DNA of 64,000 nucleotides, from NCBI RefSeq assembly GCF_030652515.1, contig NZ_JAUSAR010000107.1, positions 1-64,000 on the forward strand, written 5' to 3'. The position numbers were made by a program, and so were the translations under genes. The stretch is from Aquabacterium sp. (GTDB lineage: Bacteria > Pseudomonadota > Gammaproteobacteria > Burkholderiales > Burkholderiaceae_C). Shown in pieces: positions 1 to 64,000 of the stretch (the stretch's first letter is position 1; each line of letters starts with the position of its first letter). The notes under the pieces were generated by a model that did not search any database, was not told the DNA's origin, and worked only from the letters and a program-made list of their open reading frames with translations.

Positions 1-410
1 AGTCTGTTGCGCGTGGGCGGCAGGGTCGTGACGGTGCTGGTGCTGGCTGCGGCCACCGGCGCGGCGGGTGGCTGGTTGGCCAGGCTGTGGAGCAGGCGCT
101 CCAAGGTGGGCAGCAACTGCATCATCAACTGGCTGGACAAGAGTTCGCACTGGGCGCCGGCCTGTCCGGTTTCGGCCACCAGGTGCACCACCGGCAAAGC
201 CGGGTTGCTCGCCAGCACCGTCGCCAAGCGCTTGCGCATCTCGGGATCGCTGTCGTCCACCAGGGCGATGTCTACCGTGGCCGAGGGCGTCCGCTCGGCC
301 ACACTGAACTCGTATTTGGCGCTCTTGAGGTGGGTGAGCACGATACCGATCACCCGCATGTCTCGCTGCTGTGAAGTGAACACCGCAACTTTGAGTTCCT
401 GCTTTTTCAT
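1..410 (-). CDS. Receiver-like protein, partial (3' end outside window)
   Basis: This reading frame begins with an ATG at 410 on the minus strand and runs off the left edge, so only the first 136 residues are visible. It starts MKKQELKVAVFTSQQRDMRV and contains an aspartate-rich stretch (DIALVDDSDPEMRKRL) that resembles the phosphoacceptor strand of a CheY-like receiver. The visible C-terminal part is an Ala/Pro/Thr-rich linker, which suggests a second domain beyond the window. The function is unknown; a degenerate receiver or signalling adaptor is the best guess. The long plus-strand frame over the same bases is its shadow. Confidence 0.6.
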   Translation of the reverse strand, partial: MKKQELKVAVFTSQQRDMRVIGIVLTHLKSAKYEFSVAERTPSATVDIALVDDSDPEMRKRLATVLASNPALPVVHLVAETGQAGAQCELLSSQLMMQLLPTLERLLHSLANQPPAAPVAAASTSTVTTLPPTRNR

Positions 411-609
411 AATACCCTTCGGCGCTCAAATAACTGGCACACATGGCCCTGGATTCGAGTTTGCATTATTCAAACCGGGCGTGGCAGGTACCGCAGGCAT
501 GAAATCACACAGCTCACCGGTGTTGCACAAACCAACCTTCAGTTACATGAGTAATAAACTCGCGCACCTTTTTGGACGCAGCTAGACTGTTTTCAACCAA
601 GGAGTTGTT

Positions 610-1641
610 GTGAAAGCAGTATTGAATAACCTGTGCAAAATCACCGCTTTGACGATGATATTCGCGAGTTACGGCCCAATCGCCCAGGCGGCCGACATAC
701 CCACACCATTGCACATTGAAAAAACCGTTGAAAAACTCACGAACCAGCTGAAACAACTTTGCCCACTGGCCGATCCCGCCAGCCAAAGCGCGTTTGACCA
801 GTGCCGCCAGGCCCTGTTCACCGATTCGCTGCTCAAACAGGCCATGGTCAAACCGGTGGTTTTGTGGGGGCGCCAGAAAGACGCCGAATCACCCTTGAAA
901 GAAACTCACCTGACCGAATTTGACCCCAGTATATTGACCGGCCTTTATATACCTTTGTTCATGTTTGACGGCAAATACAATATCACCTACGTCGCGCGTG
1001 AGAAATTATTCCTGGCCACCCTGGGGGTGGGTTTCAGAAACCGGCTGCAACCCGGTCAATTTCCATATCCATTCTGGCACGACGCCAATAAGTGGGAAAT
1101 GTATGAAAATGCCCGCTCCCTTTACCTGTGGATGGATCCACGAACCGGTTTGATTCGTTTCGCCCAATTTTCAAACCGAGGCCATCAGGCCGAGGGCCAC
1201 GTGGTGAACAAAGCCACCTTGCCGGCTTTCGATGGGAAATGGCTCTGGACCGATGCACAAGGCAAAACGCAACCCGCCGTCACCCTGTTCGATGGCCTGT
1301 ACCGCGAAGACAACCCCTACAAGGCGCAATTGGACAAGTCTTACCGCGAGTTCGCCACCTCACTGCGCGATTCGCAGTGCCTGAACTGCCACGTGCCCAA
1401 CAACCCGGAAAAGATGAAGCGCCTGGTGCTGCTGCAATCGCCCGCCCACGCCTCGGGCGAGATCCACCGGGTATTGAAATCGGTGCGCGAACGCAAGATG
1501 CCGCTGGACGAGCAAGGCATCGAGAAAACGCTCGACCCGGCCATGGAAAAAACACTGCTGGAAAAAGGCGGCGCCTTCGAGAAGTTCGTCGATGCCGCCA
1601 TCGAATGGGAGCGCACGCAAGCGCCCCGCCCCATCAAGTAA
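610..1641 (+). CDS. Exported monohaem c-type cytochrome-like protein
   Basis: The 343-residue protein starts at a GTG preceded by an AAGGAG Shine-Dalgarno sequence. Residues 1 to about 28 form a Sec signal peptide ending in an AQAAD-type cleavage site, so the protein is periplasmic. One haem-binding motif, CLNCH, lies at residues 257-261. The rest is not a classical compact cytochrome c fold that I recognise. It is followed after 15 bases by cytochrome c' and then cytochrome b561, so it probably belongs to a small periplasmic electron-transfer unit. The exact function is unknown. Confidence 0.75.
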   Translation: MKAVLNNLCKITALTMIFASYGPIAQAADIPTPLHIEKTVEKLTNQLKQLCPLADPASQSAFDQCRQALFTDSLLKQAMVKPVVLWGRQKDAESPLKETHLTEFDPSILTGLYIPLFMFDGKYNITYVAREKLFLATLGVGFRNRLQPGQFPYPFWHDANKWEMYENARSLYLWMDPRTGLIRFAQFSNRGHQAEGHVVNKATLPAFDGKWLWTDAQGKTQPAVTLFDGLYREDNPYKAQLDKSYREFATSLRDSQCLNCHVPNNPEKMKRLVLLQSPAHASGEIHRVLKSVRERKMPLDEQGIEKTLDPAMEKTLLEKGGAFEKFVDAAIEWERTQAPRPIK

Positions 1642-1656
1642 CCGAGGGCTCTGAAG

Positions 1657-2103
1657 ATGCGCTGCGCTTCTTTGCTGATGGCCGTGTTGCTGGCCCTGCC
1701 CTGGTCGGCACAAGCCCAATTCGTGCGCCTGAACGACGCGGTGAAGTACCGCAAGGCGGCCTTCCAGGTGCTGAGCACGCATGTGCAACGCGCGGGGGCC
1801 ATGGCCAAGGGCGAAGTCCCTTTTGACAAGCCCGCCGCCGAAACCAACGCCGCCCTCATCGAAATGCTGTCCCGGCAACTGGCCACGGCGTTCCCGCCGG
1901 GGTCGGACATGGCGCCCTCCAAGGCCAAGCCCGAGGTCTGGCAAGAGGTCGCCCAGTTCAAGACCCATAGCGACCAATGGCAAAGCGCGGCGGCCAAGCT
2001 GTCTGGCGCCGCCCGGTCCGGCGATGCGAACGCGTTCAAGACGGCCTTCAATGCCCTGGCCCAGACCTGCAAGTCCTGCCACGACAGCTACCGCAACCGC
2101 TGA
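1657..2103 (+). CDS. Cytochrome c' family protein
   Basis: The 148-residue protein has a Sec signal peptide (MRCASLLMAVLLALPWSAQA) and a single haem-binding CKSCH motif at residues 138-142, close to the C-terminus. A C-terminal CXXCH in a small, mostly helical exported protein is the hallmark of cytochrome c', a four-helix-bundle haem protein that binds NO and CO. Length and motif position fit the family. It sits between a c-type haem protein and a cytochrome b561 gene, with only 10 bases to the latter, so the three are probably co-transcribed. Confidence 0.87.
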   Translation: MRCASLLMAVLLALPWSAQAQFVRLNDAVKYRKAAFQVLSTHVQRAGAMAKGEVPFDKPAAETNAALIEMLSRQLATAFPPGSDMAPSKAKPEVWQEVAQFKTHSDQWQSAAAKLSGAARSGDANAFKTAFNALAQTCKSCHDSYRNR

Positions 2104-2113
2104 GGAGCCCATC

Positions 2114-2767
2114 ATGAAAACGATCAGGGTGTGGGACCTGCCCACGCGAGTCTTCCATTGGGCACTGGTGGTGATCATCGCGGGCGCGTTCATCACCCAG
2201 TACCTGGGCGGCACGGCCATGGACTGGCATTTCCGATTTGGCTACGCGGCCTTGGCACTGGTGCTGTTCCGCGTGGCGTGGGGCCTGATCGGCCCCCGGT
2301 ATGCGCGCTTTGCCAGCTTCCTGCGCTCGCCCGCCACCATCGTGGCCTACCTGCGTGGTCGTGCGGGAGGGCAGCACTCGGGCCACAACCCGCTGGGCGG
2401 CCTGTCGGTGCTGGCCATGCTCGCGGTGATCCTGCTGCAGGCCGGTTCAGGCCTGTTCACCAACGATGACATCGCCAGCGAAGGCCCGCTGGCCCACCTC
2501 ATCGACAAGGACCTGTCGGACCAGGTGAGCTGGCTGCACGCCCAGGTCACCAGCAAGCTCATCTATGGCTTGATCGGGCTGCATCTGCTGGCCATCGTCC
2601 TTCACCGCGTGCTCAAGAAGCGCGACCTGGTCACGCCCATGATCACGGGCGACCAGGTGGTGGAAGGCGACGCCCTGCCCGCCAATGACAGCGCCCCGGT
2701 GCGCACCGCCGCCCTGGTGCTCATGAGCGTGTGCGCCATGGGCGTCTACGGAGTGGCTCACTGGTGA
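2114..2767 (+). CDS. Cytochrome b561-type membrane protein
   Basis: The ATG at 2114 follows a GAGGAG Shine-Dalgarno 10 bases after the cytochrome c' stop. The 217-residue product opens with KTIRVWDLPTRVFHWALVV, the signature of the prokaryotic b561/Ni-Fe hydrogenase b-subunit family, where the His before Trp ligates haem. About four hydrophobic segments and a second histidine-rich helix (GLIGLHLLAIVLHRVLK) fit a dihaem membrane cytochrome. It probably passes electrons between the quinone pool and the upstream cytochrome c'. The frame is open further upstream, but that part overlaps cytochrome c' and is not coding. Confidence 0.88.
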   Translation: MKTIRVWDLPTRVFHWALVVIIAGAFITQYLGGTAMDWHFRFGYAALALVLFRVAWGLIGPRYARFASFLRSPATIVAYLRGRAGGQHSGHNPLGGLSVLAMLAVILLQAGSGLFTNDDIASEGPLAHLIDKDLSDQVSWLHAQVTSKLIYGLIGLHLLAIVLHRVLKKRDLVTPMITGDQVVEGDALPANDSAPVRTAALVLMSVCAMGVYGVAHW

Positions 2768-2857
2768 GCTGACAAACTAGGGATGGCAGTCCCTACCCAG
2801 GCTCCTATGCTGAGGCCGATCGTTTCGCCCACTTTCAGCCTCACTCAGGAGCCCACC

Positions 2858-3880
2858 ATGCCCGCACCCAAATGCTGCTTCGACCGCATCCTTCCCCGTG
2901 ACCTGCTGCGCCCCCGCACGATGATGGCTGGCCCTGGCGGGCGCATGCGTGCCATCAACCCCAAGGGCAAGAGCTGGATGAACGGCTCGACACTGCAGGT
3001 GCGCTTCATGGGCGGCACCGCCTCGCAACAGGCCAAGGCGCGCGAGCAGGCCGCGTGGTGGTCCGACGTGTGCAACCTGAAGTTTGATTTCAACAACGCA
3101 CCACAGGCCGACATCCGCATCACCTTCGACGACAACGACGGCGCCTGGTCCACCGTGGGCACCGATGCGCGCAGCGTGCCCTTCAACCAGGCCACCATGA
3201 ACCTGGGCTTCCTGGACGGCGGCACCGTCGCGCACGAGTTCGGCCACGCCATCGGCCTGGCACACGAGCACTCCAGCCCGGCCGGTGGCATCCAGTGGAA
3301 CGAAGCGGCCGTGCTGAAGGCCCTGGCCGGCCCGCCCAACTTCTGGGACGCCGAGACCACGCGCCACAACGTGTTCTTCAAGTACTCGGCCGATCAGATC
3401 AACGGCACGGCTTTTGATGCCGAATCGATCATGCTCTACGCCTTCCCGGCCGAGTGGACGACCAACGGTGTGGCCACGCACGCCAACGACGTGCTGTCAT
3501 CCATGGACAAGGAGTTCGTGGCCGGGGCCAAGATGTACCCCAAGTCCAACCCGGGGCTGCCAGGTGCCACGGCCTTGACCGTGGGCGCGCCTCGCCTGCA
3601 GGCCAACATCGGCCAGGCTGGCGAAGAAGACCTGTTCCGCTTCCGGGCCGACACCGAAGGCGTCTACGTGATCGACACCCGCGGCCAGACCGACGTCTAC
3701 CTCAAGCTCTTCGGCCCCCACAGCGCCACCGCCCTGATCGACGAGGACGACGACAGCGGCTACGGCCTGAACCCCCGCATCTCCACGCCCTTGCTGGCGG
3801 GCGACTACTTCGTGCAGGTGCGGCACTACGACCGCACAGCGGGCACGGGCAAGTACACCATCGGCGTGGTCAAGCGCTGA
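2858..3880 (+). CDS. Metzincin-type zinc protease with C-terminal PPC-like domain
   Basis: The 340-residue protein starts at 2858 after an AGGAG site. Residues 126-136 form the full metzincin zinc signature HEFGHAIGLAH, followed by a Met-turn (SIMLYA), so it should be an active metalloprotease of the astacin/matrixin-like group. Residues from about 245 to the end look like a bacterial pre-peptidase C-terminal (PPC) beta-sandwich, with an acidic DEDDDSGYG loop. No Sec signal peptide is visible at this start, although such proteases are normally secreted. The preceding b561 gene is unlikely to be functionally related. Confidence 0.85.
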   Translation: MPAPKCCFDRILPRDLLRPRTMMAGPGGRMRAINPKGKSWMNGSTLQVRFMGGTASQQAKAREQAAWWSDVCNLKFDFNNAPQADIRITFDDNDGAWSTVGTDARSVPFNQATMNLGFLDGGTVAHEFGHAIGLAHEHSSPAGGIQWNEAAVLKALAGPPNFWDAETTRHNVFFKYSADQINGTAFDAESIMLYAFPAEWTTNGVATHANDVLSSMDKEFVAGAKMYPKSNPGLPGATALTVGAPRLQANIGQAGEEDLFRFRADTEGVYVIDTRGQTDVYLKLFGPHSATALIDEDDDSGYGLNPRISTPLLAGDYFVQVRHYDRTAGTGKYTIGVVKR

Positions 3881-3900
3881 CCACGCTGCCGCCCATCAAC

Positions 3901-4680
3901 TCACAGCTTCGAGAAATCGGGCCGACGCTTTTCCATCACCGCGCTGATGGCTTCCTTGGCGGCCGGTCCGCGCAGCAGCTCGCCAAAGTGGCTGAACTCC
4001 TGCTTCATCACGGCCGACAAGCTGGGGTGCGCCTGCTTCATCAGCGCCTTGGTGATGCGCAGTGATTCAGCCGGTTTGGCCGCCAGTTTCAAGGCTTGGG
4101 CCTGGGCGTAGCCAGCCACCTCATGCGGCGGCAGGATGCGGTTGACCAGGCCCATGTCCACGGCCTCTTCGGCATAGAAGGCCTCGCCGAGCATCAGCTT
4201 TTCAGCCGCGCGCAGGTAGCCCACCTGTGCGGGCAGCAGCAGGCTGGCACCGGCTTCGGGGCACAGGCCCAGGTTCACGAAGGGCAGGCTGAAGGCCGCG
4301 TTGTCACCCGCGTAGACCAGGTCGCAGTGCAGCAGCAAGGTCGTGCCAATGCCCACGGCCGGGCCGCTGACGGCCGCCACCAAGGGCTTGGGAAAGGTGC
4401 GCAGGGCTTCCAGGAAACGGAACACCGGCATCGACTCCATCTGGTCGGCGGAGGGTGGGTTTTTCTTGAAATCGGCCAGGTCGTTGCCCGCCGTGAAGAT
4501 CTGCTCGTGGCCCTGGATCACCACGGCGCGCACAGCGCTGTCGGTGGCGGCCTCGGTCAAGGCATCGGCCAATGAGGTGTACATCGCCGTGGTGATGGCG
4601 TTCTTCTTGTCCAGGCGGTTGAAGGTCAGCGTCAGCACGCCGGCTTCGACGTGGACCAGGATGGCTTGGGCTTCGGTCAT
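3901..4680 (-). CDS. Enoyl-CoA hydratase/isomerase (crotonase fold)
   Basis: The ATG at 4680 is preceded by AGGAGACACC. The 259-residue product has the crotonase oxyanion-hole segments (EQIFTAGNDLADF and GPAVGIGTTLLLHCD) and a glutamate in LGLCPEAGAS at the position expected for one catalytic acid. It should hydrate or isomerise enoyl-CoA esters. It is the last gene of a minus-strand group that begins with the fad genes, 34 bases after the alpha/beta hydrolase. The single obvious acidic residue and the KL ending suit an isomerase as well as a hydratase. Confidence 0.9.
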   Translation of the reverse strand: MTEAQAILVHVEAGVLTLTFNRLDKKNAITTAMYTSLADALTEAATDSAVRAVVIQGHEQIFTAGNDLADFKKNPPSADQMESMPVFRFLEALRTFPKPLVAAVSGPAVGIGTTLLLHCDLVYAGDNAAFSLPFVNLGLCPEAGASLLLPAQVGYLRAAEKLMLGEAFYAEEAVDMGLVNRILPPHEVAGYAQAQALKLAAKPAESLRITKALMKQAHPSLSAVMKQEFSHFGELLRGPAAKEAISAVMEKRRPDFSKL

Positions 4681-4714
4681 GGGGTGTCTCCTAGTGTGAG
4701 AGAGGGGCAAGGGG

Positions 4715-5560
4715 TCAGTCGGCGATCCACGTCAGGGCCAAGGGCCACAGCGCAGTCGCCGATTGAGGTTTGAACAAACCGAAATGCCCCACGCGCTGGA
4801 GGCCATGCGATTGGGGACGCAGGGCTTCAAAGCGCGTTGGCGCATTGGGGTAAAGGCGGTACAGACGGCGGATGCCCTCGGGGCTGATCAGCTCGTCGTC
4901 TTCGATCAAGGTCGCGGTGATGGGCGTGCGCACCTGCGCATAGCGGGCACGCAACTCGTTGCCCTCGGCCCCGATGTAGTCGGGGTTCAGGCACCAGCGG
5001 CGCCATTGCCACATGGCTTGTTTGGGGATGGTGCCCAGCACGCCCAGGCGCTCACCCGGGAAGTGCCCGAACAAGGTCACGGCCACAGGCGCGATGAACC
5101 ACCACAACACGTGCACCGAAAAGCGCAACTGCGGCGCGTTGTAGCGCCAGTAGCCACTGCCACTGGCCACCGTCACCATGCGGTCAAAATGCTCGCGGCC
5201 ATCCAGCCAGCCAAAGATCTGGCCGCCCAGACTGTGGCCCAGGTAGGTGCGCGGCACGCCAGGCCAGCGCCGCAACAGCTCGGCCAAGGCGGCCGGGTGA
5301 TCCTGCTTGACCCAATCAGTGATGCTGGCCACATAGCCTCGCAAGGACGCGGGCGCGGACTCGCCCATGCCCCTGCAATCAAAGGTCAGGACCGCGATGC
5401 CTTGCTGGGCCAGCCAGGTGGCAAACGGGCGGTAGAAAACTTGGGGCACGCCCATGGCCGATGACAGCAGCACGGCGCGCCGCACTTCGCCGTCCGGCTG
5501 ATAGGCCCGCGCCACCACGGTGCGGCCATCGAGGGTGGTCAGGCGAAGTGTTTCTTCCAA
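4715..5560 (-). CDS. Alpha/beta hydrolase (COG4757-like), TTG start
   Basis: The frame extends upstream to 5665, but that would cross the fadA terminator and overlap the fadA stop. A TTG at 5560 with a well-spaced GGAG at 5567-5570 is the better start and gives 281 residues. The protein has the nucleophile elbow GHSLGG and a strand/turn TFDCRGMGES typical of esterase and lipase folds. It probably hydrolyses an ester or thioester linked to lipid metabolism, but the substrate is unknown. It lies between fadA and a crotonase gene on the same strand. Confidence 0.85.
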   Translation of the reverse strand: MEETLRLTTLDGRTVVARAYQPDGEVRRAVLLSSAMGVPQVFYRPFATWLAQQGIAVLTFDCRGMGESAPASLRGYVASITDWVKQDHPAALAELLRRWPGVPRTYLGHSLGGQIFGWLDGREHFDRMVTVASGSGYWRYNAPQLRFSVHVLWWFIAPVAVTLFGHFPGERLGVLGTIPKQAMWQWRRWCLNPDYIGAEGNELRARYAQVRTPITATLIEDDELISPEGIRRLYRLYPNAPTRFEALRPQSHGLQRVGHFGLFKPQSATALWPLALTWIAD

Positions 5561-5574
5561 AGCGATCTCCAAGA

Positions 5575-5600
5575 AAAAGCCCGCACGGTGGCGGGCTTTT
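5575..5600 (-). terminator. Intrinsic terminator after fadA
   Basis: A perfect 10-bp stem (5575-5584 pairing with 5591-5600) encloses a 6-base loop and ends in a run of T on the minus strand. It lies just past the fadA stop. The A-rich opposite side means it could also act in the other direction. It separates the fad genes from the downstream hydrolase and argues against an upstream start for that hydrolase. Confidence 0.85.
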
Positions 5601-5636
5601 TCAACAGGCGTCAACCGACGGTGAACCAGGAACGGA

Positions 5637-6848
5637 TCACAGGCGTTCGATGATGCCCGCAGCACCTTGGCCGGTGCCGATGCACATCGTCACCATGCCG
5701 TACTTGCCGCCGGTGCGTTGCAGGCCATGAACCACCGTGGCTGCGCGGATGGCACCGGTGGCGCCCAGCGGGTGGCCCAGGGCGATCGCGCCGCCCATGG
5801 GGTTGACCTTGGCGCGGTCGAGCACGTGGCCCTTGGCGTCCAGGTCCTTCAGCACGGCCAGCGATTGCGCAGCAAAGGCTTCGTTCAGCTCGATCCAGTC
5901 CAGATCAGAAGCCTTCAAACCGGCGTACTTCAGTGCCAGGGGGATGGCTTCGATCGGGCCAATGCCCATGATCTCAGGCGGCACACCCTTGACGGCGAAG
6001 CTCACGAAACGGGCCAAAGGCTTCAAGCCGTACTTCTCACAGGCTTCCTTCGAAGCCAGGATCAGGCAGCCAGCGCCGTCAGACGTTTGCGAGCTGTTGC
6101 CAGCCGTGACGCTGCCTTTGGCGGCGAACACGGGGCGCAGCTTGGCCAGGCCTTCCAGGCTGGTGTCAGGGCGAGCACCTTCGTCTTGCGTGATCGTCTT
6201 CTTGGTGATCGTCACTTCGCCTGTTTCCAGGTTGGGTGTGCGCACTTCGATTTCGATAGGCGTGGTCTCGGCCTTGAAGAAGCCAGCTTGTTGAGCGGCC
6301 ACGGCGCGGCGGTGGGATTCGACCGCGAAAGCGTCTTGCTCCTCGCGGGTCACCTTCCACTGCTCGGCGACCTTTTCAGCGGTCATGCCCATGCCGTAGG
6401 CGATGCCCACGTTCTCGTCGTTGTTGACGATCTCGGGGTTGAAGGACGGCTTGTTGCCGCCCATCGGCACCATCGACATCGACTCGACACCACCAGCGAT
6501 CATGACCTCGGCCTCACCCACGCGGATGCGGTCGGCGGCCATGGACACGGCGGTGATGCCAGCGGCGCAGAAACGGTTGACGGTGGCACCGGCCACGGTC
6601 TTGGGCAAGCCCGACAGCAGCACGGCGATCTTGGCCACGTTCATGCCTTGCTCGGCCTCGGGCATCGCGCAGCCAATGATGGCGTCTTCGATGGCAGCAG
6701 GGTCGAGCGTGGGCACTTGCGACAGCGCGCTCTTGATCACGGCCACCAGCAGGTCGTCCGGACGGGTGTTCTTGAACACGCCACGACCAGACTTGCCGAT
6801 CGGGGTGCGGGTGGCGGCGACGATGTAGGCGTCACGAAGTTGAGTCAT
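5637..6848 (-). CDS. fadA: Acetyl-CoA acyltransferase (3-ketoacyl-CoA thiolase)
   Basis: The 403-residue protein carries all thiolase active-site elements: the nucleophilic Cys94 in NRFCAAGITAVSM, His359 in GHPLGATGA, and Cys389 in MCIGTGQG. It cleaves 3-ketoacyl-CoA to acetyl-CoA and a shortened acyl-CoA, the last step of beta-oxidation. It begins 17 bases after the fadB stop with a GGAG site, so it is co-transcribed with fadB, and it ends at a strong terminator. Length and motifs are normal for the family. Confidence 0.95.
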   Translation of the reverse strand: MTQLRDAYIVAATRTPIGKSGRGVFKNTRPDDLLVAVIKSALSQVPTLDPAAIEDAIIGCAMPEAEQGMNVAKIAVLLSGLPKTVAGATVNRFCAAGITAVSMAADRIRVGEAEVMIAGGVESMSMVPMGGNKPSFNPEIVNNDENVGIAYGMGMTAEKVAEQWKVTREEQDAFAVESHRRAVAAQQAGFFKAETTPIEIEVRTPNLETGEVTITKKTITQDEGARPDTSLEGLAKLRPVFAAKGSVTAGNSSQTSDGAGCLILASKEACEKYGLKPLARFVSFAVKGVPPEIMGIGPIEAIPLALKYAGLKASDLDWIELNEAFAAQSLAVLKDLDAKGHVLDRAKVNPMGGAIALGHPLGATGAIRAATVVHGLQRTGGKYGMVTMCIGTGQGAAGIIERL

Positions 6849-6865
6849 TTGGATGCTCCGATCGA

Positions 6866-9265
6866 TCAGTTGCGGACGGGCTTGCCGGTGGACAGCATGC
6901 CCATGATGCGCTCTTGCGTCTTGGGGTTGTCCAGCAGCGAGCAGAAGTGCTTGCGCTCCAGGGCGTGCAGGTATTCCTCGGTCACCAGGGTGCCGTAATC
7001 GACGTCGCCGCCGGTCAGGACATCGGCGATGGCCGAGCTGATCAGGTAGTCGTGGGCGCTGATGAAGCCACCGTCACGCATGTTGATCAGCGAGGATTGC
7101 AGCGTGGCCTTGACGTTGCGGCCAGCGACCGGGAAGGTGCGCTTGGCCGGGGCACGGTAGCCCGACTCGAACATGGCCTTGACCTGGGCGATCGCCACGT
7201 ACAGCAGTTCGTCCTTGTTGGGGACGATCACGTCGCCGTCGATCAGGTAACCGAACTTCTTGGCTTCGACCGCCGAGGTGGCCACCTTGGCCATCGCGGC
7301 AGCCTGGAAGGCTTCCTTGATGAAACCGATCAGGTCGCCACCGATCTGGCCGGACACGCCCTTGGACGGCTCCAGCAGTTCGGCCGCGCGGCGGGCCAGG
7401 TAAGCCAGGCCACCGCCGCCAGGGATCAGACCCACGCCGACTTCAACCAGACCCACATAGCTTTCCATGGCAGCGACGCGCTTGGAGGCGTGCACGGCCA
7501 GCTCGCAACCACCGCCCAGGGCCAGGCCATGCATGGCCGCCACGGAAGGCACGTTGCTGTAGCGCAGGCTCAGCATGAAGTCTTGCAGCTCCTTCTCGAA
7601 CGGGGCAATGGCCTTGCCGCCGCCGGACATGAAGGCAGGCATCATGGATTGCAGGTCAGCACCGGCCGAGAACGGGCCGTCTTGCGACCAGATCACCAGG
7701 CCCTTGTAGCTGTCTTCAGCCAGCTTCAAACCCTTGGCCAGGCCAGCGGTGACTTCGGCCGAGATGGTGTGCATCTTGGACTTGATCGAGGCGATGACCA
7801 CTTCGTCGTCCAGCGTCCACAGGCGGATCGCGGCGTCTTCATGCAGCGTCTTGCCAGCGGTGTCGGCCGAGACCACGCCCGAACCCAGCACGTCTTCGCG
7901 GAAGAACTGGCGGTCGTACACGGGCAGCTTGCGCTGGGCCACGTAGGTCTTCTTGGCGGGGCTCCACGAACCTTCGGGCGTGTGCACGCCGTCACGGCCG
8001 TCGAACACCCAGGCGGGCAGCGGCGTCTTGGTGATGGCCTTGCCGGCTTCGATGTCGGCATTGATCCATTCGGCCACTTGCTTCCAGCCGGCTTCTTGCC
8101 AGATCTCGAAGGGGCCTTGCTTCATGCCATAGCCCCAGCGCAGGGCCAGGTCCACGTCGCGGCAGGTGTCGGCGATGCTTTCACCGGACACGGCAGCGTA
8201 GTGGAAGCCGTTGCGCAGCATGGCCCACAGGAACTGGGCTTGCGGGTTACTCGACTCGCGCAGGGCCTTCAGGCGCTCGGCGGCGGGCTTGCGCAGGATG
8301 TCGGTGACTTCCTTGTCGGCCTTGTTGCCAGCGGGCACGTACTCGCCGGTCTTCACGTCGAATTGCGTGATGACCTTGCCGTCCTTCTTGAAGAAGCCGG
8401 CCTTGGTCTTCTGGCCAAAGTTGCCCTTGTCCAGCAGCGCTTGCACATCGGCAGGCGTGGCGAAGGCGGCCGCGAAAGGATCAGCCGCGCAACCCACTTG
8501 CAGGGTCTTGATCACGTGGGCCATCGTGTCGATGCCAACCACGTCGCAGGTGCGGTAGGTGCCCGAAGAGGCACGGCCCATGCGCTTGCCGGTCAGGTCG
8601 TCGACGATGTCGTAGCCCAGGCCGAAGTTCTTCACTTCGATCATGGTGAACAACAGGCCGGCCACGCCCACGCGGTTGGCGATGAAGTTGGGGCTGTCTT
8701 CGCAGCGCACGACGCCCTTGCCCACGGCGGTGGTGACAAAAGCTTCGAGCTGGTCGACCACCACGGCATTGGTGTACGAGGTCGGGATCAGCTCGACCAG
8801 GTACATGTAGCGCGGGGGGTTGAAGAAGTGGATGCCCAGGAAGCGCGAACGCAGCTGTTCGGGCAACACATTGGCCATGGCCGTGATCGACAGGCCCGAC
8901 GTGTTGGTGGCCAGGATCGCGTGGTCATTGACGAAAGGTGCGATCTTCTTGTACAGATCTTCCTTCCAGTCCAGGCGCTCGGCGATGGCTTCGATGATCA
9001 GGTCGCAACCGCGCAGCTCTTCGAGGTGCTCTTCGTAGTTGGCTTGCTGGATCAGGACGGCATCGTCGGTCACGCCCAGGGGCGAGGGCTTCAGCTTCTT
9101 CAGGCCTTCGACGGCCTTGGTGACGATCCCGTTCTTGGGGCCTTCCTTGGCGGGCAGGTCGAACAGCACGACCGGCACCTTGCAATTGACCAGATGGGCG
9201 GCGATCTGCGCACCCATCACGCCGGCGCCGAGCACGGCGACCTTGCGGACATTGAATCGACTCAT
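6866..9265 (-). CDS. fadB: 3-hydroxyacyl-CoA dehydrogenase / enoyl-CoA hydratase fusion
   Basis: The 799-residue protein starts with a Rossmann NAD-binding motif (VAVLGAGVMGAQIAAHLV). 3-hydroxyacyl-CoA dehydrogenase domains occupy roughly residues 1-400, and a crotonase domain (GPFSAGADLQSM, ALGGGCELAVHA) lies in the C-terminal 300 residues. This order is the reverse of E. coli FadB and is common in Beta- and Alphaproteobacteria. It catalyses hydration and oxidation of enoyl-CoA in beta-oxidation. An AGGAGAGA site precedes the ATG. It lies between an acyl-CoA dehydrogenase gene and fadA, giving a complete oxidation spiral in one operon. Confidence 0.94.
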   Translation of the reverse strand: MSRFNVRKVAVLGAGVMGAQIAAHLVNCKVPVVLFDLPAKEGPKNGIVTKAVEGLKKLKPSPLGVTDDAVLIQQANYEEHLEELRGCDLIIEAIAERLDWKEDLYKKIAPFVNDHAILATNTSGLSITAMANVLPEQLRSRFLGIHFFNPPRYMYLVELIPTSYTNAVVVDQLEAFVTTAVGKGVVRCEDSPNFIANRVGVAGLLFTMIEVKNFGLGYDIVDDLTGKRMGRASSGTYRTCDVVGIDTMAHVIKTLQVGCAADPFAAAFATPADVQALLDKGNFGQKTKAGFFKKDGKVITQFDVKTGEYVPAGNKADKEVTDILRKPAAERLKALRESSNPQAQFLWAMLRNGFHYAAVSGESIADTCRDVDLALRWGYGMKQGPFEIWQEAGWKQVAEWINADIEAGKAITKTPLPAWVFDGRDGVHTPEGSWSPAKKTYVAQRKLPVYDRQFFREDVLGSGVVSADTAGKTLHEDAAIRLWTLDDEVVIASIKSKMHTISAEVTAGLAKGLKLAEDSYKGLVIWSQDGPFSAGADLQSMMPAFMSGGGKAIAPFEKELQDFMLSLRYSNVPSVAAMHGLALGGGCELAVHASKRVAAMESYVGLVEVGVGLIPGGGGLAYLARRAAELLEPSKGVSGQIGGDLIGFIKEAFQAAAMAKVATSAVEAKKFGYLIDGDVIVPNKDELLYVAIAQVKAMFESGYRAPAKRTFPVAGRNVKATLQSSLINMRDGGFISAHDYLISSAIADVLTGGDVDYGTLVTEEYLHALERKHFCSLLDNPKTQERIMGMLSTGKPVRN

Positions 9266-9353
9266 TGTTCTCTCCTAGCGGAACACTCTGTGGATGTGGA
9301 GATGGTGATGAGGAAGCGGCGTGAAAACCCCGCCTCCCCGCAAAGCCCGTTGA

Positions 9354-11144
9354 TTAGAACAGGGCTTCGTCCATTTCCGTCAGGGGCTTCAGACCGGCCT
9401 TGGCGGTGATCATCAGGGTTTCGACTTCAGGCAGCAGCTTGGCGAAGTAGAAGCGGGCCGTGGCCAGCTTGGCGATGTAGAACTTGTCGCCAGAGCTTTG
9501 CTTTTCCAACGCGATCTTGGCCATGCGGGCGAAGAAGTACGAGTACACCAGGTGACCGACCACGCGCAGGTAGTCGACCGCAGCGGCGCCGACTTCGTCG
9601 GGGTTCTGCATGGCCTTCATGCCGATTTCCATCGTGAAGCCCTGCACCTTTTCGCCCAGAGCCGCCAGGGGCTTGGTGAACTCTTGCATGGCTTCGTTGT
9701 CGGCGTTTTCCTTGACGAAACGGCCCACGATCTTGCCGAACTTGGTCAGCTTGGCGCCACCGTCGCCCAGCACCTTGCGGCCCAACAAGTCCAGCGACTG
9801 GATGGTGTTGGTGCCTTCGTAGATCATGTTGATGCGGGCGTCGCGCACGAACTGCTCCATGCCCCACTCGTGGATAAAGCCGTGGCCGCCATACACCTGC
9901 TGGCAGTGCACCGTCGCGGCGAAGGCGTTGTCGGTGATGAAAGACTTCACGATCGGGGTCAGCAGGGCCACGATGTCGTCCGATTCCTTGCGGACGGCTT
10001 CATCGGGGTGGTTGTGCGACTTGTCCAGCTCGATGGCGGTGTAGTACACCAGGGCACGGGCGCCTTCGGCGTACGCACGGGCGGTCAGCAGCATCTTGCG
10101 CACATCGGGGTGCACGATGATGGGGTCGGCGGCCAGGTCAGGGCGCTTGGGGCCCGACAGGGCACGCATTTGCACGCGGTCCTTGGCGTACACCACGGCG
10201 TTTTCATAGGCGACTTGCGTCAGGCCCAGGGACTGGTTGCCCACGCCCAGGCGGGCGCCGTTCATCATCACGAACATGGCAGGCAGACCGCGGTGGGGCT
10301 TGCCCACCAAGGTGCCGTTGGCGTTTTCCAGAACGATCTGGGCCGTGGCGTTGCCATGGATGCCCATCTTGTGTTCCAGGCCACCGCAGTAGATGCCGTT
10401 GCGCGAACCGATCGAGCCATCAGCGTTCACGTTGAACTTGGGCACCACGAACAGCGAGATGCCCTTCGAGCCTTCAGGGGCGTCGGGCAAGCGGGCCAGC
10501 ACCAGGTGGACGATGTTCTCGGCCATGTCGTGTTCACCAGCCGAGATGAAGATCTTGGCGCCCGTGATCTTGTAGCTGCCGTCGGCTTGGGGTTCGGCCT
10601 TGGTGCGCAGCAGGCCCAGGTCGGTCCCGCAATGAGGTTCGGTCAGGCACATGGTGCCGGTCCACTGGCCACTGGTCAGCTTGGGCAGGTACAGGGCCTT
10701 TTGCTCAGGCGTGCCGTGGGCTTCCAGGGCAGCGTGCGCGCCATGGCTCAGGCCGGGGTACATGGTCCAGGCCTGGTTGGCCGAGTTCATCATTTCGTAG
10801 ACAGCCTGGTTCACCAGCTGAGGCATGCCTTGGCCGCCCCACTCCGGATCGGCGCTCAGGCCGGACCAGCCGTTTTCGGTGTAGGTCTTGTAGGCTTCCT
10901 TGAAGCCGTCGGCGGTCTTGACTTCGTGCGTGGTCTTGTCCAGCACGCAGCCTTGCACGTCGCCCACCAGGTTCAGCGGGGCCAGCACCTTGGAAGCGAA
11001 CTTGCCGCCTTCTTCCAGCACGGCATTGACCGTGTCGGCATCCAGATCGGCGTAAGCGGGGATCTTCTTCAATTCATCAACCGCGCCCAGCAGCTCATGA
11101 ATCACGAACTGCATGTCGCGCAGTGGGGGGTTGTAAGTAGGCAT
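9354..11144 (-). CDS. Acyl-CoA dehydrogenase (long, C-terminal-extended type)
   Basis: The 596-residue protein is larger than classical acyl-CoA dehydrogenases (about 390 aa) and matches the DmdC/FadE-like type with an extra C-terminal domain. It contains MCLTEPHCGTDLG and the FAD/substrate segment YGGHGFIHEWGMEQFVRDAR, followed by the nucleotide-contact motif IYEGTNTIQ. It introduces the first double bond in fatty acyl-CoA and hands electrons to ETF. It is the first gene of the fad operon, with a GAGGAG site, and lies directly downstream of a TetR regulator. Confidence 0.93.
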   Translation of the reverse strand: MPTYNPPLRDMQFVIHELLGAVDELKKIPAYADLDADTVNAVLEEGGKFASKVLAPLNLVGDVQGCVLDKTTHEVKTADGFKEAYKTYTENGWSGLSADPEWGGQGMPQLVNQAVYEMMNSANQAWTMYPGLSHGAHAALEAHGTPEQKALYLPKLTSGQWTGTMCLTEPHCGTDLGLLRTKAEPQADGSYKITGAKIFISAGEHDMAENIVHLVLARLPDAPEGSKGISLFVVPKFNVNADGSIGSRNGIYCGGLEHKMGIHGNATAQIVLENANGTLVGKPHRGLPAMFVMMNGARLGVGNQSLGLTQVAYENAVVYAKDRVQMRALSGPKRPDLAADPIIVHPDVRKMLLTARAYAEGARALVYYTAIELDKSHNHPDEAVRKESDDIVALLTPIVKSFITDNAFAATVHCQQVYGGHGFIHEWGMEQFVRDARINMIYEGTNTIQSLDLLGRKVLGDGGAKLTKFGKIVGRFVKENADNEAMQEFTKPLAALGEKVQGFTMEIGMKAMQNPDEVGAAAVDYLRVVGHLVYSYFFARMAKIALEKQSSGDKFYIAKLATARFYFAKLLPEVETLMITAKAGLKPLTEMDEALF

Positions 11145-11229
11145 CGTGGAGCTCCTCGGTCACAAAAACACGGTTAATGAGAAAGACCTGATCACACTTG
11201 TGGTGTCGGTGATTACAGGGTGGGACGGG

Positions 11230-11973
11230 TCAAACGGCTGCCAGGGGTGCCGAAGCCAACCCGGCTTTGGCAGCGTCAGACGCCACCATTCCAGACGGTG
11301 TCGATGGCGCGCCCAGTGCATAGAACTGGACAACGCGCTCGAACGCCGCGCGGGCCCGATCCTCTGCCCCTTGCGAGCGCAGAAAACGCGCATCGTGGTG
11401 GAGCGACAGGATCAGACCATGGATCTCGAACAACATTTGCATCGGGTCGGTGTCTTCGCGCAGATGGCCCATGTCCATGGCCATGCGGATGGCGCGCCCC
11501 AGGGCACCGTGCCAGGTCAGCACCATGCCAGCCAGGGCATCGCGCACCGGGCCGGGGCGGTCGTCGAATTCGACCGCGCCACTGATGTAGATGCAACCCG
11601 AATCGATCTCGGTGGCGACCATGGCCACCCAGCGCTCGAACATGGCGCGCAGGCGAGGCAGGCCGCGTGGCTCGCGGATGGCGGGCAGGAAGACCTCGGC
11701 GGAAAAGCGCTCGTGGTATTCACGGATGACGGAGATCTGAAGTTCTTCGCGCGAGCCAAAGTGGGCGAACACGCCCGACTTGCTCATGCCGGTGACTTCG
11801 GCCAAGGCGCCAATCGACAAGCCCTCGATGCCCATTTGCGAGGCCAGGTTCAGCGCGGCTTCCAGGATGGTGGCACGGGTTTGCTGGCCCTTGGCCACGC
11901 CCTGGCTGACCCGCCCACGCTCACGCGCCGCTTCGGCGGTCTGTTTGGCGTCAAGGGGCAGGGATTCAGACAA
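11230..11973 (-). CDS. TetR-family regulator, probable beta-oxidation repressor
   Basis: The start is a TTG at 11973 with GGGAG six bases upstream, giving 247 residues. An N-terminal HTH is clear (LAEVTGMSKSGVFAHFGSRE, about residues 55-75), after a 30-residue leader. The C-terminal part is a typical ligand-binding helical domain. The gene is in the same direction as, and 85 bases upstream of, the acyl-CoA dehydrogenase/fadB/fadA operon. A repressor released by acyl-CoA is the natural inference, as for PsrA/FadR-type TetR proteins. Confidence 0.88.
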   Translation of the reverse strand: MSESLPLDAKQTAEAARERGRVSQGVAKGQQTRATILEAALNLASQMGIEGLSIGALAEVTGMSKSGVFAHFGSREELQISVIREYHERFSAEVFLPAIREPRGLPRLRAMFERWVAMVATEIDSGCIYISGAVEFDDRPGPVRDALAGMVLTWHGALGRAIRMAMDMGHLREDTDPMQMLFEIHGLILSLHHDARFLRSQGAEDRARAAFERVVQFYALGAPSTPSGMVASDAAKAGLASAPLAAV

Positions 11974-11995
11974 GGCGGCTCCCGGGGAATAAAAC

Positions 11996-12007
11996 GAACG
12001 ATCGTGC
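11996..12007. promoter_or_regulatory. Candidate TetR operator
   Basis: The 8-bp perfect palindrome ACGATCGT (11998-12005) lies 25 bases upstream of the TetR start codon, with one more matching pair outside it after a mismatch. Short ACG-centred palindromes are common TetR sites, so autoregulation is plausible. No second copy was seen before the acyl-CoA dehydrogenase gene. Confidence 0.3.
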
Positions 12008-12173
12008 TATTTTGCAGAAAACCGAGCGGTATGTGTGCGTTCCATTCAACTTTTTTTGCGGATTTTTAGACAATCGATCCGTTCAGATCACATGCAGGCC
12101 GGGTCCACCCTTGGTTTTAAGGTCGTTTAGACACGGTTCTGTCGCCAAAGTGTCGTGATCTTTGCGCAGAGTG

Positions 12174-12203
12174 TTGAGAATGTCATACAAGGTGATCTAT
12201 CCT
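12174..12203 (+). promoter_or_regulatory. Candidate sigma70 promoter for HNH gene
   Basis: TTGAGA (12174-12179) and TATCCT (12198-12203) are separated by 18 bases and lie 44 bases upstream of the HNH nuclease start. The match is moderate and the transcription start is not proven. Confidence 0.3.
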
Positions 12204-12246
12204 GTAGGCGGCAATCCCCCCTTTGGAGACTTTGTGGAGAGGCTGT

Positions 12247-12804
12247 ATGGACGTGCTGCAACTTGACGTGTCAGGCCGTCCGCAGGCTTGGCTGTCGGCC
12301 AAGGAAGCGGCGGTTTTATATGCCAGTGACGGTGTCGCGTGGACACTGGGCGAGCCTTGCATGGTCTTGCGCGGCGGCGTGCAGCGGCGCACCGGCTTGC
12401 AGTCGCGGCTGGAGCTGCACCCGATCATCGCGGTGCACGGCAGCGTCCCCAGCCGGGCCTGGCGCCAGGAGCCGGCCTTGTCCAACCCCAAGTTGTTCAC
12501 CCGCGACCGCCAGGTCTGCGCTTATTGCGGCCACCGCTTTCAACTGGATGACCTGACCCGCGAGCACATCGTGCCCACCTCGCGCGGCGGCATCGACTCC
12601 TGGAAGAACTGCATCACCGCCTGCCGCAACTGCAATGGCCGCAAGGGCAACCGCACCTTGAACGAGCTGGGCTGGCAACTCTATTACCTGCCGTACGTGC
12701 CCAGCCTGCACGAAGACATGATCCTGCGCGGGCGCCGCATCCTGGCCGACCAGATGGAATTTTTGCTGGCCAGCGTGCCAGCGCACAGCCGATTGCGGGC
12801 CTGA
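12247..12804 (+). CDS. HNH endonuclease
   Basis: The ATG at 12247 has a GGAGAGG site; an earlier in-frame ATG at 12223 lacks one. The 185-residue product has an HNH domain with zinc-knuckle cysteine pairs: CAYCGHRF, then REHIVPTSRGGIDSWKN, then CRNCNGRKGNRTL. This is the McrA-like HNH arrangement also found in stand-alone housekeeping HNH proteins of Burkholderiales. The N-terminal 80 residues have no recognisable domain. The target is unknown and no methyltransferase or phage gene is nearby. It converges on the Crp/Fnr gene with a 2-base gap. Confidence 0.88.
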   Translation: MDVLQLDVSGRPQAWLSAKEAAVLYASDGVAWTLGEPCMVLRGGVQRRTGLQSRLELHPIIAVHGSVPSRAWRQEPALSNPKLFTRDRQVCAYCGHRFQLDDLTREHIVPTSRGGIDSWKNCITACRNCNGRKGNRTLNELGWQLYYLPYVPSLHEDMILRGRRILADQMEFLLASVPAHSRLRA

Positions 12805-12806
12805 CC

Positions 12807-13544
12807 CTAAACCAAGGGCCGCTGCGGTGGCCGCCCGTCGCCATACAAATCGGCCAGGCGTGCCAGGGCCTTCACATCGCGCATGTACAGCCGCCCATCG
12901 GCAATGCGGTGCAGGCCGCGCCGCTCCAGTTTGCGCAGGGTCTTGTTGGTGTGCACCAGCGACAGGCCCAGGCCGTCGGCGATGTGCTGCTGCGTCAACG
13001 GAAAGCGCACGCCATCGGCCCCCCCATCGGATTGAAGCGCTGCGGCGCGTTTGAAGAGCAGGATCAGCAACATGGCGATGCGCTCCTCGGCGCTGCGGCG
13101 ACCCACCGACAGCAAAGTGTCATCGACCAAAGACTCTTCGTGGGCGGTCAGCCAGGTGATGTTGAAGCCCATCGAGGGCGAGCGCCTGTGCAACTCCCAC
13201 AGCGCGTCGCGCTGAAAAACACAGAAGATGGCATCGGTCAGGGTGTCGACCCCATGGGCCGCCGCGTCACCCATCTTCTGCTGCACCCCGATGAAATCAC
13301 CCGGCAGTAAAAATGTGAGGATCTGGCGGCGACCGTCGCTCAAGGTCTTGTAGCGAAAGGCCCACCCATCCAGCAGGGTGTAAAGCGGCGCATCGGTCTG
13401 CCCTTCGTGGATCAGCGTCTCATCGGCCTTCAGGCTGACCTCGCGCTTTTTCAAGGACTGGACCAACGCATGCTCCTCGGAGGTCTGCTCAATGAAGAGC
13501 GGCAAGGGCCTCAGAGGGCAAGTGGCGCACGGCACGTCAGGCAT
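12807..13544 (-). CDS. Crp/Fnr-family transcriptional regulator
   Basis: The 245-residue protein has an N-terminal cysteine pair (CATCPLRPLPLF), a cyclic-nucleotide-binding-like beta-roll (residues about 35-130) and a C-terminal winged HTH (LTQQHIADGLGLSLVHTNKT). The N-terminal CxxC resembles Fnr-type regulators, but I see no complete set of four iron-sulfur cysteines, so oxygen sensing through a 4Fe-4S cluster is not supported. It is divergent from a GGDEF protein gene. Its targets cannot be inferred beyond possible autoregulation. Confidence 0.88.
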   Translation of the reverse strand: MPDVPCATCPLRPLPLFIEQTSEEHALVQSLKKREVSLKADETLIHEGQTDAPLYTLLDGWAFRYKTLSDGRRQILTFLLPGDFIGVQQKMGDAAAHGVDTLTDAIFCVFQRDALWELHRRSPSMGFNITWLTAHEESLVDDTLLSVGRRSAEERIAMLLILLFKRAAALQSDGGADGVRFPLTQQHIADGLGLSLVHTNKTLRKLERRGLHRIADGRLYMRDVKALARLADLYGDGRPPQRPLV

Positions 13545-13565
13545 GTGAGTTCATCCGGTTGAACA

Positions 13566-13577
13566 TGTCAAATGACA
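13566..13577. promoter_or_regulatory. Candidate Crp/Fnr-type inverted repeat
   Basis: TGTCA and TGACA flank a 2-base spacer in the 103-base gap between the divergent Crp/Fnr and GGDEF genes, 21 bases upstream of the regulator start. The half-site resembles Crp/Fnr half-sites but the spacer is shorter than the canonical 4-6 bases. Confidence 0.3.
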
Positions 13578-13647
13578 CAACGATCAATGGACACTGTGCC
13601 TACATTGTCACGAATGTTTCAATGAACCGCCCACGGAGCGGGCCCAG

Positions 13648-14388
13648 ATGACCCCAATTTCGATCGAGTCCGCATTGCATGCCCACGGCGACCGCGTCGA
13701 GGCAGGCGATTGGGACCTCCTGTTTCGCGCCGTTCAGACCAGGCTGAGGCAGGCCGCCGACAGCATGGCCGACCGCCTGCCCATCCAGGATTGCCTGGTG
13801 GAATGCCTGGATGCCTTTGAGCAACTGCGTGCCACGGCCCTGCGCGAATGGCACCGGCCTGCGCCAACACCCGGCAGCACCAGCCTGGAGCGCCACGCCG
13901 CCTTGCACGACAGCCTCACCTCGCTGCCCAATCGCGGCTTCTTCCGCACCCTGCTGGACCACGCCCTGGCCCACATTCAGGCCGAACGCAGTGCACTGGC
14001 CGTGCTGTACCTGGACCTGGATGGCTTCAGGGCGATCAACCAGGCCCATGGCCAGGCCATCGGCGATGAGCTGCTCAAGCTGGTGGGCGCGCGGATCAGC
14101 CGGGCCGTGCGCGCCGGTGACATGGTGAGCCGCCTGGGCGATGACGACTTCGCCTGCCTGCCCGCCGACCCGATGGACGCGGCCCAACTGAGCCGCCTGG
14201 CGCGCAAGCTGTTCGACGCCGTGTCGGTGCCGTTCAGGATCGGCACACTGGAGATCACCGTGCGCCCCAGCATCGGCATTGCCATCAGCCCGGCCCATGG
14301 CGCCACCACCCAAGTTCTGCTGGAGCGGGCGGAAGACGCCATGTACCGGGCCAAGGAAAGCAAGTCCGGATTTGCCTTCTTTGATTGA
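13648..14388 (+). CDS. GGDEF-domain protein with degenerate signature
   Basis: The 246-residue protein has a 90-residue N-terminal region and then a GGDEF fold beginning at HDSLTSLPNRGFF, with a metal-binding YLDLDGF segment. The signature loop at residues 163-168 reads LGDDDF where active enzymes have GGDEF or GGEEF. The second Gly is Asp and the Glu is Asp, so diguanylate cyclase activity is doubtful; it may bind nucleotides or be inactive. The fold otherwise continues normally to the GIAISP and MYRAKE motifs. It is divergent from the Crp/Fnr regulator. Confidence 0.88.
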   Translation: MTPISIESALHAHGDRVEAGDWDLLFRAVQTRLRQAADSMADRLPIQDCLVECLDAFEQLRATALREWHRPAPTPGSTSLERHAALHDSLTSLPNRGFFRTLLDHALAHIQAERSALAVLYLDLDGFRAINQAHGQAIGDELLKLVGARISRAVRAGDMVSRLGDDDFACLPADPMDAAQLSRLARKLFDAVSVPFRIGTLEITVRPSIGIAISPAHGATTQVLLERAEDAMYRAKESKSGFAFFD

Positions 14389-14400
14389 CCTGCCCGGCCA

Positions 14401-15306
14401 TCACACCCCGAACAGGGCCTCCCTGGCCGACTGCGTGATCGCCACCACGCAGGGGTGCGTGATCCGCCGCTCCACCGAAATGGCGTAGAACTCCTCCACC
14501 AGCTCAGAGGTGCGCCCCAGCACCTCCACCCCATGCTGGGCGCAGGTTTCATCTTCCAGCACCGTCGGCGCCATGAACACGCCACGCCCTTCGCCGCCAA
14601 ATGCCTTCATCAGCGCGGCGTCGTCAAACTCGCCGATGGGACGCGGGTGCAACTGGTGCTCCGCCAGCCAGACATCCAGCCGTTGTCGCATCGCGGACGC
14701 CGCCCCTTGCAGCAGCATCGGCGCGCCATCCAGGCACTGCGGAAAAGCGCGCCCACCCAGTTCCAGCTTTGATTTCAACACTGGCGTGGCGAAGAAACTC
14801 ATGGCCGTCGTGCCCAGCGCATGGCTGAAGGCCTTGACGCTGACCTGCTTGCCCATGGGCTCATCGGCGATCACCAGGTCCAGCCGGTGCACCGCGATCT
14901 GGCCCAACAGGTTGTGAAAATCGCCTTCATGGCAGATCAGCCGCACAGGTTCGGCCAGCCCCAGGGCGGGTTCCAGCAAGCGGTAGGCAATGGCCTTGGG
15001 CACCGAATCGGAAATGCCCACGCGAAAATCCAGCACGGTTTGCCCGCTGCGCACCTTGCCCACCGCCGCTTCCAGCTGGGTACCCAGGGCAAAGATCTGG
15101 TCGGCATAGCCCAATGCCACCCGGCCTTCCTTGGTTAATTCAAGCCGCCGCCCCACCTTCTGGAACAAGGCGCAACCTAGCTGGGCTTCCAGCAACTTGA
15201 TCTGCCCGGACAGGGTTTGCGGCGTGGTGTGCAGTTGCTCGCCCGCCTTCATGACCCCGCCGGATTTGGCGGTCGCCCAGAAGTAATAAAGGTGCTTGAA
15301 ATTCAT
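14401..15306 (-). CDS. LysR-family regulator, NhaR-like
   Basis: The 301-residue protein begins MNFKHLYYFWATAKSGGVMK with the winged HTH (AGEQLHTTPQTLSGQIKLLE), closely resembling NhaR, the sodium-responsive LysR activator. The C-terminal part is a standard substrate-binding domain. It is divergent from a terC-like gene, so it may control that gene rather than an nhaA antiporter, which is absent here. The assignment to the NhaR subgroup rests on the N-terminus. Confidence 0.88.
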   Translation of the reverse strand: MNFKHLYYFWATAKSGGVMKAGEQLHTTPQTLSGQIKLLEAQLGCALFQKVGRRLELTKEGRVALGYADQIFALGTQLEAAVGKVRSGQTVLDFRVGISDSVPKAIAYRLLEPALGLAEPVRLICHEGDFHNLLGQIAVHRLDLVIADEPMGKQVSVKAFSHALGTTAMSFFATPVLKSKLELGGRAFPQCLDGAPMLLQGAASAMRQRLDVWLAEHQLHPRPIGEFDDAALMKAFGGEGRGVFMAPTVLEDETCAQHGVEVLGRTSELVEEFYAISVERRITHPCVVAITQSAREALFGV

Positions 15307-15341
15307 TGACTGCGGCTTTCTCGAAGTGAAGCTTCAGAAAA

Positions 15342-15357
15342 TTCGACTTTACGCGAA
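15342..15357. promoter_or_regulatory. Candidate LysR site between nhaR-like and terC-like genes
   Basis: TTCG and CGAA flank an 8-base spacer in the 97-base divergent gap, a layout compatible with the T-N11-A LysR box. A related GAAGTGAAG sequence lies just beside it. The evidence is positional only. Confidence 0.25.
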
Positions 15358-15403
15358 GTGTTGGCTCCGTTAGATTCAAGGCTCGCTCAACTTTGACCAA
15401 ATC

Positions 15404-16156
15404 GTGGACTTCCTGCTCGACCCCAACATCTGGATCGCTTTTGCGATGCTCACCGCCCTCGAAATCGTCCTGGGCGTGGACAACATCATCTTCATCTCCA
15501 TCCTGGTGGGGCGTTTGCCGCCCGAGCAGCGTGACAAGGCACGGCGCCTTGGCCTGGGCTTCGCGATGTTCTCCCGCCTGGCCTTGCTGTTCTCGCTGAG
15601 CTGGGTCATGGGCCTGACGGCCGAACTGTTCAATGTGGCAGGCAACAGCATCAGCGGGCGCGACCTGGTGTTGCTGTTCGGTGGCTTGTTCCTGCTCTAC
15701 AAGGCCTCGCACGAGATTTTTGTCGAGGTGGAAGCCCGTGAACAAGATGGTCCCCCACCAACCGACACCGTCGCACTGGCCAAGGCCGGCAAGAAATTGA
15801 TGTGGGGCATCATCGGACAAATCGCTGTGATCGACATCGTGTTCTCGCTGGACTCGGTCATCACGGCAGTCGGTATGGTCGACGAGATCGGTGTGATGGT
15901 GGCGGCTGTGGTCTGCGCCGTTGGCGTGATGATGATCGCAGCCAAGCCCATCGGCGATTTCGTTGACCGCCATCCTTCGGTCAAGGTGCTGGCCCTGGCT
16001 TTCCTGGTGATGGTGGGCATGGCGCTGACCGCCGAAGCTTTCGATGCGCACGTGCCCAAGGGTTACCTGTATGCTGCCATGGCCTTCTCGCTGGGGGTTG
16101 AAGCCCTGAACATCCGTGCCCGCAACAAACGCATGCTGGCCAAGTCGGCCGCCTGA
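15404..16156 (+). CDS. TerC-family integral membrane protein
   Basis: The frame starts at a GTG and encodes 250 residues with about seven membrane helices. It carries the TerC signatures LEIVLGVDNIIFISILV near the N-terminus and DIVFSLDSVITAVGM in the second half, with conserved acidic residues inside helices. TerC proteins are linked to tellurite resistance and to metal-ion (manganese) export. No clear Shine-Dalgarno sequence precedes the GTG, so the start is less sure than the gene. Its neighbour is a divergent NhaR-like regulator. Confidence 0.9.
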   Translation: MDFLLDPNIWIAFAMLTALEIVLGVDNIIFISILVGRLPPEQRDKARRLGLGFAMFSRLALLFSLSWVMGLTAELFNVAGNSISGRDLVLLFGGLFLLYKASHEIFVEVEAREQDGPPPTDTVALAKAGKKLMWGIIGQIAVIDIVFSLDSVITAVGMVDEIGVMVAAVVCAVGVMMIAAKPIGDFVDRHPSVKVLALAFLVMVGMALTAEAFDAHVPKGYLYAAMAFSLGVEALNIRARNKRMLAKSAA

Positions 16157-16197
16157 TCTGTCCCACCACTTCTTTTGTTTTTGACTGGAGGTTCACC

Positions 16198-16887
16198 ATG
16201 AATCAATCGCTTCAAACCATCGACCAGGTCTATGGCACCTCGGTCGCCCAACGCAACCGCGTGTTGCGCAACACCTATGCCCTGCTGGCGCTGTCGATGA
16301 TCCCGACGGTGCTGGGTGCCTGGCTGGGCGTGGCCTCGGGCATCGCCAGCATGATGACGCCCGGCGTGGGCGCGATCGTGTTCCTGGCCGGTGCTTTCGG
16401 CTTCATGTTCGCCATCGAGAAGACAAAGAACTCGTCGGCCGGTGTGCCCGTGCTGCTGGCCTTCACCTTCTTCATGGGCCTGATGCTGGCGCGCCTGATC
16501 GGCACCGTGCTGGGCCTGGCCAACGGCGCCAGCCTGGTGATGACGGCGTTTGCCGGCACCGGCGCAATCTTCCTGGGCATGGCCTCCTTGTCCACGATCA
16601 TCAAGCGTGACCTGACCTCGATGGGCAAGTTCCTGTTCATCGGCATGATCATGCTGCTGGTGGCTGGCATCGCCAACATCTTCATCCAGTCCAGCGCCTT
16701 GATGATCACGCTGTCGGTGATCTCGATCGGCATCTTCTCGGCCTTCATCCTGCACGACCTCAAGCGCGTGCAAGACGGCTATGAAACCAACTACATCACG
16801 GCCACGCTGGGTGTCTACCTGAGCATCTACAACGTGTTCCAGTCGCTGCTGGCACTGTTGGGCATCTTTGGTGGCCGCGACGAATAA
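16198..16887 (+). CDS. Bax inhibitor-1/YccA-family membrane protein
   Basis: The 229-residue protein follows a GGAGG site and has a short hydrophilic N-terminus and seven hydrophobic segments. The C-terminal end shows an acidic HDLKRVQDGYETNYITATL stretch typical of the BI-1/YccA/YbhL family. Bacterial members are inner-membrane proteins with calcium-leak channel activity or, for YccA, modulation of FtsH. It lies 41 bases after terC-like and ends at a strong terminator, so the two may share a transcript. Confidence 0.92.
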   Translation: MNQSLQTIDQVYGTSVAQRNRVLRNTYALLALSMIPTVLGAWLGVASGIASMMTPGVGAIVFLAGAFGFMFAIEKTKNSSAGVPVLLAFTFFMGLMLARLIGTVLGLANGASLVMTAFAGTGAIFLGMASLSTIIKRDLTSMGKFLFIGMIMLLVAGIANIFIQSSALMITLSVISIGIFSAFILHDLKRVQDGYETNYITATLGVYLSIYNVFQSLLALLGIFGGRDE

Positions 16888-16908
16888 GCAAGTCACGCCA
16901 TCAAGCAC

Positions 16909-16934
16909 AAGCCGGGGCCTGCCCCGGCTTTTTT
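16909..16934 (+). terminator. Intrinsic terminator after the BI-1 gene
   Basis: A perfect 10-bp GC-rich stem (16909-16918 with 16921-16930) with a 2-base loop is followed by a T run. It ends exactly at the stop of the convergent TetR gene and may serve both directions. Confidence 0.9.
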
Positions 16935-17551
16935 CATGGGCGCCTGGCCAGGCCCGAAAAGCAGCTCTCGATCAACCACGCGATGATCTGTTCATGCGCA
17001 TGGCCACCGGCCTTGAGCACGCCCAGCACCGGGTCGCAGGCGCGGGCGAACAGCGTGTACAGGATCACCTCGGGGGGCAGGTTCTGGCTGAGCTGGCCGT
17101 CGGCCTGGGCCTGCACGATCCATTCACCCAGCTTTTCGCTCACGGCCATCAGCAGGTTCATGTAGTCGGCATCGGCCATCAGCTCGGCGCGCAGGCTGGA
17201 GTTTTGCGCGGGCAAAGAGGGCATCTCACCCGCCAGTTGCACTTCCATGGTCCAGCGCGCCACGGCCTTCAGGCGCTCGACCGGGTCGGTGGGGCCGGGC
17301 GGTTGTTCCAGCTCGGTCAGGTAATCCATCGAACGACGCAGGATGCGGTTCATGGCGGCGGCGGCCAGCGCTTCTTTCGAGGTGAAGTGCTTGTACAGGC
17401 TGGCCTTGGCGATGCCCACATCCGCGGCCACCTCGTCCATGGTCATCAGATCGAAGCCCTTGTCGGCCAGCAAGCGGTTGACCGAGGCCACGATGGCCTC
17501 TTCGCGCGCCTTGAGCACCTGCTGCTTGAACGAGACTTTGGGATTGGCCAT
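16934..17551 (-). CDS. TetR-family regulator
   Basis: The start is set at the ATG at 17551 (MANPKVSFKQ), because the 42-residue upstream extension is low-complexity and lies on the phoD 3' end. The 205-residue protein has the HTH MDEVAADVGIAKASLYKHF at about residues 35-53 and a divergent C-terminal ligand domain. It is 20 bases downstream of the phoD-like gene on the same strand. Its ligand and targets are unknown. Confidence 0.87.
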   Translation of the reverse strand: MANPKVSFKQQVLKAREEAIVASVNRLLADKGFDLMTMDEVAADVGIAKASLYKHFTSKEALAAAAMNRILRRSMDYLTELEQPPGPTDPVERLKAVARWTMEVQLAGEMPSLPAQNSSLRAELMADADYMNLLMAVSEKLGEWIVQAQADGQLSQNLPPEVILYTLFARACDPVLGVLKAGGHAHEQIIAWLIESCFSGLARRP

Positions 17552-17571
17552 GCCGCTGATTGTAGGCAGGC

Positions 17572-19164
17572 TCAGACTTTGCGCGGCCCGGGCACGCCCC
17601 GGTCGATGACGTAGCGGGCTTGCGTGTGCAGGCGCGAGTCGGCGCGCACCGGGTGGGGCGTGGCTCGAAACTCGCACGCCACCTGCTGCGGCGTCACGTC
17701 CAGCAGCACGAAACCACGTTCATCACTGCGCAGGTGCAGCAGGTCCGGGTTGACCGCTTTCATCCACTGCGAGATGAGTTCGCTCAGGCCCGGGCTGCTG
17801 ATGGACGAGGTGACGATTTCGCTGGCCACGACGGGCGATTGCAGGTCGGAAGGTTGCAATCGCAGGTTGGCCGCCACGTGGCGGTGCACATCGCCCCCCA
17901 GGCAGACCACATCGGGCACGCGCGGCTGGGCGATGGCGGCCATCAGGCGCTCGCGCGCGGCGGGGAAGGCGTCCCAGCCATCGCCATACAAGAGTTTGCC
18001 AAAGCGGCCGGTCAACCCGGAAGGACTGATCTGCGTGCTTTGGACGATGAACTTCCAGGCCCGCGTGCTGGAGGCCAGGCCCTCGGCCAGCCAGAACTCC
18101 TGGTCCTGGCCCAGCATGCTGCGCTCGGGCTTGAGGGCATCGGGGCAGCGCCACAGCATGCGCCCATTGCGCGGGCCACGCCAGGTGCTGCACACATGTT
18201 CGCTGCGGAACTGGCGCGTGTCCAGGGTCCACAACTCGGCCAACTGGCCCCACTCGTAGCGGTCGTGCATGCGCATGCTGGCGGCCACGGGTGCACGTTT
18301 GGGCGAGATCGGCAGGTGCTCGAAGTAGGCCTGGTAAGCGGCCGTTCGCAGCTTGACGAACTGGGCCTGCTTCAGGGCGTCGTCCGGTTCGGTCAGGCCC
18401 GCGTAATCATTGAGCACATCGTGGTCATCCCACACCATCAACCATGGGTGCGCGGCATGGCAGGCGCGCAGGTCCGCCTCCTGGCGGTAAGCGGCATGGT
18501 GCAGGCGGTAGTGCCCCACAGTGAACTTGGCCTTGCTGCGCGGAAACTGGTGCGAATGCTGGCGCACGCGCAGGTAGCCCGGCAACTGGTTCTCATAGAA
18601 GTAGTCGCCCACGAACAGCACCAGGTCCACATCGCTGGCGGCGATGTCGCGGTGCACGCTGAAGTACCCGGCCTCGAAGTGCTGACACGAAGCCAGCGCG
18701 ATGCGCAAACGCGGGGTGGCGTCACGTGAATCAGGGGCGGTGCGGGTGCGGCCAATCGTGCTGACCTGGCCTGCCACCTGGAAGCGGTAAAAGTATTCGC
18801 GCCCTGGCAGCAAACCCGACACTTCGACATGGACGCTGTGCGCGCGCGCTGGCTCGGCCAGCTCCGAGCCTTGGCGGACGATGTGGTCAAAGCGGGAATC
18901 GCTGGCCACTTCCCAGTGCACGGCCACGGACTGCGGGGGCATGCCGCCATCGGCTTGGTCAGGCTTGGGGGCCAGGCGGGTCCACAGCACCACCGAGGTG
19001 GGCCGGGGCTCGCCACTGGCCACGCCCAAGGTGAAAACCTCGGCACTTTCGCGCCAGTTGTCCAGCGTGGGGGCCTGCGCCCGCGCCAGCGGCGAGAACA
19101 TCTGCTGCCAGGCCAGTGCTGCGGCGGTTCGACTGAGGTGGCGTAGGAGTTCTCGACGTTGCAT
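17572..19164 (-). CDS. phoD: PhoD-like alkaline phosphatase/phosphodiesterase
   Basis: The 530-residue protein starts at 19164 with MQRRELLRHLSRTAAALAW, a twin-arginine-like signal peptide, as expected for PhoD enzymes exported by Tat. An N-terminal beta-sandwich (LLPGREYFYRFQVAG) precedes the metallophosphatase domain with LRIALASCQ, LVLFVGDYFYEN and MVWDDHDVLNDYAG, which carry the iron/calcium-binding residues, and then CLGGDVHRHV. It releases phosphate from phosphoesters in the periplasm. No PHO box was identified. Confidence 0.92.
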   Translation of the reverse strand: MQRRELLRHLSRTAAALAWQQMFSPLARAQAPTLDNWRESAEVFTLGVASGEPRPTSVVLWTRLAPKPDQADGGMPPQSVAVHWEVASDSRFDHIVRQGSELAEPARAHSVHVEVSGLLPGREYFYRFQVAGQVSTIGRTRTAPDSRDATPRLRIALASCQHFEAGYFSVHRDIAASDVDLVLFVGDYFYENQLPGYLRVRQHSHQFPRSKAKFTVGHYRLHHAAYRQEADLRACHAAHPWLMVWDDHDVLNDYAGLTEPDDALKQAQFVKLRTAAYQAYFEHLPISPKRAPVAASMRMHDRYEWGQLAELWTLDTRQFRSEHVCSTWRGPRNGRMLWRCPDALKPERSMLGQDQEFWLAEGLASSTRAWKFIVQSTQISPSGLTGRFGKLLYGDGWDAFPAARERLMAAIAQPRVPDVVCLGGDVHRHVAANLRLQPSDLQSPVVASEIVTSSISSPGLSELISQWMKAVNPDLLHLRSDERGFVLLDVTPQQVACEFRATPHPVRADSRLHTQARYVIDRGVPGPRKV

Positions 19165-19230
19165 GAAGCTCGTGATTATGCGGTGGCTTGGGGGCACAAT
19201 GAGCCGTCGATTGCCTCAGGAGTTTTGTCC

Positions 19231-19980
19231 ATGCCCACACGCCCGACCAGTCCCGATCCCAGCAATGCATCCGGCGGCGATGCCGCCTCGGCTTTTGGCG
19301 GGCTGGGGGCCGGCATGGCCTTCTTCCAGGATTGGATGAAAGCCGCGGGCAGCGCGCTGCCCAACCTGCAGGCAGCCCAAGGCGTGGGTGGCAAAAGCGC
19401 CACACCCTGGAGCCTGCCCACGCTCGATCCGGAAGAGCTGGACAAGCGCATCCAGGACCTGAAAACCGTGCAGTTCTGGCTGGAGCAGAACTCGCGCCTG
19501 ATCGGCATGACGATCCAGGGCCTGGAAGTGCAGCGCATGACCTTGACCACGCTGCGTGGCATGAACGTGTCGATGGACGCCGTGCGCGAATCGCTGAAGG
19601 CGCGCACCGCCTCGCCCGCCCCTGAAGCCCCTGCGGCAGAACCCGAGCCCGGACCGACCGCACCGCCCACCACGGCCAGCGCCGATGACGAGTCGGCCGA
19701 CCAGCCCGCCGTGAACCCGCTGCGCTGGTGGGACACCCTGACGCAGCAGTTCAGCAACCTGGCCAACCAGGCCGTGCAGGTGGCCCAGGCCAGCGCGCAA
19801 GGCATGGAGGCCGCGGCCAGTGCGCCGTCAGCGGCCCCCCCAGAACCTGCCTCACCACCCAAGGCCCGCAAGGCCACGGGCACCGGAAAAGTGGCGGCCA
19901 AAACCGCAGCACGGCCCACCCGCAAGACCTCCGCCGCCAGCGTTCGCCAGCGATCGACAGACAGTGGCTCATCTGACTGA
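19231..19980 (+). CDS. phaM: PhaM-type polyhydroxyalkanoate granule regulator
   Basis: The ATG at 19231 follows CAGGAG. The 249-residue protein has a Gly/Phe-containing N-terminus, the conserved central block PTLDPEELDKRIQDLKTVQF, then EVQRMTLTTLRGMNV, and a long Ala/Pro/Lys-rich C-terminal tail. This is the architecture of PhaM, which in Ralstonia activates PHB synthase PhaC and tethers granules to the nucleoid through its basic tail. No phaC or phasin gene is in the window. The lysine/alanine-rich C-terminus here fits DNA binding. Confidence 0.88.
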   Translation: MPTRPTSPDPSNASGGDAASAFGGLGAGMAFFQDWMKAAGSALPNLQAAQGVGGKSATPWSLPTLDPEELDKRIQDLKTVQFWLEQNSRLIGMTIQGLEVQRMTLTTLRGMNVSMDAVRESLKARTASPAPEAPAAEPEPGPTAPPTTASADDESADQPAVNPLRWWDTLTQQFSNLANQAVQVAQASAQGMEAAASAPSAAPPEPASPPKARKATGTGKVAAKTAARPTRKTSAASVRQRSTDSGSSD

Positions 19981-19989
19981 TCACCCGCC

Positions 19990-21252
19990 ATGCCTCACAC
20001 CTCCACCCTGACCATGGCGCCGCGCTTTTTGCACGCGCACGCCACGCATCCGCAGGCGGACCTGGCCTTGTCGCTGGTGTGGGCACAGTTGGAGTCGCAA
20101 GGGGCCGCCACCATGGGGGCCACGCTGGGTTGGTGTTACCTGACCGACGCGCTGGCACCGCAGGCCGAGGCCATCCTGCACGGCCTGCGTGAGCGGCTGC
20201 CCGGTGTGGCCTGGGTGGGCGGCGTGGGCATGGGGGTGTTGGCCAGCGGGGTCGAATACATCGACGAACCGGCCCTGGCGGTGATGGTGTCCACCTTGCC
20301 CAGCGAGGACTTTCGGGTGTACTCGGGCCAACAACCCTTGCCCGCCCTGCCCCGCGTTGGTTTGACGGCGCTGTCGATGTCGTCCGGCGTGGGCTTCGTG
20401 CCGCACGTGGCGCAGGTGCACGCCGACGCTCACACGCCAGACCTGCAAGAGCTGATCACGGAGCTGGCAGGCCGAACCCGAACTGGCTACCTGTTCGGCG
20501 GCTTGAGCACCGGGCGCACGCGCAGCGTTCACCTGGCACTGGACCCTCTGGCCGAGCATGGCGAGCAAGCGCAGGGCGTGTGGTCGGGCGGGGTCTCGGG
20601 CGTGGCGTTTTCAGACCGTGTGCACCTGGTGTCGCGCGTGACCCAGGGCTGCCAACCCATTGGTCAAGCACGCCAGATCACCGCCGCCGAGCGCAATGTG
20701 GTCTACGAACTGGACGGCGAACCCGCCTTGAGTTGCCTGCTGCGCGACCTGAACCTGACCGCTTCGGTGACGGCCAATGGCCTGCCGCGCGAAGCCCTGC
20801 CCAAGGTGCGGGCCACGCTGGTGGGCCTGACCGACGCGGCCAGCGACCTGCTGGAACACCGCAACAGCTTTGGCGCCGACACCCGCGTGCGCCACCTGGT
20901 GGGCCTGGACCCGCAGCGCCAAGGCGTGGCCGTGAGCGACCTGGTCGAAGTGGGCATGCAACTGGCGTTTTGCCAGCGCAACGTGACTGCCGCGCGGCGC
21001 GACCTGGTGCGCGCCTGCGCCGAGATCCGCGAAGAGTTCGACCCGCAAGACGGCCCCAGCCGCACGCCGGCTGGCGCCATCTACATCAGCTGCGCGGGCC
21101 GGGGTGGGCCGCATTTTGGCGGCCCCGACGCCGAGATGCAGATCATCCGGCACGCGCTGGGCGACATCCCCCTGGTGGGCATGTTCGCGGGCGGCGAGAT
21201 CGCCCGCCATCACCTGTACGGTTACACCGGTGTCCTGACCGTCTGGGCCTGA
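19990..21252 (+). CDS. FIST-domain sensory protein
   Basis: The 420-residue soluble protein has the FIST N domain (about residues 35-235, with LFGGLSTGRTR) followed by a FIST C domain (about 240-400, ending GDIPLVGMFAGGEIARHH). FIST domains are thought to bind small ligands such as amino acids in signalling proteins. Here it stands alone without a fused output domain. It starts 9 bases after phaM and may be co-transcribed with it. The biological role is unknown. Confidence 0.88.
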   Translation: MPHTSTLTMAPRFLHAHATHPQADLALSLVWAQLESQGAATMGATLGWCYLTDALAPQAEAILHGLRERLPGVAWVGGVGMGVLASGVEYIDEPALAVMVSTLPSEDFRVYSGQQPLPALPRVGLTALSMSSGVGFVPHVAQVHADAHTPDLQELITELAGRTRTGYLFGGLSTGRTRSVHLALDPLAEHGEQAQGVWSGGVSGVAFSDRVHLVSRVTQGCQPIGQARQITAAERNVVYELDGEPALSCLLRDLNLTASVTANGLPREALPKVRATLVGLTDAASDLLEHRNSFGADTRVRHLVGLDPQRQGVAVSDLVEVGMQLAFCQRNVTAARRDLVRACAEIREEFDPQDGPSRTPAGAIYISCAGRGGPHFGGPDAEMQIIRHALGDIPLVGMFAGGEIARHHLYGYTGVLTVWA

Positions 21253-21276
21253 GCCCCGACTCCCCCATCAGGTGGC

Positions 21277-21303
21277 CCCCTTTTGGGTTCCCCACCCAAG
21301 GGG
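21277..21303. other. Stem-loop after the FIST gene
   Basis: CCCC and TTGGGT (21277-21280 and 21283-21288) pair with ACCCAA and GGGG (21294-21303) around a 5-base loop, with a 2-base bulge. There is no T run, so this is not a classical terminator. It could be a Rho-independent-like stop without a U tract, or a regulatory structure. Confidence 0.4.
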
Positions 21304-21379
21304 ATAGGCACCGAGAGGCCCCCCGAGCACACTTCTTCCTGTCGGCCGCGCTGGGCCAGTCAATCCACAGGATGTCGCC

Positions 21380-21802
21380 ATGATTGCTCGCGTTTACACC
21401 AAGACCCAACCCATCCCCTTCAACACCAAGTCCCTGTCGGACGACGCCCAGCCCGAACAGCGCACGGCCGTGCCGTTGGCCACCGTGTCGTGGGCCCGCC
21501 CGGCGCTGGGCACGCACAAGATCACCACCACCGTGCGTCGCACGGCCTTGAGCAGCAGCCACGCGGCCGAACCTGCAGCGCGCCCCACGACTGCACACTC
21601 ATCCATCACCCACAATGCACCCGCCCCCACGCCACGCCGCACCACGCAGCTGAGCGCCAAATACCTGGGTGGCGGCAACCTGAGCGTGCGCTCGTCGGTC
21701 ACCGGCCGGCACTACCGCTTTGAAGGCCACGGCGCCACCTTGGCCATCGACAGCCGCGACCAGCTCATGCTGGGCCGCATCGCGGAGCTGCTGATCGCCT
21801 GA
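21380..21802 (+). CDS. Hypothetical protein with small conserved-looking C-terminal domain
   Basis: The 140-residue frame starts with an ATG after AGGATGTCGCC and ends 18 bases before the next gene. The N-terminal 90 residues are Thr/Ala/Pro-rich and look disordered. The C-terminal 45 residues (SAKYLGGGNLSVRSSVTGRH onward) look like a compact beta-rich domain. I do not recognise the family. Codon composition matches the neighbours, so the frame is probably real. Confidence 0.6.
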   Translation: MIARVYTKTQPIPFNTKSLSDDAQPEQRTAVPLATVSWARPALGTHKITTTVRRTALSSSHAAEPAARPTTAHSSITHNAPAPTPRRTTQLSAKYLGGGNLSVRSSVTGRHYRFEGHGATLAIDSRDQLMLGRIAELLIA

Positions 21803-21820
21803 GTGCCTTACAGTGGGGCG

Positions 21821-23296
21821 ATGGACACCCAACGCACCCAACGCCAGCGCGACGTGGTCGCCGCCCTGCACCGCGTGCTGCCCGCGCGCAGCGTGCTCTG
21901 GCACGACGAAGCCGTCGCCCCTTTTGAATGTGATGGCCTGAGCGCCTACCGCCAACGCCCACTGGCCGTGGCCATGCCCGAAACCCACGAAGAAGTGGGC
22001 GCCGTGCTGAAAGCCTGCCATGCCTTGCAGGTGCCCGTGGTGGCACGCGGCGCGGGCACCGGCCTGTCGGGTGGGGCTTTGCCTGACGCCCTGGGCGTGA
22101 CGCTGTCGCTGGCCCGACTGACCAGCATCGTTCAGATCGACCCGCTGGCGCGCACCGCCATCGTCCAGTGCGGCGTGCGCAACCTGGCGATCAGCGAAGC
22201 GGCCGCGCCCCACGGCCTGTACTACGCCCCCGACCCCAGCAGCCAGATCGCCTGCACCATTGGCGGCAACGTGGCCGAGAACGCAGGCGGCGTGCATTGC
22301 CTGAAATACGGCCTGACGGTGCACAACGTGCTGCGCGTGCGCGGCTTCACCGTGGAAGGCGAGTTATTGGAATTGGGCAGCGAGGCGCTGGATTGCGCCG
22401 GGCTGGACCTGTTGGCCGCCTTCATCGGCAGCGAAGGCCTGCTGGGCGTGGCCACCGAAGTGACCGTGCGCCTGCTGCCCAAACCCCAGGTGGCCTGTTG
22501 CCTGCTGGCCAGCTTCGACGAGGTCGGCAAGGCCGGTGACGCCGTGGCCGCCATCATCGGCGCCGGCCTGATCCCCGCTGGACTGGAGATGATGGACGGC
22601 CCCATGACGGTGGCCGTGGAAGACTTCGTGCGCGCGGGCTACGATCTGAGCGCCGCGGCCATCCTGCTGGTCGAAAGCGATGGCACCCAGGAAGAAGTGG
22701 ACGAAGAGATCGCGCGCCTGACCGCCGTGCTGCAGTACGCGGGCGCCACCCGCATCGACTGCAGCCAGGATGAAGCGCAACGCCTGCGCTTCTGGAGCGG
22801 CCGCAAAAACGCCTTCCCTGCCACGGGCCGCATCAGCCCCGACTACCTGTGCATGGACGCGTCGATCCCGCGCCGTTGCCTGGCCGAGATGCTGCACGCC
22901 ATCGGCGCCATGGCCATCACCCATGGCTTGCGCTGCGTCAACGTCTTCCACGCGGGCGATGGCAACCTGCACCCCTTGATCCTGTTCGATGCCAACAACC
23001 CCGATCAGCTGAAACGCGCTGAGGCGTTTGGCAACGACATCCTGTGCACGGCGGTGAGGCTGGGCGGCACCATCACGGGCGAACACGGCGTCGGCGTTGA
23101 AAAGCTGGATGCCATGTGCACGCAGTTCAGCGACGCCGAACGGGGGCAGATGCTGGCCTTAAAGGCCGCGTTTGATCCCAAGGGCCTGCTCAACCCGGGC
23201 AAGGCGATCCCGATGCTGGCGCGCTGTGGCGAGCTGCGCGGCGTGGTCAAGTCCAGCGCCTTGAACATCGCCTTGAGCGACCTGCCCCGCCTTTGA
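21821..23296 (+). CDS. FAD-linked oxidase, glycolate oxidase subunit GlcD type
   Basis: The ATG at 21821 is preferred over a GTG at 21803 because it has a GGGG site at proper spacing. The 491-residue protein has a VAO-type FAD domain (VPVVARGAGTGLSGGALPD, then SSQIACTIGGNVAENAGGVH) and a FAD-oxidase C-terminal domain ending GLLNPGKAIP. It should oxidise a 2-hydroxy acid such as glycolate or D-lactate. The GlcE and GlcF partners are not seen before the next gene, so it may act alone or be followed elsewhere by its partners. Confidence 0.9.
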   Translation: MDTQRTQRQRDVVAALHRVLPARSVLWHDEAVAPFECDGLSAYRQRPLAVAMPETHEEVGAVLKACHALQVPVVARGAGTGLSGGALPDALGVTLSLARLTSIVQIDPLARTAIVQCGVRNLAISEAAAPHGLYYAPDPSSQIACTIGGNVAENAGGVHCLKYGLTVHNVLRVRGFTVEGELLELGSEALDCAGLDLLAAFIGSEGLLGVATEVTVRLLPKPQVACCLLASFDEVGKAGDAVAAIIGAGLIPAGLEMMDGPMTVAVEDFVRAGYDLSAAAILLVESDGTQEEVDEEIARLTAVLQYAGATRIDCSQDEAQRLRFWSGRKNAFPATGRISPDYLCMDASIPRRCLAEMLHAIGAMAITHGLRCVNVFHAGDGNLHPLILFDANNPDQLKRAEAFGNDILCTAVRLGGTITGEHGVGVEKLDAMCTQFSDAERGQMLALKAAFDPKGLLNPGKAIPMLARCGELRGVVKSSALNIALSDLPRL

Positions 23297-23298
23297 CC

Positions 23299-23991
23299 TC
23301 AGCTGCGGCGAGCTTGGTAGAGCATGTCCAGCGTGATGTGCCGCACCTCCAGCTTGCTCTGCTCGATGTGCGCGCGCATCAGGCGCTGGGCTTCGTCGCT
23401 GCGGCGTTGCGTGATGGCGCGGATGATGCGCGCGTGCTCCTGGTAGGTGGCTTCCACACGGGCGGGCTTGGTGAAGTCCAGGCGGCGGATGATACGGATG
23501 CGCTCGGTGATGTCGTCGTGCACGCGCGCCATCTCGGCATTGCCGGTGGCGTGCACCAGCGATGAGTGAAAGGCCTCATCCAGCATGTCGACCATGCTGG
23601 TCACCGGGTGGCGCTCATCGGCCTTGACCAGCCAGGTGTCGGCCAAGGTTTTGAGGATGGGCCGGTCTTCGGCCTCGCACAGCTTGACCACCGCGTGGGT
23701 TTCCATCAGCACGCGGAAATCGTACAACTGGTCAAAAACTTCGAAGTTGAGCGGCTCGACCTGCCAGCCGCTTTTGGGGAACACCTGCAAAAAGCCTTCA
23801 CTTTGCAAGCGCTGCAAAGCCTGGCGCAAGGGCGTGCGGCTGACCTGCACACGGCCCGCCATGTCGCTTTCCGAAAAACGATCACCCGGCAGCAGCACGA
23901 AGTCGAAGATGAGTTGCTTGATCTGCGCGTACGCCCGTTCAGCCAGTGTCGCGGGCGACGAGGTGTTGAAGGGCGGCGCGATCAGGCTCAC
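23299..23991 (-). CDS. GntR-family (FCD/FadR subfamily) regulator of the urea-compound cluster
   Basis: The frame starts at a GTG at 23991 and encodes 230 residues. The winged HTH (DMAGRVQVSRTPLRQALQRL) is followed by an all-helical FCD ligand domain with metal-binding-type histidines (VHATGNAEM). It is the last gene of the 13-gene minus-strand cluster, 4 bases after the AtzH gene, so it probably senses a cluster intermediate and controls the promoter near 36.55 kb. It converges on glcD with a 2-base gap. Confidence 0.9.
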   Translation of the reverse strand: MSLIAPPFNTSSPATLAERAYAQIKQLIFDFVLLPGDRFSESDMAGRVQVSRTPLRQALQRLQSEGFLQVFPKSGWQVEPLNFEVFDQLYDFRVLMETHAVVKLCEAEDRPILKTLADTWLVKADERHPVTSMVDMLDEAFHSSLVHATGNAEMARVHDDITERIRIIRRLDFTKPARVEATYQEHARIIRAITQRRSDEAQRLMRAHIEQSKLEVRHITLDMLYQARRS

Positions 23992-23995
23992 GGTG

Positions 23996-24397
23996 TCATC
24001 CAGGGGTGAAGGGGATCATGCTGACGTGGGCCGAGACGATTTTCCAACCATCAGAGAACCGCACCCAGGTCTGGGTCTGGAAGCCACGCAAGGTGGTATC
24101 GCTGCGGGTGAACTCGGTCATGGCCACGGCCATGTCGGGCCCGAAGGCGGTGATGCGGACTTCGTGAAGCTGGCGAGTGTAATTGGGCGGCGGCACGGTC
24201 TGGCGGTAGGCCACCAGGGCCTCGTGGCCCAACTGCTTGTCGCCAATGCCATAGCGGGTGGTGCAGGGATTGGCCCAGAAGTAGGCGTTGAGCGCGTCCA
24301 CATCGTTGGCCACCAGGGCATCTTCATACCGCAGGAAGACGGCGGTGACTTCCTGCAGCACCTCGGGGTGGTTGAGCTGGCTGGTCGACAAGGTCAT
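23996..24397 (-). CDS. atzH: AtzH/HpxZ-like protein (DUF3225, SnoaL fold)
   Basis: The ATG at 24397 overlaps the allophanate hydrolase stop by 4 bases (ATGA), which fixes the start. The longer open frame upstream is antisense noise inside that gene. The 133-residue product begins MTLSTSQLNHPEVLQEVTAV and has the NTF2/SnoaL-like motifs ANPCTTRYGIG and TQTWVRFSDGWKIVSAHVS seen in AtzH and the oxalurate protein HpxZ. AtzH was reported to act with allophanate-pathway enzymes in s-triazine degraders. Its role here is probably accessory to AtzF. Confidence 0.85.
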   Translation of the reverse strand: MTLSTSQLNHPEVLQEVTAVFLRYEDALVANDVDALNAYFWANPCTTRYGIGDKQLGHEALVAYRQTVPPPNYTRQLHEVRITAFGPDMAVAMTEFTRSDTTLRGFQTQTWVRFSDGWKIVSAHVSMIPFTPG

Positions 24398-26247
24398 GAG
24401 GATTTCCTCGTCATGTAGGCACGCCAGCCGCCGTATGAACTGATGTCGTCGGCACCGACCAGGCCACAAGGTTCGCAGATGAAGCCCTTGACCCAGCTGC
24501 CGTCCTCCAGCTCGACCGAGCCCAGGCCCAGGGGTGGCGGGATCAGGGCCAGGAAGGAGCCGATGCTGGCTTGGGGCATGGCGTAGACCTCGACCGCGAT
24601 GGCGTGGCCCTCGGTGGGTGGCGCATCGGCCGAGACGCGGACCAGGCCGGGCTTGGGCGGCACGGTGCCCGGCAGGGCAAACAGGCGGTAGCGCGGGGCG
24701 GTGCGGGTGCTGGACACCAATCGGGCCTGGCGCTCGGTGAGTTGCTTGTGCAGGGGCATGCCGCTCAGGTGCGCACCCACCACCGACACCATCAAGCTGG
24801 GTGCGGCCGAGGCCTGCACGCCACAAGGCCAGGTCAGCTCGGCATCGGTGGGCGTGTTCAGGCCGTGGCCCAAAGGCGTGGTGGTGCTGCGGGCCAAGGC
24901 TTTTTGCCACAGGGCACCCACGTCCAGCAAGGCCGCATCGCTGCCACCCGGGGCGATCAGGGTGATGCCGAAAGGCAGGCCGGTGGCCGTGAAGCCACTG
25001 GGCAAGGCCAGTGCCGCCAGGCCCAGCAGGTTGACGAAGTTGGTGTAGGTGCCCAGCTGGCTGTTGCGGCCCACGGGGTCGGCCTGCACGCTGGCCAGGG
25101 TGGGCATGGTGGGCGCCGTGGGCACCATCATCACGTCGATGTGTTGCCAGGTGGGCAAGGTGGCCTGGGCCAATTCACGCAGGCGGTACTGGCCCTTGAA
25201 GGCCGAAACCGCGTTGTGATTCTTGGCCCCCTCAATGATGCCGCGCACGACCGGGTTGATGTCATCGGCGTTCGATTCGATGAAGTCGCTGATGGCGGCG
25301 TAGCGCTCGGCCACCCAGGGGCCTTCGTACAGCAGGCGGGCCACGGCCATGAAGGGGCTCAGGTCCACGGGCACGAGTTCGACCGGCCAGGGCTGGCCAT
25401 CGACATCGCGCAAACCAGCCCATTGCGCCTGAGCCCGGTCAAAAGCTCCCGCGTATTCGGCGTCGCCAAAGAACTCGGGTGCGATGGGCACGCCCACGCG
25501 CAATTTGGCGGGCAGGCGTGGGGCCTGCAAGCTCACCTGGTTGAAGACCGGTTCGCCCGCTTGCGGGCCCTCCATGACGGACAGCACGCGCGCGGCATCG
25601 GAGGCGGTGAGCGCGAAGATGGAGACGCAATCCAGCGACTTGCAAGCGGGCACGACACCACCCGTGGGCACCAGGCCCGGCGTGGGTTTGACGCCGACCA
25701 GGTTGTTGAAACCTGCGGGCACGCGGCCTGAACCGGCCGTGTCGGTGCCCAAGGCAAAGGCCACCTCACCACGCGCCACCACCACCGCCGAGCCGGAGCT
25801 GGAACCACCGCTGACGTGTTCATCGCTGAAGGTGGACGCGGGGATCCCATAGGGCGAGCGGGCACCCACCAGGCCGGTGGCGAACTGGTCGAGGTTGGTC
25901 TTGCCCACCACGATGGCCCCGGCCTTCATCAGGCGCTGGACCACGGTGGCCGACTGATCGGGCGTGTAGGCAAAGGCCGGGCAGGCCGCGGTGGTGGGCA
26001 GGCCCGCCACGTCAATGTTGTCCTTCACGCCAAAGGGGATGCCGAACAGGGGCAAGGTCGCGGGGCTTTGGCCGGCCAGGGCGTCCAGCTGCGCCTGGAT
26101 GAAAGCGGCGGGCGCGCGGTGAATCCACGCGGGATCCTCCGGCGTGGCGGGTGGCAGGGTGAGGAAGCTGGCGAACACCTGCGCAGGCGTCAAGGTGCCT
26201 TCGCGGTAGGCGGTCAACAGGCCCGAGATGGTGTGGGGAATGGACAT
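24394..26247 (-). CDS. atzF: Allophanate hydrolase
   Basis: The protein has about 617 residues: an amidase-signature domain (Lys in GVKDNIDVAG; Ser-rich SGGSSSGSAVVVARG; nucleophile region GTDTAGSGRVPAG) and a C-terminal AtzF-specific domain (about residues 465-617). It hydrolyses allophanate to ammonia and a carboxylated product that decays to CO2. The ATG at 26247 is chosen, and a TTG at 26259 is the alternative; neither has a strong Shine-Dalgarno. It is biotin-independent, so no urea carboxylase partner is required. It is translationally coupled to atzH. Confidence 0.92.
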   Translation of the reverse strand: MSIPHTISGLLTAYREGTLTPAQVFASFLTLPPATPEDPAWIHRAPAAFIQAQLDALAGQSPATLPLFGIPFGVKDNIDVAGLPTTAACPAFAYTPDQSATVVQRLMKAGAIVVGKTNLDQFATGLVGARSPYGIPASTFSDEHVSGGSSSGSAVVVARGEVAFALGTDTAGSGRVPAGFNNLVGVKPTPGLVPTGGVVPACKSLDCVSIFALTASDAARVLSVMEGPQAGEPVFNQVSLQAPRLPAKLRVGVPIAPEFFGDAEYAGAFDRAQAQWAGLRDVDGQPWPVELVPVDLSPFMAVARLLYEGPWVAERYAAISDFIESNADDINPVVRGIIEGAKNHNAVSAFKGQYRLRELAQATLPTWQHIDVMMVPTAPTMPTLASVQADPVGRNSQLGTYTNFVNLLGLAALALPSGFTATGLPFGITLIAPGGSDAALLDVGALWQKALARSTTTPLGHGLNTPTDAELTWPCGVQASAAPSLMVSVVGAHLSGMPLHKQLTERQARLVSSTRTAPRYRLFALPGTVPPKPGLVRVSADAPPTEGHAIAVEVYAMPQASIGSFLALIPPPLGLGSVELEDGSWVKGFICEPCGLVGADDISSYGGWRAYMTRKSS

Positions 26248-26265
26248 GGTGGTCAACAAGATCGA

Positions 26266-26949
26266 TCAGGAGGGCAGGACCGCCAACAGGGATGCGCTGG
26301 GCGCCGTCCAGCCCACGATGGCGCCTTGCGCGCGGATCATGGCCAGGGCGGCTTCCTTGAACGCGGGGAAATAACTTTCGGTGCCGTCTTCGACCAGCAG
26401 GCAGTCATAGCCACGGTCATTGGCTTCGCGCATGGTGGTCTGCACGCAGACTTCGGTGGTCACGCCCATGACGATGAGGTGGGTGATGCCGCGTGTCTTC
26501 AGCACCTCGCCCAGGGCGGTGTCGTAGAAGGCGCCTTTGCCGGGCTTGTCGATGACCAGCTCACCCGCGATGGGGGCCAGCTCGGGGATGATGGCGTGGC
26601 CAGGCTCGCCGTGGATCAGGATGCGGCCCATGGGGCCCTCGTCGCCGATGCGCAGCTTGGGTTCGCCGCGCAGGCGTTTGGCGGGCGGGCAGTCGGACAG
26701 GTCGGGCGCGTGGCCCTCGCGGGTGTGGATGACGTAGCCGCCGCTGGCGCGCCAGGCCTGGAGCACGCGCTTGACGGTGGGCACGATGGCGGCCAGCAGT
26801 GACACGTCATTGCCCAGCGTTTCACCAAAGCCGCCCGGCTCGATGAAGTCGCGCTGCATGTCGATGATGAGCAGGGCCGTGTGCGCCATGCTGAAGCTGT
26901 ATTCAAAGGGCTGAGCGGGCACTTTCAGGAGGGTGGTGTCAGCGGTCAT
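26266..26949 (-). CDS. Isochorismatase-like cysteine hydrolase (BiuH paralogue)
   Basis: The 227-residue protein has the cysteine-hydrolase triad Asp30 ([10 protein letters not shown]), Lys135 (IDKPGKG) and Cys168 ([17 protein letters not shown]). It is clearly related to, but distinct from, the biuret hydrolase encoded at 31599-32294, so it probably acts on a different ureide amide. Triuret hydrolase (TrtA) and guanylurea hydrolase belong to the same superfamily and work next to BiuH in other bacteria, so these are the leading candidates. Its ATG overlaps the preceding ATPase stop (ATGA). Confidence 0.85.
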
Positions 26950-28598
26950 GCGGCTTGCTCCAAAGGGGCGGTGACTTCGTGGTGGCCGCCGCCCATGAAG
27001 GCACCGAGCACGCGGCGGTCAGCGTCGGCTGCCTGGCATTCGTGGACGATGCGGCCTTCGCTCATCACCACGATGCGGTCGGCCAGTTTCAACAGCTCGT
27101 CCAGGTCTTCGCTGACCAACAGCACGGCTCCGCCTTTGTTGCGCACGCCCATGATGCGCGAGTGGATCTCGGCCACGGCGGCGAAGTCCAGACCGAACAC
27201 GGGGTTGGACACCAGCAGCACATCGACTTGCCCATCCAGCTCGCGGGCCAGCACGGCGCGCTGCACATTGCCGCCCGACAGGGATTTGATGGGCGCGTTC
27301 TCGCCTTGCGTCTTGACGCGGTACTCGGCGATCAACTGTCGGGCCTGGTCGCGCAACACGCCGCCACGAATCCAGCCACTGCGCGCGGCCGGGGCTTGGT
27401 CGAATCGGCGCAGGCCGATGTTCAGGGCCACGCTCAGGTCGCCCACGCAGGCATTGCGCAAAGGCTCTTCGGGCAGGCTGCGCACATTGAGGCGCTGGTT
27501 CTGCTCGCGACGCGCTTGGTACGATTCATTGGCGATCTTCACCTGGCCAGATTCGCGGTCGCGCTGGCCCACCAGGGATTCCATCAACTCACGCTGGCCA
27601 TTGCCGGAGACACCGGCGATGCCCAGGATCTCGCCAGCGCGCACGTTCAAGCTGAGTTGGTGCACGGCGCGCTCGCCCCGGTCACCTTGCACGTCGAGCT
27701 GGTCAACTTCCAGGCGCAGGGGCGCGGCGGGGTTGAGCAGCACGCGGTGCAAGGGCGCGGTCGAGACCACCTCTTCCAGCACGGCTTCGGGCACCAACTC
27801 GATCACATCATCGGCCGCCTTGCTGGGGGCCTTGCGCGCATGGCTCTCACCCACCATCTCGGCACCCAGCAAGGTGGGGTTGGTGTCGGCAACGCGGTGG
27901 CTGCCCACCAGGCGGCCTCGGTGCAGCACGCTCACGTCATCGGCGATGTCCATCACCTCGCGGAACTTGTGCGTGATCATGATGATGGAGACCTCGCCCG
28001 CGTGCGCCCGGTCGCGCAGCAGGCCCAGCACCTCGTCGGCCTCTTGCGGCGTCAGCACCGAGGTGGGTTCGTCCAGGATCAGAAGGCGCGGCTTGAGGTA
28101 GAGCTGCTTGAGGATCTCCAGCTTCTGCTTCTCGCCCGCCGACAGGTCCATGGGCCGCGCGTCCAGATCGAGCTTGAAGGGTGTGGTGGCCAGGAACTCC
28201 TTCAGCTCCTGGCGCACCTTGTTCCAGGGGATGATGGTGGGCAGCGTTCCCCGCGCCAGCAGCAGGTTCTCAGCCACCGTCATGCCGGGTACCACGGTGA
28301 AGTGCTGGTAGACCATGCCGATGCCCAGGTCGCGGGCCACCACCGGCGAGGTGATGGCGTGCTCGCGGCCATCGATCAGCACCGAACCTTCTTCCGGCTG
28401 GTGGTAGCCGACCACGGCCTTGACCAGGGTGCTCTTGCCCGCGCCGTTCTCGCCCAGCAGCGCATGCACGGTGCCGGGCCGCACGTCGATGGAGACCCCG
28501 TCCATCGCGGTGAAGCTGCCAAAGCGCTTGGTCAGCTTGTAGGTGGACAGCGCCAGCGCGCCGGTCTTGGGGGGGACGGGATCGAGGGGGGCTGTCAT
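26946..28598 (-). CDS. ABC transporter ATPase, BMP/nucleoside type (two NBDs)
   Basis: The 550-residue protein contains two nucleotide-binding domains in tandem, as in sugar and purine-nucleoside importers of the YufO/NupA type. The first has Walker [10 protein letters not shown] and signature [11 protein letters not shown]. The second has the usual degenerate Walker A ([13 protein letters not shown]) and signature [14 protein letters not shown]. It should power the BMP-type importer whose permeases and binding protein are encoded at 33.4-36.5 kb, separated from them by enzyme genes and a second transporter. Confidence 0.92.
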
Positions 28599-28614
28599 GG
28601 TGATGGTGCTCCGG

Positions 28615-29418
28615 TCAGGCTTTCATCTCGCGCCGGAAGACTTCCAGCGTGTGCGCCTTGACGCGCACGAACTCGGGGTCGGCGACCGACTCGGGTTGAC
28701 GCGGCCGCGGCAGCCTGAACGGCACGATCTCGGCGATGCTGGTGGGCCTTCGCGTGAGCAGCAGGATCTCATCGGCCAGGAAGACGGCATCTTCCAGATC
28801 GTGCGAGACGATGATCATGCTGACGCCAGTGGCCAGGTGGGCCTCTTGCAGTTTTTCGCGGATGAACAGGGTCATCTCGAAGTCGAGGGCCGAGAAGGGT
28901 TCGTCCAGGAACATGACCTCGGGGTTGGGGGCCAGGGCCCGCATGATGCAGACCGTCTGCATCTGGCCGCCGGACAACTCATAAGGGTAGCGTGCCAGGT
29001 CGAAGCGGATCTCGAACAGCTTGACCAGCTCGTCCACGCGCGCCTGCACTTCGGCCTCTTTCATGCCGTGGCGGCGCAGGGGGTAGGCGATGTTGTCGCG
29101 CGCGGTGATCCAGGGGAACAGCGCATCGCGGTAGTTCTGGAACACGTAGCCGATCTTGGTTTCCTTGAGTGTCTTGCCATCGAACAGGATCTCGCCTTTG
29201 TCCAGGGGGATCAGGCCGGCGATCATGTTCATCAAGGTGGACTTGCCGCAGCCATTGGGGCCAAAGATCGAGACGATCTTGTTGCGGGGCAGGTCGAGGT
29301 TGAAGTCGGTGTACAGCGGCTTGCCCGCGAAGGACTTGCTCAGGCCGCGCACGGTGACATGAGGACGAGAGGTGGTGGGCATGGCCACAGGTTCATCGGG
29401 TTGGAGAACGGCGTTCAT
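28615..29418 (-). CDS. ABC transporter ATPase, NitT/TauT (SsuB/TauB) type
   Basis: The 267-residue single-domain ATPase has Walker A GPNGCGKST, signature LSGGQMQTVCIMRALA, and Walker B VMFLDEPFSALD. It belongs to the nitrate/sulfonate/taurine importer group and pairs with the permease at 29813-30592 and the binding protein at 30598-31602. An AAGGAG site precedes the ATG. It is separated from its permease by a 394-base structured intergenic region, the only long gap in the cluster. Confidence 0.92.
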   Translation of the reverse strand: MNAVLQPDEPVAMPTTSRPHVTVRGLSKSFAGKPLYTDFNLDLPRNKIVSIFGPNGCGKSTLMNMIAGLIPLDKGEILFDGKTLKETKIGYVFQNYRDALFPWITARDNIAYPLRRHGMKEAEVQARVDELVKLFEIRFDLARYPYELSGGQMQTVCIMRALAPNPEVMFLDEPFSALDFEMTLFIREKLQEAHLATGVSMIIVSHDLEDAVFLADEILLLTRRPTSIAEIVPFRLPRPRQPESVADPEFVRVKAHTLEVFRREMKA

Positions 29419-29487
29419 GTCAGGTGCTCCTTGAGCTGTTGATGCTGATGGAGATGGTGGGTGGGCGCGTTGAACGGGGCAGACAAG

Positions 29488-29569
29488 CGGGGCGCATGAC
29501 TGCGCTCATGTCCCCCGTCATGGGCTTCGCCCATGCCTCCTCCTTTACTTCGCTCCGCCATGCGCCCCG
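29488..29569 (-). repeat. Structured intergenic module, copy 1
   Basis: Read on the minus strand, an 11-bp outer stem (29559-29569 with 29488-29498) encloses the conserved block GCGGAGCGAAGTAAAGGAGG (plus AG), then a hairpin CATGGGC-GAA-GCCCATG, then the conserved block CGGGGGACATGAGCG. The same two blocks occur in copy 2 with entirely different stem sequences that still pair. This is covariation-like evidence for a folded RNA or a mobile single-stranded DNA element. I do not recognise the family. Confidence 0.75.
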
Positions 29570-29604
29570 CCCGTCCGCCCCTCACAGCGCGGTGGTGGTG
29601 GGAA

Positions 29605-29661
29605 GGACATTGGCAGCGGCTCACGCCGATGCCAATGTCCTGGCCCTCGCGAAGCGAGGGC
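29605..29661. other. Two hairpins between the module copies
   Basis: GGACATTGGC (29605-29614) pairs perfectly with GCCAATGTCC (29631-29640) around a 16-base loop. Immediately after it, GCCCTCGC-GAA-GCGAGGGC-type pairing (29643-29661) forms a second perfect stem. Neither has a T run. They fill the centre of the 394-base non-coding gap and may be part of the same element. Confidence 0.6.
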
Positions 29662-29679
29662 TTTGCCAGAGCGCCGCCA

Positions 29680-29781
29680 GACAGAGCGAGGCGGGTGGAC
29701 AGCGGAGCGAAGTAAAGGAGGAGACCAGGCGCAGCCTGGGCGGGGGACATGAGCGTAGCTGTCCACCCGCCTCGCTCTGTC
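29680..29781 (+). repeat. Structured intergenic module, copy 2
   Basis: A perfect 23-bp outer stem (29680-29702 with 29759-29781) encloses the same 22-base conserved block as copy 1 (29702-29723), then a hairpin CCAGGC-GCA-GCCTGG (29725-29739), then CGGGGGACATGAGCG (29741-29755). Copies 1 and 2 point away from each other. The outer and inner stems share no sequence with copy 1 although they have the same positions. It lies between two genes of one ABC transporter. Confidence 0.78.
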
Positions 29782-29812
29782 CCAACCCCAAGCGACGGCA
29801 ACACCAGGCCTC

Positions 29813-30592
29813 TCATGCCTTGCCACTCCAGTGAACCACCTTGGTCTCAATCAACAAAAACATCAAGTTCAGCAGATAGCCCAGCGCCCCCGTGATGAGG
29901 ATGGAGGTGTACATGTCTTTCACATTGAACACCTGCTGCGCATCAATGATCCGGTGCCCCAACCCGGTCTCCGAGCCAATGAACATCTCCGCCACGATCA
30001 CGATGACCAGCGACATCGACACCCCCGTGCGCAAACCCACAAAGGTCTGAGCCAGGCTCTCCATCAGCATCACATCCTTGAACACGTGCCAGCGCGACAC
30101 CCCCATGATCTGCGCCGCCATCACCCGCGTCTTCTTCGCGTTCATCACACCGTAAGCACTGTTGAACAACACCAGCAGCACCGCCGCAAAAGCCGCGATG
30201 GCGATCTTGTTCGCATCGGTGATGCCGAAGATCAGCAGGAACAAAGGGATCAGCGCCGACGAAGGCGTGGAGCGGAAAAAGTCGATCAGGAACTCGACGC
30301 TGCGATAAGCGTTCACCGAACTGCCCAGCATCACCCCCAGCGGCACCCCAATGGCCACGGCGATGCCGAAGGCTGCCAAAGTGCGCCACAAGGTGGCCAG
30401 AAAATCGGCCTTGATGGCACCACTCCACACGCTGTCCCAAAGGTGAAGCAAGGTCTCGCCCGGCGGCGGCAGCAGCACCGGCTTGACCCATTGCGCGGCA
30501 ATGACCAATTGCCACAGCGCGAACAGCAGCAGCGGCCCAATCAAGGGCAGCAAGCGCGCATCGAACAAGCGGTCGAGCTGTTTGGGGATCAT
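29813..30592 (-). CDS. ABC transporter permease, NitT/TauT (SsuC) type
   Basis: The ATG at 30592 gives 259 residues; a TTG at 30601 overlapping the binding-protein stop (TTGA) is an alternative coupled start. There are about six membrane helices and the permease EAA-like loop around AAQIMGVSRWHVFKDVML, which contacts the ATPase. It forms the importer with the flanking binding protein and ATPase. The substrate is not known, but the cluster suggests a small ureide or amide. The downstream gap holds the structured repeats. Confidence 0.9.
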   Translation of the reverse strand: MIPKQLDRLFDARLLPLIGPLLLFALWQLVIAAQWVKPVLLPPPGETLLHLWDSVWSGAIKADFLATLWRTLAAFGIAVAIGVPLGVMLGSSVNAYRSVEFLIDFFRSTPSSALIPLFLLIFGITDANKIAIAAFAAVLLVLFNSAYGVMNAKKTRVMAAQIMGVSRWHVFKDVMLMESLAQTFVGLRTGVSMSLVIVIVAEMFIGSETGLGHRIIDAQQVFNVKDMYTSILITGALGYLLNLMFLLIETKVVHWSGKA

Positions 30593-30597
30593 CGCGT

Positions 30598-31602
30598 TCA
30601 ACCTGTGTAGATGAGGGGCTTGACCGGCACGGCGCGCGAGAAGATCTTGCGCTCGGTGAACACGTCGAAGAACTTCTGGAAGTAGCCCAGGTCCGACGCC
30701 GTGAACTCGTTGTAAAGCGTGAAGCCCGACAGCGGCACCTCGTTGACCAGCGAGGGATCGATGGAGGTGAAGCCATCCAGGTGCTTGCGCACTTCAGCCG
30801 GGTTCTTGCGCACGAAATCAACCGCGCGCGCATAGGCCGCGATGTACTTCTTGGCGGCGTCCGGGCGGTCTTTCAAAAAGCTGGTGGTGACGCTGGCCGA
30901 GCCGCCAAACCACGGGGCATCGGCCGCGCCCAGCACGTACTTGGAGATCACACCGTTTTCCAGCACGCGGGTCAGGCCCTTGAGGCGGCCTGCGGTGCCG
31001 GTGGGCTCCAGCGTGTAGACGGCATCGAGCTGATCGGCCGCCAGCGCGGGCACGTGCTGGCCAATCGGCAACTCGATCACCTTGGGGTCCACGATGCCGT
31101 TCTTCTCAAGAATGATCTTGGCCAGGGTGACGTTCTGGATGCCGGGCCCAGAGGCCACGCGCTTGCCCTTGAGCTCGGCGATGGACTTGATGGGGCTGTC
31201 CTTGGGCACCACGAACTGGTCGAGCACCAGCTTGTGGTTGGAGGGGTTGGAGCAGATGATCTTGTACAAGCCCGGCGAGACGATCTCGGCCAGGCCCAGC
31301 GCGGCCGAGGCCGTGCCATTGGCCGAGCCATGCGTGCGGCCCGCGATCATGGCCTCGGCCACCTGCTGGGCGCTGGCGAACTTCACCCCTTCCACATTCA
31401 GGCCGGCCTCCTTGAAGTAGCCCCGCTCCAGCGCGGTGTACAGCGGCAAGCCCGAGGCGATGGGCCAGTAGCCGATGAGGATCTTGTCGTCGTTGGCCTG
31501 CGCGGTGCGCGCCGACATGAGCCCGGCGCCCAGGGCCACCGACGCGGCGCCAGCCTGGAGAAACTGGCGGCGCCCGGGTTTGTTCGAAGAGGATGAGTTC
31601 AC
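30598..31602 (-). CDS. ABC transporter substrate-binding protein, NitT/TauT type
   Basis: The frame starts with a GTG that overlaps the biuret hydrolase stop (GTGA). The 334-residue protein has a twin-arginine signal ([19 protein letters not shown]) and the SsuA/TauA-like fold, with [20 protein letters not shown] near the N-terminus and an [15 protein letters not shown] segment. It should capture the transported compound in the periplasm. Nitrate-, sulfonate- and cyanate-type relatives are known, so the ligand is open; the enzymes around it suggest a urea-like nitrogen compound. Confidence 0.92.
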
Positions 31603-32294
31603 AAGGTCTCCAGTGCTTTGATGACGGATGGGGAATCAGACACGGTGCCGAACACGCCGCCCTGCATCAACACCATGTTGAAGGCGGCCGCGTGGTTGGC
31701 GGGATCGGTGGCGCCGGTGCAGTCGGTCAGGATCACGCACTCGAAGCCGCGGTCATTGGCCTCGCGCATGGTGGTGTGCACGCACACGTCGGTGGTGATG
31801 CCGGTGAGGATGATGTTCTTGATGCCCTGGGTGTGCAGCAGCATCTCCAGGTCGGTGGCGCAGAAGCAGCCCTTGCCCGGCTTGTCGATGATGGGCTCGC
31901 CTGCAATCGGGTACAGCTCGGGGATGATGTCCCAGCCGGGCTCACCACGCACCAGGATGCGGCCGCATGGGCCCACGTCGCCAATGCCCACGCCATTGGT
32001 GCCGATCTGGCGAGAGCGCCAGCGCTTGTTGGCGGGCAGGTCGGTCAGATCCGGGCGGTGGCCTTCGCGGGTGTGGATCACCAGGATGCCGGCCTTGCGC
32101 GAGGCGTCGAGCAGCTTCTTGATCGGCTCGATCGGCGCGCGCGTCATCGACAGGTCGTAGCCCATCTTGTCGACGTAGCCACCCACGCCGCAGAAGTCGG
32201 TCTGCATGTCGATGATGATCAGCGCCGTGTTCGAGGCTTGCAGGTCGCCGTCATACGGCCAGGCGTAGGGTTTGGAGTCGATGGTGATGGTCAT
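31599..32294 (-). CDS. biuH: Biuret hydrolase (isochorismatase-like)
   Basis: The 231-residue protein matches the Rhizobium biuret hydrolase pattern closely over its length: an N-terminal PYAWPYDG stretch, Asp29 in [11 protein letters not shown], Lys138 in IDKPGKG and Cys171 in [17 protein letters not shown]. The spacing of these three catalytic residues agrees with BiuH once a 3-residue insertion is allowed for. It converts biuret to allophanate and ammonia, which AtzF then consumes. Its ATG overlaps the formamidase stop (ATGA). Confidence 0.88.
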
Positions 32295-33340
32295 GCCGCA
32301 TCCTTGAACAAGGGACTCTGGGCCTTAGCGCCCAACAGATTGGGCTCGTTGCCCTGGAACTCGCGGGTGGGCGCGGGGATGCCGCACGAAGTGCCGTCCG
32401 TCACCACCACCTGCTCATCCCAGGGCAGCTCGTACTGGCCCGACACCATGTCCTGCATGTAGGTGTAGGGGCAGTCCTGCGCCCCACCCTTCACAGCGGC
32501 GTAACCACGGCGGTAAAGCTGGTAGATGTTGTTCTCGACGCCCCAGTTCAGGCGCGCCTCGCGGATCAGGTCGGGGCGGATCTCGGCGCAGATGATTTCA
32601 TCGGGCCGACCGCCGCCTTGCACGGCCACCGTGCCGTCAAAGTTGCACACCATGGCCTCGCCCATCGAATCAAACGTGCCATCGCTGCCGCACAGACACA
32701 CGCTGGCCGTGGCCATGAGGTTGTGAAAAGCATTGGCCTGGTTGGTGATGCTCCAAGCGTGGCGCACCGGCGCGGTGTAGCCCGCCGTGCGGATCATCAG
32801 CTCGGCGCCCTGGTAAGCGCACTCGCGCGCCATCTCGGGGAACATGCCATCGTGGCAAATGATCAGCGACAGCTTGACGCCCTTGGGGCCATCGATCACC
32901 GGGATGCCCATGTTGCCGGGCTCCCAAGGCTCCACCGGCACCCAGGGATGGAACTTGCGGTAGTACAGCTTGAGCGCGCCCTGGTCGTCGAAGATCAGGC
33001 CCGTGTTGTACGGGTTGCCTAGCGGGTTCTGCTCCATGATTGAGAAGCAACCCCAGATTTTGTTCGCGATGCAGGCCGCGCGCAGGGCCGCCACTTCGGG
33101 GCCATCCAGCGTCACCATCAACTCGGGCGCGGTGCTCATCGACAGGCCATGCAGCGAGTACTCCGGGAACACCACCAGGTCCATGCCCGGGTAGCTGCGC
33201 CGCGCCTTGCCCACCATGTCAACCACGCGCTGTGTTTGCGAGGCCAGTTGCGCCGGGGTCTCGACCACCGGCAACTGCAATTGCACCAGGCCCACGACCA
33301 CGCCGTTGGGCGATTTGTTGAGTCCACTGAGTCCGCTCAT
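32291..33340 (-). CDS. amiF: Formamidase (nitrilase superfamily, AmiF type)
   Basis: The 349-residue protein has the nitrilase catalytic set Glu60 ([10 protein letters not shown]), Lys129 ([10 protein letters not shown]), Glu137 (VEPWE) and Cys162 (ICHDGMFPE). Spacing equals that of H. pylori AmiF, and the C-terminal half ([22 protein letters not shown]) is also AmiF-like. It hydrolyses formamide to formate and ammonia; a related short aliphatic amide is possible. An AAGGAG site precedes the ATG, and the gene is coupled to biuH by a 4-base overlap. Confidence 0.88.
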
Positions 33341-33356
33341 GCTGTGCTCCTTCTCG

Positions 33357-34280
33357 TCAACGTGACACGTTCAATTCCATCGGGGCGCCTTGCAGAGACC
33401 GCTTGGGCGAGCAGGTCCAGATCAGGATCAGCAAGGTCAGCGCGTAGGGCATGGCGTTGAACAGGTGATAGCCCGCGCTGATGCCCACCGATTGCAAGGC
33501 CGGTCCCAAGGCGCCCGCGCCACCGAACAGCAAGGCCGCCCACAAGCACTTGATGGGTTGCCAGCCCGCGTAGATCACCAGAGCCACCGCGATCAGGCCT
33601 TGCCCGCTGGACAAGCCCTCGTTCCAGCTGCCCGGGTAATACAAGGACAGCGAAGCACCACCCAAGCCTGCGATGAAGCCGCCCGCCATCGTGGCCAGCA
33701 CGCGCACCGTGTTGACCGAGTAGCCCAAGGCGCGCGACGCATCGCTGCTGTCACCCGCCATGCGCACGATCAAGCCCCAGCGCGTGTTGGCCATGGCCCA
33801 GGCCATCAAGGCCGCCAGCGCCACGCCAATGGGGAACAAGGCATTGATGCGCAAGGCCGCTTGGACTTGTTGTGAATCACTCCAGCCGCCCAGGTCAATC
33901 GAAGGGATCTGCGCGGCTTGCGGCTGGATCAAGCCCTTGCCCAGGTAGAAGGCCAGGCCCGCACCCAACAGCATCAAGGCGATGCCGGTGGCGATGTCGT
34001 TGACACCCTTCAGGGAGCACAGCAGCCCGTGAAGCAGCGCCAGCAAGGCGCCCGCACAACCCGCCAGCAACACGCCCAACCACGGTGAGCCCGTCAGGTA
34101 ACTGCCACCAAAACCGGCCATGGCCGACAGCACCAGCACGCCCTCCAGGCCCAGGTTGATGCGGCCGGATTTTTCCGTCAGGCACTCGCCCAGGCTGACG
34201 AACAGAAACGGCGTGCCGACCCGGATCGCGCCGCCCAGCACCGCGATGATCACGTCGAACCAGATGGAGGACTCACTCAT
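33357..34280 (-). CDS. BMP-type ABC transporter permease 2
   Basis: The 307-residue membrane protein has about eight helices and belongs to the branched/nucleoside permease family (COG1079-like), with LTEKSGRINLGLEGVLVLSA near the N-terminus, a stretch typical of YufQ/NupQ. It pairs with the 34277-35368 permease, and the two genes overlap by 4 bases. Relatives import purine nucleosides or other small nitrogen compounds. The C-terminal tail is slightly extended. Confidence 0.9.
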   Translation of the reverse strand: MSESSIWFDVIIAVLGGAIRVGTPFLFVSLGECLTEKSGRINLGLEGVLVLSAMAGFGGSYLTGSPWLGVLLAGCAGALLALLHGLLCSLKGVNDIATGIALMLLGAGLAFYLGKGLIQPQAAQIPSIDLGGWSDSQQVQAALRINALFPIGVALAALMAWAMANTRWGLIVRMAGDSSDASRALGYSVNTVRVLATMAGGFIAGLGGASLSLYYPGSWNEGLSSGQGLIAVALVIYAGWQPIKCLWAALLFGGAGALGPALQSVGISAGYHLFNAMPYALTLLILIWTCSPKRSLQGAPMELNVSR

Positions 34281-35368
34281 GCGGGCACCTGTGACAGGCT
34301 GTTGGCAGGGATGCCAGGACGGCGGGCCAGCAACTCACCCAGGCGACCGCGCAGGGCCTCGCTGGCCAGAATCATGACGAAAGCAAAACCTTGCAGCACC
34401 AGCACCGAGGCATCGGGCAGATCCAGGCGACGTTGCAGCAAGCTGCCCGCCGAACCAAAGCCGCCGAACAGGATGGCCACCGGGATCACGGCCCAAGGGT
34501 TGTGGCGCGCCACGAAGGACACCAGGATGCCCGTGTAGCCCAGGCCCGCAATCAAAGAGGCATTGGCATTGGTGTGCACCGCAGACACCTCGATGGCGCC
34601 TGCCAGGCCCGCACACGCCCCACCCAAGGCGCAGGCCGTGATCACCAGGCGGTGGCTGGGCAAGCCCACCAGGCGCGCGGCCCGGGCATTGCCGCCCACC
34701 ACCCGTGTGGCAAAACCGTGCGTGGAACCGTACAACCAGAAGCCCGCGATCAGGCAGCACGCCACGCCCCAGACCAGCCCCCAGTGCACCTCATAACCCG
34801 GGATCAAGCCCATCAGAATCGCTGGGTCCAGCGGCAAGGTCGAAGGCTTGTTCAAGCTGGATGGGTCGCGCATGGGCCCTTCCACAAAGTGCTTGAACAG
34901 TGCCACCGCCAGGTAGCCCATCAGCAGGGAACTGATGGTCTCGTTCACACCCCGGTACTGCCGCAGCGCCCCCACGATGCCGATCCACGCGGCACCCGCC
35001 GCCGCACCGGCCAGCAACACCATCACGGTGCCCGCGGCCGAGGCCGGTGGTGCAAACAGGTAAGGCAGCCCCGCACAGGCCAGGCCGCCCAACACCAAGG
35101 CCCCCTCACCGCCAATCACCATCAGCCCCGCCCGCTGCGGAATCGCCACGCACAAGGCGGTCAACATCAAAGGCGCCGAGCGCTGCAAGGTGTTCTGCCA
35201 CGAGAACGCATCGCCAAACGCGCCCTTGAACAGCAGGATCCAGGTCTCGGTGGGCGAGGTGCCACCCAGCCACACGAAGCCGCCAAACAGCAGCACCGCC
35301 CCGGCCAGCGCCAGGATGGGCAAGGCGATGCTTTCCACCGCCGACGCCATCGATGAAGAACCGCTCAT
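34277..35368 (-). CDS. BMP-type ABC transporter permease 1
   Basis: The 363-residue membrane protein (COG4603-like) has about nine helices, with the conserved ALCVAIPQRAGLMVIGGEGA block and GNARAARLVGLPSHRLVI in the cytoplasmic loop. With the permease at 33357-34280 it forms the channel of the importer. It starts 31 bases after the binding-protein gene stop, so it belongs to the same transcript. Confidence 0.9.
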   Translation of the reverse strand: MSGSSSMASAVESIALPILALAGAVLLFGGFVWLGGTSPTETWILLFKGAFGDAFSWQNTLQRSAPLMLTALCVAIPQRAGLMVIGGEGALVLGGLACAGLPYLFAPPASAAGTVMVLLAGAAAGAAWIGIVGALRQYRGVNETISSLLMGYLAVALFKHFVEGPMRDPSSLNKPSTLPLDPAILMGLIPGYEVHWGLVWGVACCLIAGFWLYGSTHGFATRVVGGNARAARLVGLPSHRLVITACALGGACAGLAGAIEVSAVHTNANASLIAGLGYTGILVSFVARHNPWAVIPVAILFGGFGSAGSLLQRRLDLPDASVLVLQGFAFVMILASEALRGRLGELLARRPGIPANSLSQVPA

Positions 35369-35399
35369 GTGAACCGCCTTTTCAAGCTACAACCGGAAC

Positions 35400-36518
35400 T
35401 CAGACCTTGCCGATGACGCCTTCGACCAGGTAGTTCATGCCTTCCAGCACGGGGTCAATCTGCTTGATCGTTGTGCCCTTGGGCACCACCACCTTGCCGG
35501 TGTTGTCCTTGATCTCACCCTTGAAGATCTCGAACTCGTCTTTCAGCATCAAGGCCTTGATGGCGTCGGCGTTCTTGCGCGCACCCTCAGACACGGCGGG
35601 GCCGTAAGGCGAGGTTTTGACGAAGCCTTCCTTCAAGCCACCACGCAGGAAGTTGGGGTGCGGCTTGCCGGTGCGCGCGGCATCCACGATCTGCTTGTAG
35701 GGGGTGACCCAGTTCCACTCGGCACCCGTGAGGTAAGCATTGGGCGCCAGCTTGGCTTGCGAGGCGTGGTAACCGCAGACGAACTTGCCGCGCTTGGCCG
35801 CTGTTTCGACGATGACCTTGGGGCCGTCCACGTGCATGGTGAACACGTCCACGCCCTGGTCGGCCAGGCTGTTGGTGGCTTCGGCCTCTTTCACCGGCAT
35901 GGACCAGTCACCCGTGAAGATGACCGAGCAGGTGATGTCCGGGTGCACCGAGCGCGCGCCCATCGTGAAGGCGTTGATGTTGCGCAGCACCTGGGGGATG
36001 GGCTTGGCCGCCACGAAGCCGATCTTCTTGGACTTGGTGGCGTGGCCGGCGATCACGCCGTTGAGGTATTGTGCTTCGTCGATGTAGCCAAAGAAGCTGC
36101 CCACGTTCTTGGGGTGCTTGGCCGCGTCCCACATGCCGCCGCAATGGGCGAAGCGCACGTCGGGGTTCTTCTTGGCCACGTCCAGGATGTGGGGGTTGAA
36201 GTAACCGAAGGAGGTGGGAAAGAGCAGCGTGGCGCCGTCTTGCGAGATCATGCCCTGCATGGTCTTTTGCACCGATTGGGTCTCGGGCACGTTCTCTTCA
36301 CCCACGATCTTGATGCCGGGCATCTTCTTGATCTCGGACGCCGCTTCATAGTGCGACTGGTTGTAGCCAAAGTCGTCCTTGGGGCCCACGTAGATCATGC
36401 CGATGGTGATGGGCTTTTGCGCCAACACCAGGTCGGACCAGCCCGCCATGGCGACACCCGCCCCCGTGGCGCCCACCGTTTTGAGCCAAGAACGACGATT
36501 CCATTGATCCAGCGACAT
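35400..36518 (-). CDS. BMP-family ABC transporter substrate-binding protein
   Basis: The ATG at 36518 (MSLDQWNRRSWLKTVGATGA) has a strong AAGGAG site; the upstream extension is promoter sequence. A Tat-type signal peptide (NRRSWLK) is present. The 372-residue product has the BMP/PnrA fold, with IGMIYVGPKDDFGYNQSHYE at the mature N-terminus. It is the first gene of the 13-gene cluster and probably supplies ligand recognition for the BMP importer. PnrA relatives bind purine nucleosides; here the ligand could be a ureide or amide. Confidence 0.92.
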   Translation of the reverse strand: MSLDQWNRRSWLKTVGATGAGVAMAGWSDLVLAQKPITIGMIYVGPKDDFGYNQSHYEAASEIKKMPGIKIVGEENVPETQSVQKTMQGMISQDGATLLFPTSFGYFNPHILDVAKKNPDVRFAHCGGMWDAAKHPKNVGSFFGYIDEAQYLNGVIAGHATKSKKIGFVAAKPIPQVLRNINAFTMGARSVHPDITCSVIFTGDWSMPVKEAEATNSLADQGVDVFTMHVDGPKVIVETAAKRGKFVCGYHASQAKLAPNAYLTGAEWNWVTPYKQIVDAARTGKPHPNFLRGGLKEGFVKTSPYGPAVSEGARKNADAIKALMLKDEFEIFKGEIKDNTGKVVVPKGTTIKQIDPVLEGMNYLVEGVIGKV

Positions 36519-36563
36519 GCGTTTTCTCCTTGCACCGGCTTGATGCACCGTTGATGTACCAGC

Positions 36564-36573
36564 TTGTATACCA
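36564..36573. promoter_or_regulatory. Candidate GntR (FadR-type) operator
   Basis: TTGTATACCA is a near-perfect TGGTATACCA/TTGTATACAA-type palindrome, the form bound by many FCD-subfamily GntR proteins. It lies 46 bases upstream of the first gene of the cluster, whose last gene encodes such a regulator. A second partial copy (GTACCAGC) lies immediately beside it. Confidence 0.5.
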
Positions 36574-36626
36574 GCAACATCCATGCCAATACAGGCAAAT
36601 GCGGTCCGGACCTGAGGCTCCTGCAA

Positions 36627-36644
36627 ACCCCTACCACTAGGGGT
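36627..36644. promoter_or_regulatory. 18-bp palindrome ACCCCTA-N4-TAGGGGT
   Basis: Two perfect 7-base arms flank a CCAC spacer in the divergent gap, 55 bases upstream of the lipoprotein gene and 109 bases upstream of the binding-protein gene. The shape resembles NarL/LuxR-type response-regulator sites. No regulator of that class is in the window. Confidence 0.5.
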
Positions 36645-36698
36645 GGACATGGGCCTTCAATCAATGAAAGGATCGCAGTTAAACCAATGGGAGGGTGC

Positions 36699-38438
36699 AT
36701 GAAGAAAATCCTGGGAAACCTGTGCGTTTGGATCACCCCTGCGCTTTTGCTTGGCTGCCAATCTGTTCAAACCCTTGGCAAGGTGGATGGTGACGACCAG
36801 GTGATCTTCAACTCGGCGGACAAACGAGCGGTGTTCGTGACAACCCAGCCAGTCAAGGACTTTCGTGCATTTGCAAACACAGGCAAGGCTGGGGATGCCA
36901 GCCAGGTGACCGCAGGTGCACGTCGCCGTGTGATCTGCGCAGAACCCAGTCCGGACGTGGCCAAAGCCATCAGTGAAGCCTTGCAACTGCAGCTCAAGGC
37001 CACCGATGGGAAAAACGAAGTGGGCGCAGGTGTCAGCAGGTCGGTCACGGAAAGCATTGCCCAACTCGGGCAGCGCATCGCAACGATTCAATTGTTGCGT
37101 GATGAGTTGGCGGATCTTTGCCGCGCGTACTCCAACGGGGCGGTCACCAACATCACTTACACCCTTCGGCTCAGCCGCCTGGACCGCAAGATGATCACCC
37201 TTCTGATCAGCGAAGCAGGCGCTGGCGCGCTCACTCGAGGACTGATCGCCCTGACCGGATCGGCCCAGGTGGAGGGGGGTGCTGTCAGTCCAGAAACTCT
37301 GAAGCGAGCGGACGAACGGATCAAAGCCAGCGCAGAGCAACTCGCGGACGAGACCAAGGCCCTGAGAACCCTGGACGCGCAAGTGAAAGACAAAAAAAGC
37401 GCGATTGATCAGGCCAAAGCAAATCAAGCAGAGACCGCATCCCTGCAAGACGAGGCCAATGAGCTAGGCTCCAAGCAAGCAGCGGCACAGAAGAAGATCG
37501 AATCGCGCCAGCAAGAGCTTGCGGATCTCATCGCGGCCAAAGGCGCACTGGAAATCGCCTCCAGTGGCGGCGTGAAGAGCAACGGACAGGCTCTGGCCGT
37601 GGCCACCTTGCTGAACGGTGGCAAAGATGGTGACCCTCAGCCACACAACGGCTCGCCCGTCGATCTGCTGAAGATTCACCGCAACTACATGGACGACGTG
37701 GATGTTGGCGTATTGCTGGACGCCTGCTTCACCACCATGGAAGACTCGTCCAGGGAGCCGGTGAGCGACCAAGGTGCCACCCAACGACAAAATCGCCTGA
37801 ACGATATCAACAAAGAGCTGAACACCTTGCAGTCAGAAATATCTTTTCTGAGCAGCCAAATTGAAGCCAGCGAAGCAGAGTTCATGGCAACCAATCCAAA
37901 TCCCACGCAAGTCGACCGGTCAAAGTTCCACGCTTCACAAATGCGCAGCGACGGGCGCATCAAATTCAGCCAGGCCTTGTCGCGGGAGAAGAAGTTGATC
38001 GAAGAGGCCGCTGGCATCAAGCAAGATCTGGAGACTGGATCACAGCCCGTGGCCAACACCTTGCTGGCCACTTGGTGCAATCGAGAAGGCATGACTCAGA
38101 TCATCAGCGCCGTGAATCAGCAGGTGAATGCCAATTTGCTCAAACGTCTGATCGCCCAAGAAAGCACGATGGACATCAAAAACATCCTGCCAGTGCTGGC
38201 CTTACAAACCTGCACCCAGATCAACAGTGGCTTATCTTCCCCTGCGGCTGAGCGGGGCTCGAACTCGTATGGGTCCATTGTCAGTTCAAGCAGGAGTGAG
38301 CTTCAAACCTGCGTGCTGGACCTGATGAGCGCATTGTCAACACCGGCCAATCATGAGAACGGCCCGACCGCAGCCGGCGCTACCAGACTTGCCATCAAGG
38401 ATCCAGTCAAGGCCAAGAAAGCCAAAGCTCAACCTTGA
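36699..38438 (+). CDS. Coiled-coil lipoprotein of unknown function
   Basis: The ATG at 36699 follows GGGAGGG. A lipoprotein signal peptide ends in the lipobox LLLGC, so Cys22 should be lipidated. The 579-residue protein has a middle region (about residues 205-300) rich in Ala, Lys, Glu and Gln that looks like a long coiled coil, and another helical segment around residues 365-450. The C-terminus is Lys/Ala-rich. I recognise no family. Base composition is somewhat lower in GC than the neighbours. It is divergent from the ureide cluster. Confidence 0.75.
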   Translation: MKKILGNLCVWITPALLLGCQSVQTLGKVDGDDQVIFNSADKRAVFVTTQPVKDFRAFANTGKAGDASQVTAGARRRVICAEPSPDVAKAISEALQLQLKATDGKNEVGAGVSRSVTESIAQLGQRIATIQLLRDELADLCRAYSNGAVTNITYTLRLSRLDRKMITLLISEAGAGALTRGLIALTGSAQVEGGAVSPETLKRADERIKASAEQLADETKALRTLDAQVKDKKSAIDQAKANQAETASLQDEANELGSKQAAAQKKIESRQQELADLIAAKGALEIASSGGVKSNGQALAVATLLNGGKDGDPQPHNGSPVDLLKIHRNYMDDVDVGVLLDACFTTMEDSSREPVSDQGATQRQNRLNDINKELNTLQSEISFLSSQIEASEAEFMATNPNPTQVDRSKFHASQMRSDGRIKFSQALSREKKLIEEAAGIKQDLETGSQPVANTLLATWCNREGMTQIISAVNQQVNANLLKRLIAQESTMDIKNILPVLALQTCTQINSGLSSPAAERGSNSYGSIVSSSRSELQTCVLDLMSALSTPANHENGPTAAGATRLAIKDPVKAKKAKAQP

Positions 38439-38500
38439 CCAGCCCAATCAAGCCAGGCCGGTTCGACCGCTTCAGGGTAATCCCCCGGGCGGTGTCTTGG

Positions 38501-39574
38501 TCAGGGCTGGGGAAAATGCAGCGTCTGCGTCGGAAACGCGACCTGGGCACCGTGCTGCGCCACGATCCGGCCGATCTTCAGCAGCACGTCTTGCTTGACC
38601 TCCTGGTAGGCCACCCACACCACGGTTTTGGTGAAGGCGTAGACCATCAGGTCCAGCGATGAGGCCCCGAACTGGTTGAAGTTGACGATCAGCGTCTGCG
38701 TGGCGTCGATGTCGGGGTGCGCCACCAGCATCGCGCGGATGTCGGCCACGATGGGCTCAATGCGGTCGATGTCCTCGTAGCGCAGGCCGATGGTCTCCTT
38801 GATGCGCCGGTGGCTCATGCGCGAGGGGTTCTCCACCACGATGGTGGTGAACACCGCGTTGGGCACGTAGATCGGGTTCTTGTTGAAGGCGCGCACGCGC
38901 GTGTGGCGCCAGCTGATGTATTCCACCGTGCCTTCGATGCTCTTGTCGGGCGAGCGGATCCAATCGCCCACGCTGAAGGGGCGGTCCAGGTAAATGGTCA
39001 GGCCGCCAAAGAAGTTGGCCAGGATGTCCTTGGCGGCAAAGCCCACCGCGATGCCGCCCACGCCGCCCAGGGCCAACAGCCCGGTGATGTGAAAGCCCAG
39101 CGTCTGCGCCACCATGAGCACCGCCACCACGAAGGTGACCAGGCGCGCCAGCTTGCCCAGGGCATCGATGGTGGTGTCGTCCACCTCTTCGCCACGCGCC
39201 AGGCGGGCGGCGATGATGTGGCGGCTGGCCTTGCCAATGAAGCGCAGCAGAAACCAGACCACGCAGGTGATCAGCGCCACATCGCGCAAGGACTGCACCT
39301 CGGCCAGGAAGGGCTCTTCCACATGCCGTTGCAGCACACGCGCCATGTAGCTGAAGCCCACCACCCACATGGCCACCAGGATGGGCCGGCGGGCGGTGCT
39401 GACCACGGCTTCATCCCAGGCCGTGGCCGTGTTCGCCGTCCACTTCGCGGCCTGGCGCAACAACACTTGCGCGAGCTGGTTCAGCACAATGGTGACGATC
39501 GCAATGGCGATCAAGGACGCCACCCAAGGCTCGATGCCCACGTGGCGGCTCAACCAATCACTCAGAATGTTCAT
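38501..39574 (-). CDS. MscS-family mechanosensitive channel
   Basis: The 357-residue protein has about five predicted membrane helices and the MscS pore and vestibule signature LALGGVGGIAVGFAAKDILA followed by FFGGLTIYLDRPFSVGDWI. It is longer than E. coli MscS (286 aa) because of extra N-terminal helices, as in YnaI-like channels. It should release osmolytes on hypo-osmotic shock. A GGGG-type site precedes the ATG. It ends 63 bases from the lipoprotein stop, in convergent orientation. Confidence 0.92.
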   Translation of the reverse strand: MNILSDWLSRHVGIEPWVASLIAIAIVTIVLNQLAQVLLRQAAKWTANTATAWDEAVVSTARRPILVAMWVVGFSYMARVLQRHVEEPFLAEVQSLRDVALITCVVWFLLRFIGKASRHIIAARLARGEEVDDTTIDALGKLARLVTFVVAVLMVAQTLGFHITGLLALGGVGGIAVGFAAKDILANFFGGLTIYLDRPFSVGDWIRSPDKSIEGTVEYISWRHTRVRAFNKNPIYVPNAVFTTIVVENPSRMSHRRIKETIGLRYEDIDRIEPIVADIRAMLVAHPDIDATQTLIVNFNQFGASSLDLMVYAFTKTVVWVAYQEVKQDVLLKIGRIVAQHGAQVAFPTQTLHFPQP

Positions 39575-39610
39575 GCCCCCACTGTAACGGCCCGGTGCCC
39601 AGGAGAAACC

Positions 39611-40600
39611 ATGGACCTCAAACGCACGCTGGTCAGGACCGCGCTCTGGGCGGCTGCCATCAGCGCATCAAGCAGCGCCTTCGCCCAGGACACCTTCAAC
39701 TACCAGGGCCTGTGCGATGCATCGGCCGCCGTGGCGCTGGATGCAGATCACTTCGTGGTGGCCGACGATGAGCGCAACACCCTGGTGGTGTATCGGCGCG
39801 GGCAAGCGGCGGCGGTGGACAAGCTGGACGTCTCAAGCTTTCTGGGCACCAAGCCCGACAAGGAGTCGGACATCGAAGGCGCGGCGTCCATCGGCCAACG
39901 CACCTACTGGGTGTCTTCGCATGGGCGCAACAGCGAGGGCAAGCGGCAGGATCGGCGTTTGCGCTTCTTTGCGACCGAGGTGATCAGCCGCGCTGCGCCG
40001 CCAAAGCAGCCCCCTTTCAAGCTGGTGACCGTGGGCAAGGCGTACTCGGGCTTGTTGGACGACCTGTTGGCGGCCCCCTCATTGGCGGCGTTCAAGCTGG
40101 CCGGTGCGGCCGCCAAAGCACCCGAGGCGGAGGGCGGGCTGAACATCGAAGGCCTGGCTGCCACGCCTGACGGGCGCCTGCTCATCGGGTTCAGAAACCC
40201 GGTGCCCCAGCAGCGCGCCTTGCTGGTGCCGCTGGAGAACCCCAACGAGGTGATCGACCACGGTGCACGCGCTCGCTGGGGTCAGGCCATTCAGCTGGAC
40301 CTGGGGCGGCGGGGGATTCGCAGCATTGACTGGGTGGGGTCGGCTTACCTGATCGTGGCGGGGCCCCCGGAGGACACGGGGGCGTTTGCGCTGTACCGCT
40401 GGTCAGGCGACCCTGGCCAGGCGCCCGTGCTGGTGAAGGGTGTTGACTTGAAGGGCTTGCACCCGGAGGCGGTGTTCGCGGTGCCCGGCACACAGGGGTT
40501 CCAGGTGTTGAGTGACGATGGGCAGCGCAAGCATCGTGGCCTGGTGTGCAAGGTGCTGCCTCGTGGCTGGCAAGGCTTTCGGAGTTGGGGCCCGGGCTGA
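39611..40600 (+). CDS. Exported DUF3616-family protein
   Basis: The ATG at 39611 directly follows AGGAGAAACC; the long upstream extension of the open frame is antisense to mscS. A Sec signal peptide (MDLKRTLVRTALWAAAISAS, cleavage after SAFA) leads a 329-residue product with a propeller-like pattern: DADHFVVADDERNTLVVY, IEGAASIGQRTYWVSSHGRN, LNIEGLAATPDGRLLIGFRN. These match DUF3616, a periplasmic beta-propeller-like family of unknown function. Confidence 0.85.
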   Translation: MDLKRTLVRTALWAAAISASSSAFAQDTFNYQGLCDASAAVALDADHFVVADDERNTLVVYRRGQAAAVDKLDVSSFLGTKPDKESDIEGAASIGQRTYWVSSHGRNSEGKRQDRRLRFFATEVISRAAPPKQPPFKLVTVGKAYSGLLDDLLAAPSLAAFKLAGAAAKAPEAEGGLNIEGLAATPDGRLLIGFRNPVPQQRALLVPLENPNEVIDHGARARWGQAIQLDLGRRGIRSIDWVGSAYLIVAGPPEDTGAFALYRWSGDPGQAPVLVKGVDLKGLHPEAVFAVPGTQGFQVLSDDGQRKHRGLVCKVLPRGWQGFRSWGPG

Positions 40601-40608
40601 GGGGCGGC

Positions 40609-41091
40609 TTAATGAACCCGCAGCACCTCAAACTGCTGTCGGATTGGAGCGACCTGTATCGACACCTCATCACCCTCGCATTTACCCAGCATGGCCCTGC
40701 CCAAAGGAGCTTCGATGCTGATGACCTGAATGAGCTGCGCGCCGCTGACCAACTTCATGCTGCCTCCATCGGGGCCGAGAAAGAGCTGTTGCTGCTTGTC
40801 GTCGGCATCGACCAGGCAGACCAGCGCGCCGAGCTGTATACCTTTGCTGGCATCGTAGGGGAGCGGGCGGAATTGGCGCCAATGGGCCATCGCCTGGCGG
40901 ATGGCTTCGGCGCGACGAGCTTGGCCGGTGGCCAGGTAGGCGGCTTCGAGTCCCAAGGTGTCGTATTTGTTTTCGGCGATGTTTTCTTCGTGAGTCGCCG
41001 TTTCATGGGCCGCCCGCGCTGCCTGCTCAGCTTGCAGCAGGTCTTCGGCGAGCCGTTCCAGCACCTGCTGCTGCAGCAAGAATTTATCCAT
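40609..41091 (-). CDS. GreA/GreB C-terminal-like protein
   Basis: The start is set at 41091 (MDKFLLQQQVLERLAEDLLQ), giving 160 residues. The N-terminal half is a helical coiled-coil region with QAARAAHETATHEENIAENK, and the C-terminal half has the Gre FKBP-like signature (ISIEAPLGRAMLGKCEGDEV). This organisation is similar to transcription elongation factors but lacks the standard Gre N-terminus, so it may be a Gre-like RNA polymerase-binding protein. It converges on the DUF3616 gene with an 8-base gap. Confidence 0.75.
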   Translation of the reverse strand: MDKFLLQQQVLERLAEDLLQAEQAARAAHETATHEENIAENKYDTLGLEAAYLATGQARRAEAIRQAMAHWRQFRPLPYDASKGIQLGALVCLVDADDKQQQLFLGPDGGSMKLVSGAQLIQVISIEAPLGRAMLGKCEGDEVSIQVAPIRQQFEVLRVH

Positions 41092-41299
41092 GATGAAAGG
41101 TGGGCATCTCGAACAAGCGGGGGACAGGTCTTGATTATGAAGGGCTCCACCAGCCGTTTCCTGTCGCCCATTTCGGTGCATCAAACGGCAGGAACTGGCC
41201 GGGAACGGGTCCCGACCCCGAGCCGTCGCTCATGAAGCAGATCTCATTGCCGCAAAGCGGTCGGTTCAAGCGCTTCAGACAGACACCAGTTTTTCATCT

Positions 41300-42043
41300 T
41301 CATGCGGCGACGAACGGCTGAATGCGACTGGACAGCGCGCTCTTGCGAGCAAGCAGGAACGCGCGCAACGATGCCGGGTAGTTCGCGCTGGCAGCTCCCT
41401 TGACCGAGTCTGTTGCGGCCAGAGCGACGCGCCAAGCACGGACGCGGGGCGTCTGGGCGAAGAACCCGAAATCCTCGAACTGCTCGAAAACATCGAAGTA
41501 GCGGAACACCGGTCCGAACACCGCATCCACCATCGTGAAGCGCTCGCCGGCGAAGTACGGCCCCGTGGTCAGTTCGGTCTCAATCTGCTCGAACCTGCTG
41601 CGGATGTCCGCGACCTTGGCCAAAAGCGTTTCTTCGTCGGGCGCGTTGTAGAACGCGCCGATGGCGTTGAGCACCGCCGAGCCGAACTCCATCCAGCCAC
41701 GATGTCGGGCGCGCTCCAAGGCGTCTTGCGGATGCAGTCTAGGTGACGCAGTCTCGTCGAGATATTCGCATATCACCGCCGATTCAAAGATCGGCTGCCC
41801 GTCAACCAGAAGCACCGGCGTCTTGCCAAGGGGCGACACTTTGAGAAACCAGTCTGGCTTGTGGGTCAGATCGATGTCAACGCGCTCGAACGCAATGCAC
41901 TTTTCTGACAAGACGATCGCAGCGCGCTGCACATAAGGGCACAGGCGGTGGCTGATCAAGGTCAGTGCCGGACGGCCGAACAGGTGCACAGGCTTCGCGC
42001 CTTCCGTAGGAAGGTCGACGAATTTGCACAATACGCTTCTCAT
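41300..42043 (-). CDS. Glutathione S-transferase family protein
   Basis: The ATG at 42043 has AAGGAG upstream; the longer frame adds 26 residues without a start signal. The 247-residue protein has a thioredoxin-like GST N domain (LISHRLCPYVQRAAIVLSEK; KTPVLLVDGQPIFESAVICE) and a helical C domain. The CPYVQ motif suggests a catalytic Cys, as in Omega-like or Beta-like GSTs with thiol-transferase activity. It follows a DoxX gene with a 16-base gap and is divergent from a LysR gene. Confidence 0.88.
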   Translation of the reverse strand: MRSVLCKFVDLPTEGAKPVHLFGRPALTLISHRLCPYVQRAAIVLSEKCIAFERVDIDLTHKPDWFLKVSPLGKTPVLLVDGQPIFESAVICEYLDETASPRLHPQDALERARHRGWMEFGSAVLNAIGAFYNAPDEETLLAKVADIRSRFEQIETELTTGPYFAGERFTMVDAVFGPVFRYFDVFEQFEDFGFFAQTPRVRAWRVALAATDSVKGAASANYPASLRAFLLARKSALSSRIQPFVAA

Positions 42044-42059
42044 TGCATTTCTCCTTGGC

Positions 42060-42491
42060 TCAGGCTCGCGCCAAACGGGGAACGAGCCACGCCCCTCGGC
42101 GCAGCGCGAATGCGCCGTCACCGAGTAGCCACAGCGCGAGCGACGCGATGACCAGAAACACCGGATACTCCCAGCCTCCGTTGGGGCTGGTGTGCATCCA
42201 GCCGTTGGGCAGATGCACCCACGCGGCCGTCGTCATGACTGGAACCAGTGCCAACGACATCTGGCGCGCGTAGACACCGAAGACGAGCGCCAGGCCGCCC
42301 AGCAGTTCGGCAGCGAACACCGGATAAGCAAGGAAGCCGGGGAGGCCGACGCTTGCAAAGAACTGGGCGGTACCTGGCAACGTGAAAACGAACAGCTTCA
42401 ACAGCGCATGGGCGATCCACATCACGCCCAGGCTGATGCGAAGCAGTGCCACGCCATAGGGCACGGTTCCATGGACATCGGTTGGGTTCAT
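42060..42491 (-). CDS. DoxX-family membrane protein
   Basis: The ATG at 42491 (MNPTDVHG) is chosen because GAGGAAATGCAA gives good spacing; an ATG two codons earlier is too close to the site. The 143-residue product has four membrane helices and the DoxX-like LLRISLGVMWIAHALLKLFV and FPVFAAELLGGLALVFGVYA-type segments. DoxX proteins are linked with redox and thiol stress complexes. It shares a transcript with the GST gene and is probably controlled by the divergent LysR protein. Confidence 0.88.
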   Translation of the reverse strand: MNPTDVHGTVPYGVALLRISLGVMWIAHALLKLFVFTLPGTAQFFASVGLPGFLAYPVFAAELLGGLALVFGVYARQMSLALVPVMTTAAWVHLPNGWMHTSPNGGWEYPVFLVIASLALWLLGDGAFALRRGAWLVPRLARA

Positions 42492-42530
42492 TTGCATTTC
42501 CTCATTGAGTAACGATGGCGAGACTGTACG

Positions 42531-42546
42531 ATTGCGAATTAGCAAT
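42531..42546. promoter_or_regulatory. LysR-type operator between doxX and lysR
   Basis: ATTGC and GCAAT are separated by GAATTA, a perfect 5-bp inverted repeat with an interior palindrome. It lies in the 78-base divergent gap, 24 bases from the LysR start and 40 from the doxX start, and contains the T-N11-A arrangement. It is a good candidate for the LysR site controlling both directions. Confidence 0.55.
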
Positions 42547-42569
42547 GAAAATAGGCACCTCCGCAAACC

Positions 42570-43454
42570 ATGAATGCACCCACGCAATACAAGCTCAGCG
42601 CGGCCGATCTGGAGACGGTGTTGTCTCTGGTTCGCTCAGGCACCCTGGCCGATGCCGGCGAGCGGCTGGGCGTGGACGCCTCCACGGTGTTCCGTTCGTT
42701 GCAGCGCATCGAGCGCGGCCTGGGGCAGGCACTCTTCGAGCGTTCGCGCGCGGGTTACCAAGCTTTGGAACTAGCGCAGTCGCTGGCCGAGCACGGCGAG
42801 CGCCTTGAGGCGGCGCTGGAGTCAGCGCGGTCAGCGGCCCAGTTGCAGCCCGACGAGGTGTCGGGCACCGTGCGCATTACCACGACCGACACTATCCTGC
42901 ACGGCCTGGTAGCGCCGGCCCTGAAGGTCCTCAGGGAGCGGCATCCCTTGCTGAGTTTCGAGTTGCACACCGGCAATGAACTGGCCAGCCTGACCCGACG
43001 GGACGCCGACATCGCTATCCGCGCCACCAAGCGGCCGCCGCAGCACTTGGTGGGCAAGCACGTGGGTCCCATTCGGGTGGCGTTGTTCGCCGCGAAGAGG
43101 GGGGCCATCAAGCGTTACAGCGATGTCGAAGCCGGCAAGGCGGCTTGGGTGGCACCAGACGATGCACTGCCCGAGCATCCTTCGGTCGTGTGGCGCAAAC
43201 GGCACTTCCCGAAGGTCGTGCCGACCTACCGTGTCAACAGCATCCTGACGGTGATGGAACTGGTCAGCCTGGGTCTCGGCGTGGGTGTTGTGCCCCTGTT
43301 CCTGGCGAAGTCCCACCCGAACCTTGTGTCGTTGACCGAAGTGCTCGACGAGTGCCAAACGGAGCTGTGGCTGCTGACTCATCCCGAGTCACGGCATCTG
43401 CGCCGGGTGTCGACGGTGTATGGACACCTTTCGCAGGTGCTTTCGATGGACTGA
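42570..43454 (+). CDS. LysR-family transcriptional regulator
   Basis: The 294-residue protein has an N-terminal HTH (LSAADLETVLSLVRSGTLAD; RLGVDASTVFRSLQRIERGL) and a type 2 periplasmic-binding-like effector domain with VSGTVRITTTDTILHGLVAP. It is divergent from doxX-gst across a short palindromic operator, so it probably activates them in response to a reactive or aromatic compound. Length and layout are standard. Confidence 0.9.
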   Translation: MNAPTQYKLSAADLETVLSLVRSGTLADAGERLGVDASTVFRSLQRIERGLGQALFERSRAGYQALELAQSLAEHGERLEAALESARSAAQLQPDEVSGTVRITTTDTILHGLVAPALKVLRERHPLLSFELHTGNELASLTRRDADIAIRATKRPPQHLVGKHVGPIRVALFAAKRGAIKRYSDVEAGKAAWVAPDDALPEHPSVVWRKRHFPKVVPTYRVNSILTVMELVSLGLGVGVVPLFLAKSHPNLVSLTEVLDECQTELWLLTHPESRHLRRVSTVYGHLSQVLSMD

Positions 43455-43962
43455 CTGGCGCGAGGATGGCCTGGCCGCTGCTGGTCTGATGGAGCAGTGG
43501 CAGGCCGCCGGTCATGAGCACCCGCTTGTGGCCGCAAGCGTGAGCACGCGGCAGTGCCAGGAAGCTGACCTTCGCTGTCTGAGCTTTCGCCAATCAAAGT
43601 CAGCTGTCGGCGCTGCCCACGAACTGGCACTCGCGGCCATGACCTGCCGCTCGCCACGGTCAGCTTTGCGGCACGGAGCACAGTAGCTTAGACCAGGTAA
43701 TTACTCCTGGAAAATTCGGTGGCCACGGGACTGGCTTTACCCCGTGAGCCCAATGGAGGTAAAAACAGAATCGCCTTGACATCGCTACGAGGGTTTGAAC
43801 AGTTCACAGTCACTTATGTTGGACAGCGGCCTGAAGCGTCAATGACAGTGGAGCGCTCCAAGACGACGACATCTGTTGACTTGCCTCAAGCTTCAACGAC
43901 TCTTTAACACTATGCTTCCAACGAACGCGCCCAGGCGCTCTACCACTGCAGGGGACTCCGTC
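43455..43962. other. Gene-poor gap of about 500 bases
   Basis: No convincing gene was found in this stretch on either strand. The first 230 bases hold short overlapping open frames without start signals, and the next 280 bases are lower in GC, with a run around 43780-43920 that looks like promoter sequence for the PEP-CTERM gene. It may contain decayed remnants of a lost gene, but no insertion-sequence ends are visible. Confidence 0.45.
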
Positions 43963-44910
43963 ATGAGCATTTCGCCCGGCCTGTCACATCGCGTCGCACT
44001 CACCGCCATTGTCCTTGCCGGTGCTGCCGGAGCCTGCCCGGGCCAGGCGGCCGCCGCGACTTTTTTCAGCTCATTCGCCGACGTGACCGCCACGGTTAGC
44101 CTTGGCCAAGGCGCGTCATGGTCCGGCCTCGGCTTCGCTGCGGGTTCGAACTTTCTTGATGCCTCGGCCCAGGTGGCGACACCGGGGGATGCGGCCTACC
44201 AGATCTCGCACGTCAACCAATCGGTCAATCGCGGCGACTACGCACCGCCGATACCCTACGATGAGGTCAACCTGAACGGCGGAATCGCCCCGCTGATCTT
44301 CAAAGACGAAAACGGCTCCCTGGACTATCCCTACGCAGCCGCCAGTTCGTCGATGGGGACAGCAAGTGCGATCGCGACGCCGTCCGGGTCAGGGTTTTCA
44401 TTCACGATGAATTCCAACATCACTGGCGAGGCGTTTGAACCGAAAGGCTACGCGACGGCCAGCGTGGACTGGCTGGCGAACACGTTCTTCAAAAATCTGA
44501 CAGCAGATCCGCTAACCGTGGTCTGGACCGTGGCCTACAACTTGACAGCCAAGGCGCATGCCGATCATCCACCCAGCGACAGTGCCGTAGTGGAGACCAA
44601 GCTTTTTGCTGGAATCGGAGCGGGTCTTCCTTGCTGCGATCCAAAAGATGCCTTCGCCTTCAATGTCGCAGGAGATCCTCCCCGTGATCCGCCGGTGTCC
44701 ATGGTCCCGGTGCGGCCGAATCCGGACCCCAGGATCGGGGAAAAGAGGTACGAGATCACTCTTGCCCCGGGTGCGACTGACCAATTTTCGATCCACCTCA
44801 CACAGTCCGGTTTCGCCGAGGTTGCCCATGTGCCGGAGCCGGCCACCGTGTGGCTTGTCGCCGCCGGGCTTGGTGCGCTGGCCATCGCCGCACGACGGCG
44901 GGTGGCCTGA
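43963..44910 (+). CDS. PEP-CTERM sorted exported protein
   Basis: The ATG at 43963 is followed by a signal peptide and a 315-residue protein ending in the PEP-CTERM tag: VPEPATVWLVAAGLGALAIA then RRRVA (a VPEP motif, a hydrophobic helix and an Arg cluster). Exosortase should recognise this tag and process the protein at the envelope, usually in exopolysaccharide-producing cells. The body is rich in Gly, Ser and Asn and has no recognised domain. No exosortase is encoded in the window. The gene lies against a protease pseudogene. Confidence 0.88.
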   Translation: MSISPGLSHRVALTAIVLAGAAGACPGQAAAATFFSSFADVTATVSLGQGASWSGLGFAAGSNFLDASAQVATPGDAAYQISHVNQSVNRGDYAPPIPYDEVNLNGGIAPLIFKDENGSLDYPYAAASSSMGTASAIATPSGSGFSFTMNSNITGEAFEPKGYATASVDWLANTFFKNLTADPLTVVWTVAYNLTAKAHADHPPSDSAVVETKLFAGIGAGLPCCDPKDAFAFNVAGDPPRDPPVSMVPVRPNPDPRIGEKRYEITLAPGATDQFSIHLTQSGFAEVAHVPEPATVWLVAAGLGALAIAARRRVA

Positions 44911-46091
44911 CGTCAGGTACGGGTTGCCCAAATATCCGGCCAAGCGTGGTGCGCAGCGCAGCATGCGCGCCGCCGTTTCCGTGGCCTTGCGCAGATCGCT
45001 CTCAGCACCCCTGAAGCTCAACTCAGGCCCAAACACCAGCAGCTCGGCGGCCCGGCCAGCCAGGCTGGCCACATGGATCTTGACCTCTTGCGGTGCGCGG
45101 CCAAACAGCAAGGCATGAACCAGCCCGTGGCCGGCCTCGTGCACGGCCAGCGGAGTGCGAAAGTCCGGGTTGCTGCGCTGGCGCAGGCGGCTGATCTCAA
45201 ACGGTGCCGCAATGGCCTGCGTCTGGCCGCGCCAATGCGCGATCAGGCTGCGGCCATCGGCCGTGAGGGCCACCGTGTCGTCCGCCGTGGCGCCGCATCC
45301 CAGCGCCCACAGCGCAGCCTTCGCCAGGCCGGCGCCCAGGATGGCGTGCAGCGACGAAAACAGCGGCCGAGTCCCCTGGGCGGGGAAGACGGCGTTGGCG
45401 TAGATCTGCTCGTGCACGCTGGCGTCCACCTCAAAGCGCAGGCCGCATCGCGCGGCCGTTTCACGGGCATAGCGGGCGCAGCCTTGGTCGATCAACTGCT
45501 CGTAAGCGCGCCGACTGAGCGACGGGTAGACCACATGCTCATTGCCCAGGCGCGCCACCTGCTCGGGCTTGAAGCGCTTGTTGAGCGCCTGCTTGACGTC
45601 GATGACGCTCAGCTTGCTGGTCAGGGCATGGAAGGTGTCGGCGTTGGCTGTAGTCGGTCTCCCATTGCCTCGGCGCGTTCGGCATCGTAGGCGGCCTCCG
45701 CGATGGACGATTCGATGTCGCCCAGCAGCGAAAGCGCGGGCGGCATGCGGCCGTCGGACAGCAGGGCCCAGACGTCCTGGTAGCGCTCTACACGCACCTC
45801 GGCGCGCTTGTTGTCGATGGTGCAGAAGCGCTGGAACCCGTCGAGCGCCAGGATGCCGGGCTCACCCTCTCGCGCCCGGCGCCGCACCGGCTGGGTTTTG
45901 CCGGTGCCCGTGAGGCCCCAGAGGCAGACGATCACTGGCCGCGTGACGAGCTCGGGCAGCACGTACCAGGCCCGCACTGAATCGATGACGCGGTCGATGC
46001 CGAACAGCTCGGTCTTGAGTTGAACGGCGATGTCCTGCAGCTGTTGGTTTCTCTGCGCGAGCTGCCCGCGCAATGTCTGGATGTCATTCAT
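44911..46091 (-). pseudogene. Decayed AAA+/M41-like metalloprotease gene
   Basis: Starting at the ATG at 46091, one frame has a Walker A (GLTGTGKTQ) and a Walker B-like LALDGFQRF in which the expected DE is DG, only about 14 residues apart instead of the usual 50 or so. The frame ends in a stop at 45621. A second frame begins around 45650 (WETDYS in one frame, ANADTFHALTSKLSVIDVK in another) and continues with NEHVVYPSL and the peptidase motif HEAGHGLVHALLFGRAPQE. It lacks a complete C-terminus and stops at the end of the PEP-CTERM gene. Several internal deletions, a frameshift and a 3' truncation are therefore likely. Family assignment is from memory of the motifs. Confidence 0.7.
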
Positions 46092-46329
46092 CCCAGTCCT
46101 TTCGTCGCACCAGCGCTTGCAGCGCCATGCGGTCTGCGCGGCGCTGTGCGCCACGGCTTTGGATGTGTTGACCTGCGCCACGCAAGCCACGCTGGCTGAG
46201 TGCGCGCGCCACAGGGTCGCGCGCACCGGGGCTCGTTTTTTCGAGCACCAGCGTCATGGCTTGTTTCAGGCGGCGCAGGGCTTTGATCCGGCCCTCTTGG
46301 AGGGCGCGGGAGCGGAGTTGTGCACTCAT
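46084..46329 (-). CDS. Small hypothetical protein upstream of the protease pseudogene
   Basis: The 81-residue frame starts with an ATG at 46329 and overlaps the pseudogene start by 8 bases, which suggests a coupled pair in the ancestor. It is basic and Arg/Ala-rich (MSAQLRSRALQEGRIKALRR). I recognise no family. It could be a surviving partner of the broken protease or a non-functional remnant. Confidence 0.45.
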   Translation of the reverse strand: MSAQLRSRALQEGRIKALRRLKQAMTLVLEKTSPGARDPVARALSQRGLRGAGQHIQSRGAQRRADRMALQALVRRKDWDE

Positions 46330-46342
46330 TCGGTTTTTGAAA

Positions 46343-46374
46343 GCAAAAGCCCCGGCTCAATGGCTGCGGGGCTT
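46343..46374 (-). terminator. Hairpin terminator downstream of the C58-like gene
   Basis: AAGCCCCG (46347-46354) pairs with CGGGGCTT (46367-46374) around a 12-base loop, followed on the minus strand by TTGCTTTC. It lies between the 46577 gene and the 46329 frame. The T tract is imperfect. Confidence 0.5.
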
Positions 46375-46576
46375 GCTTAGCCGGCGCGGTCTGAAAGCCG
46401 TATCTGTGAACAGACACGGTTCAGCCGGGGCTCGGGAACCGTGTTCAGTCGATGGTGGGGATGAACAATGAGGACATAAGAGGGATCTCCGTCATGCAGG
46501 AGGTTTTGCGGGCGCTGTCGTGGGCGCCTTCGGCAATGGGGGCGGATGATACAAGCGTCTATGCCAATCCGCAAGC

Positions 46577-47302
46577 CTAGCTTCTCAGGCTCAGCGCATA
46601 GCAGAAGAGACTGATGGGCCTGCCGTAGTGATCCCATGCGTACTGGTCCACATCCAGCAGGGGCAGCCCGTCTTCCCATGAACCGGTCTGGAAGAGCCCC
46701 CCGCTGGGATCAAAGATCATCGAATTCGAGTAGGCAATCGCATGCCCGCCAACAACGCCGAGGTCGGCATTGTTGTAGACATAGGTCAGCACCAGTGTTG
46801 GCCGGCTTGGCAAGGGGCCCAGCTGGTAAGCCACGCACACGTTGTGGCCCTTGTTCTGCAGATTGAACTCCTGCACATCGATCGCCTTCCCGTAGCGGCG
46901 CGCGATGTTGGCACTCCATTGCTTGATGGCGGCGAAGGCGATGGATTGGTTGGCTTCGGGGTTCGGTGCTTGCTCGCTTTCTGCGGCGTAGATGCGGTGT
47001 TTTTCCAGGGTGCTTGTCCAGCGCGATTTGTCGGCACCGACCGCAGGGCTGCTTGCCAGCACCATCTGCTGAAGCCCTTCGTCGCCGCCGAACATCTCAT
47101 GGCGCACCGTGGCCAATCGTTCACGCCATCGCCCCTCCGGCTTGTCGGTGCTTTTGTGTCCCAACCACTCTTCCCTCGACTGGAAGAAGTTCACTGTGCC
47201 TCCACACAGCGAGGTAGCGGCCCACTTGACGGCCAGGCGCAGGCATGCGCCTTTCGGCGTGATCTGCGATTGCTGGAACGACTGTGTGTTGACGTAGCCC
47301 AT
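46577..47302 (-). CDS. Candidate YopT/AvrPphB-like cysteine protease (peptidase C58)
   Basis: The ATG at 47302 follows a GGGAGGA site. The 241-residue protein has a Cys20 in KGACLRLAVKWA, a His187 in GGHAIAYSNS and an Asp198 in MIFDPSGGLF. The order and spacing Cys...His-11-Asp match the C58 family (YopT, AvrPphB), with Cys near the N-terminus and His and Asp near the C-terminus. I see no Sec signal, as expected for a type III or VI effector. The assignment is by motif and needs a profile search. It lies next to a protease pseudogene. Confidence 0.6.
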   Translation of the reverse strand: MGYVNTQSFQQSQITPKGACLRLAVKWAATSLCGGTVNFFQSREEWLGHKSTDKPEGRWRERLATVRHEMFGGDEGLQQMVLASSPAVGADKSRWTSTLEKHRIYAAESEQAPNPEANQSIAFAAIKQWSANIARRYGKAIDVQEFNLQNKGHNVCVAYQLGPLPSRPTLVLTYVYNNADLGVVGGHAIAYSNSMIFDPSGGLFQTGSWEDGLPLLDVDQYAWDHYGRPISLFCYALSLRS

Positions 47303-47434
47303 GGATTCCTCCCGAAGTTGCGAATTGCCAGGCTCAGCCCCAGTGGTGAAGCTGCACACCATGCAAACTTGCCCATCATGATGGCGGCCTTGAGAGCACG
47401 CGCACCAGCTCGACCCGATATGGCAAACCACCAA

Positions 47435-48247
47435 TCACTTGGCCCCCGCCATCGGCACGCGCGATGTCACCGCACCAACACGCGAGTAACCCTCAGTCGT
47501 GTCCAACCGGCCATCCCCATCGGTGTCCATGTCGGCGCTGACGACCGAGCCCAAGCGCAAATGCTCAAGCCGAGCCACTTTCTGCGTGATAGGGTCAACG
47601 TACTCCACCGTGTGCGCCACGCCATCGCGGTACAGCGTTCGCACATCGGTCACGCCATCGCCATCCAGATCCACCTCGGCCAACTCGGGGTTGTTGCGCT
47701 TGTAGTGGATGCGCGTCTCCTTGACCCCATCAAAGTCCTCGTCCAAATCTGAGCGAACAAGCTGACCATGGCCATCGAAGGTGCTGATCGAATCGATCCG
47801 CTGGTCGAAGTTGTGATCCACCTCGGTCGACAGGTGTCGGCCCGAAGCCGAGAAACGCCAGCGTTCATCCAGCACGCCGTCGCCGTTGTTGTCCCGGCCT
47901 TCAGTGGAGGCGGGCGCGCGCATGAAGGCCAAGGACAGCGCCACGCCCAGGGCCAAGCCGCCCAAGGCAGGCAGCGCCCAACGCGAGCGGCCGCCGCGGC
48001 CATCCGCCGTGGCGCCAACCGGCGTGTCGGGCACGGGGCTGGCGGCTTCCCAGCGGTCAATCGCCTCCCGGGCGCGCAGGTGATCTTCTTCCGCCACCTC
48101 CAGCCGCACAAGGCCGGCGGCTGGCAACTCGCCCATGGCACCTTGGAGGTACGCGCCACGGAGGTGGGCCGTGATGCCCTCTTGCCGGAGCACGTCCAGC
48201 AGCATCTGAGCCTCCAGCACATTGGCGGCGTTGTACACGGTCTTCAT
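47435..48247 (-). CDS. DUF2007-like membrane protein with calcium-loop-like repeats
   Basis: The 270-residue protein opens with a DUF2007 putative signal-transducing domain (MKTVYNAANVLEAQMLLDVL, ending about residue 68). A Gly/Arg linker leads to one membrane helix (about residues 90-110). The outer part has repeated DxDxDG loops (DNNGDGVLDE, DLDGDGVTDV, DTDGDGRLDT) like EF-hand or thrombospondin type-3 calcium repeats. The combination suggests a calcium-binding extracytoplasmic domain attached to an intracellular DUF2007 module. It is independent of its neighbours. Confidence 0.75.
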   Translation of the reverse strand: MKTVYNAANVLEAQMLLDVLRQEGITAHLRGAYLQGAMGELPAAGLVRLEVAEEDHLRAREAIDRWEAASPVPDTPVGATADGRGGRSRWALPALGGLALGVALSLAFMRAPASTEGRDNNGDGVLDERWRFSASGRHLSTEVDHNFDQRIDSISTFDGHGQLVRSDLDEDFDGVKETRIHYKRNNPELAEVDLDGDGVTDVRTLYRDGVAHTVEYVDPITQKVARLEHLRLGSVVSADMDTDGDGRLDTTEGYSRVGAVTSRVPMAGAK

Positions 48248-48390
48248 GGGCGATCTTTCAATGCTGGCACCATCAATGCCCGCCAGTGCAGGTGGGGCAT
48301 CGCTCCTGCCCGACGTGGCCGGGCTTGCCGGTCAGCATAACGCGCCGCCAAGCCCAGAAGCGAGGGGAACATGCGAGGCGCTGCCCAGGT

Positions 48391-50016
48391 TCAAGCAGGA
48401 GTTTCGGAGCGGGTTGGTGGTGCCTTGATGTGCGTCAGATGCTGGGCCAGTTCCAAGGAAAACCGATGCGCCAGGGCATAGATGCTCAATTGAGGATTGG
48501 CGCCAATGCTGGTGGGCAGGACCGATCCGTCGTGGATGGAGAGGTTGTCCAGCGCCCAATGGCGCCCACCTTGGTCAACCACACCTTGGTCTGGCGATGA
48601 ACCCATCGGGCAGCCACCCATGACGTGGGCTGAGCCAGCACCCTGGTGGTGGGGCACTTTGCTGAACTGCTGGATGGCTTGCGCCGCTTCAGCCGGGTTC
48701 CGGTAAGGCTTGGCCTGTTCATGCAGGGGCAGCACCTCACGCGCACCCGATGCAAACTGAACCTCGGCCATGGCCTTCCAGGCACGCTTGAAGCCCGATG
48801 TCACATGCTCATCGAGCGGATAGTGCAGCAATGCCGAGCCATCCAGGTTGAGGTGAACGCGGCCGCCCTGTGACGCGGGCTCGAAACCATCGCGCAGCAA
48901 GGCATGGAGCATTTGCGTTCCAGCATAGCCCTCAAAGCGTTGCATCAACTCATGCCCCACACCACCGAACAGGATCGATGCCAGACCAGGGTGAATCGGT
49001 ATGGCCTCAATCTTGAAGCCGATGCCCGGGTTCAATCTGGAGCGGCGAATGAAGTCATCGCAATACACCGTTTGAGGGGCGCCGGCCCACGCCGCCACCT
49101 TCTCGTCGAAACGTGCGGCGGAGAACGCCACCGGATGAAGGAAGGTTCTGCGCCCGATCAGGCCCGCAGCGTCAGGGGCGTCTGAACGCAGCAGCAGCGC
49201 AGGCGAATTGATGCCGCCCGCCGCCAACACATAGTGGCGCGCCTGGATGGTGATGGGCGATCCAACCGGGTCACCTGACGGGGCCACAGGCCTGGCCACC
49301 AGCTGTTGCACGCGGCCATGGCCCAACTCGAAACGCTCTGCGCGCAAATGGTGCAGCAGGGTCGCGCCGCCTTGCAAAGCAGCCGGGATGGTCGTCACCA
49401 GCATGGATTGCTTGGCGTTGGTGGGGCAACCCATGCCGCAGGACCCCAGATTCCAGCAGCCTTTGACGTTCCGCTGGATGCGTTGGGACTGCAGACCCAA
49501 CGCCTTGAGCCCCTCTTCCAGCAAGCTGTTGTTGCGGTTGAGCGGCACCTCCCAGGGCGCGATCTGGAGGCGCTGCTCCATCGCCGCAAAGCTGTCCTGC
49601 AAAGCGGTGGAGGTGATCTTCTTCAACCCCAGCTCATCTCGCCAATGGGCCAGGGTGTCGTCGGGTGTGCGAAAGCTGGTCGTGTAGTTGACGACCGTGG
49701 AGCCTCCCACGCAGCGCCCCTGCAAGATGGAGATGGTGCGATCCAGCGTTTGGCGCGCCCCACCCTCCTGGTACAAGGTGGCGTAGGCCTCGGCTTCGTT
49801 CTGACGAAAATCCTGGCTGGTCTTGAGTGGGCCTTCCTCGATGATGAGGACCTTCAAGCCGGCCTGCGTCAGCAGTTCTGCCGTGACACCGCCGCCCGCA
49901 CCCGAGCCGATGATGGCCACGTCGCATGAGAGCTTGCTTGAGTTCAGAGCGCGGGCATCGTGGACTTTCCAGCCACTGGCCATGCCTTGCGCAAAGGGAT
50001 CGGGTAGTTTGCTCAT
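48391..50016 (-). CDS. GMC-family oxidoreductase
   Basis: The 541-residue flavoprotein has an N-terminal FAD motif (VAIIGSGAGGGVTAELLTQA), the family signature GRCVGGSTVVNY, a cysteine-rich segment (GCWNLGSCGMGCPTN) and the C-terminal SAHVMGGCPMG with a catalytic His-type residue, then IHDGSVLPTSIGANPQ. The arrangement is close to long-chain alcohol oxidase/dehydrogenase GMC enzymes. It follows a small Tat protein by 6 bases and is probably co-transcribed. The substrate is likely a hydrophobic alcohol or sterol-like compound, which I infer from the surrounding genes. Confidence 0.9.
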   Translation of the reverse strand: MSKLPDPFAQGMASGWKVHDARALNSSKLSCDVAIIGSGAGGGVTAELLTQAGLKVLIIEEGPLKTSQDFRQNEAEAYATLYQEGGARQTLDRTISILQGRCVGGSTVVNYTTSFRTPDDTLAHWRDELGLKKITSTALQDSFAAMEQRLQIAPWEVPLNRNNSLLEEGLKALGLQSQRIQRNVKGCWNLGSCGMGCPTNAKQSMLVTTIPAALQGGATLLHHLRAERFELGHGRVQQLVARPVAPSGDPVGSPITIQARHYVLAAGGINSPALLLRSDAPDAAGLIGRRTFLHPVAFSAARFDEKVAAWAGAPQTVYCDDFIRRSRLNPGIGFKIEAIPIHPGLASILFGGVGHELMQRFEGYAGTQMLHALLRDGFEPASQGGRVHLNLDGSALLHYPLDEHVTSGFKRAWKAMAEVQFASGAREVLPLHEQAKPYRNPAEAAQAIQQFSKVPHHQGAGSAHVMGGCPMGSSPDQGVVDQGGRHWALDNLSIHDGSVLPTSIGANPQLSIYALAHRFSLELAQHLTHIKAPPTRSETPA

Positions 50017-50022
50017 GCGGGG

Positions 50023-50538
50023 TCAGATGTCCATCGGGCCAGGGTAGGCGGTCATGGCCTGCAAGCGTGGGTCGGAAAACACCTGCAGGCACACCAGATT
50101 GCGCAAGGACTTGTAGGCCACCAGCGTGGGCAGGTCAGATGACAAGCGCATGCGGTCAAGCGCTTGAGCGACTTGCAGGTCGGACAAGCGGGACCAGGGT
50201 TGGTTCACCCCTGTCAACAGGTACCTGGACGGAGGGCTTTCCACGGCGCCCAGCAACCCCCCCAACTGCAGCTTCACCAAGTGCGGGAGTTTGGCCGCGC
50301 CAGCTTCGACGCGTTGCCTGACGGCATACAGAAGATGTTCTCGCTGCGAGGCGTTCGCGGCCAGAAAACCCGCCAGCACCCCGCGTGACATGTGCCCAAG
50401 GATCTGTTGGCCCCGGGCCGTCAACACACCTTCATCCACCCCGCGCACCACCCAGATGTGGGCCAGCGATCCCAGCCCACCGGCCAGCACCACGCCGGAG
50501 GTGCCCAGCGCCCCACGCAGCCATGATCGTCGGTTCAT
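50023..50538 (-). CDS. Tat-exported small partner of the GMC oxidoreductase
   Basis: The ATG at 50538 (MNRRSWLRGALGTSGVVLAG) gives a twin-arginine-type signal peptide and 171 residues. The mature part resembles gluconate 2-dehydrogenase subunit 3-type proteins, which accompany GMC flavoproteins and ride with them through the Tat system. The GMC subunit has no signal of its own, so co-export is likely. The upstream frame extension to 50583 lacks support. It is first in its minus-strand pair and reads from the 50.6-kb operator. Confidence 0.75.
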   Translation of the reverse strand: MNRRSWLRGALGTSGVVLAGGLGSLAHIWVVRGVDEGVLTARGQQILGHMSRGVLAGFLAANASQREHLLYAVRQRVEAGAAKLPHLVKLQLGGLLGAVESPPSRYLLTGVNQPWSRLSDLQVAQALDRMRLSSDLPTLVAYKSLRNLVCLQVFSDPRLQAMTAYPGPMDI

Positions 50539-50601
50539 GCCACCACCTGAGCGGCGATTTCCAAGGTCGGCACGCTGAGTCAAGACGTCACCTTTGATCC
50601 T

Positions 50602-50630
50602 TATTTAAGATTACACTATTGTAACGATAA
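50602..50630. promoter_or_regulatory. Divergent promoter/operator, copy 1
   Basis: A 29-base block (TATTTAAGATTACA, then CTATTGTAACGATAA) contains the inverted repeat TTACACTATTGTAA (50611-50624), which has one mismatch. TTGATC (50594-50599) and TATTGT (50617-50622) with 17-base spacing form a plausible promoter for the rightward gene. It matches copy 2 at 54273-54301 at 28 of 29 positions. Confidence 0.65.
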
Positions 50631-50649
50631 TTAGGCGTTGGACAACACC

Positions 50650-51576
50650 ATGCACAACACACCGCAGCCATCAACCCGTTCCGACTCATCGAGCCGACTC
50701 GACGTTCAGTTCCCTTCTGGAAACAGCCAGTGCAGTGCATGGCTCTACCTGCCCGATGCGCCCAAAGCGCCGGTGATCGTGATGGCCCACGGCCTTGGCG
50801 CTGTTCGCACCATGCGGCTGGACGCCTTCGCCGAACGGTTCAGGCAGGCCGGCTATGCCTGCCTGGTCTTTGACTACCGGCATTTCGGCGACAGCGAAGG
50901 AACCCCGCGCCAGTTGCTTGACGTCAAGAAACAATTGCAGGACTGGCATGCCGCCATCGCCTGCGCGCGGCGTCGGCTAGATGTGGATGGGCAGAAAGTG
51001 ATCCTTTGGGGCACCTCCTTCAGCGGCGGCCACGTGATCGCGGCGGGCGCTGAAGATGGCAAGGTCGCCGCGGTGGTGGCGCAATGCCCCTTCACCGACG
51101 GCTTGGCGTCCACGTTGGCGCTCGGCCCCATCAGTGGCGCGAAAGTGTCCGTGCTGGCCATCCTTGATGTGCTTGGCTCGGTCTTCGGCGCCGCTCCGGT
51201 GATGGTGGCGACCAGCGGCAAGCCTTACTCGGCCGCGTTGATGACGGCGCCCGACGCCGAGCCCGGGTACAAGGGCATCATGCCGTCAGGCCAGCCCATC
51301 CCCAACGAGGTGGCGGCCCGCTTCGGCCTGCAGATCCTGACGCACTACCCGGGCCGACGTGCCGCTGCACTGAACTGCCCGAGCCTGTTCTGCGTGTGTG
51401 ACAAGGACTCCGTTGCGCCCTCAGGCCGAACGCTGAAGCATGTGCGCAAGGCCCCACGCGGCATCGTCAAAACCTATCCTGAAGGCCACTTCGACATCTA
51501 TGTGGGGCAAGCTTTCGAACGGGTTGTGGCTGATCAGATCGAATTTCTGCATCGCACCGTTCCCCCTTCCGCTTGA
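50650..51576 (+). CDS. Alpha/beta hydrolase fold protein
   Basis: An upstream TTG at 50638 exists, but the ATG at 50650 (MHNTPQPSTRS) matches the N-terminus of the gene at 54319 (MRNTPPLSTRS), so it is chosen. The 308-residue product has the nucleophile elbow GTSFSGGH, a strand-turn VFDYRHFGDSEG and a late His in YPEGHFDIYVG. It is a Ser hydrolase, probably cytoplasmic. The substrate may be an ester or lactone produced in this cluster. There is no clear Shine-Dalgarno. Confidence 0.85.
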   Translation: MHNTPQPSTRSDSSSRLDVQFPSGNSQCSAWLYLPDAPKAPVIVMAHGLGAVRTMRLDAFAERFRQAGYACLVFDYRHFGDSEGTPRQLLDVKKQLQDWHAAIACARRRLDVDGQKVILWGTSFSGGHVIAAGAEDGKVAAVVAQCPFTDGLASTLALGPISGAKVSVLAILDVLGSVFGAAPVMVATSGKPYSAALMTAPDAEPGYKGIMPSGQPIPNEVAARFGLQILTHYPGRRAAALNCPSLFCVCDKDSVAPSGRTLKHVRKAPRGIVKTYPEGHFDIYVGQAFERVVADQIEFLHRTVPPSA

Positions 51577-51625
51577 GCGACCATCAAGCCAACCACGCCA
51601 TGATGGCCGTCGCGATCACGCCTTG

Positions 51626-52477
51626 TCATCGCGCCTTTCCGGGCGCCAGGCGAGTCAGCTCAAATCGCTTGCTCAGGATTCGGTCCAGCAGCGCGGTCGG
51701 CAGCACCTGCTTGAGCAAGGGCAGCAAGGTGCTCTTCTTCCCAATCCGGATGACAGCAGGCGGGCGCTCACGCTTCAACTGGTGAACGAGTTCATCGGCA
51801 AACACATCGGCCGATGTCGCATCTTCCTGGCTTTCATTCGCCCGTGCCAGCACCCCGGATCGGACGGCCTGGTAGGGTGACTCCAAGGCCAGATTGACCT
51901 GGTTGGCCGCGCGGTCGCCAAACGAGGAACGAATGCCACCGGGTTGAACCGTGACCACGTCGATGCCCAGTGGCCGCAACTCCATGCGCAGTGCATCCGA
52001 GGCCGCATTCAGGGCCGCCTTGCTGGCGCAATAGGCGCCCGCGAAAGGCGTGGTCATCACGCCCGACACGCTGCTGATGTTCACCACCGCGCCACGTTGG
52101 TGCTGGATCATGCCGGGCAACACAGCGCGGGTCAGGGCCATCGGTGCAAACAGATTGACATCGAACTGCCGTTGCCATTCTTCCGAGGGCACGTCCAGCA
52201 ACGGCCCCATGGCGCCATAGCCCGCGTTGTTCACCAAGACGCCAACGTGGGCCCCGGCCGATCTCAACGTGGCCAGTACGCGCTGAATGTCTTCGCCGCG
52301 CGTGACATCCATGGCCAAGGTCAGGATGCCTTCTTGTGCCAGGTCCTTCATGGTGTCCATGCGCCGCGCGGTCGCACAGACGCTGAACCCTTGTCGATGG
52401 AAGGCCAGCGCAAGCGCCTTGCCGATGCCCGATCCGCAACCGGTGATCAGCACCACTTCATTGGCTTGAGGTGTCAT
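51626..52477 (-). CDS. Short-chain dehydrogenase/reductase
   Basis: The ATG at 52477 has AAGGAG upstream. The 283-residue protein has the NAD(P) motif LITGCGSGIGKALALAF, NNAGYGAMG, and the catalytic Ser...YCASK of the SDR family. It should oxidise or reduce a hydroxyl/keto group of a lipid-like substrate. It is the third gene of a minus-strand run with a 3-hydroxyacyl-CoA dehydrogenase and another SDR. The C-terminal extension (FELTRLAPGKAR) is short. Confidence 0.92.
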   Translation of the reverse strand: MTPQANEVVLITGCGSGIGKALALAFHRQGFSVCATARRMDTMKDLAQEGILTLAMDVTRGEDIQRVLATLRSAGAHVGVLVNNAGYGAMGPLLDVPSEEWQRQFDVNLFAPMALTRAVLPGMIQHQRGAVVNISSVSGVMTTPFAGAYCASKAALNAASDALRMELRPLGIDVVTVQPGGIRSSFGDRAANQVNLALESPYQAVRSGVLARANESQEDATSADVFADELVHQLKRERPPAVIRIGKKSTLLPLLKQVLPTALLDRILSKRFELTRLAPGKAR

Positions 52478-52481
52478 GGAT

Positions 52482-53414
52482 TCACTCCTTGTCTGTGGGT
52501 GCTTGCAAGGCGTGCAGCAGCGCGATCTGTTGTTGATCCCGGATGGAGGCCAACTCGTCGATGGACAAGCCACCGTAGCTTTGCTTGACCTGGGCGATCA
52601 GCGCTTGCTTCGTGCGCCCCGTCAGCAAAACCGGGCGCAGGCGCATGTGGAGCCACAGCAACTGCAAGCCGGTGGCAAATTGCTGGAAGAAGGCCTGGAT
52701 GCCGCCCGCCCCGCCCCCCAGGTGGGCAGACTTGAACGGCCCACCAGTGGCCCACCTCAAGCCCAGTGAAGACTGCACCGCGATGTCCAGATCCTCCACG
52801 GACACCACCCCCTGCCTGACCAAGGCCACGCTTTCCCGAATCATCGCGGCCTGAATGCGGTTGGCCACGAAGCCGGGGATCTCTTTGCGCAGCACAATGG
52901 GCCGCTTGCCCAGCCCGGCATAAAACTCACGGGCGCGGCGCACGGCGTCTTCACTGGTGCGCTTGCCTGGCACCACCTCCACCAGCGGGACCAGGTGCGG
53001 TGGGTTGAAGGGGTGCCCCACGAGCATGCGCTGCGGCGATTTCATTTTGCGGGATTGCATGGACGCCGTGATGCCCGAACTCGACGACAGCAGCAAGGCC
53101 TCAGGCTTGCAATGCGCCTCCACATTGGCCCACAGCGCTTGCTTGAACGTCAGGCGCTCCGGGCCGCACTCCTGCACCACGTCCGCCTGGCCCACCGCCC
53201 GAGGCAGATCAGCCTCGAACGACAAGCCTGGGCCCTCAGGATCCAGTGAATGCCCCAGTTGCAGCATGAAGGGCTGGATGCGCCGCAGTTCGGTGCGCAC
53301 GCGCGAGGCCACGTCTGGCGCCACATCATGGATGCACACGCGGTGCCCATGCGCCAGAAACAGCGCCGCCCAGGACGTGCCGATGAGCCCGCCTCCGATC
53401 ACAGTCACGTTCAT
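52482..53414 (-). CDS. 3-hydroxyacyl-CoA dehydrogenase family protein
   Basis: The ATG at 53414 is preferred because GGAGAAGAAC precedes it. The 310-residue product has the Rossmann motif VTVIGGGLIGTSWAALFLAH, SSSGITAS and GHPFNPPHLVPLVEVVPG, all typical of 3-hydroxyacyl-CoA/carnitine dehydrogenase proteins. It is a free-standing enzyme unrelated to FadB and lacks a crotonase domain. It lies between two SDR genes and points to a CoA- or hydroxyacid-based pathway. Confidence 0.9.
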   Translation of the reverse strand: MNVTVIGGGLIGTSWAALFLAHGHRVCIHDVAPDVASRVRTELRRIQPFMLQLGHSLDPEGPGLSFEADLPRAVGQADVVQECGPERLTFKQALWANVEAHCKPEALLLSSSSGITASMQSRKMKSPQRMLVGHPFNPPHLVPLVEVVPGKRTSEDAVRRAREFYAGLGKRPIVLRKEIPGFVANRIQAAMIRESVALVRQGVVSVEDLDIAVQSSLGLRWATGGPFKSAHLGGGAGGIQAFFQQFATGLQLLWLHMRLRPVLLTGRTKQALIAQVKQSYGGLSIDELASIRDQQQIALLHALQAPTDKE

Positions 53415-53429
53415 GTTCTTCTCCATGGA

Positions 53430-54254
53430 TCAGCTCATGCCGGAGGGATGGCCCAGGCCACGATGCCACAAGCCGCAGGCTTTCATGAACACCTGGCTTG
53501 AGGCGGGGGCCACGCTGTACAGGCGCATGGCCCATCGCAATTGCCAAGGAAACACGACCTCGCGCTTGTCATGTCGGATGGCGGCGACCACTTCCTTGGC
53601 CACCCGCTCGGGCGTCAACACCGGGAACACTTTGGAGATCGGAGGATACCAACGCATGTCCGCGCCATTGTTCAAGAAGTAGGTGGTGTCCACCTGTGAC
53701 GGGCACACCAGCGACACCTGAATGCCCGTGCCCTCCAACTCACCGGTCAAGCCCCGGCTCAATGCGACCATGGCATGGCGAGCAGCGGTGTAAGGCGCCA
53801 TGTAGGGCATGGGCATCAACCCAGCCGGGCTGGTGAGGTTGACGATGTGCCCCCGCTTCTTGTGGAGCATGCCCGGCAGGACGGCCTGGCAGGCCACCAC
53901 GGCAGGCACCATGGGCAAGGCCAGGGCCAGGTCGCACTCCGCGTCAGAGGTCAGGTGCAAGGGCTTGAAGGTGCCCGCCCCCACGTTGTTGACCAGCACA
54001 TCGACCGGGCCATGCCGACGCACGGCCTCCGCCATGGCCGCCCGAACCGCTGGCGGTGTGCCCAAGTCGGCCGCCACGAAATCGGCCTGGCCGCCCATGC
54101 GTTTGATCTCATCGACCAGCATGGCCAGCTTGTCCTGGGAGCGCGCCATCACCACCACGATGGCGCCTTGCCGCGCGATTTCCAAGGCAATGGCCCTGCC
54201 GATGCCTTCTGAGGCTCCTGTGACCACGACCACCGCACCAGCAAGCTGAGTCAA
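53430..54254 (-). CDS. Short-chain dehydrogenase/reductase, TTG start
   Basis: The start is a TTG at 54254 with an AGAGGG site seven bases upstream. The 274-residue protein has the SDR cofactor motif VVVVTGASEGIGRAIALEI, NNVGAG and an active-site Tyr-x-x-x-Arg variant (YTAARHAMVALSRG) in which the usual Lys appears as Arg. This may reduce or change activity. It is the first gene of the minus-strand run from operator copy 2. Confidence 0.9.
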   Translation of the reverse strand: MTQLAGAVVVVTGASEGIGRAIALEIARQGAIVVVMARSQDKLAMLVDEIKRMGGQADFVAADLGTPPAVRAAMAEAVRRHGPVDVLVNNVGAGTFKPLHLTSDAECDLALALPMVPAVVACQAVLPGMLHKKRGHIVNLTSPAGLMPMPYMAPYTAARHAMVALSRGLTGELEGTGIQVSLVCPSQVDTTYFLNNGADMRWYPPISKVFPVLTPERVAKEVVAAIRHDKREVVFPWQLRWAMRLYSVAPASSQVFMKACGLWHRGLGHPSGMS

Positions 54255-54272
54255 AACGTGCCCTCTTGAGTC

Positions 54273-54301
54273 TATTTAAGATTACAATATTGTAACGATA
54301 A
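54273..54301. promoter_or_regulatory. Divergent promoter/operator, copy 2
   Basis: The 29-base block is identical to copy 1 except for one base and has a perfect 14-bp palindrome TTACAATATTGTAA (54282-54295). It lies between divergent genes. Downstream on the plus strand the similarity to copy 1 extends into the coding start. The TetR encoded at 54807-55505 is the natural candidate to bind it. Confidence 0.72.
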
Positions 54302-54318
54302 ATAATGTGGTCCACACC

Positions 54319-54783
54319 ATGCGCAACACGCCGCCGCTGTCAACCCGCTCCATCGGGCAACTCAAAGAGGTCTTCCGCGCAGGCCGTTCGGTCGATGCCC
54401 ATGAATTGGCGGGCTTTTATGCTGGAGAACCAGCGGGCCCTTGGTGGTTTCGGCTCAGCAGCGGCCCCACTTTGGACTTCACGGGGTTCGGTGGATGGCT
54501 GGGCAAGCAGTTTCTTGGAGAAAACCGGGCCGTCAACCTGTTCGATTGCAGCGGCGGCAGGCAGCAACTCTTCCCCATGACGCTGGCGCGAATGCCCTCC
54601 CGGGTGGATGGTCAAGACACGCTGGTGCTTCTTTATCCGAGCACGGCACGGGCTCCGTGGTGCTGGGTCACCGATGAGCTGCGGTGGGCCAGCGATGGCA
54701 GCATCCTGGGCATGACGTTTGTCGATCGGCCCCTGATCAGGCACATGGTCTTCCCGTTCGTGCTCAAGCCTGGCAAGGTCTGA
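54319..54783 (+). CDS. Hypothetical protein with N-terminus duplicated from the 50650 gene
   Basis: The ATG at 54319 begins MRNTPPLSTRSIGQ, which parallels MHNTPQPSTRSDSS at 50650, as does the DNA before it. The 154-residue remainder has no recognised domain; it shows a hydrophobic DFTGFGGWLGKQFLGE stretch and ends with FVLKPGKV. It may be a small soluble enzyme or ligand-binding protein. The GTG at 54307 is an alternative start without site support. Confidence 0.6.
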   Translation: MRNTPPLSTRSIGQLKEVFRAGRSVDAHELAGFYAGEPAGPWWFRLSSGPTLDFTGFGGWLGKQFLGENRAVNLFDCSGGRQQLFPMTLARMPSRVDGQDTLVLLYPSTARAPWCWVTDELRWASDGSILGMTFVDRPLIRHMVFPFVLKPGKV

Positions 54784-54806
54784 TCTGGCCAGGGCAACGC
54801 CAAACT

Positions 54807-55505
54807 TCAGCTCAGCTTCACCTCAAGAATCTCAGCCAGCTGAATGGCGTGCGCCCATTCGAGCGGGCCGCCGAGCAGTCCTATTGCCAACCTGATCATG
54901 GCTTGCCTTGTCCGCTGCCACAGCGCATCGGACGGCGCTTCAGGGCCAAAGTGGAAACGATAGCCCAGGTACTCGACACCAATCACGAACGACTCCACTT
55001 GCAGAGGATCGAACGGTGCCCGCTCCAGGCTGATCGCCATCTGATTGAGCTCGACCCCGATGGCCTCCAGCACGCGCTGGCGATGAGCCGAGGCAGGAGA
55101 CCGTGCGTCATGCATTTCTGCATAGATGGCGCGCAGCAAAGGGCCGGCCTGTTCACCCCAGGCTCTCCACGCCAGAAGGCCAGCCTCCACCTTCTGCATG
55201 GGCCCGTTGGCTTGACGAATGGCCGAGACCACCATGTCGATCAGGCGGTCATTGGCTTCCCGAAGGATCAGTTCGAGGACCTCGTCGGTGTTCTTGAAGT
55301 AGCGGTAGAACGTGGGCCGGGAGATGTCGCACGCTTGCGTGATCAGCTCAACCGACACGCCGTGCGAGCCATGGTCGGCGAAGACCCTGGCTGCCGCATC
55401 CTTGATGTGACCGCGGATGCGCTCGGTTTCAGCCGCATTGCGAGGGGGGCGGCCTTTTCCGCGCTTTCCCACGGAGGCGTCGTCAGAAGTGGGGTTCGAA
55501 AGCAT
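54807..55505 (-). CDS. TetR-family regulator of the GMC/SDR cluster
   Basis: The ATG at 55505 (MLSNPTSDDASVGKRG) is chosen because the 32-residue extension lies over unrelated sequence. The 232-residue protein has the HTH SVELITQACDISRPTFYRYF and a long ligand domain. It closes the 50-55.5 kb cluster and is the only regulator near the two TTACAATATTGTAA sites, so it is the likely repressor of that cluster. Ligand unknown. Confidence 0.88.
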   Translation of the reverse strand: MLSNPTSDDASVGKRGKGRPPRNAAETERIRGHIKDAAARVFADHGSHGVSVELITQACDISRPTFYRYFKNTDEVLELILREANDRLIDMVVSAIRQANGPMQKVEAGLLAWRAWGEQAGPLLRAIYAEMHDARSPASAHRQRVLEAIGVELNQMAISLERAPFDPLQVESFVIGVEYLGYRFHFGPEAPSDALWQRTRQAMIRLAIGLLGGPLEWAHAIQLAEILEVKLS

Positions 55506-55548
55506 GGCCGTGGTGTCAGATCGAGCAAGGCAGTGGCATGCCTGCATT

Positions 55549-55562
55549 ATCGTCGCGACGAT
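55549..55562. promoter_or_regulatory. 14-bp palindrome upstream of tetR
   Basis: ATCGTCGCGACGAT is a perfect palindrome 44 bases upstream of the TetR start. It is different from the TTACAATATTGTAA operator. It could be a separate regulator site or a chance GC-rich palindrome. Confidence 0.35.
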
Positions 55563-55607
55563 CCTGCCAAGCCGATGATGGATCCGGCGCCCTGGGGCCA
55601 ATGACGC

Positions 55608-55895
55608 TCAGTGAGTCAATTTCACCACCACCGCCAGCCCAAAGGAAAGCAGGCAGGCCCAACCCGAGAGCAGCCACCGCAGCGGGATCGAATGGGGCAC
55701 GAAGCCCATGCCGCGAACGAAGCCCGCACTCATCGACCAGAACAGCAAGGTGGCCAAGGCGTGGTCGGCCTTCCCCGACGAGTTGGCCATCACCAATGGG
55801 TAGGCTGTGCCACCCAGCATGATCACCAGGGCCACCACCAAACTGGGCAGCTGGATGCCCGGCGCGGCCCGCCTGGTTCGCTCCACGGCGATCAT
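55608..55895 (-). CDS. ybgE: Cyd operon small membrane protein (YbgE-like)
   Basis: The ATG at 55895 overlaps the cydX stop by 4 bases (ATGA), which fixes the start. The 95-residue protein has three hydrophobic segments (PSLVVALVIMLGGTAYPLVM; ATLLFWSMSAGFVRGMGF; WLLSGWACLLSFGLAVVV). Its position after cydX and topology match YbgE-type cytochrome bd-associated proteins. The role of YbgE is not well defined. The longer antisense frame is a shadow of cydB. Confidence 0.75.
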   Translation of the reverse strand: MIAVERTRRAAPGIQLPSLVVALVIMLGGTAYPLVMANSSGKADHALATLLFWSMSAGFVRGMGFVPHSIPLRWLLSGWACLLSFGLAVVVKLTH

Positions 55896-56026
55896 GGCTG
55901 CGAATCCCCGCCCAAGGGGTGGTCGCCAGACAGAGCCCGAGCTTCCTCGGTCTCGCCCCACATGGCGTTCATGATGGCCAGCAAGACGGCAAAGCCAACT
56001 CCAAGGACCCAGGCGAAATACCACAT
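55892..56026 (-). CDS. cydX: Cytochrome bd oxidase small subunit CydX
   Basis: The 44-residue frame begins MWYFAWVLGVGFAVLLAIMN, the typical CydX single-helix sequence, and ends with a polar tail (GDHPLGGDSQP). CydX binds CydAB and is needed for stable oxidase. It begins 12 bases after the cydB stop, with AAGC just upstream, and overlaps the ybgE-like gene. It is too short for usual ORF cut-offs. Confidence 0.9.
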   Translation of the reverse strand: MWYFAWVLGVGFAVLLAIMNAMWGETEEARALSGDHPLGGDSQP

Positions 56027-56038
56027 GGCTTTGCTTTC

Positions 56039-57181
56039 TCAGTACGCGTTGTGTTCGTTGGCGCGGATATGCGCGAGGGTGACCTTGCCACGCATCACGC
56101 GGTAGGCCCAGGACGTGTACAGCACGATCAGCGGCATGAAGACGATGGTGGCGCCCAGCATCAGGCCGAGCGTCATGGGACTTGACACGCTGTCCCACAC
56201 CGTGAGGCTGGCGTTCGGCATCGTCGACGATGGCATGATGAAGGGAAACATGGCCGCGCCTGCGGTCCCGATGACGCCAGTGATCGCCAATGCGGAAACC
56301 ACAAATGCGGTGAGGGTCCAGCGCCAGGTCACCAGGATGCCAGCGAGCAGTGCCCCGCCCACGCCCAGCGCGGGCAGGATCCACAGCAAGGGTTGCTGGT
56401 CATAGTTGGCCCACCACCCGTTCGCACTGCGGACCACGGTCTTGGCCAAGGGGTCCGCCAAGCCGCCCGGATCGATGGCGGAGGTGATGACGAAGCCTTC
56501 GATGCCGCCGAAACGCAGCCACAGCCCGGCAGCGACAAACGCCACGACCATCACGAGCGCTGCGCCCACGGCCGCCCTGGCCGCACGCCGCTGAATGTCA
56601 CCTTCAGTGCGGTGCGCCAGGTACATCCCACCATGCATGGTGATCATGGCACTGCTGACCACGCCAGCGAGCAGCGCGAATGGGTTCAACAGTTGCCAGA
56701 AGCTGCCGGTGTACGTGGACACCAGGTAATCGTCGAAGCTGAACGGCACGCCTTGCAGCAAGTTGCCGAAAGCCACACCGAAGATCAAGGGCGGCACGGC
56801 GCCACCGATGAAGAGCCCCCAGTCCCACGTGCTGCGCCAGCGCGCATCATGGATCTTGCTGCGGTAATCAAAACCCACCGGGCGGAAGAACAAGGCCCAC
56901 AGCACGGCCAGCATGGCCCAGTAGAAGCCGCTGAATGCGGTGGCGTAGACCAGGGGCCATGCAGCGAAGATGGCGCCGCCACCCGTGATGAACCAGACCT
57001 GGTTGCCGTCCCAGTGCGGCCCCACGGTGTTGATGACGACGCGCCTCTCTTCGTCGCCCTTGCCAACGAAGGGAAGCAAGGTGCCCACGCCCATGTCGTG
57101 GCCATCCATGATGGCAAAGCCCACCAGCAAGACGCCCACGAGCAGCCACCAGATGAGTTTGAGGGTTGAATAGTCGAGCAT
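56039..57181 (-). CDS. cydB: Cytochrome bd oxidase subunit II
   Basis: The 380-residue membrane protein begins MLDYSTLKLIWWLLVGVLLV and has the motif FAIMDGHDMGVGTLLPF and GPHWDGNQVWFITGGGAIFA typical of CydB. About nine helices are expected. With CydA it forms the haem-bd quinol oxidase that reduces oxygen to water without pumping. It starts 9 bases after the cydA stop. Length agrees with the family (about 380). Confidence 0.95.
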   Translation of the reverse strand: MLDYSTLKLIWWLLVGVLLVGFAIMDGHDMGVGTLLPFVGKGDEERRVVINTVGPHWDGNQVWFITGGGAIFAAWPLVYATAFSGFYWAMLAVLWALFFRPVGFDYRSKIHDARWRSTWDWGLFIGGAVPPLIFGVAFGNLLQGVPFSFDDYLVSTYTGSFWQLLNPFALLAGVVSSAMITMHGGMYLAHRTEGDIQRRAARAAVGAALVMVVAFVAAGLWLRFGGIEGFVITSAIDPGGLADPLAKTVVRSANGWWANYDQQPLLWILPALGVGGALLAGILVTWRWTLTAFVVSALAITGVIGTAGAAMFPFIMPSSTMPNASLTVWDSVSSPMTLGLMLGATIVFMPLIVLYTSWAYRVMRGKVTLAHIRANEHNAY

Positions 57182-57190
57182 GTTGTTCTC

Positions 57191-58765
57191 TCAAGCCAGC
57201 CCATGGGCGGCGGTGTGGGCCGGTTCGGTCTGGTAGCGCCCCGTCCCGAGGCTACCGGGGCCCTGGCGCGCAAACTTGACCATCAGATAGACCTCGACCA
57301 CCAGCAACACGGTGTAGAAGGCGACGAAACCTGCGAGCGATCCGTACAGGCTGCCAACGCTGAGTGTCGAGACCGAGAGGTGCGTGGGGAGCACGCCGTA
57401 AATGGTCCACGGCTGCCTGCCGTATTCCGCGACGAACCATCCAAGCTCGCATGAGATCCAGGGCGCGGGCAGCATCCACAAGGCCCACTTGAGCAGCCAC
57501 GGCCTTTGGGTGAACTCGGATTTCAGCGTGCTCCAGAACGAGAGCCCGAACAAGGCCAGCATCGCGAAGCCAAGCCCAACCATGATTCGGAACGACCAGA
57601 ACATGGGCGTCACGCGCGGCACCGTGTCATTGACGGCCTGGTCGATCATCTCGGGGGTTGCCTGGCGGACATCGTTCACGTACTTCTTCAACAGCAAGCC
57701 AAAGCCGAGGTCGGCCTTGTGCATGTCGAACACCTGCTTGGCAACGGCATCATCGCGGTGCTTGCGCAGGGTTTCGAGGGCCGTGACCGCCACGATGCCG
57801 TTGACGATGCGCTCCCGGTTTTTCTCCTTGATGTCCTTGATGCCCGGGATCTGCTTGCTCAATGAGCGGGTTCCGATCAGGCCCATGACCCAGGGCACCT
57901 GGACGGCCCAATCGTTCTTCAACTCGGCCTGGTTGGGCCAGGCCACCACCGTGAACGATGCGGGGGCTGGCTCGGTTTCCCACATGGCTTCGATGGCCGC
58001 CATCTTGGTCTGCTGCGCCTCGCCGACCGTGTAGCCGGACTCGTCGCCCAGCACGATGACGCTCAGCACGGAGGCCAGACCAAACGCCGAGGCCACACGG
58101 AAGCTTCGCTTGGCGAACTCGACATCGCGGTTCTTGAGCAGGTACCAACTGGAGATGGACAGCATGAACATGGCCCCGGTCACATAGCCGGCGGAGACCG
58201 TGTGCACGAACTTGGCCTGTGCATCGGGGTTGAACACGATGGCCCAGAAGTCGGTCATCTCCATGCGCATGGTCTGGTAGTTGAACTCGGCACCGACCGG
58301 GTTCTGCATCCAGCCATTGGCAATCAGGATCCACAGCGCGCTCAGGTTGGTGCCGATCGCCATGAGCAGCGTGACCATGAGGTGCCGCGTCTTCGGCAGG
58401 CGGTCCCATCCAAAGAAAAACAGGCCAATGAACGTCGATTCAAGGAAGAAGGCCATCAAGCCCTCGATGGCCAAGGGCGCACCGAAGATGTCGCCCACGT
58501 AGTGCGAGTAATAGGCCCAGTTCGTTCCGAACTGAAACTCAAGGGTGATGCCGGTGGTCACGCCAAGCGCGAAGTTGATGCCGAAGAGCTTGCCCCAGAA
58601 GCGCGTCATGTCTTTCCAGATGACGTTGCCGGTCATCACGTAGACGCTCTCCATGATCACGAGCAGCCACACCATGCCAAGGGTCAGAGGCACGAAGAGG
58701 AAGTGGTACATCGCGGTGGCGGCGAACTGCAGCCGCGACAGGTCGACGAGTTGTTCTGAAATCAA
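57191..58765 (-). CDS. cydA: Cytochrome bd oxidase subunit I
   Basis: The frame starts with a TTG overlapping the cydP stop (TTGA), with CAGGAG seven bases upstream. The 524-residue product has the haem-binding His21 (AMYHFLFVPLTLGMVW), EFQFGTNWAYYSHYVGDIFG and the conserved GWFVAEYGRQPWTIYGVLPT end. It is the long-Q-loop type (over 520 aa). It oxidises quinol and carries haems b558, b595 and d. Cytochrome bd is known to be resistant to sulfide, which is relevant to the adjacent FisR-like regulator. Confidence 0.95.
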   Translation of the reverse strand: MISEQLVDLSRLQFAATAMYHFLFVPLTLGMVWLLVIMESVYVMTGNVIWKDMTRFWGKLFGINFALGVTTGITLEFQFGTNWAYYSHYVGDIFGAPLAIEGLMAFFLESTFIGLFFFGWDRLPKTRHLMVTLLMAIGTNLSALWILIANGWMQNPVGAEFNYQTMRMEMTDFWAIVFNPDAQAKFVHTVSAGYVTGAMFMLSISSWYLLKNRDVEFAKRSFRVASAFGLASVLSVIVLGDESGYTVGEAQQTKMAAIEAMWETEPAPASFTVVAWPNQAELKNDWAVQVPWVMGLIGTRSLSKQIPGIKDIKEKNRERIVNGIVAVTALETLRKHRDDAVAKQVFDMHKADLGFGLLLKKYVNDVRQATPEMIDQAVNDTVPRVTPMFWSFRIMVGLGFAMLALFGLSFWSTLKSEFTQRPWLLKWALWMLPAPWISCELGWFVAEYGRQPWTIYGVLPTHLSVSTLSVGSLYGSLAGFVAFYTVLLVVEVYLMVKFARQGPGSLGTGRYQTEPAHTAAHGLA

Positions 58766-58938
58766 GGTCGGGCTCCTGGTCTGGACGGTTCGCCGGCGAT
58801 GTGGGCCGCTGCCTGCTCAGGATCGACAGCGACATGGCGGTCCCGGACGAAGCCCCACCACAGCCCCGCCAATACCACCAGCTTCACGGCCACGGCAATG
58901 ACAAGGTGAGGCATCAGGCGGCGTTCGGCAGCGGGCAT
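58762..58938 (-). CDS. cydP: Cytochrome oxidase small subunit CydP
   Basis: The 58-residue frame (MPAAERRLMPHLVIAVAVKL, followed by VVLAGLWWGFVRD) has one membrane helix flanked by an RR-containing N-terminus and an Arg/Asp-rich loop, matching the small CydP protein found upstream of cydA in Proteobacteria. Its stop overlaps the cydA start. GGAGAAGG precedes the ATG. It is below usual ORF length limits. Confidence 0.8.
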   Translation of the reverse strand: MPAAERRLMPHLVIAVAVKLVVLAGLWWGFVRDRHVAVDPEQAAAHIAGEPSRPGARP

Positions 58939-58949
58939 GCCTTCTCCAT

Positions 58950-58965
58950 TCCAAGAAGCGTGCCA
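58950..58965 (-). promoter_or_regulatory. Candidate sigma54 (-24/-12) promoter for the cyd operon
   Basis: Read on the minus strand: TGGCACG-N4-TTGGA, with the GG doublet and the -12 doublet 10 bases apart. The -12 element has GG where GC is canonical. The projected transcription start is close to the cydP ATG, so cydP would be nearly leaderless and cydA the main target, which is a caution. Confidence 0.5.
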
Positions 58966-59065
58966 TGGCCAAGTCAGGCCAAGCTGGCCTTGAACGCTTT
59001 GGCGTTTTCACAGGTAAACCGCGGGTAAAGCGGGCGCACCGACGGCTTTACCCGCTGCGCCAGAA

Positions 59066-59119
59066 CTGCCAATGTGGCAGCCAACAAGTGCCAGATGGCA
59101 GCGCCTGCCAAGCTGGCAG
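59066..59119. promoter_or_regulatory. Enhancer-like TGCCA/TGGCA sites upstream of cyd
   Basis: There are three inverted repeats: CTGCCA-ATG-TGGCAG (59066-59080), TGCCA-GA-TGGCA (59089-59100) and CTGCCA-AGC-TGGCAG (59105-59119). They lie 100-170 bases upstream of the -24/-12 element, the usual place for binding of a sigma54 activator. The FisR-like protein is encoded immediately beyond them. Confidence 0.65.
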
Positions 59120-59130
59120 GCCCGGGAGGC

Positions 59131-60492
59131 TCAAGCCAGGCCGAGGGCTTTCAGTCGGCGGTACAAGGTGCGTTCACTCAAGCCGAGCTGGGCAGCCAGT
59201 TCGCGCCGGGTTCCCTGGAATGCCGCCAGGCGCTGTGCAAGCTCTTGGGCGCCGCCACGCTGGCGGGTCGATGTCAGCGCCTGGGCTGGGTGCGTCGTCG
59301 CTGGCCCACCCAATGGCGCCAAGGACTGGCCGAACTGCTCGGGCAGGTGCTCCGATCGGAGGATGCCGTCGTCGGCAAAGAGTCGGGCTCGGTCGAGCAC
59401 GTTGCGCAACTCGCGGATGTTGCCGGGCCAGTCGTGGTGCTGCAGTTGGGCCATGGCCGCGGGCTCCACCGAGATCCGGTGCTTTGCATCGCTGCCCCGT
59501 TGCAGAAAGGAGTCCACCAACATCGGGATGTCGGCCACCCGGTCTCGCAGCGGCGGAAGGTGGATCGGAAACGCGCTGATCCGGTAGTAGAGATCCTGGC
59601 GAAAGCGCCCATCCGCCACCATCTGGGCCAAGGGCTTGTGGGTGGCCGCCACCAGCCGGAAATCGGCCTGCTGGGTCTCGACACTGCCAACGCGGCGGAA
59701 CGCGCCCGATTCAATCAAGCGCAGCAGTTTGACCTGCATGGACAGCGGCACATCACCGATCTCATCCAGGAACAAGGTGCCGCCCTGGGCCGTTTCAACG
59801 AGACCTTTCTTGCGCGTGTTGGCCCCGGTGAACGCCCCCTTTTCGTGGCCGAACAGTTCGCTCTCGAACAAGGTCTCCGGCAGGCCTGAACAATCGACCA
59901 CGACAAAGGGACCGCCCGATCGCGGGCTCGCCTCATGCACCGCGCGCGCGAAAAGTTCTTTGCCGGTGCCCGACTCGCCAAGCAGCAGCACCGCCAGCGT
60001 GGATGGGCCAACGCGCTGCACCGCCGCCAGGGCCGCGTTGAAGGCGGGGGAGCGTCCAACCAAGCCCTCGGCACTCGGGCGCGCCGAGGCATGACGGACG
60101 GTCACCAGACGCTCGACGTAGGCCACCACCTCCCGGCGGCCATCAAGGATGGGCCGCAGTTCAACATCCACATGCTCGGGGCCCCGAGGGGTGTGGTGGA
60201 TGTGCAGCACGCGGTCGGGCCCCTTGAGCTCGAAGGCCTTCTTCATCGGGCAGTGCTCGCCGGCCTGATCGCATGGCACGTCGTAGTGGTGCGAGATGCG
60301 AAAGCACTTGTGCCCGATATAGGGCTTGTCGACGGTGCTGAACTGCCGCCTGTAGGCCGTGTTCGCGGCAAGGATGTTGTAGTCCGGGTCGAGCACGATC
60401 ATCGGCTGGGCCTCGTGCTCAAGGAAGGAAATCAGGGCTTGAACTTGCGGGGCTGACCGCAGGCCCTCCGGATCGGTGACAGGCATGGACAT
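59131..60492 (-). CDS. fisR: Sigma54-dependent activator, FisR-like persulfide sensor
   Basis: The 453-residue protein has an N-terminal PAS-like domain with Cys63, Cys74 and Cys81. The spacings (11 and 7) are those of the FisR cysteines C53, C64 and C71 that sense polysulfide. An AAA+ domain follows, with Walker A GESGTGKE and the sigma54 contact loop EKGAFTGAN, and then a Fis-type HTH ([20 protein letters not shown]). FisR activates sulfide-oxidation genes in Cupriavidus. Here it lies between cyd and a persulfide dioxygenase operon. The ATG at 60492 is used; 60486 is an alternative. Confidence 0.85.
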
Positions 60493-60530
60493 GGGGTGGC
60501 CGGGAAGTTTGAGCCATTGTGCGCCCTCAC

Positions 60531-60593
60531 TGCCACATCTGCCAAACCTGGCCCCTGGCTGCCAGATCGCCTGCCAACGTCGCAGAGATGGCA
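60531..60593. promoter_or_regulatory. Enhancer-like TGCCA half-sites upstream of the sulfur operon
   Basis: TGCCA occurs at 60531, 60540, 60560 and 60572, and TGGCA occurs at 60589. An imperfect inverted pair (TGCCA-AACC-TGGC) starts at 60540. They sit 90-165 bases upstream of the -24/-12-like element at 60682, mirroring the cyd side. Confidence 0.55.
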
Positions 60594-60681
60594 GTCATCA
60601 ACCCAGTCGCCGCGCATCGAATGCCTGCATTTCTTCTTATTAATCATGGGGTTAGGAAATCAAGCCGCTCAGCGGTTGCGT

Positions 60682-60697
60682 TGGCATGGGTCTTGAT
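60682..60697 (+). promoter_or_regulatory. Candidate sigma54 promoter for the sulfur operon
   Basis: TGGCATG-N4-TTGAT is a -24/-12-type element with GG and GA 10 bases apart. The projected start near 60708 leaves a leader with the AAGGAG of the DUF2892 gene. It supports activation by the adjacent sigma54 regulator. The -12 element is not canonical. Confidence 0.5.
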
Positions 60698-60744
60698 AAG
60701 ACTGGACCAGCAGCACAACGCTGCCAACCAGCAAGGAGACTCTC

Positions 60745-60939
60745 ATGCAAAAGAACGAAGGCACTCTGGACCGTGTGTTGCGCATCGGCGCAGGCTTGGC
60801 CTTGATCGGAATGGCGGCGACGGATGTCATCGGCTTCTGGGGGTACATCGGCATCGTCCCGCTGCTCACTGGCGCGGTCGGCGTGTGCCCGCTGTACTCG
60901 GTACTGGGCCTGCGCACTTGCCCGATCAGTCGTCGCTGA
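60745..60939 (+). CDS. DUF2892 inner-membrane protein (YgaP-type, no rhodanese)
   Basis: The 64-residue protein follows AAGGAG and has two hydrophobic stretches (DRVLRIGAGLALIGMAATDV; FWGYIGIVPLLTGAVGVCPL), with cysteines in GVCPLYSVLGLRTCP. This is DUF2892, the membrane part of YgaP-like sulfurtransferases, often found in persulfide operons. It is the first gene of the sulfur operon. Confidence 0.88.
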   Translation: MQKNEGTLDRVLRIGAGLALIGMAATDVIGFWGYIGIVPLLTGAVGVCPLYSVLGLRTCPISRR

Positions 60940-60953
60940 AGCGGAGGCCGCCG

Positions 60954-61850
60954 ATGAAGAGCCGCACCGCCTTGCAGGTCGAGGGCTTTTTCGATCCAAA
61001 CACTTGGACCGTGAGTTACATCGCCCTCGACACCTCGACCCAGCAATGCGCGCTGATCGACAGCGTCCTCGACTACGACCCGGGGTCGGGTCGAACCTCT
61101 CATGAAAGTGCTGACAAACTGATCGCGCGTGTCCGCGAACTGGGCGCCACCGTGGCGTGGATACTGGAGACCCACGTTCATGCCGATCACCTTTCAGCGG
61201 CGCCTTATTTGAAGCAGCAGCTGGGCGGCCAATTGGGCATCGGCGAGCACGTCAAGACGGTGCAGAACGTGTTCGGTCAATTGTTCAACGTGGGCAGCGA
61301 ATTCGCCCGTGATGGTCGGCAATTCGACCACCTCTTCAGCGACGGGGAATGCTTCAGCATTGGCCAGCTGCCGGTCCGGGCAATCCACACCCCCGGCCAC
61401 ACCCCGGCCTGCATGACTTACGTGGTGAGTGACGGTGAAGGCGCCCACCAGACCATGGCCGCATTCGTCGGCGACACGCTGTTCATGCCGGACTACGGCA
61501 CCGCTCGATGCGACTTCCCCGGTGGCGATGCCCGCACGCTGTACCGCTCCATCAACAAGGTTCTGAGCCTGCCAACCGAAACCACGTTGTACATGTGCCA
61601 TGACTATCAGCCGGGTGGTCGCGAAGTTCAGTACATCAGCACGGTGGGCGATGAGCGCGCGAAGAACATCCACGTGCGAAACGGCATCAGCGAAGAAGAG
61701 TTCGTCGTGATGCGCAACACGCGCGATGCGACCCTGGCCATGCCCACGCTGATCCTGCCCTCCGTGCAGGTGAACATGCGTGCGGGGCATTTGCCAGAGC
61801 CTGAGGCGAACGGTACGCGCTACATCAAGATCCCGCTGAACACCCTCTGA
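60954..61850 (+). CDS. MBL-fold persulfide dioxygenase (Blh/ETHE1-like)
   Basis: The ATG at 60954 follows CGGAGG. The 298-residue product has the metal site THVHADHLS, HTPGHTPACMTY, the ETHE1-like acidic site FVGDTLFMPDYGTARCDFP and a late MCHDYQPGG. These match the Blh/persulfide dioxygenase type, which oxidises glutathione persulfide to sulfite with an iron centre. The N-terminal sequence FFDPNTWTVSYIALD is typical of the family. No rhodanese domain is fused. Confidence 0.9.
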   Translation: MKSRTALQVEGFFDPNTWTVSYIALDTSTQQCALIDSVLDYDPGSGRTSHESADKLIARVRELGATVAWILETHVHADHLSAAPYLKQQLGGQLGIGEHVKTVQNVFGQLFNVGSEFARDGRQFDHLFSDGECFSIGQLPVRAIHTPGHTPACMTYVVSDGEGAHQTMAAFVGDTLFMPDYGTARCDFPGGDARTLYRSINKVLSLPTETTLYMCHDYQPGGREVQYISTVGDERAKNIHVRNGISEEEFVVMRNTRDATLAMPTLILPSVQVNMRAGHLPEPEANGTRYIKIPLNTL

Positions 61851-61862
61851 CGGGACCCCAGC

Positions 61863-62666
61863 ATGGAGATGAGTTTGATGGGGCTAGGTCTGGGTGCCGT
61901 CGTCGGGCTGATCCTCGCGCTCGCTGGCGCAGGTGGCGGCATCCTCGCGGTGCCATTGCTCGTTTTTGGCTTGCACCTGACGATCATGCAGGCAGCACCG
62001 GTCGGCCTGATCGCTGTCGGAGCGGCCTCTGGATTGGGGGCGGCATTGGGCCTGCGCGAAGGCATCGTCCGCTACCGTGCTGCAGCGCTGATCGGCATCA
62101 CCGGCATGTTGCTCGCGCCCGTGGGCGTGCAACTTGCGCGGCTCATTCCCAATCAGCCCTTGATGGTGGCGTTCTCCGTCGTGCTGGGGTGGGTTGCATG
62201 GCGCAACGGCACCAGCGCACCGCTTGAGGCCAGGGAAGCGAAGATACCTTGCGTGGTGAACCCCAGCATGGGTCGCATCCTGTGGACCGCGCCATGTGCC
62301 TGGGCCTTGGCGGGCACCGGGGTGGTGTCAGGCTTGCTGAGCGGCCTCCTGGGCGTCGGTGGCGGCTTCGTCATCGTGCCGTCTCTGAGCCGCCATACCG
62401 ACCTGCCTGTGCGAAGCATCTTTGCCACCTCTCTGGCCGTCATCGCGCTCGTGTCCATCGGCGGGGTGGCTGCCGCGGCCTGGCAAGGCGCCATCGCGTG
62501 GCGCATCGCCCTGCCATTTACCTTTGGGGCGATGGCCGCCCTGCTCGCCGGGCGGCAGCTGGCCTCCCGTTTGGCCGGAGCCCGTTTGCAACAAGGATTT
62601 GCGGTGACCAGCGGGGCCGTTGCGATGCTGCTTCTCGCCAGAGGATTGGGCTGGATCGTCATCTAG
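61863..62666 (+). CDS. TauE/SafE-family sulfite exporter
   Basis: The 267-residue protein has about eight membrane helices, with the TauE/SafE motif GAGGGILAVPLLVFGL at the N-terminus and a second repeat LLGVGGGFVIVPSLSRHT. It probably exports sulfite made by the dioxygenase. It starts 12 bases after the dioxygenase stop, completing the DUF2892-Blh-TauE trio known from bigR-type operons. Confidence 0.9.
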   Translation: MEMSLMGLGLGAVVGLILALAGAGGGILAVPLLVFGLHLTIMQAAPVGLIAVGAASGLGAALGLREGIVRYRAAALIGITGMLLAPVGVQLARLIPNQPLMVAFSVVLGWVAWRNGTSAPLEAREAKIPCVVNPSMGRILWTAPCAWALAGTGVVSGLLSGLLGVGGGFVIVPSLSRHTDLPVRSIFATSLAVIALVSIGGVAAAAWQGAIAWRIALPFTFGAMAALLAGRQLASRLAGARLQQGFAVTSGAVAMLLLARGLGWIVI

Positions 62667-62677
62667 CGATTGCCAGG

Positions 62678-63499
62678 CTAATCCTGCCAGCCTGCCAACA
62701 AGCCCTCATCGATCCAGCGGCGCAGGTGGCCACCCGCCACGGCTGCCGCGTTCTCGTGCGCGGGCAACAATTCCGCCAAGCATGCACACGTCTCTGCGAA
62801 CGACTGCCCCTGCATCAACGCCCGCAAAGCCGCCGCCTCGCTCGGCAACACGCTCCTGAAATGCGGCCGCTCTTCAAAGCGCCACACCACCACATCGATC
62901 GGCGATGGCAAAGCCTCAACCGGCGGGACGTCAAGATCCTGGTCCAGCGCGTGCCACAAGCTCAGCGTGTTGCACCGCAGGTTGATCAAGGCCAGCGTGG
63001 GGTGCGGTTTGAACACGACCGTGGCCCAGTCCTCGGGCGCCAATGCGGCCACGTCGGCCAGGGCCAACACCGGCGCATCCAGCCCATCAAAAGCTGCGCG
63101 CATGGTCCAGTCCAGGCGCGCGATCTCTGCCACCTCCGGGTGATCACCCAAGGCGCTGCCCGCATCGCTCAATCGCTGCGCCAGCCAATCGGGGTAGGCG
63201 CCGCCATACCAACGCAGGTTGGCCGACTCGGACGGGTGCGTTTCAATGAACTCGGCCGACAAGGCATCGAACCATTCATCCCCCAGGTACAGCACGGTGT
63301 GGCCAAAGCTGTCGCGCAAGGTTTCTTGCAAGCGCGCCCGGTAGGCGTGGTGGTAAATGCCCAGACGCTGCGCGGCGCTGCCCGGCACCACGCTGACCAC
63401 ATCGGCCACGGCGGCCGCATCGCCCACCAGCACATGGCCTTGCAGGCGTGATTGCAAGGCCTCCAGCGAAGACGACTTAGAGTCAAACGGCATCGTCAT
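62678..63499 (-). CDS. BufC/HvfC-family protein (DUF2063)
   Basis: The start is set at the ATG at 63499 ([11 protein letters not shown]), which shares 1 base with the MNIO stop; a GTG at 63502 is an alternative. The 273-residue product has the DUF2063 N-terminal block (LGIYHHAYRARLQETLRDSF) and an APEDW-type middle segment. BufC/HvfC proteins are partners of MNIO (DUF692) enzymes in copper/zinc-binding RiPP (bufferin) biosynthesis. Tight coupling to the MNIO gene fits. Confidence 0.85.
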   Translation of the reverse strand: MTMPFDSKSSSLEALQSRLQGHVLVGDAAAVADVVSVVPGSAAQRLGIYHHAYRARLQETLRDSFGHTVLYLGDEWFDALSAEFIETHPSESANLRWYGGAYPDWLAQRLSDAGSALGDHPEVAEIARLDWTMRAAFDGLDAPVLALADVAALAPEDWATVVFKPHPTLALINLRCNTLSLWHALDQDLDVPPVEALPSPIDVVVWRFEERPHFRSVLPSEAAALRALMQGQSFAETCACLAELLPAHENAAAVAGGHLRRWIDEGLLAGWQD

Positions 63500-64000
63500 C
63501 ACGCGGCCCGCCTTTCCAGCACCGAGGCGGCCACGCTGCGCGCCTGGTCCAGCTCGGCGATCAGCTCGGGCAAAGGCGGGATGTGGTCATCGCGCTCGAT
63601 CATCGTGGCCACGGCACCATAGCGCTCGCAGGCCTGGGCGTACAGGGCCCACACCGCATCGGCCACGGGGTGGTCGTGCGTGTCGATGATGTGGTCGCCA
63701 TGGTCGGTGTGGCCCGCCAAATGGATCTGCTGCACGCGGCCCACGGGGATGTGGTGGATGAAGTCCAGGGCATCAAAACCATGGTTCACGCTGCTGACAT
63801 GGATGTTGTTCACATCGAGCAGCAGCAGGCAATCGGCCTCTTCGCACAGGCGGGCGATGAAGTCCCACTCCGTCATGTGCGAGCTTTGAAATTGAACATA
63901 GCTGGAGACGTTCTCCAGCACCAGGCGTCGGCCCAGCACGTCTTGCACCTGGCGCACATTGCGCACCACCAGCGCGAGCGCTTCGTCGGTGTAGGGCAAG
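63499..64000 (-). CDS. MNIO enzyme (DUF692, BufB/HvfB-like), 5' part outside window
   Basis: The frame is open to the right edge; the apparent first residue is simply the edge codon. The visible 166 residues hold [31 protein letters not shown] and [22 protein letters not shown], the iron-binding His/Asp segments of multinuclear non-haem iron oxidases (MNIO). These convert cysteines in a precursor peptide to 5-thiooxazole-type or related groups. The precursor (BufA) would lie further upstream, outside the window. Confidence 0.9.

Follow-up and report, generated by a model that had tools for sequence, protein, structure and literature searches.

Cytochrome bd and the clearance of persulfide appear to be placed under one switch in the 64-kb stretch of DNA analysed here, which is referred to as the window. 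As was proposed in the initial annotation, this switch would be a persulfide-sensing, sigma54-dependent activator of the FisR type, encoded between the two operons. Comparison with relatives supports the proposal, while its effect on expression is predicted: like repeats and a sigma54-type box are present at both promoters, the fisR-cyd linkage and the box recur across genera, none of 22 low-identity cyd operons has the box, and in two Massilia species cyd lies inside the pdo-sqr operon. The probability that FisR senses sulfane sulfur and activates both flanking operons is put at roughly 0.8. The feature of the locus that goes beyond chance is the shared control module.

The regulator is encoded on the minus strand (59131..60492). 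On the same strand follow cydP, for a small subunit of cytochrome bd (58762..58938; NCBIfam small_CydP, above the cut-off), cydA (57191..58765; Pfam Cyt_bd_oxida_I), cydB (56039..57181; Pfam Cyt_bd_oxida_II, and TIGR00203 above the cut-off), a cydX of 44 amino acids (55892..56026) and a gene for a ybgE-like membrane protein (55608..55895), the last two names being presumed from the translation rather than from a profile. The plus strand carries genes for a YgaP-like transmembrane protein of the DUF2892 family (60745..60939; Pfam PF11127), a persulfide dioxygenase of the MBL fold with HVHADH at residue 74 (60954..61850; Pfam Lactamase_B) and a TauE/SafE exporter (61863..62666; Pfam PF01925). 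The coordinates and profiles bear out the gene order as first read, with the regulator between two sets that are transcribed away from it, and refine it in that fisR itself shares its strand with cyd. The gap between fisR and cydP is 192 bp; as fisR is co-oriented with cyd and divergent from the dioxygenase set, read-through into cyd is possible.

The regulator has the domain plan of FisR, namely a PAS-type sensor, a sigma54 AAA+ domain and a Fis-type HTH (Pfam PAS_4, Sigma54_activat, AAA_lid_14 and HTH_8), with GESGTGKE at residue 172 and GAFTGA at 219. Over 437 residues it shares 71% identity with FisR from Cupriavidus pinatubonensis HN-2. In a FastTree phylogeny, from which six duplicates between collections (L109, L110, L118, L138, L143, L159) and two poor rows (L095, L260) were left out, it falls together with Cupriavidus FisR in class 1, whose 90 rows form one side of a branch with a support of 100. 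Its only cysteines are residues 63, 74, 81 and 201, and the 11/7 spacing of the first three, noticed at the outset as that of FisR, holds in the translated protein. The third cysteine of the characterised FisR is presumably Cys71. According to the available part of PMC9495516, Cys53 and Cys64 of Cupriavidus FisR form a tetrasulfide, and their spacing is that of Cys63 and Cys74 in the window. Loss of the cysteines from close orthologues, which was seen from the start as an argument against the proposal, was not encountered: every one of the 96 rows of class 1, which include six duplicates, has the triad. It is likewise present in 217 of 219 aligned FisR-like proteins, duplicates counted, the two exceptions being truncated or unreadable at the N-terminus. 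The triad thus marks the family and not this locus, and was rejected as proof of sulfide sensing here.

As is expected of FisR, a persulfide dioxygenase with a sigma54-type promoter is found divergent from the regulator, and it is 74% identical to the protein encoded divergently from FisR in C. pinatubonensis HN-2. The initial annotation had called it Blh, a name that has to be corrected. The NCBIfam profile for Blh (NF040641) scores 386 bits against a cut-off of 625 and matches at profile positions 140-423 only, the N-terminal sulfurtransferase part of Blh being missing from the protein. Owing to this partial match below the cut-off, 60954..61850 is read as a stand-alone persulfide dioxygenase and not as the bifunctional Blh. 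There is no SQR in the DUF2892-dioxygenase-TauE set, and a search of the genome with the catalytic part of one Cupriavidus SQR gave no match at E<=1e-10.

Upstream of each flanking operon lie five hexamers of the type CTGCCA/TGGCAG, at 59066..59119 for cyd, where they include two palindromes CTGCCA-N3-TGGCAG, and at 60530..60594 for the dioxygenase operon. These repeats are the putative binding sites of FisR. In both modules they are situated about 90-150 bp upstream of a sigma54-type -24/-12 box, which for cydP is ATGGCACGCTTCTTGGA (58950..58966, minus strand; 12 nt before the ATG) and for the dioxygenase operon is TTGGCATGGGTCTTGAT (60681..60697, plus strand; comparable boxes occur in relatives). 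A scan of the window found no module with at least three hexamers other than these two, one for each neighbour of fisR, and 30 shuffles gave a mean of 0.13 sites with at least three hexamers and none with at least four; the hexamer and the score were picked after viewing these sequences, and the fit is partly by construction.

The consensus of sigma54 promoters is GG-N10-GC (TGGCAC/TTGC), and two sigma54 genes are present in the window's genome. Both boxes retain GG-N10-G, with GG (cyd) or GA (dioxygenase) at -12 against the usual GC, a doublet that several cyd boxes of class 1 and most of those of class 2 at the order level do have. By score alone the cyd box of the window is not extreme (shuffle p 0.045). 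Three low-identity cyd promoters reach p<=0.03, and the score alone was therefore rejected as evidence; the only features that discriminate are the repeats together with the box, or a box with GGCA. The exact IHF consensus occurs in 25 of 76 dioxygenase promoters of relatives and in neither promoter of the window. Across the genome, the pattern CTGCCA-N0-12-TGGCAG, which could miss targets with half-sites only, has 15 forward-strand places against five for the reversed control pattern. Three of the 15 are in the two window promoters; among the other 12, only L201 has two hexamers upstream of a box and none has three, so no third target is claimed.

The linkage of fisR to cyd, the gene order singled out for comparison at the beginning, recurs in many genera along with the cyd promoter box. 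The loci named individually are the best 80 of at least 540 relatives, and the order-level regions comprise 60 class-1 or class-2 matches and 20 of lower identity. Under the strict rule, with the six duplicates excluded, 89 class-1 loci hold 110 modules. Of these, 78 belong to the dioxygenase/ygaP operon (in 76 loci) and 17 to cyd (in 16 loci); ten stand at a different gene that directly follows fisR, one at a different gene divergent from it and four elsewhere. Modules also precede a CIO-type bd oxidase, a probable cydDC-cydAB operon, Rieske subunits and CcoG, a factor for oxidase maturation. Under a looser rule, with L143 left out, a module is found at 19 of 21 cyd promoters linked to class-1 FisR, 16 of 20 class-2-divergent ones within the family, 3/3 with a non-adjacent FisR in the genome, 1/5 with no FisR found or a second copy, and 0/22 low-identity operons. 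The last figure refers to the stretch before cydA and combines 14 promoters examined among 35 low-identity cydA copies, six of another set (one also among the 35) and class-1 L101 and L163; one of the 22 belongs to the window's genome. In L101 a module does occur farther upstream, at a probable cydD, and none lies directly before cydA. The two class-1 exceptions, L152 and L153, are Massilia species in which cydPAB is inside the pdo-sqr operon.

In class 2, which is related and shares the cysteine triad, FisR is encoded next to cydAB and divergently from it at 44 of 103 loci, duplicates included. Of the 24 class-2 cyd promoters in the order set, 23 show a sigma54-type box, and in 11 it is accompanied by at least two hexamers; the 13 that fail the looser rule do so nearly always for too few hexamers, and thus the repeat may differ there. 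FisR is carried by 24 of 30 genomes with a high-identity cydA and by 32 of 269 others (Fisher p 8e-15, kinship ignored; five best first-look candidates scored per genome). Six genomes have a high-identity cydA without a FisR match; four of their promoters were examined, the other two genomes being incomplete with cydA cut by a contig end. In G081, which has no FisR match, a module good enough for the looser rule is retained, and in G185 a weak one, so that sites of this kind could serve a different activator. Within class 1, the tree implies 16 or more changes in the linkage to cyd, and well-supported branches force 11 of them.

It can be argued that FisR acts directly on cyd but answers another thiol-reactive or respiratory stress, such as cyanide, nitric oxide or disulfide stress, with sulfide as one inducer among several. 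Cytochrome bd protects against NO and cyanide too, as discussed for CioAB of C. violaceum in the available text of PMC11837568, and 41 of the 44 class-2 loci with cyd show no dioxygenase above 45% identity in the fragment. However, a persulfide dioxygenase lies beside fisR in 84 of 95 class-1 loci (duplicates included), and the signal of the characterised FisR is sulfane sulfur (PMC9495516, in the part available). Neighbours in relatives without cyd also resemble SQR (four class-3 loci) or PhsA (three class-2 loci), all below curated cut-offs; the survey of open reading frames in class-2 loci without cyd yields leads only, as the sequences are GC-rich and FisR itself was missed in 8 of 24. A different signal is considered unlikely. 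Still less probable, and by a good distance, is that FisR governs the dioxygenase operon only and that cyd is a chance neighbour or is regulated by oxygen through Anr/Fnr or RoxSR. In B. cenocepacia, cydPAB, anr and roxSR were found together as anoxic survival genes (PMC9104464, available part), and 72 of 95 class-1 loci, duplicates counted, have no cyd within about 5 kb, some being hidden by contig ends, so that the fisR-cyd link is not universal. Against this stand the like module at the window's cyd and at nearly all class-1-linked operons, its absence from the low-identity ones, and the Massilia operons. That cyd transcripts come chiefly from read-through out of fisR across the co-directional 192-bp gap, the box at cydP being unused, is the least credible, since repeats and box recur in relatives at near-constant spacing to cydP and the module also exists with fisR and cyd in divergent orientation (L097, class 2) or non-adjacent (L177, L178, L221).

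Cytochrome bd sustains bacterial respiration in sulfide, and bd genes rise with sulfide. With FisR as a cytoplasmic sensor of sulfane sulfur acting on both operons, sulfide oxidised to persulfide or polysulfide would lead to a sulfur cross-link between Cys63 and Cys74, with Cys81 nearby. The cross-link would free the AAA+ domain, and FisR seated on the CTGCCA/TGGCAG repeats would hydrolyse ATP, upon which sigma54-RNA polymerase could open two promoters. From one, the YgaP-like protein, the persulfide dioxygenase and TauE would be made, clearing persulfide and exporting sulfite; from the other, cydPABX-ybgE would supply a terminal oxidase that is not inhibited by sulfide. If true, oxidase swap and sulfur clearance are one response to sulfane sulfur, by which cyd would be induced.

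Several known systems come near to this proposal. In the work of Li et al. from 2017, FisR of C. pinatubonensis JMP134 is reportedly an activator of sulfide-oxidising genes; the window resembles it in domain plan, cysteine spacing, divergent persulfide dioxygenase and sigma54 promoter. In Acinetobacter baumannii, FisR (A1S_1707) is a sigma54 activator divergent from pdo1-sqr-tauE, and cydAB is induced by sulfide; however, the locus numbers of cydAB (A1S_1433-1434) are distant, and the available text of PMC7315123 reports no dependence on FisR. YgaV of E. coli is a sulfide-responsive regulator that affects the cytochrome bd genes (PMC9774250, PMC11858517; excerpts), but it is of the SqrR/BigR type, unlike the sigma54 activator of the window; the mechanism of sulfide-dependent bd induction was called unknown in the 2022 E. 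coli paper (PMC9774250, same excerpt). CioR of Chromobacterium violaceum is a dedicated regulator in the operon of a sulfide-protective bd-type oxidase but, in the accessible text of PMC11837568, is a MarR-family repressor, cyanide being the sole promoter inducer among five compounds tested. The literature search returned no report of FisR controlling cytochrome bd and no measurement of the cyd response to sulfide in a fisR mutant. What the window adds is a characterised type of persulfide sensor with a conserved, directly testable promoter at cyd.

A wider reading, in which sulfane sulfur and not oxygen is a principal signal for cytochrome bd in a sizeable part of the Burkholderiales, FisR and related proteins switch the respiratory chain in general, and cydP mRNA is leaderless, is held tentatively, at somewhat short of even odds as a whole. 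The leaderless mRNA is predicted from the -12 element, whose distance to the downstream cydP ATG is 12-13 nt in 17 of 19 module-bearing promoters, and it would allow induction without a Shine-Dalgarno start. These distances were taken from ATG lists and from reading the sequences, the automatic reading having been set aside because in several rows it picked a start codon farther upstream. For L042, where in-frame ATGs lie both 6 and 12 nt away, the second was used. In C. pinatubonensis HN-2, the strain examined here in place of JMP134, the module downstream of fisR is kept and leads to a truncated cydP start with the first codons, followed by tauE and no cyd, which may explain how the founding FisR study missed the link.

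The regulator at 59131-60492 (-), FisR, is built of a PAS_4 sensor (residues 25-132) and a sigma54-interaction AAA+ domain (residues 144-311), followed by a lid and a C-terminal Fis-type HTH, all assigned by Pfam. Its translation contains four cysteines, at 63, 74, 81 and 201, which confirms the Cys63, Cys74 and Cys81 named in the initial annotation, and the GAFTGA loop lies at 219. To its left, on the same strand and after a 192-bp gap, are cydP, cydA, cydB, cydX and a ybgE-like gene; to its right, the genes for a YgaP-like TM protein, an MBL-fold dioxygenase and TauE are divergent. The regulator therefore does sit between the two sets, and of the claimed transcription away from it on both sides, the dioxygenase side (+) is divergent, while cyd shares the strand of fisR. 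The dioxygenase, earlier called Blh, matched the bifunctional Blh model at positions 140-423 only and below the cut-off; this name is thus replaced by persulfide dioxygenase (PDO).

A similar promoter module is found on both sides of fisR. On the cyd side, five CTGCCA/TGGCAG hexamers are present at 59066-59119 in the fisR-cydP gap, with a -24/-12-like box at 58950-58966 (-), ATGGCACGCTTCTTGGA. On the dioxygenase side, five such hexamers occur at 60530-60594 and the box, TTGGCATGGGTCTTGAT, at 60681-60697 (+). The box was scored with our own weights on the sigma54 consensus, and hexamers were counted 20-220 bp upstream. At least three hexamers plus a box were found at exactly two sites in the 64-kb window, namely these two modules, and 30 dinucleotide shuffles of the window gave a mean of 0.13 sites with at least three hexamers and none with at least four. 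The hexamer and the score were picked after viewing the window sequences, and therefore the controls from outside it carry the weight.

FisR-like proteins are present in 56 of 299 family genomes (E<=1e-90) and in 79 of 399 genomes of the order; the named genomes hold at least 540 FisR-like places, of which the best 80 were used. Sorted by identity, those at 60% or more, which include the window's protein and that of C. pinatubonensis HN-2, make up class 1, those at 46-59% class 2 and those at 41-45% class 3. In the FastTree phylogeny, a branch with support 100 separates class 1 from the rest. The cysteine triad is kept in 217 of 219 aligned rows, duplicates counted, the remaining two being truncated or unreadable.

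By our count, a cydA at least 80% identical lies within ~6 kb of fisR in 19 of the 80 named class-1 loci (the best 80 of at least 540). The linkage is seen in Aquabacterium, Roseateles, Herbaspirillum, several Oxalobacteraceae, Cupriavidus laharis, a Pseudomonas, Solimonas marina and others, and the window's order, with the dioxygenase operon divergent and fisR running towards cydPAB, recurs among relatives. In the Aquabacterium locus L097, fisR and cyd are divergent. On the class-1 tree, the linkage changes no fewer than 16 times, and well-supported branches force 11 of these changes; it was therefore gained or lost many times. Of 103 class-2 loci, 44 have the regulator divergent beside cydAB (by our count, 20 of the 44 family loci and 24 of the 59 order loci); of 20 class-3 loci, none does. 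Within the family, 30 genomes have a high-identity cydA (>=81%), and 24 of them carry FisR; of the 269 without, 32 do (Fisher p 8e-15, a statistic that ignores kinship). We counted 23 of 31 high-identity cydA copies adjoining FisR, and none of the 35 low-identity copies (57-67%) among the family FisR loci. In G159, a genome of the window's genus, cyd adjoins a class-2 regulator (L074), and in the window's genome a class-1 one. Class-1 and class-2 regulators seem to replace each other at cyd.

The strict rule of at least three hexamers was run on all 212 non-duplicate loci (2.9 Mb). In the 89 class-1 loci it gave 110 sites. Of these, 78 belong to the dioxygenase/ygaP operon and 17 to cyd; a further 10 belong to some other gene immediately downstream of fisR, one to some other gene divergent from it, and four lie elsewhere. 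The 103 class-2 loci gave 33 sites, 13 at cyd and seven elsewhere, and the 20 class-3 loci a single one. The hexamers are most frequent 80-160 bp before the box in dioxygenase promoters and 60-140 bp before it in cyd promoters. Of 76 dioxygenase promoters, 25 contain the IHF consensus, mostly located 36-41 bp before the box, against an expectation of 0.28 from shuffles; among 29 cyd promoters, 4 contain it, against 0.14. Its exact form is absent from both window promoters. Such positions of hexamers and IHF relative to the box are the ordinary geometry of sigma54 enhancers.

A looser rule, at least two hexamers plus a box scoring >=12.5 with GGCA, was passed by 19 of 21 cyd operons linked to class 1, by 16 of 20 family operons divergent from a class-2 regulator, and by all three with FisR elsewhere in the genome, not adjacent. 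In L177 and L178, the contig with cyd equals that with fisR in length, so that the two are presumably roughly 14-18 kb apart, and in L221 cyd is on a different contig. One of five cyd operons without a FisR match or present as a second copy passed, and none of 22 low-identity operons, including the 61% paralogue of the window's genome. Among genomes without a FisR match, the cyd promoters of G038 and G173 have neither repeats nor box, and G081 and G185 carry weakened forms, that of G081 still passing. In the order set, where the full 520 bp before cydA was scanned, slightly more than for the operons above, 23 of 24 class-2 cyd promoters have such a box, many near TGGCACG-N4-TTGCA, and 11 of 24 have it together with at least two hexamers. 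Thus, the box is widespread, and the repeat is less regularly present in distant relatives.

The two class-1 failures are Massilia agilis and M. solisilvae (L152, L153). Here pdo, sqr, a ygaP-like gene, cydP, cydA, cydB, a 101-aa gene and tauE form one compact operon divergent from fisR; the two small genes of M. agilis were identified by reading the sequence. The sqr product is 77% identical to Cupriavidus SQR. As the gaps from pdo to tauE are -49 to +118 nt in M. solisilvae, cyd lies inside the sulfide operon itself.

Translation of cydP is predicted to start without a leader. Among the 19 class-1-linked module promoters, 14 have the cydP ATG exactly 12 nt past the -12 element and three have it at 13 nt; the other two (L168, L103) differ. 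Eleven of the 12-nt stretches share a mean identity of only 35%, so it is the distance, not the sequence, that is conserved. Sigma54 transcription starts ~12 nt past the -12 element, and therefore the cydP transcript is predicted to have its 5' end at the AUG or 1-2 nt ahead of it. Of the 20 family promoters of class 2, 11 have a spacing of 12-14 nt and six one of 27-30 nt; in three, the spacing is unclear or the module missing.

The arrangement noted for 58762..62666 is real, and the comparisons support the earlier proposal of one persulfide-sensing sigma54 switch for cytochrome bd and the sulfur-clearing set. The FisR regulon of the window very probably includes a terminal oxidase, and related regulators adjoin cyd across the order. 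The parts, their conservation and their distribution are directly observed. By analogy with characterised FisR, persulfide would cross-link Cys63 and Cys74, and FisR at the repeats would activate sigma54 polymerase at both promoters. PDO and TauE would clear sulfur, and cytochrome bd would sustain respiration while haem-copper oxidases are blocked. The window's assembly, with an estimated contamination of 8.99%, has two rpoN-like genes above the cut-off for the sigma54 DNA-binding domain (G000:C76:3280-3744 and G000:C150:20719-21192), four haem-copper oxidase matches and two CydA copies, the window's own and the 61% relative; a search of it with the catalytic part of one Cupriavidus SQR gave no match at E<=1e-10.

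In the available passages, characterised FisR forms a Cys53-Cys64 tetrasulfide (PMC9495516), its activation of ATPase and transcription is reviewed (PMC12170894), and the sulfide resistance of cytochrome bd is cited as established (PMC7315123, PMC8148161). In A. baumannii, sulfide induces cydAB and FisR drives pdo1-sqr-tauE, but the passages give no statement of FisR dependence for cydAB (PMC7315123). In E. coli, cydAB is affected by YgaV, and the paper states that the means by which sulfide induces bd were still unknown (PMC9774250). C. violaceum CioR is a MarR-family repressor whose operon responded to cyanide only (PMC11837568). Searches of open-access papers listed none in which cyd is controlled by FisR or by a sigma54 activator.

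The module also precedes other genes. In L040 it stands (five hexamers plus box) before a CIO-type bd oxidase at 10269-11681 (-) (Pfam Cyt_bd_oxida_I) that is only distantly related to the window's CydA, and in L101 before an ABC transporter gene, probably cydD, upstream of a 61% cydAB. Other modules precede Rieske proteins (L047, L100 by Pfam; L045, L108 by eye), FixG/CcoG-like proteins (L046, L049, L132 by Pfam; L048, L104 by eye), SQR in L041 (blastp 77%) and tauE in L145. The last locus, of C. pinatubonensis HN-2, resembles C. laharis (L140) after fisR (~9294-9660) in repeats, box and first cydP codons; the cydP start then meets a stop, and tauE stands in place of cyd. From the sequence, this remnant looks like a deletion scar.

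Some regulators without cyd have other neighbours: in class 2, a PhsA-like protein (L243, L249, L256; below cut-off), another molybdoprotein (L250; Pfam) or CcoG (L264, L266; above cut-off), and in class 3, an SQR-like flavoprotein (L299, L306, L309, L311; below cut-off). The sulfur-sensing family is perhaps broader than FisR proper. Directly beside the window's sulfur operon, a DUF2063 protein (Pfam) is encoded at 62678-63502 (-). The adjoining gene at 63499-63999 (-) appears to encode a DUF692/MNIO enzyme, and the pair is reminiscent of metal-binding peptide clusters.
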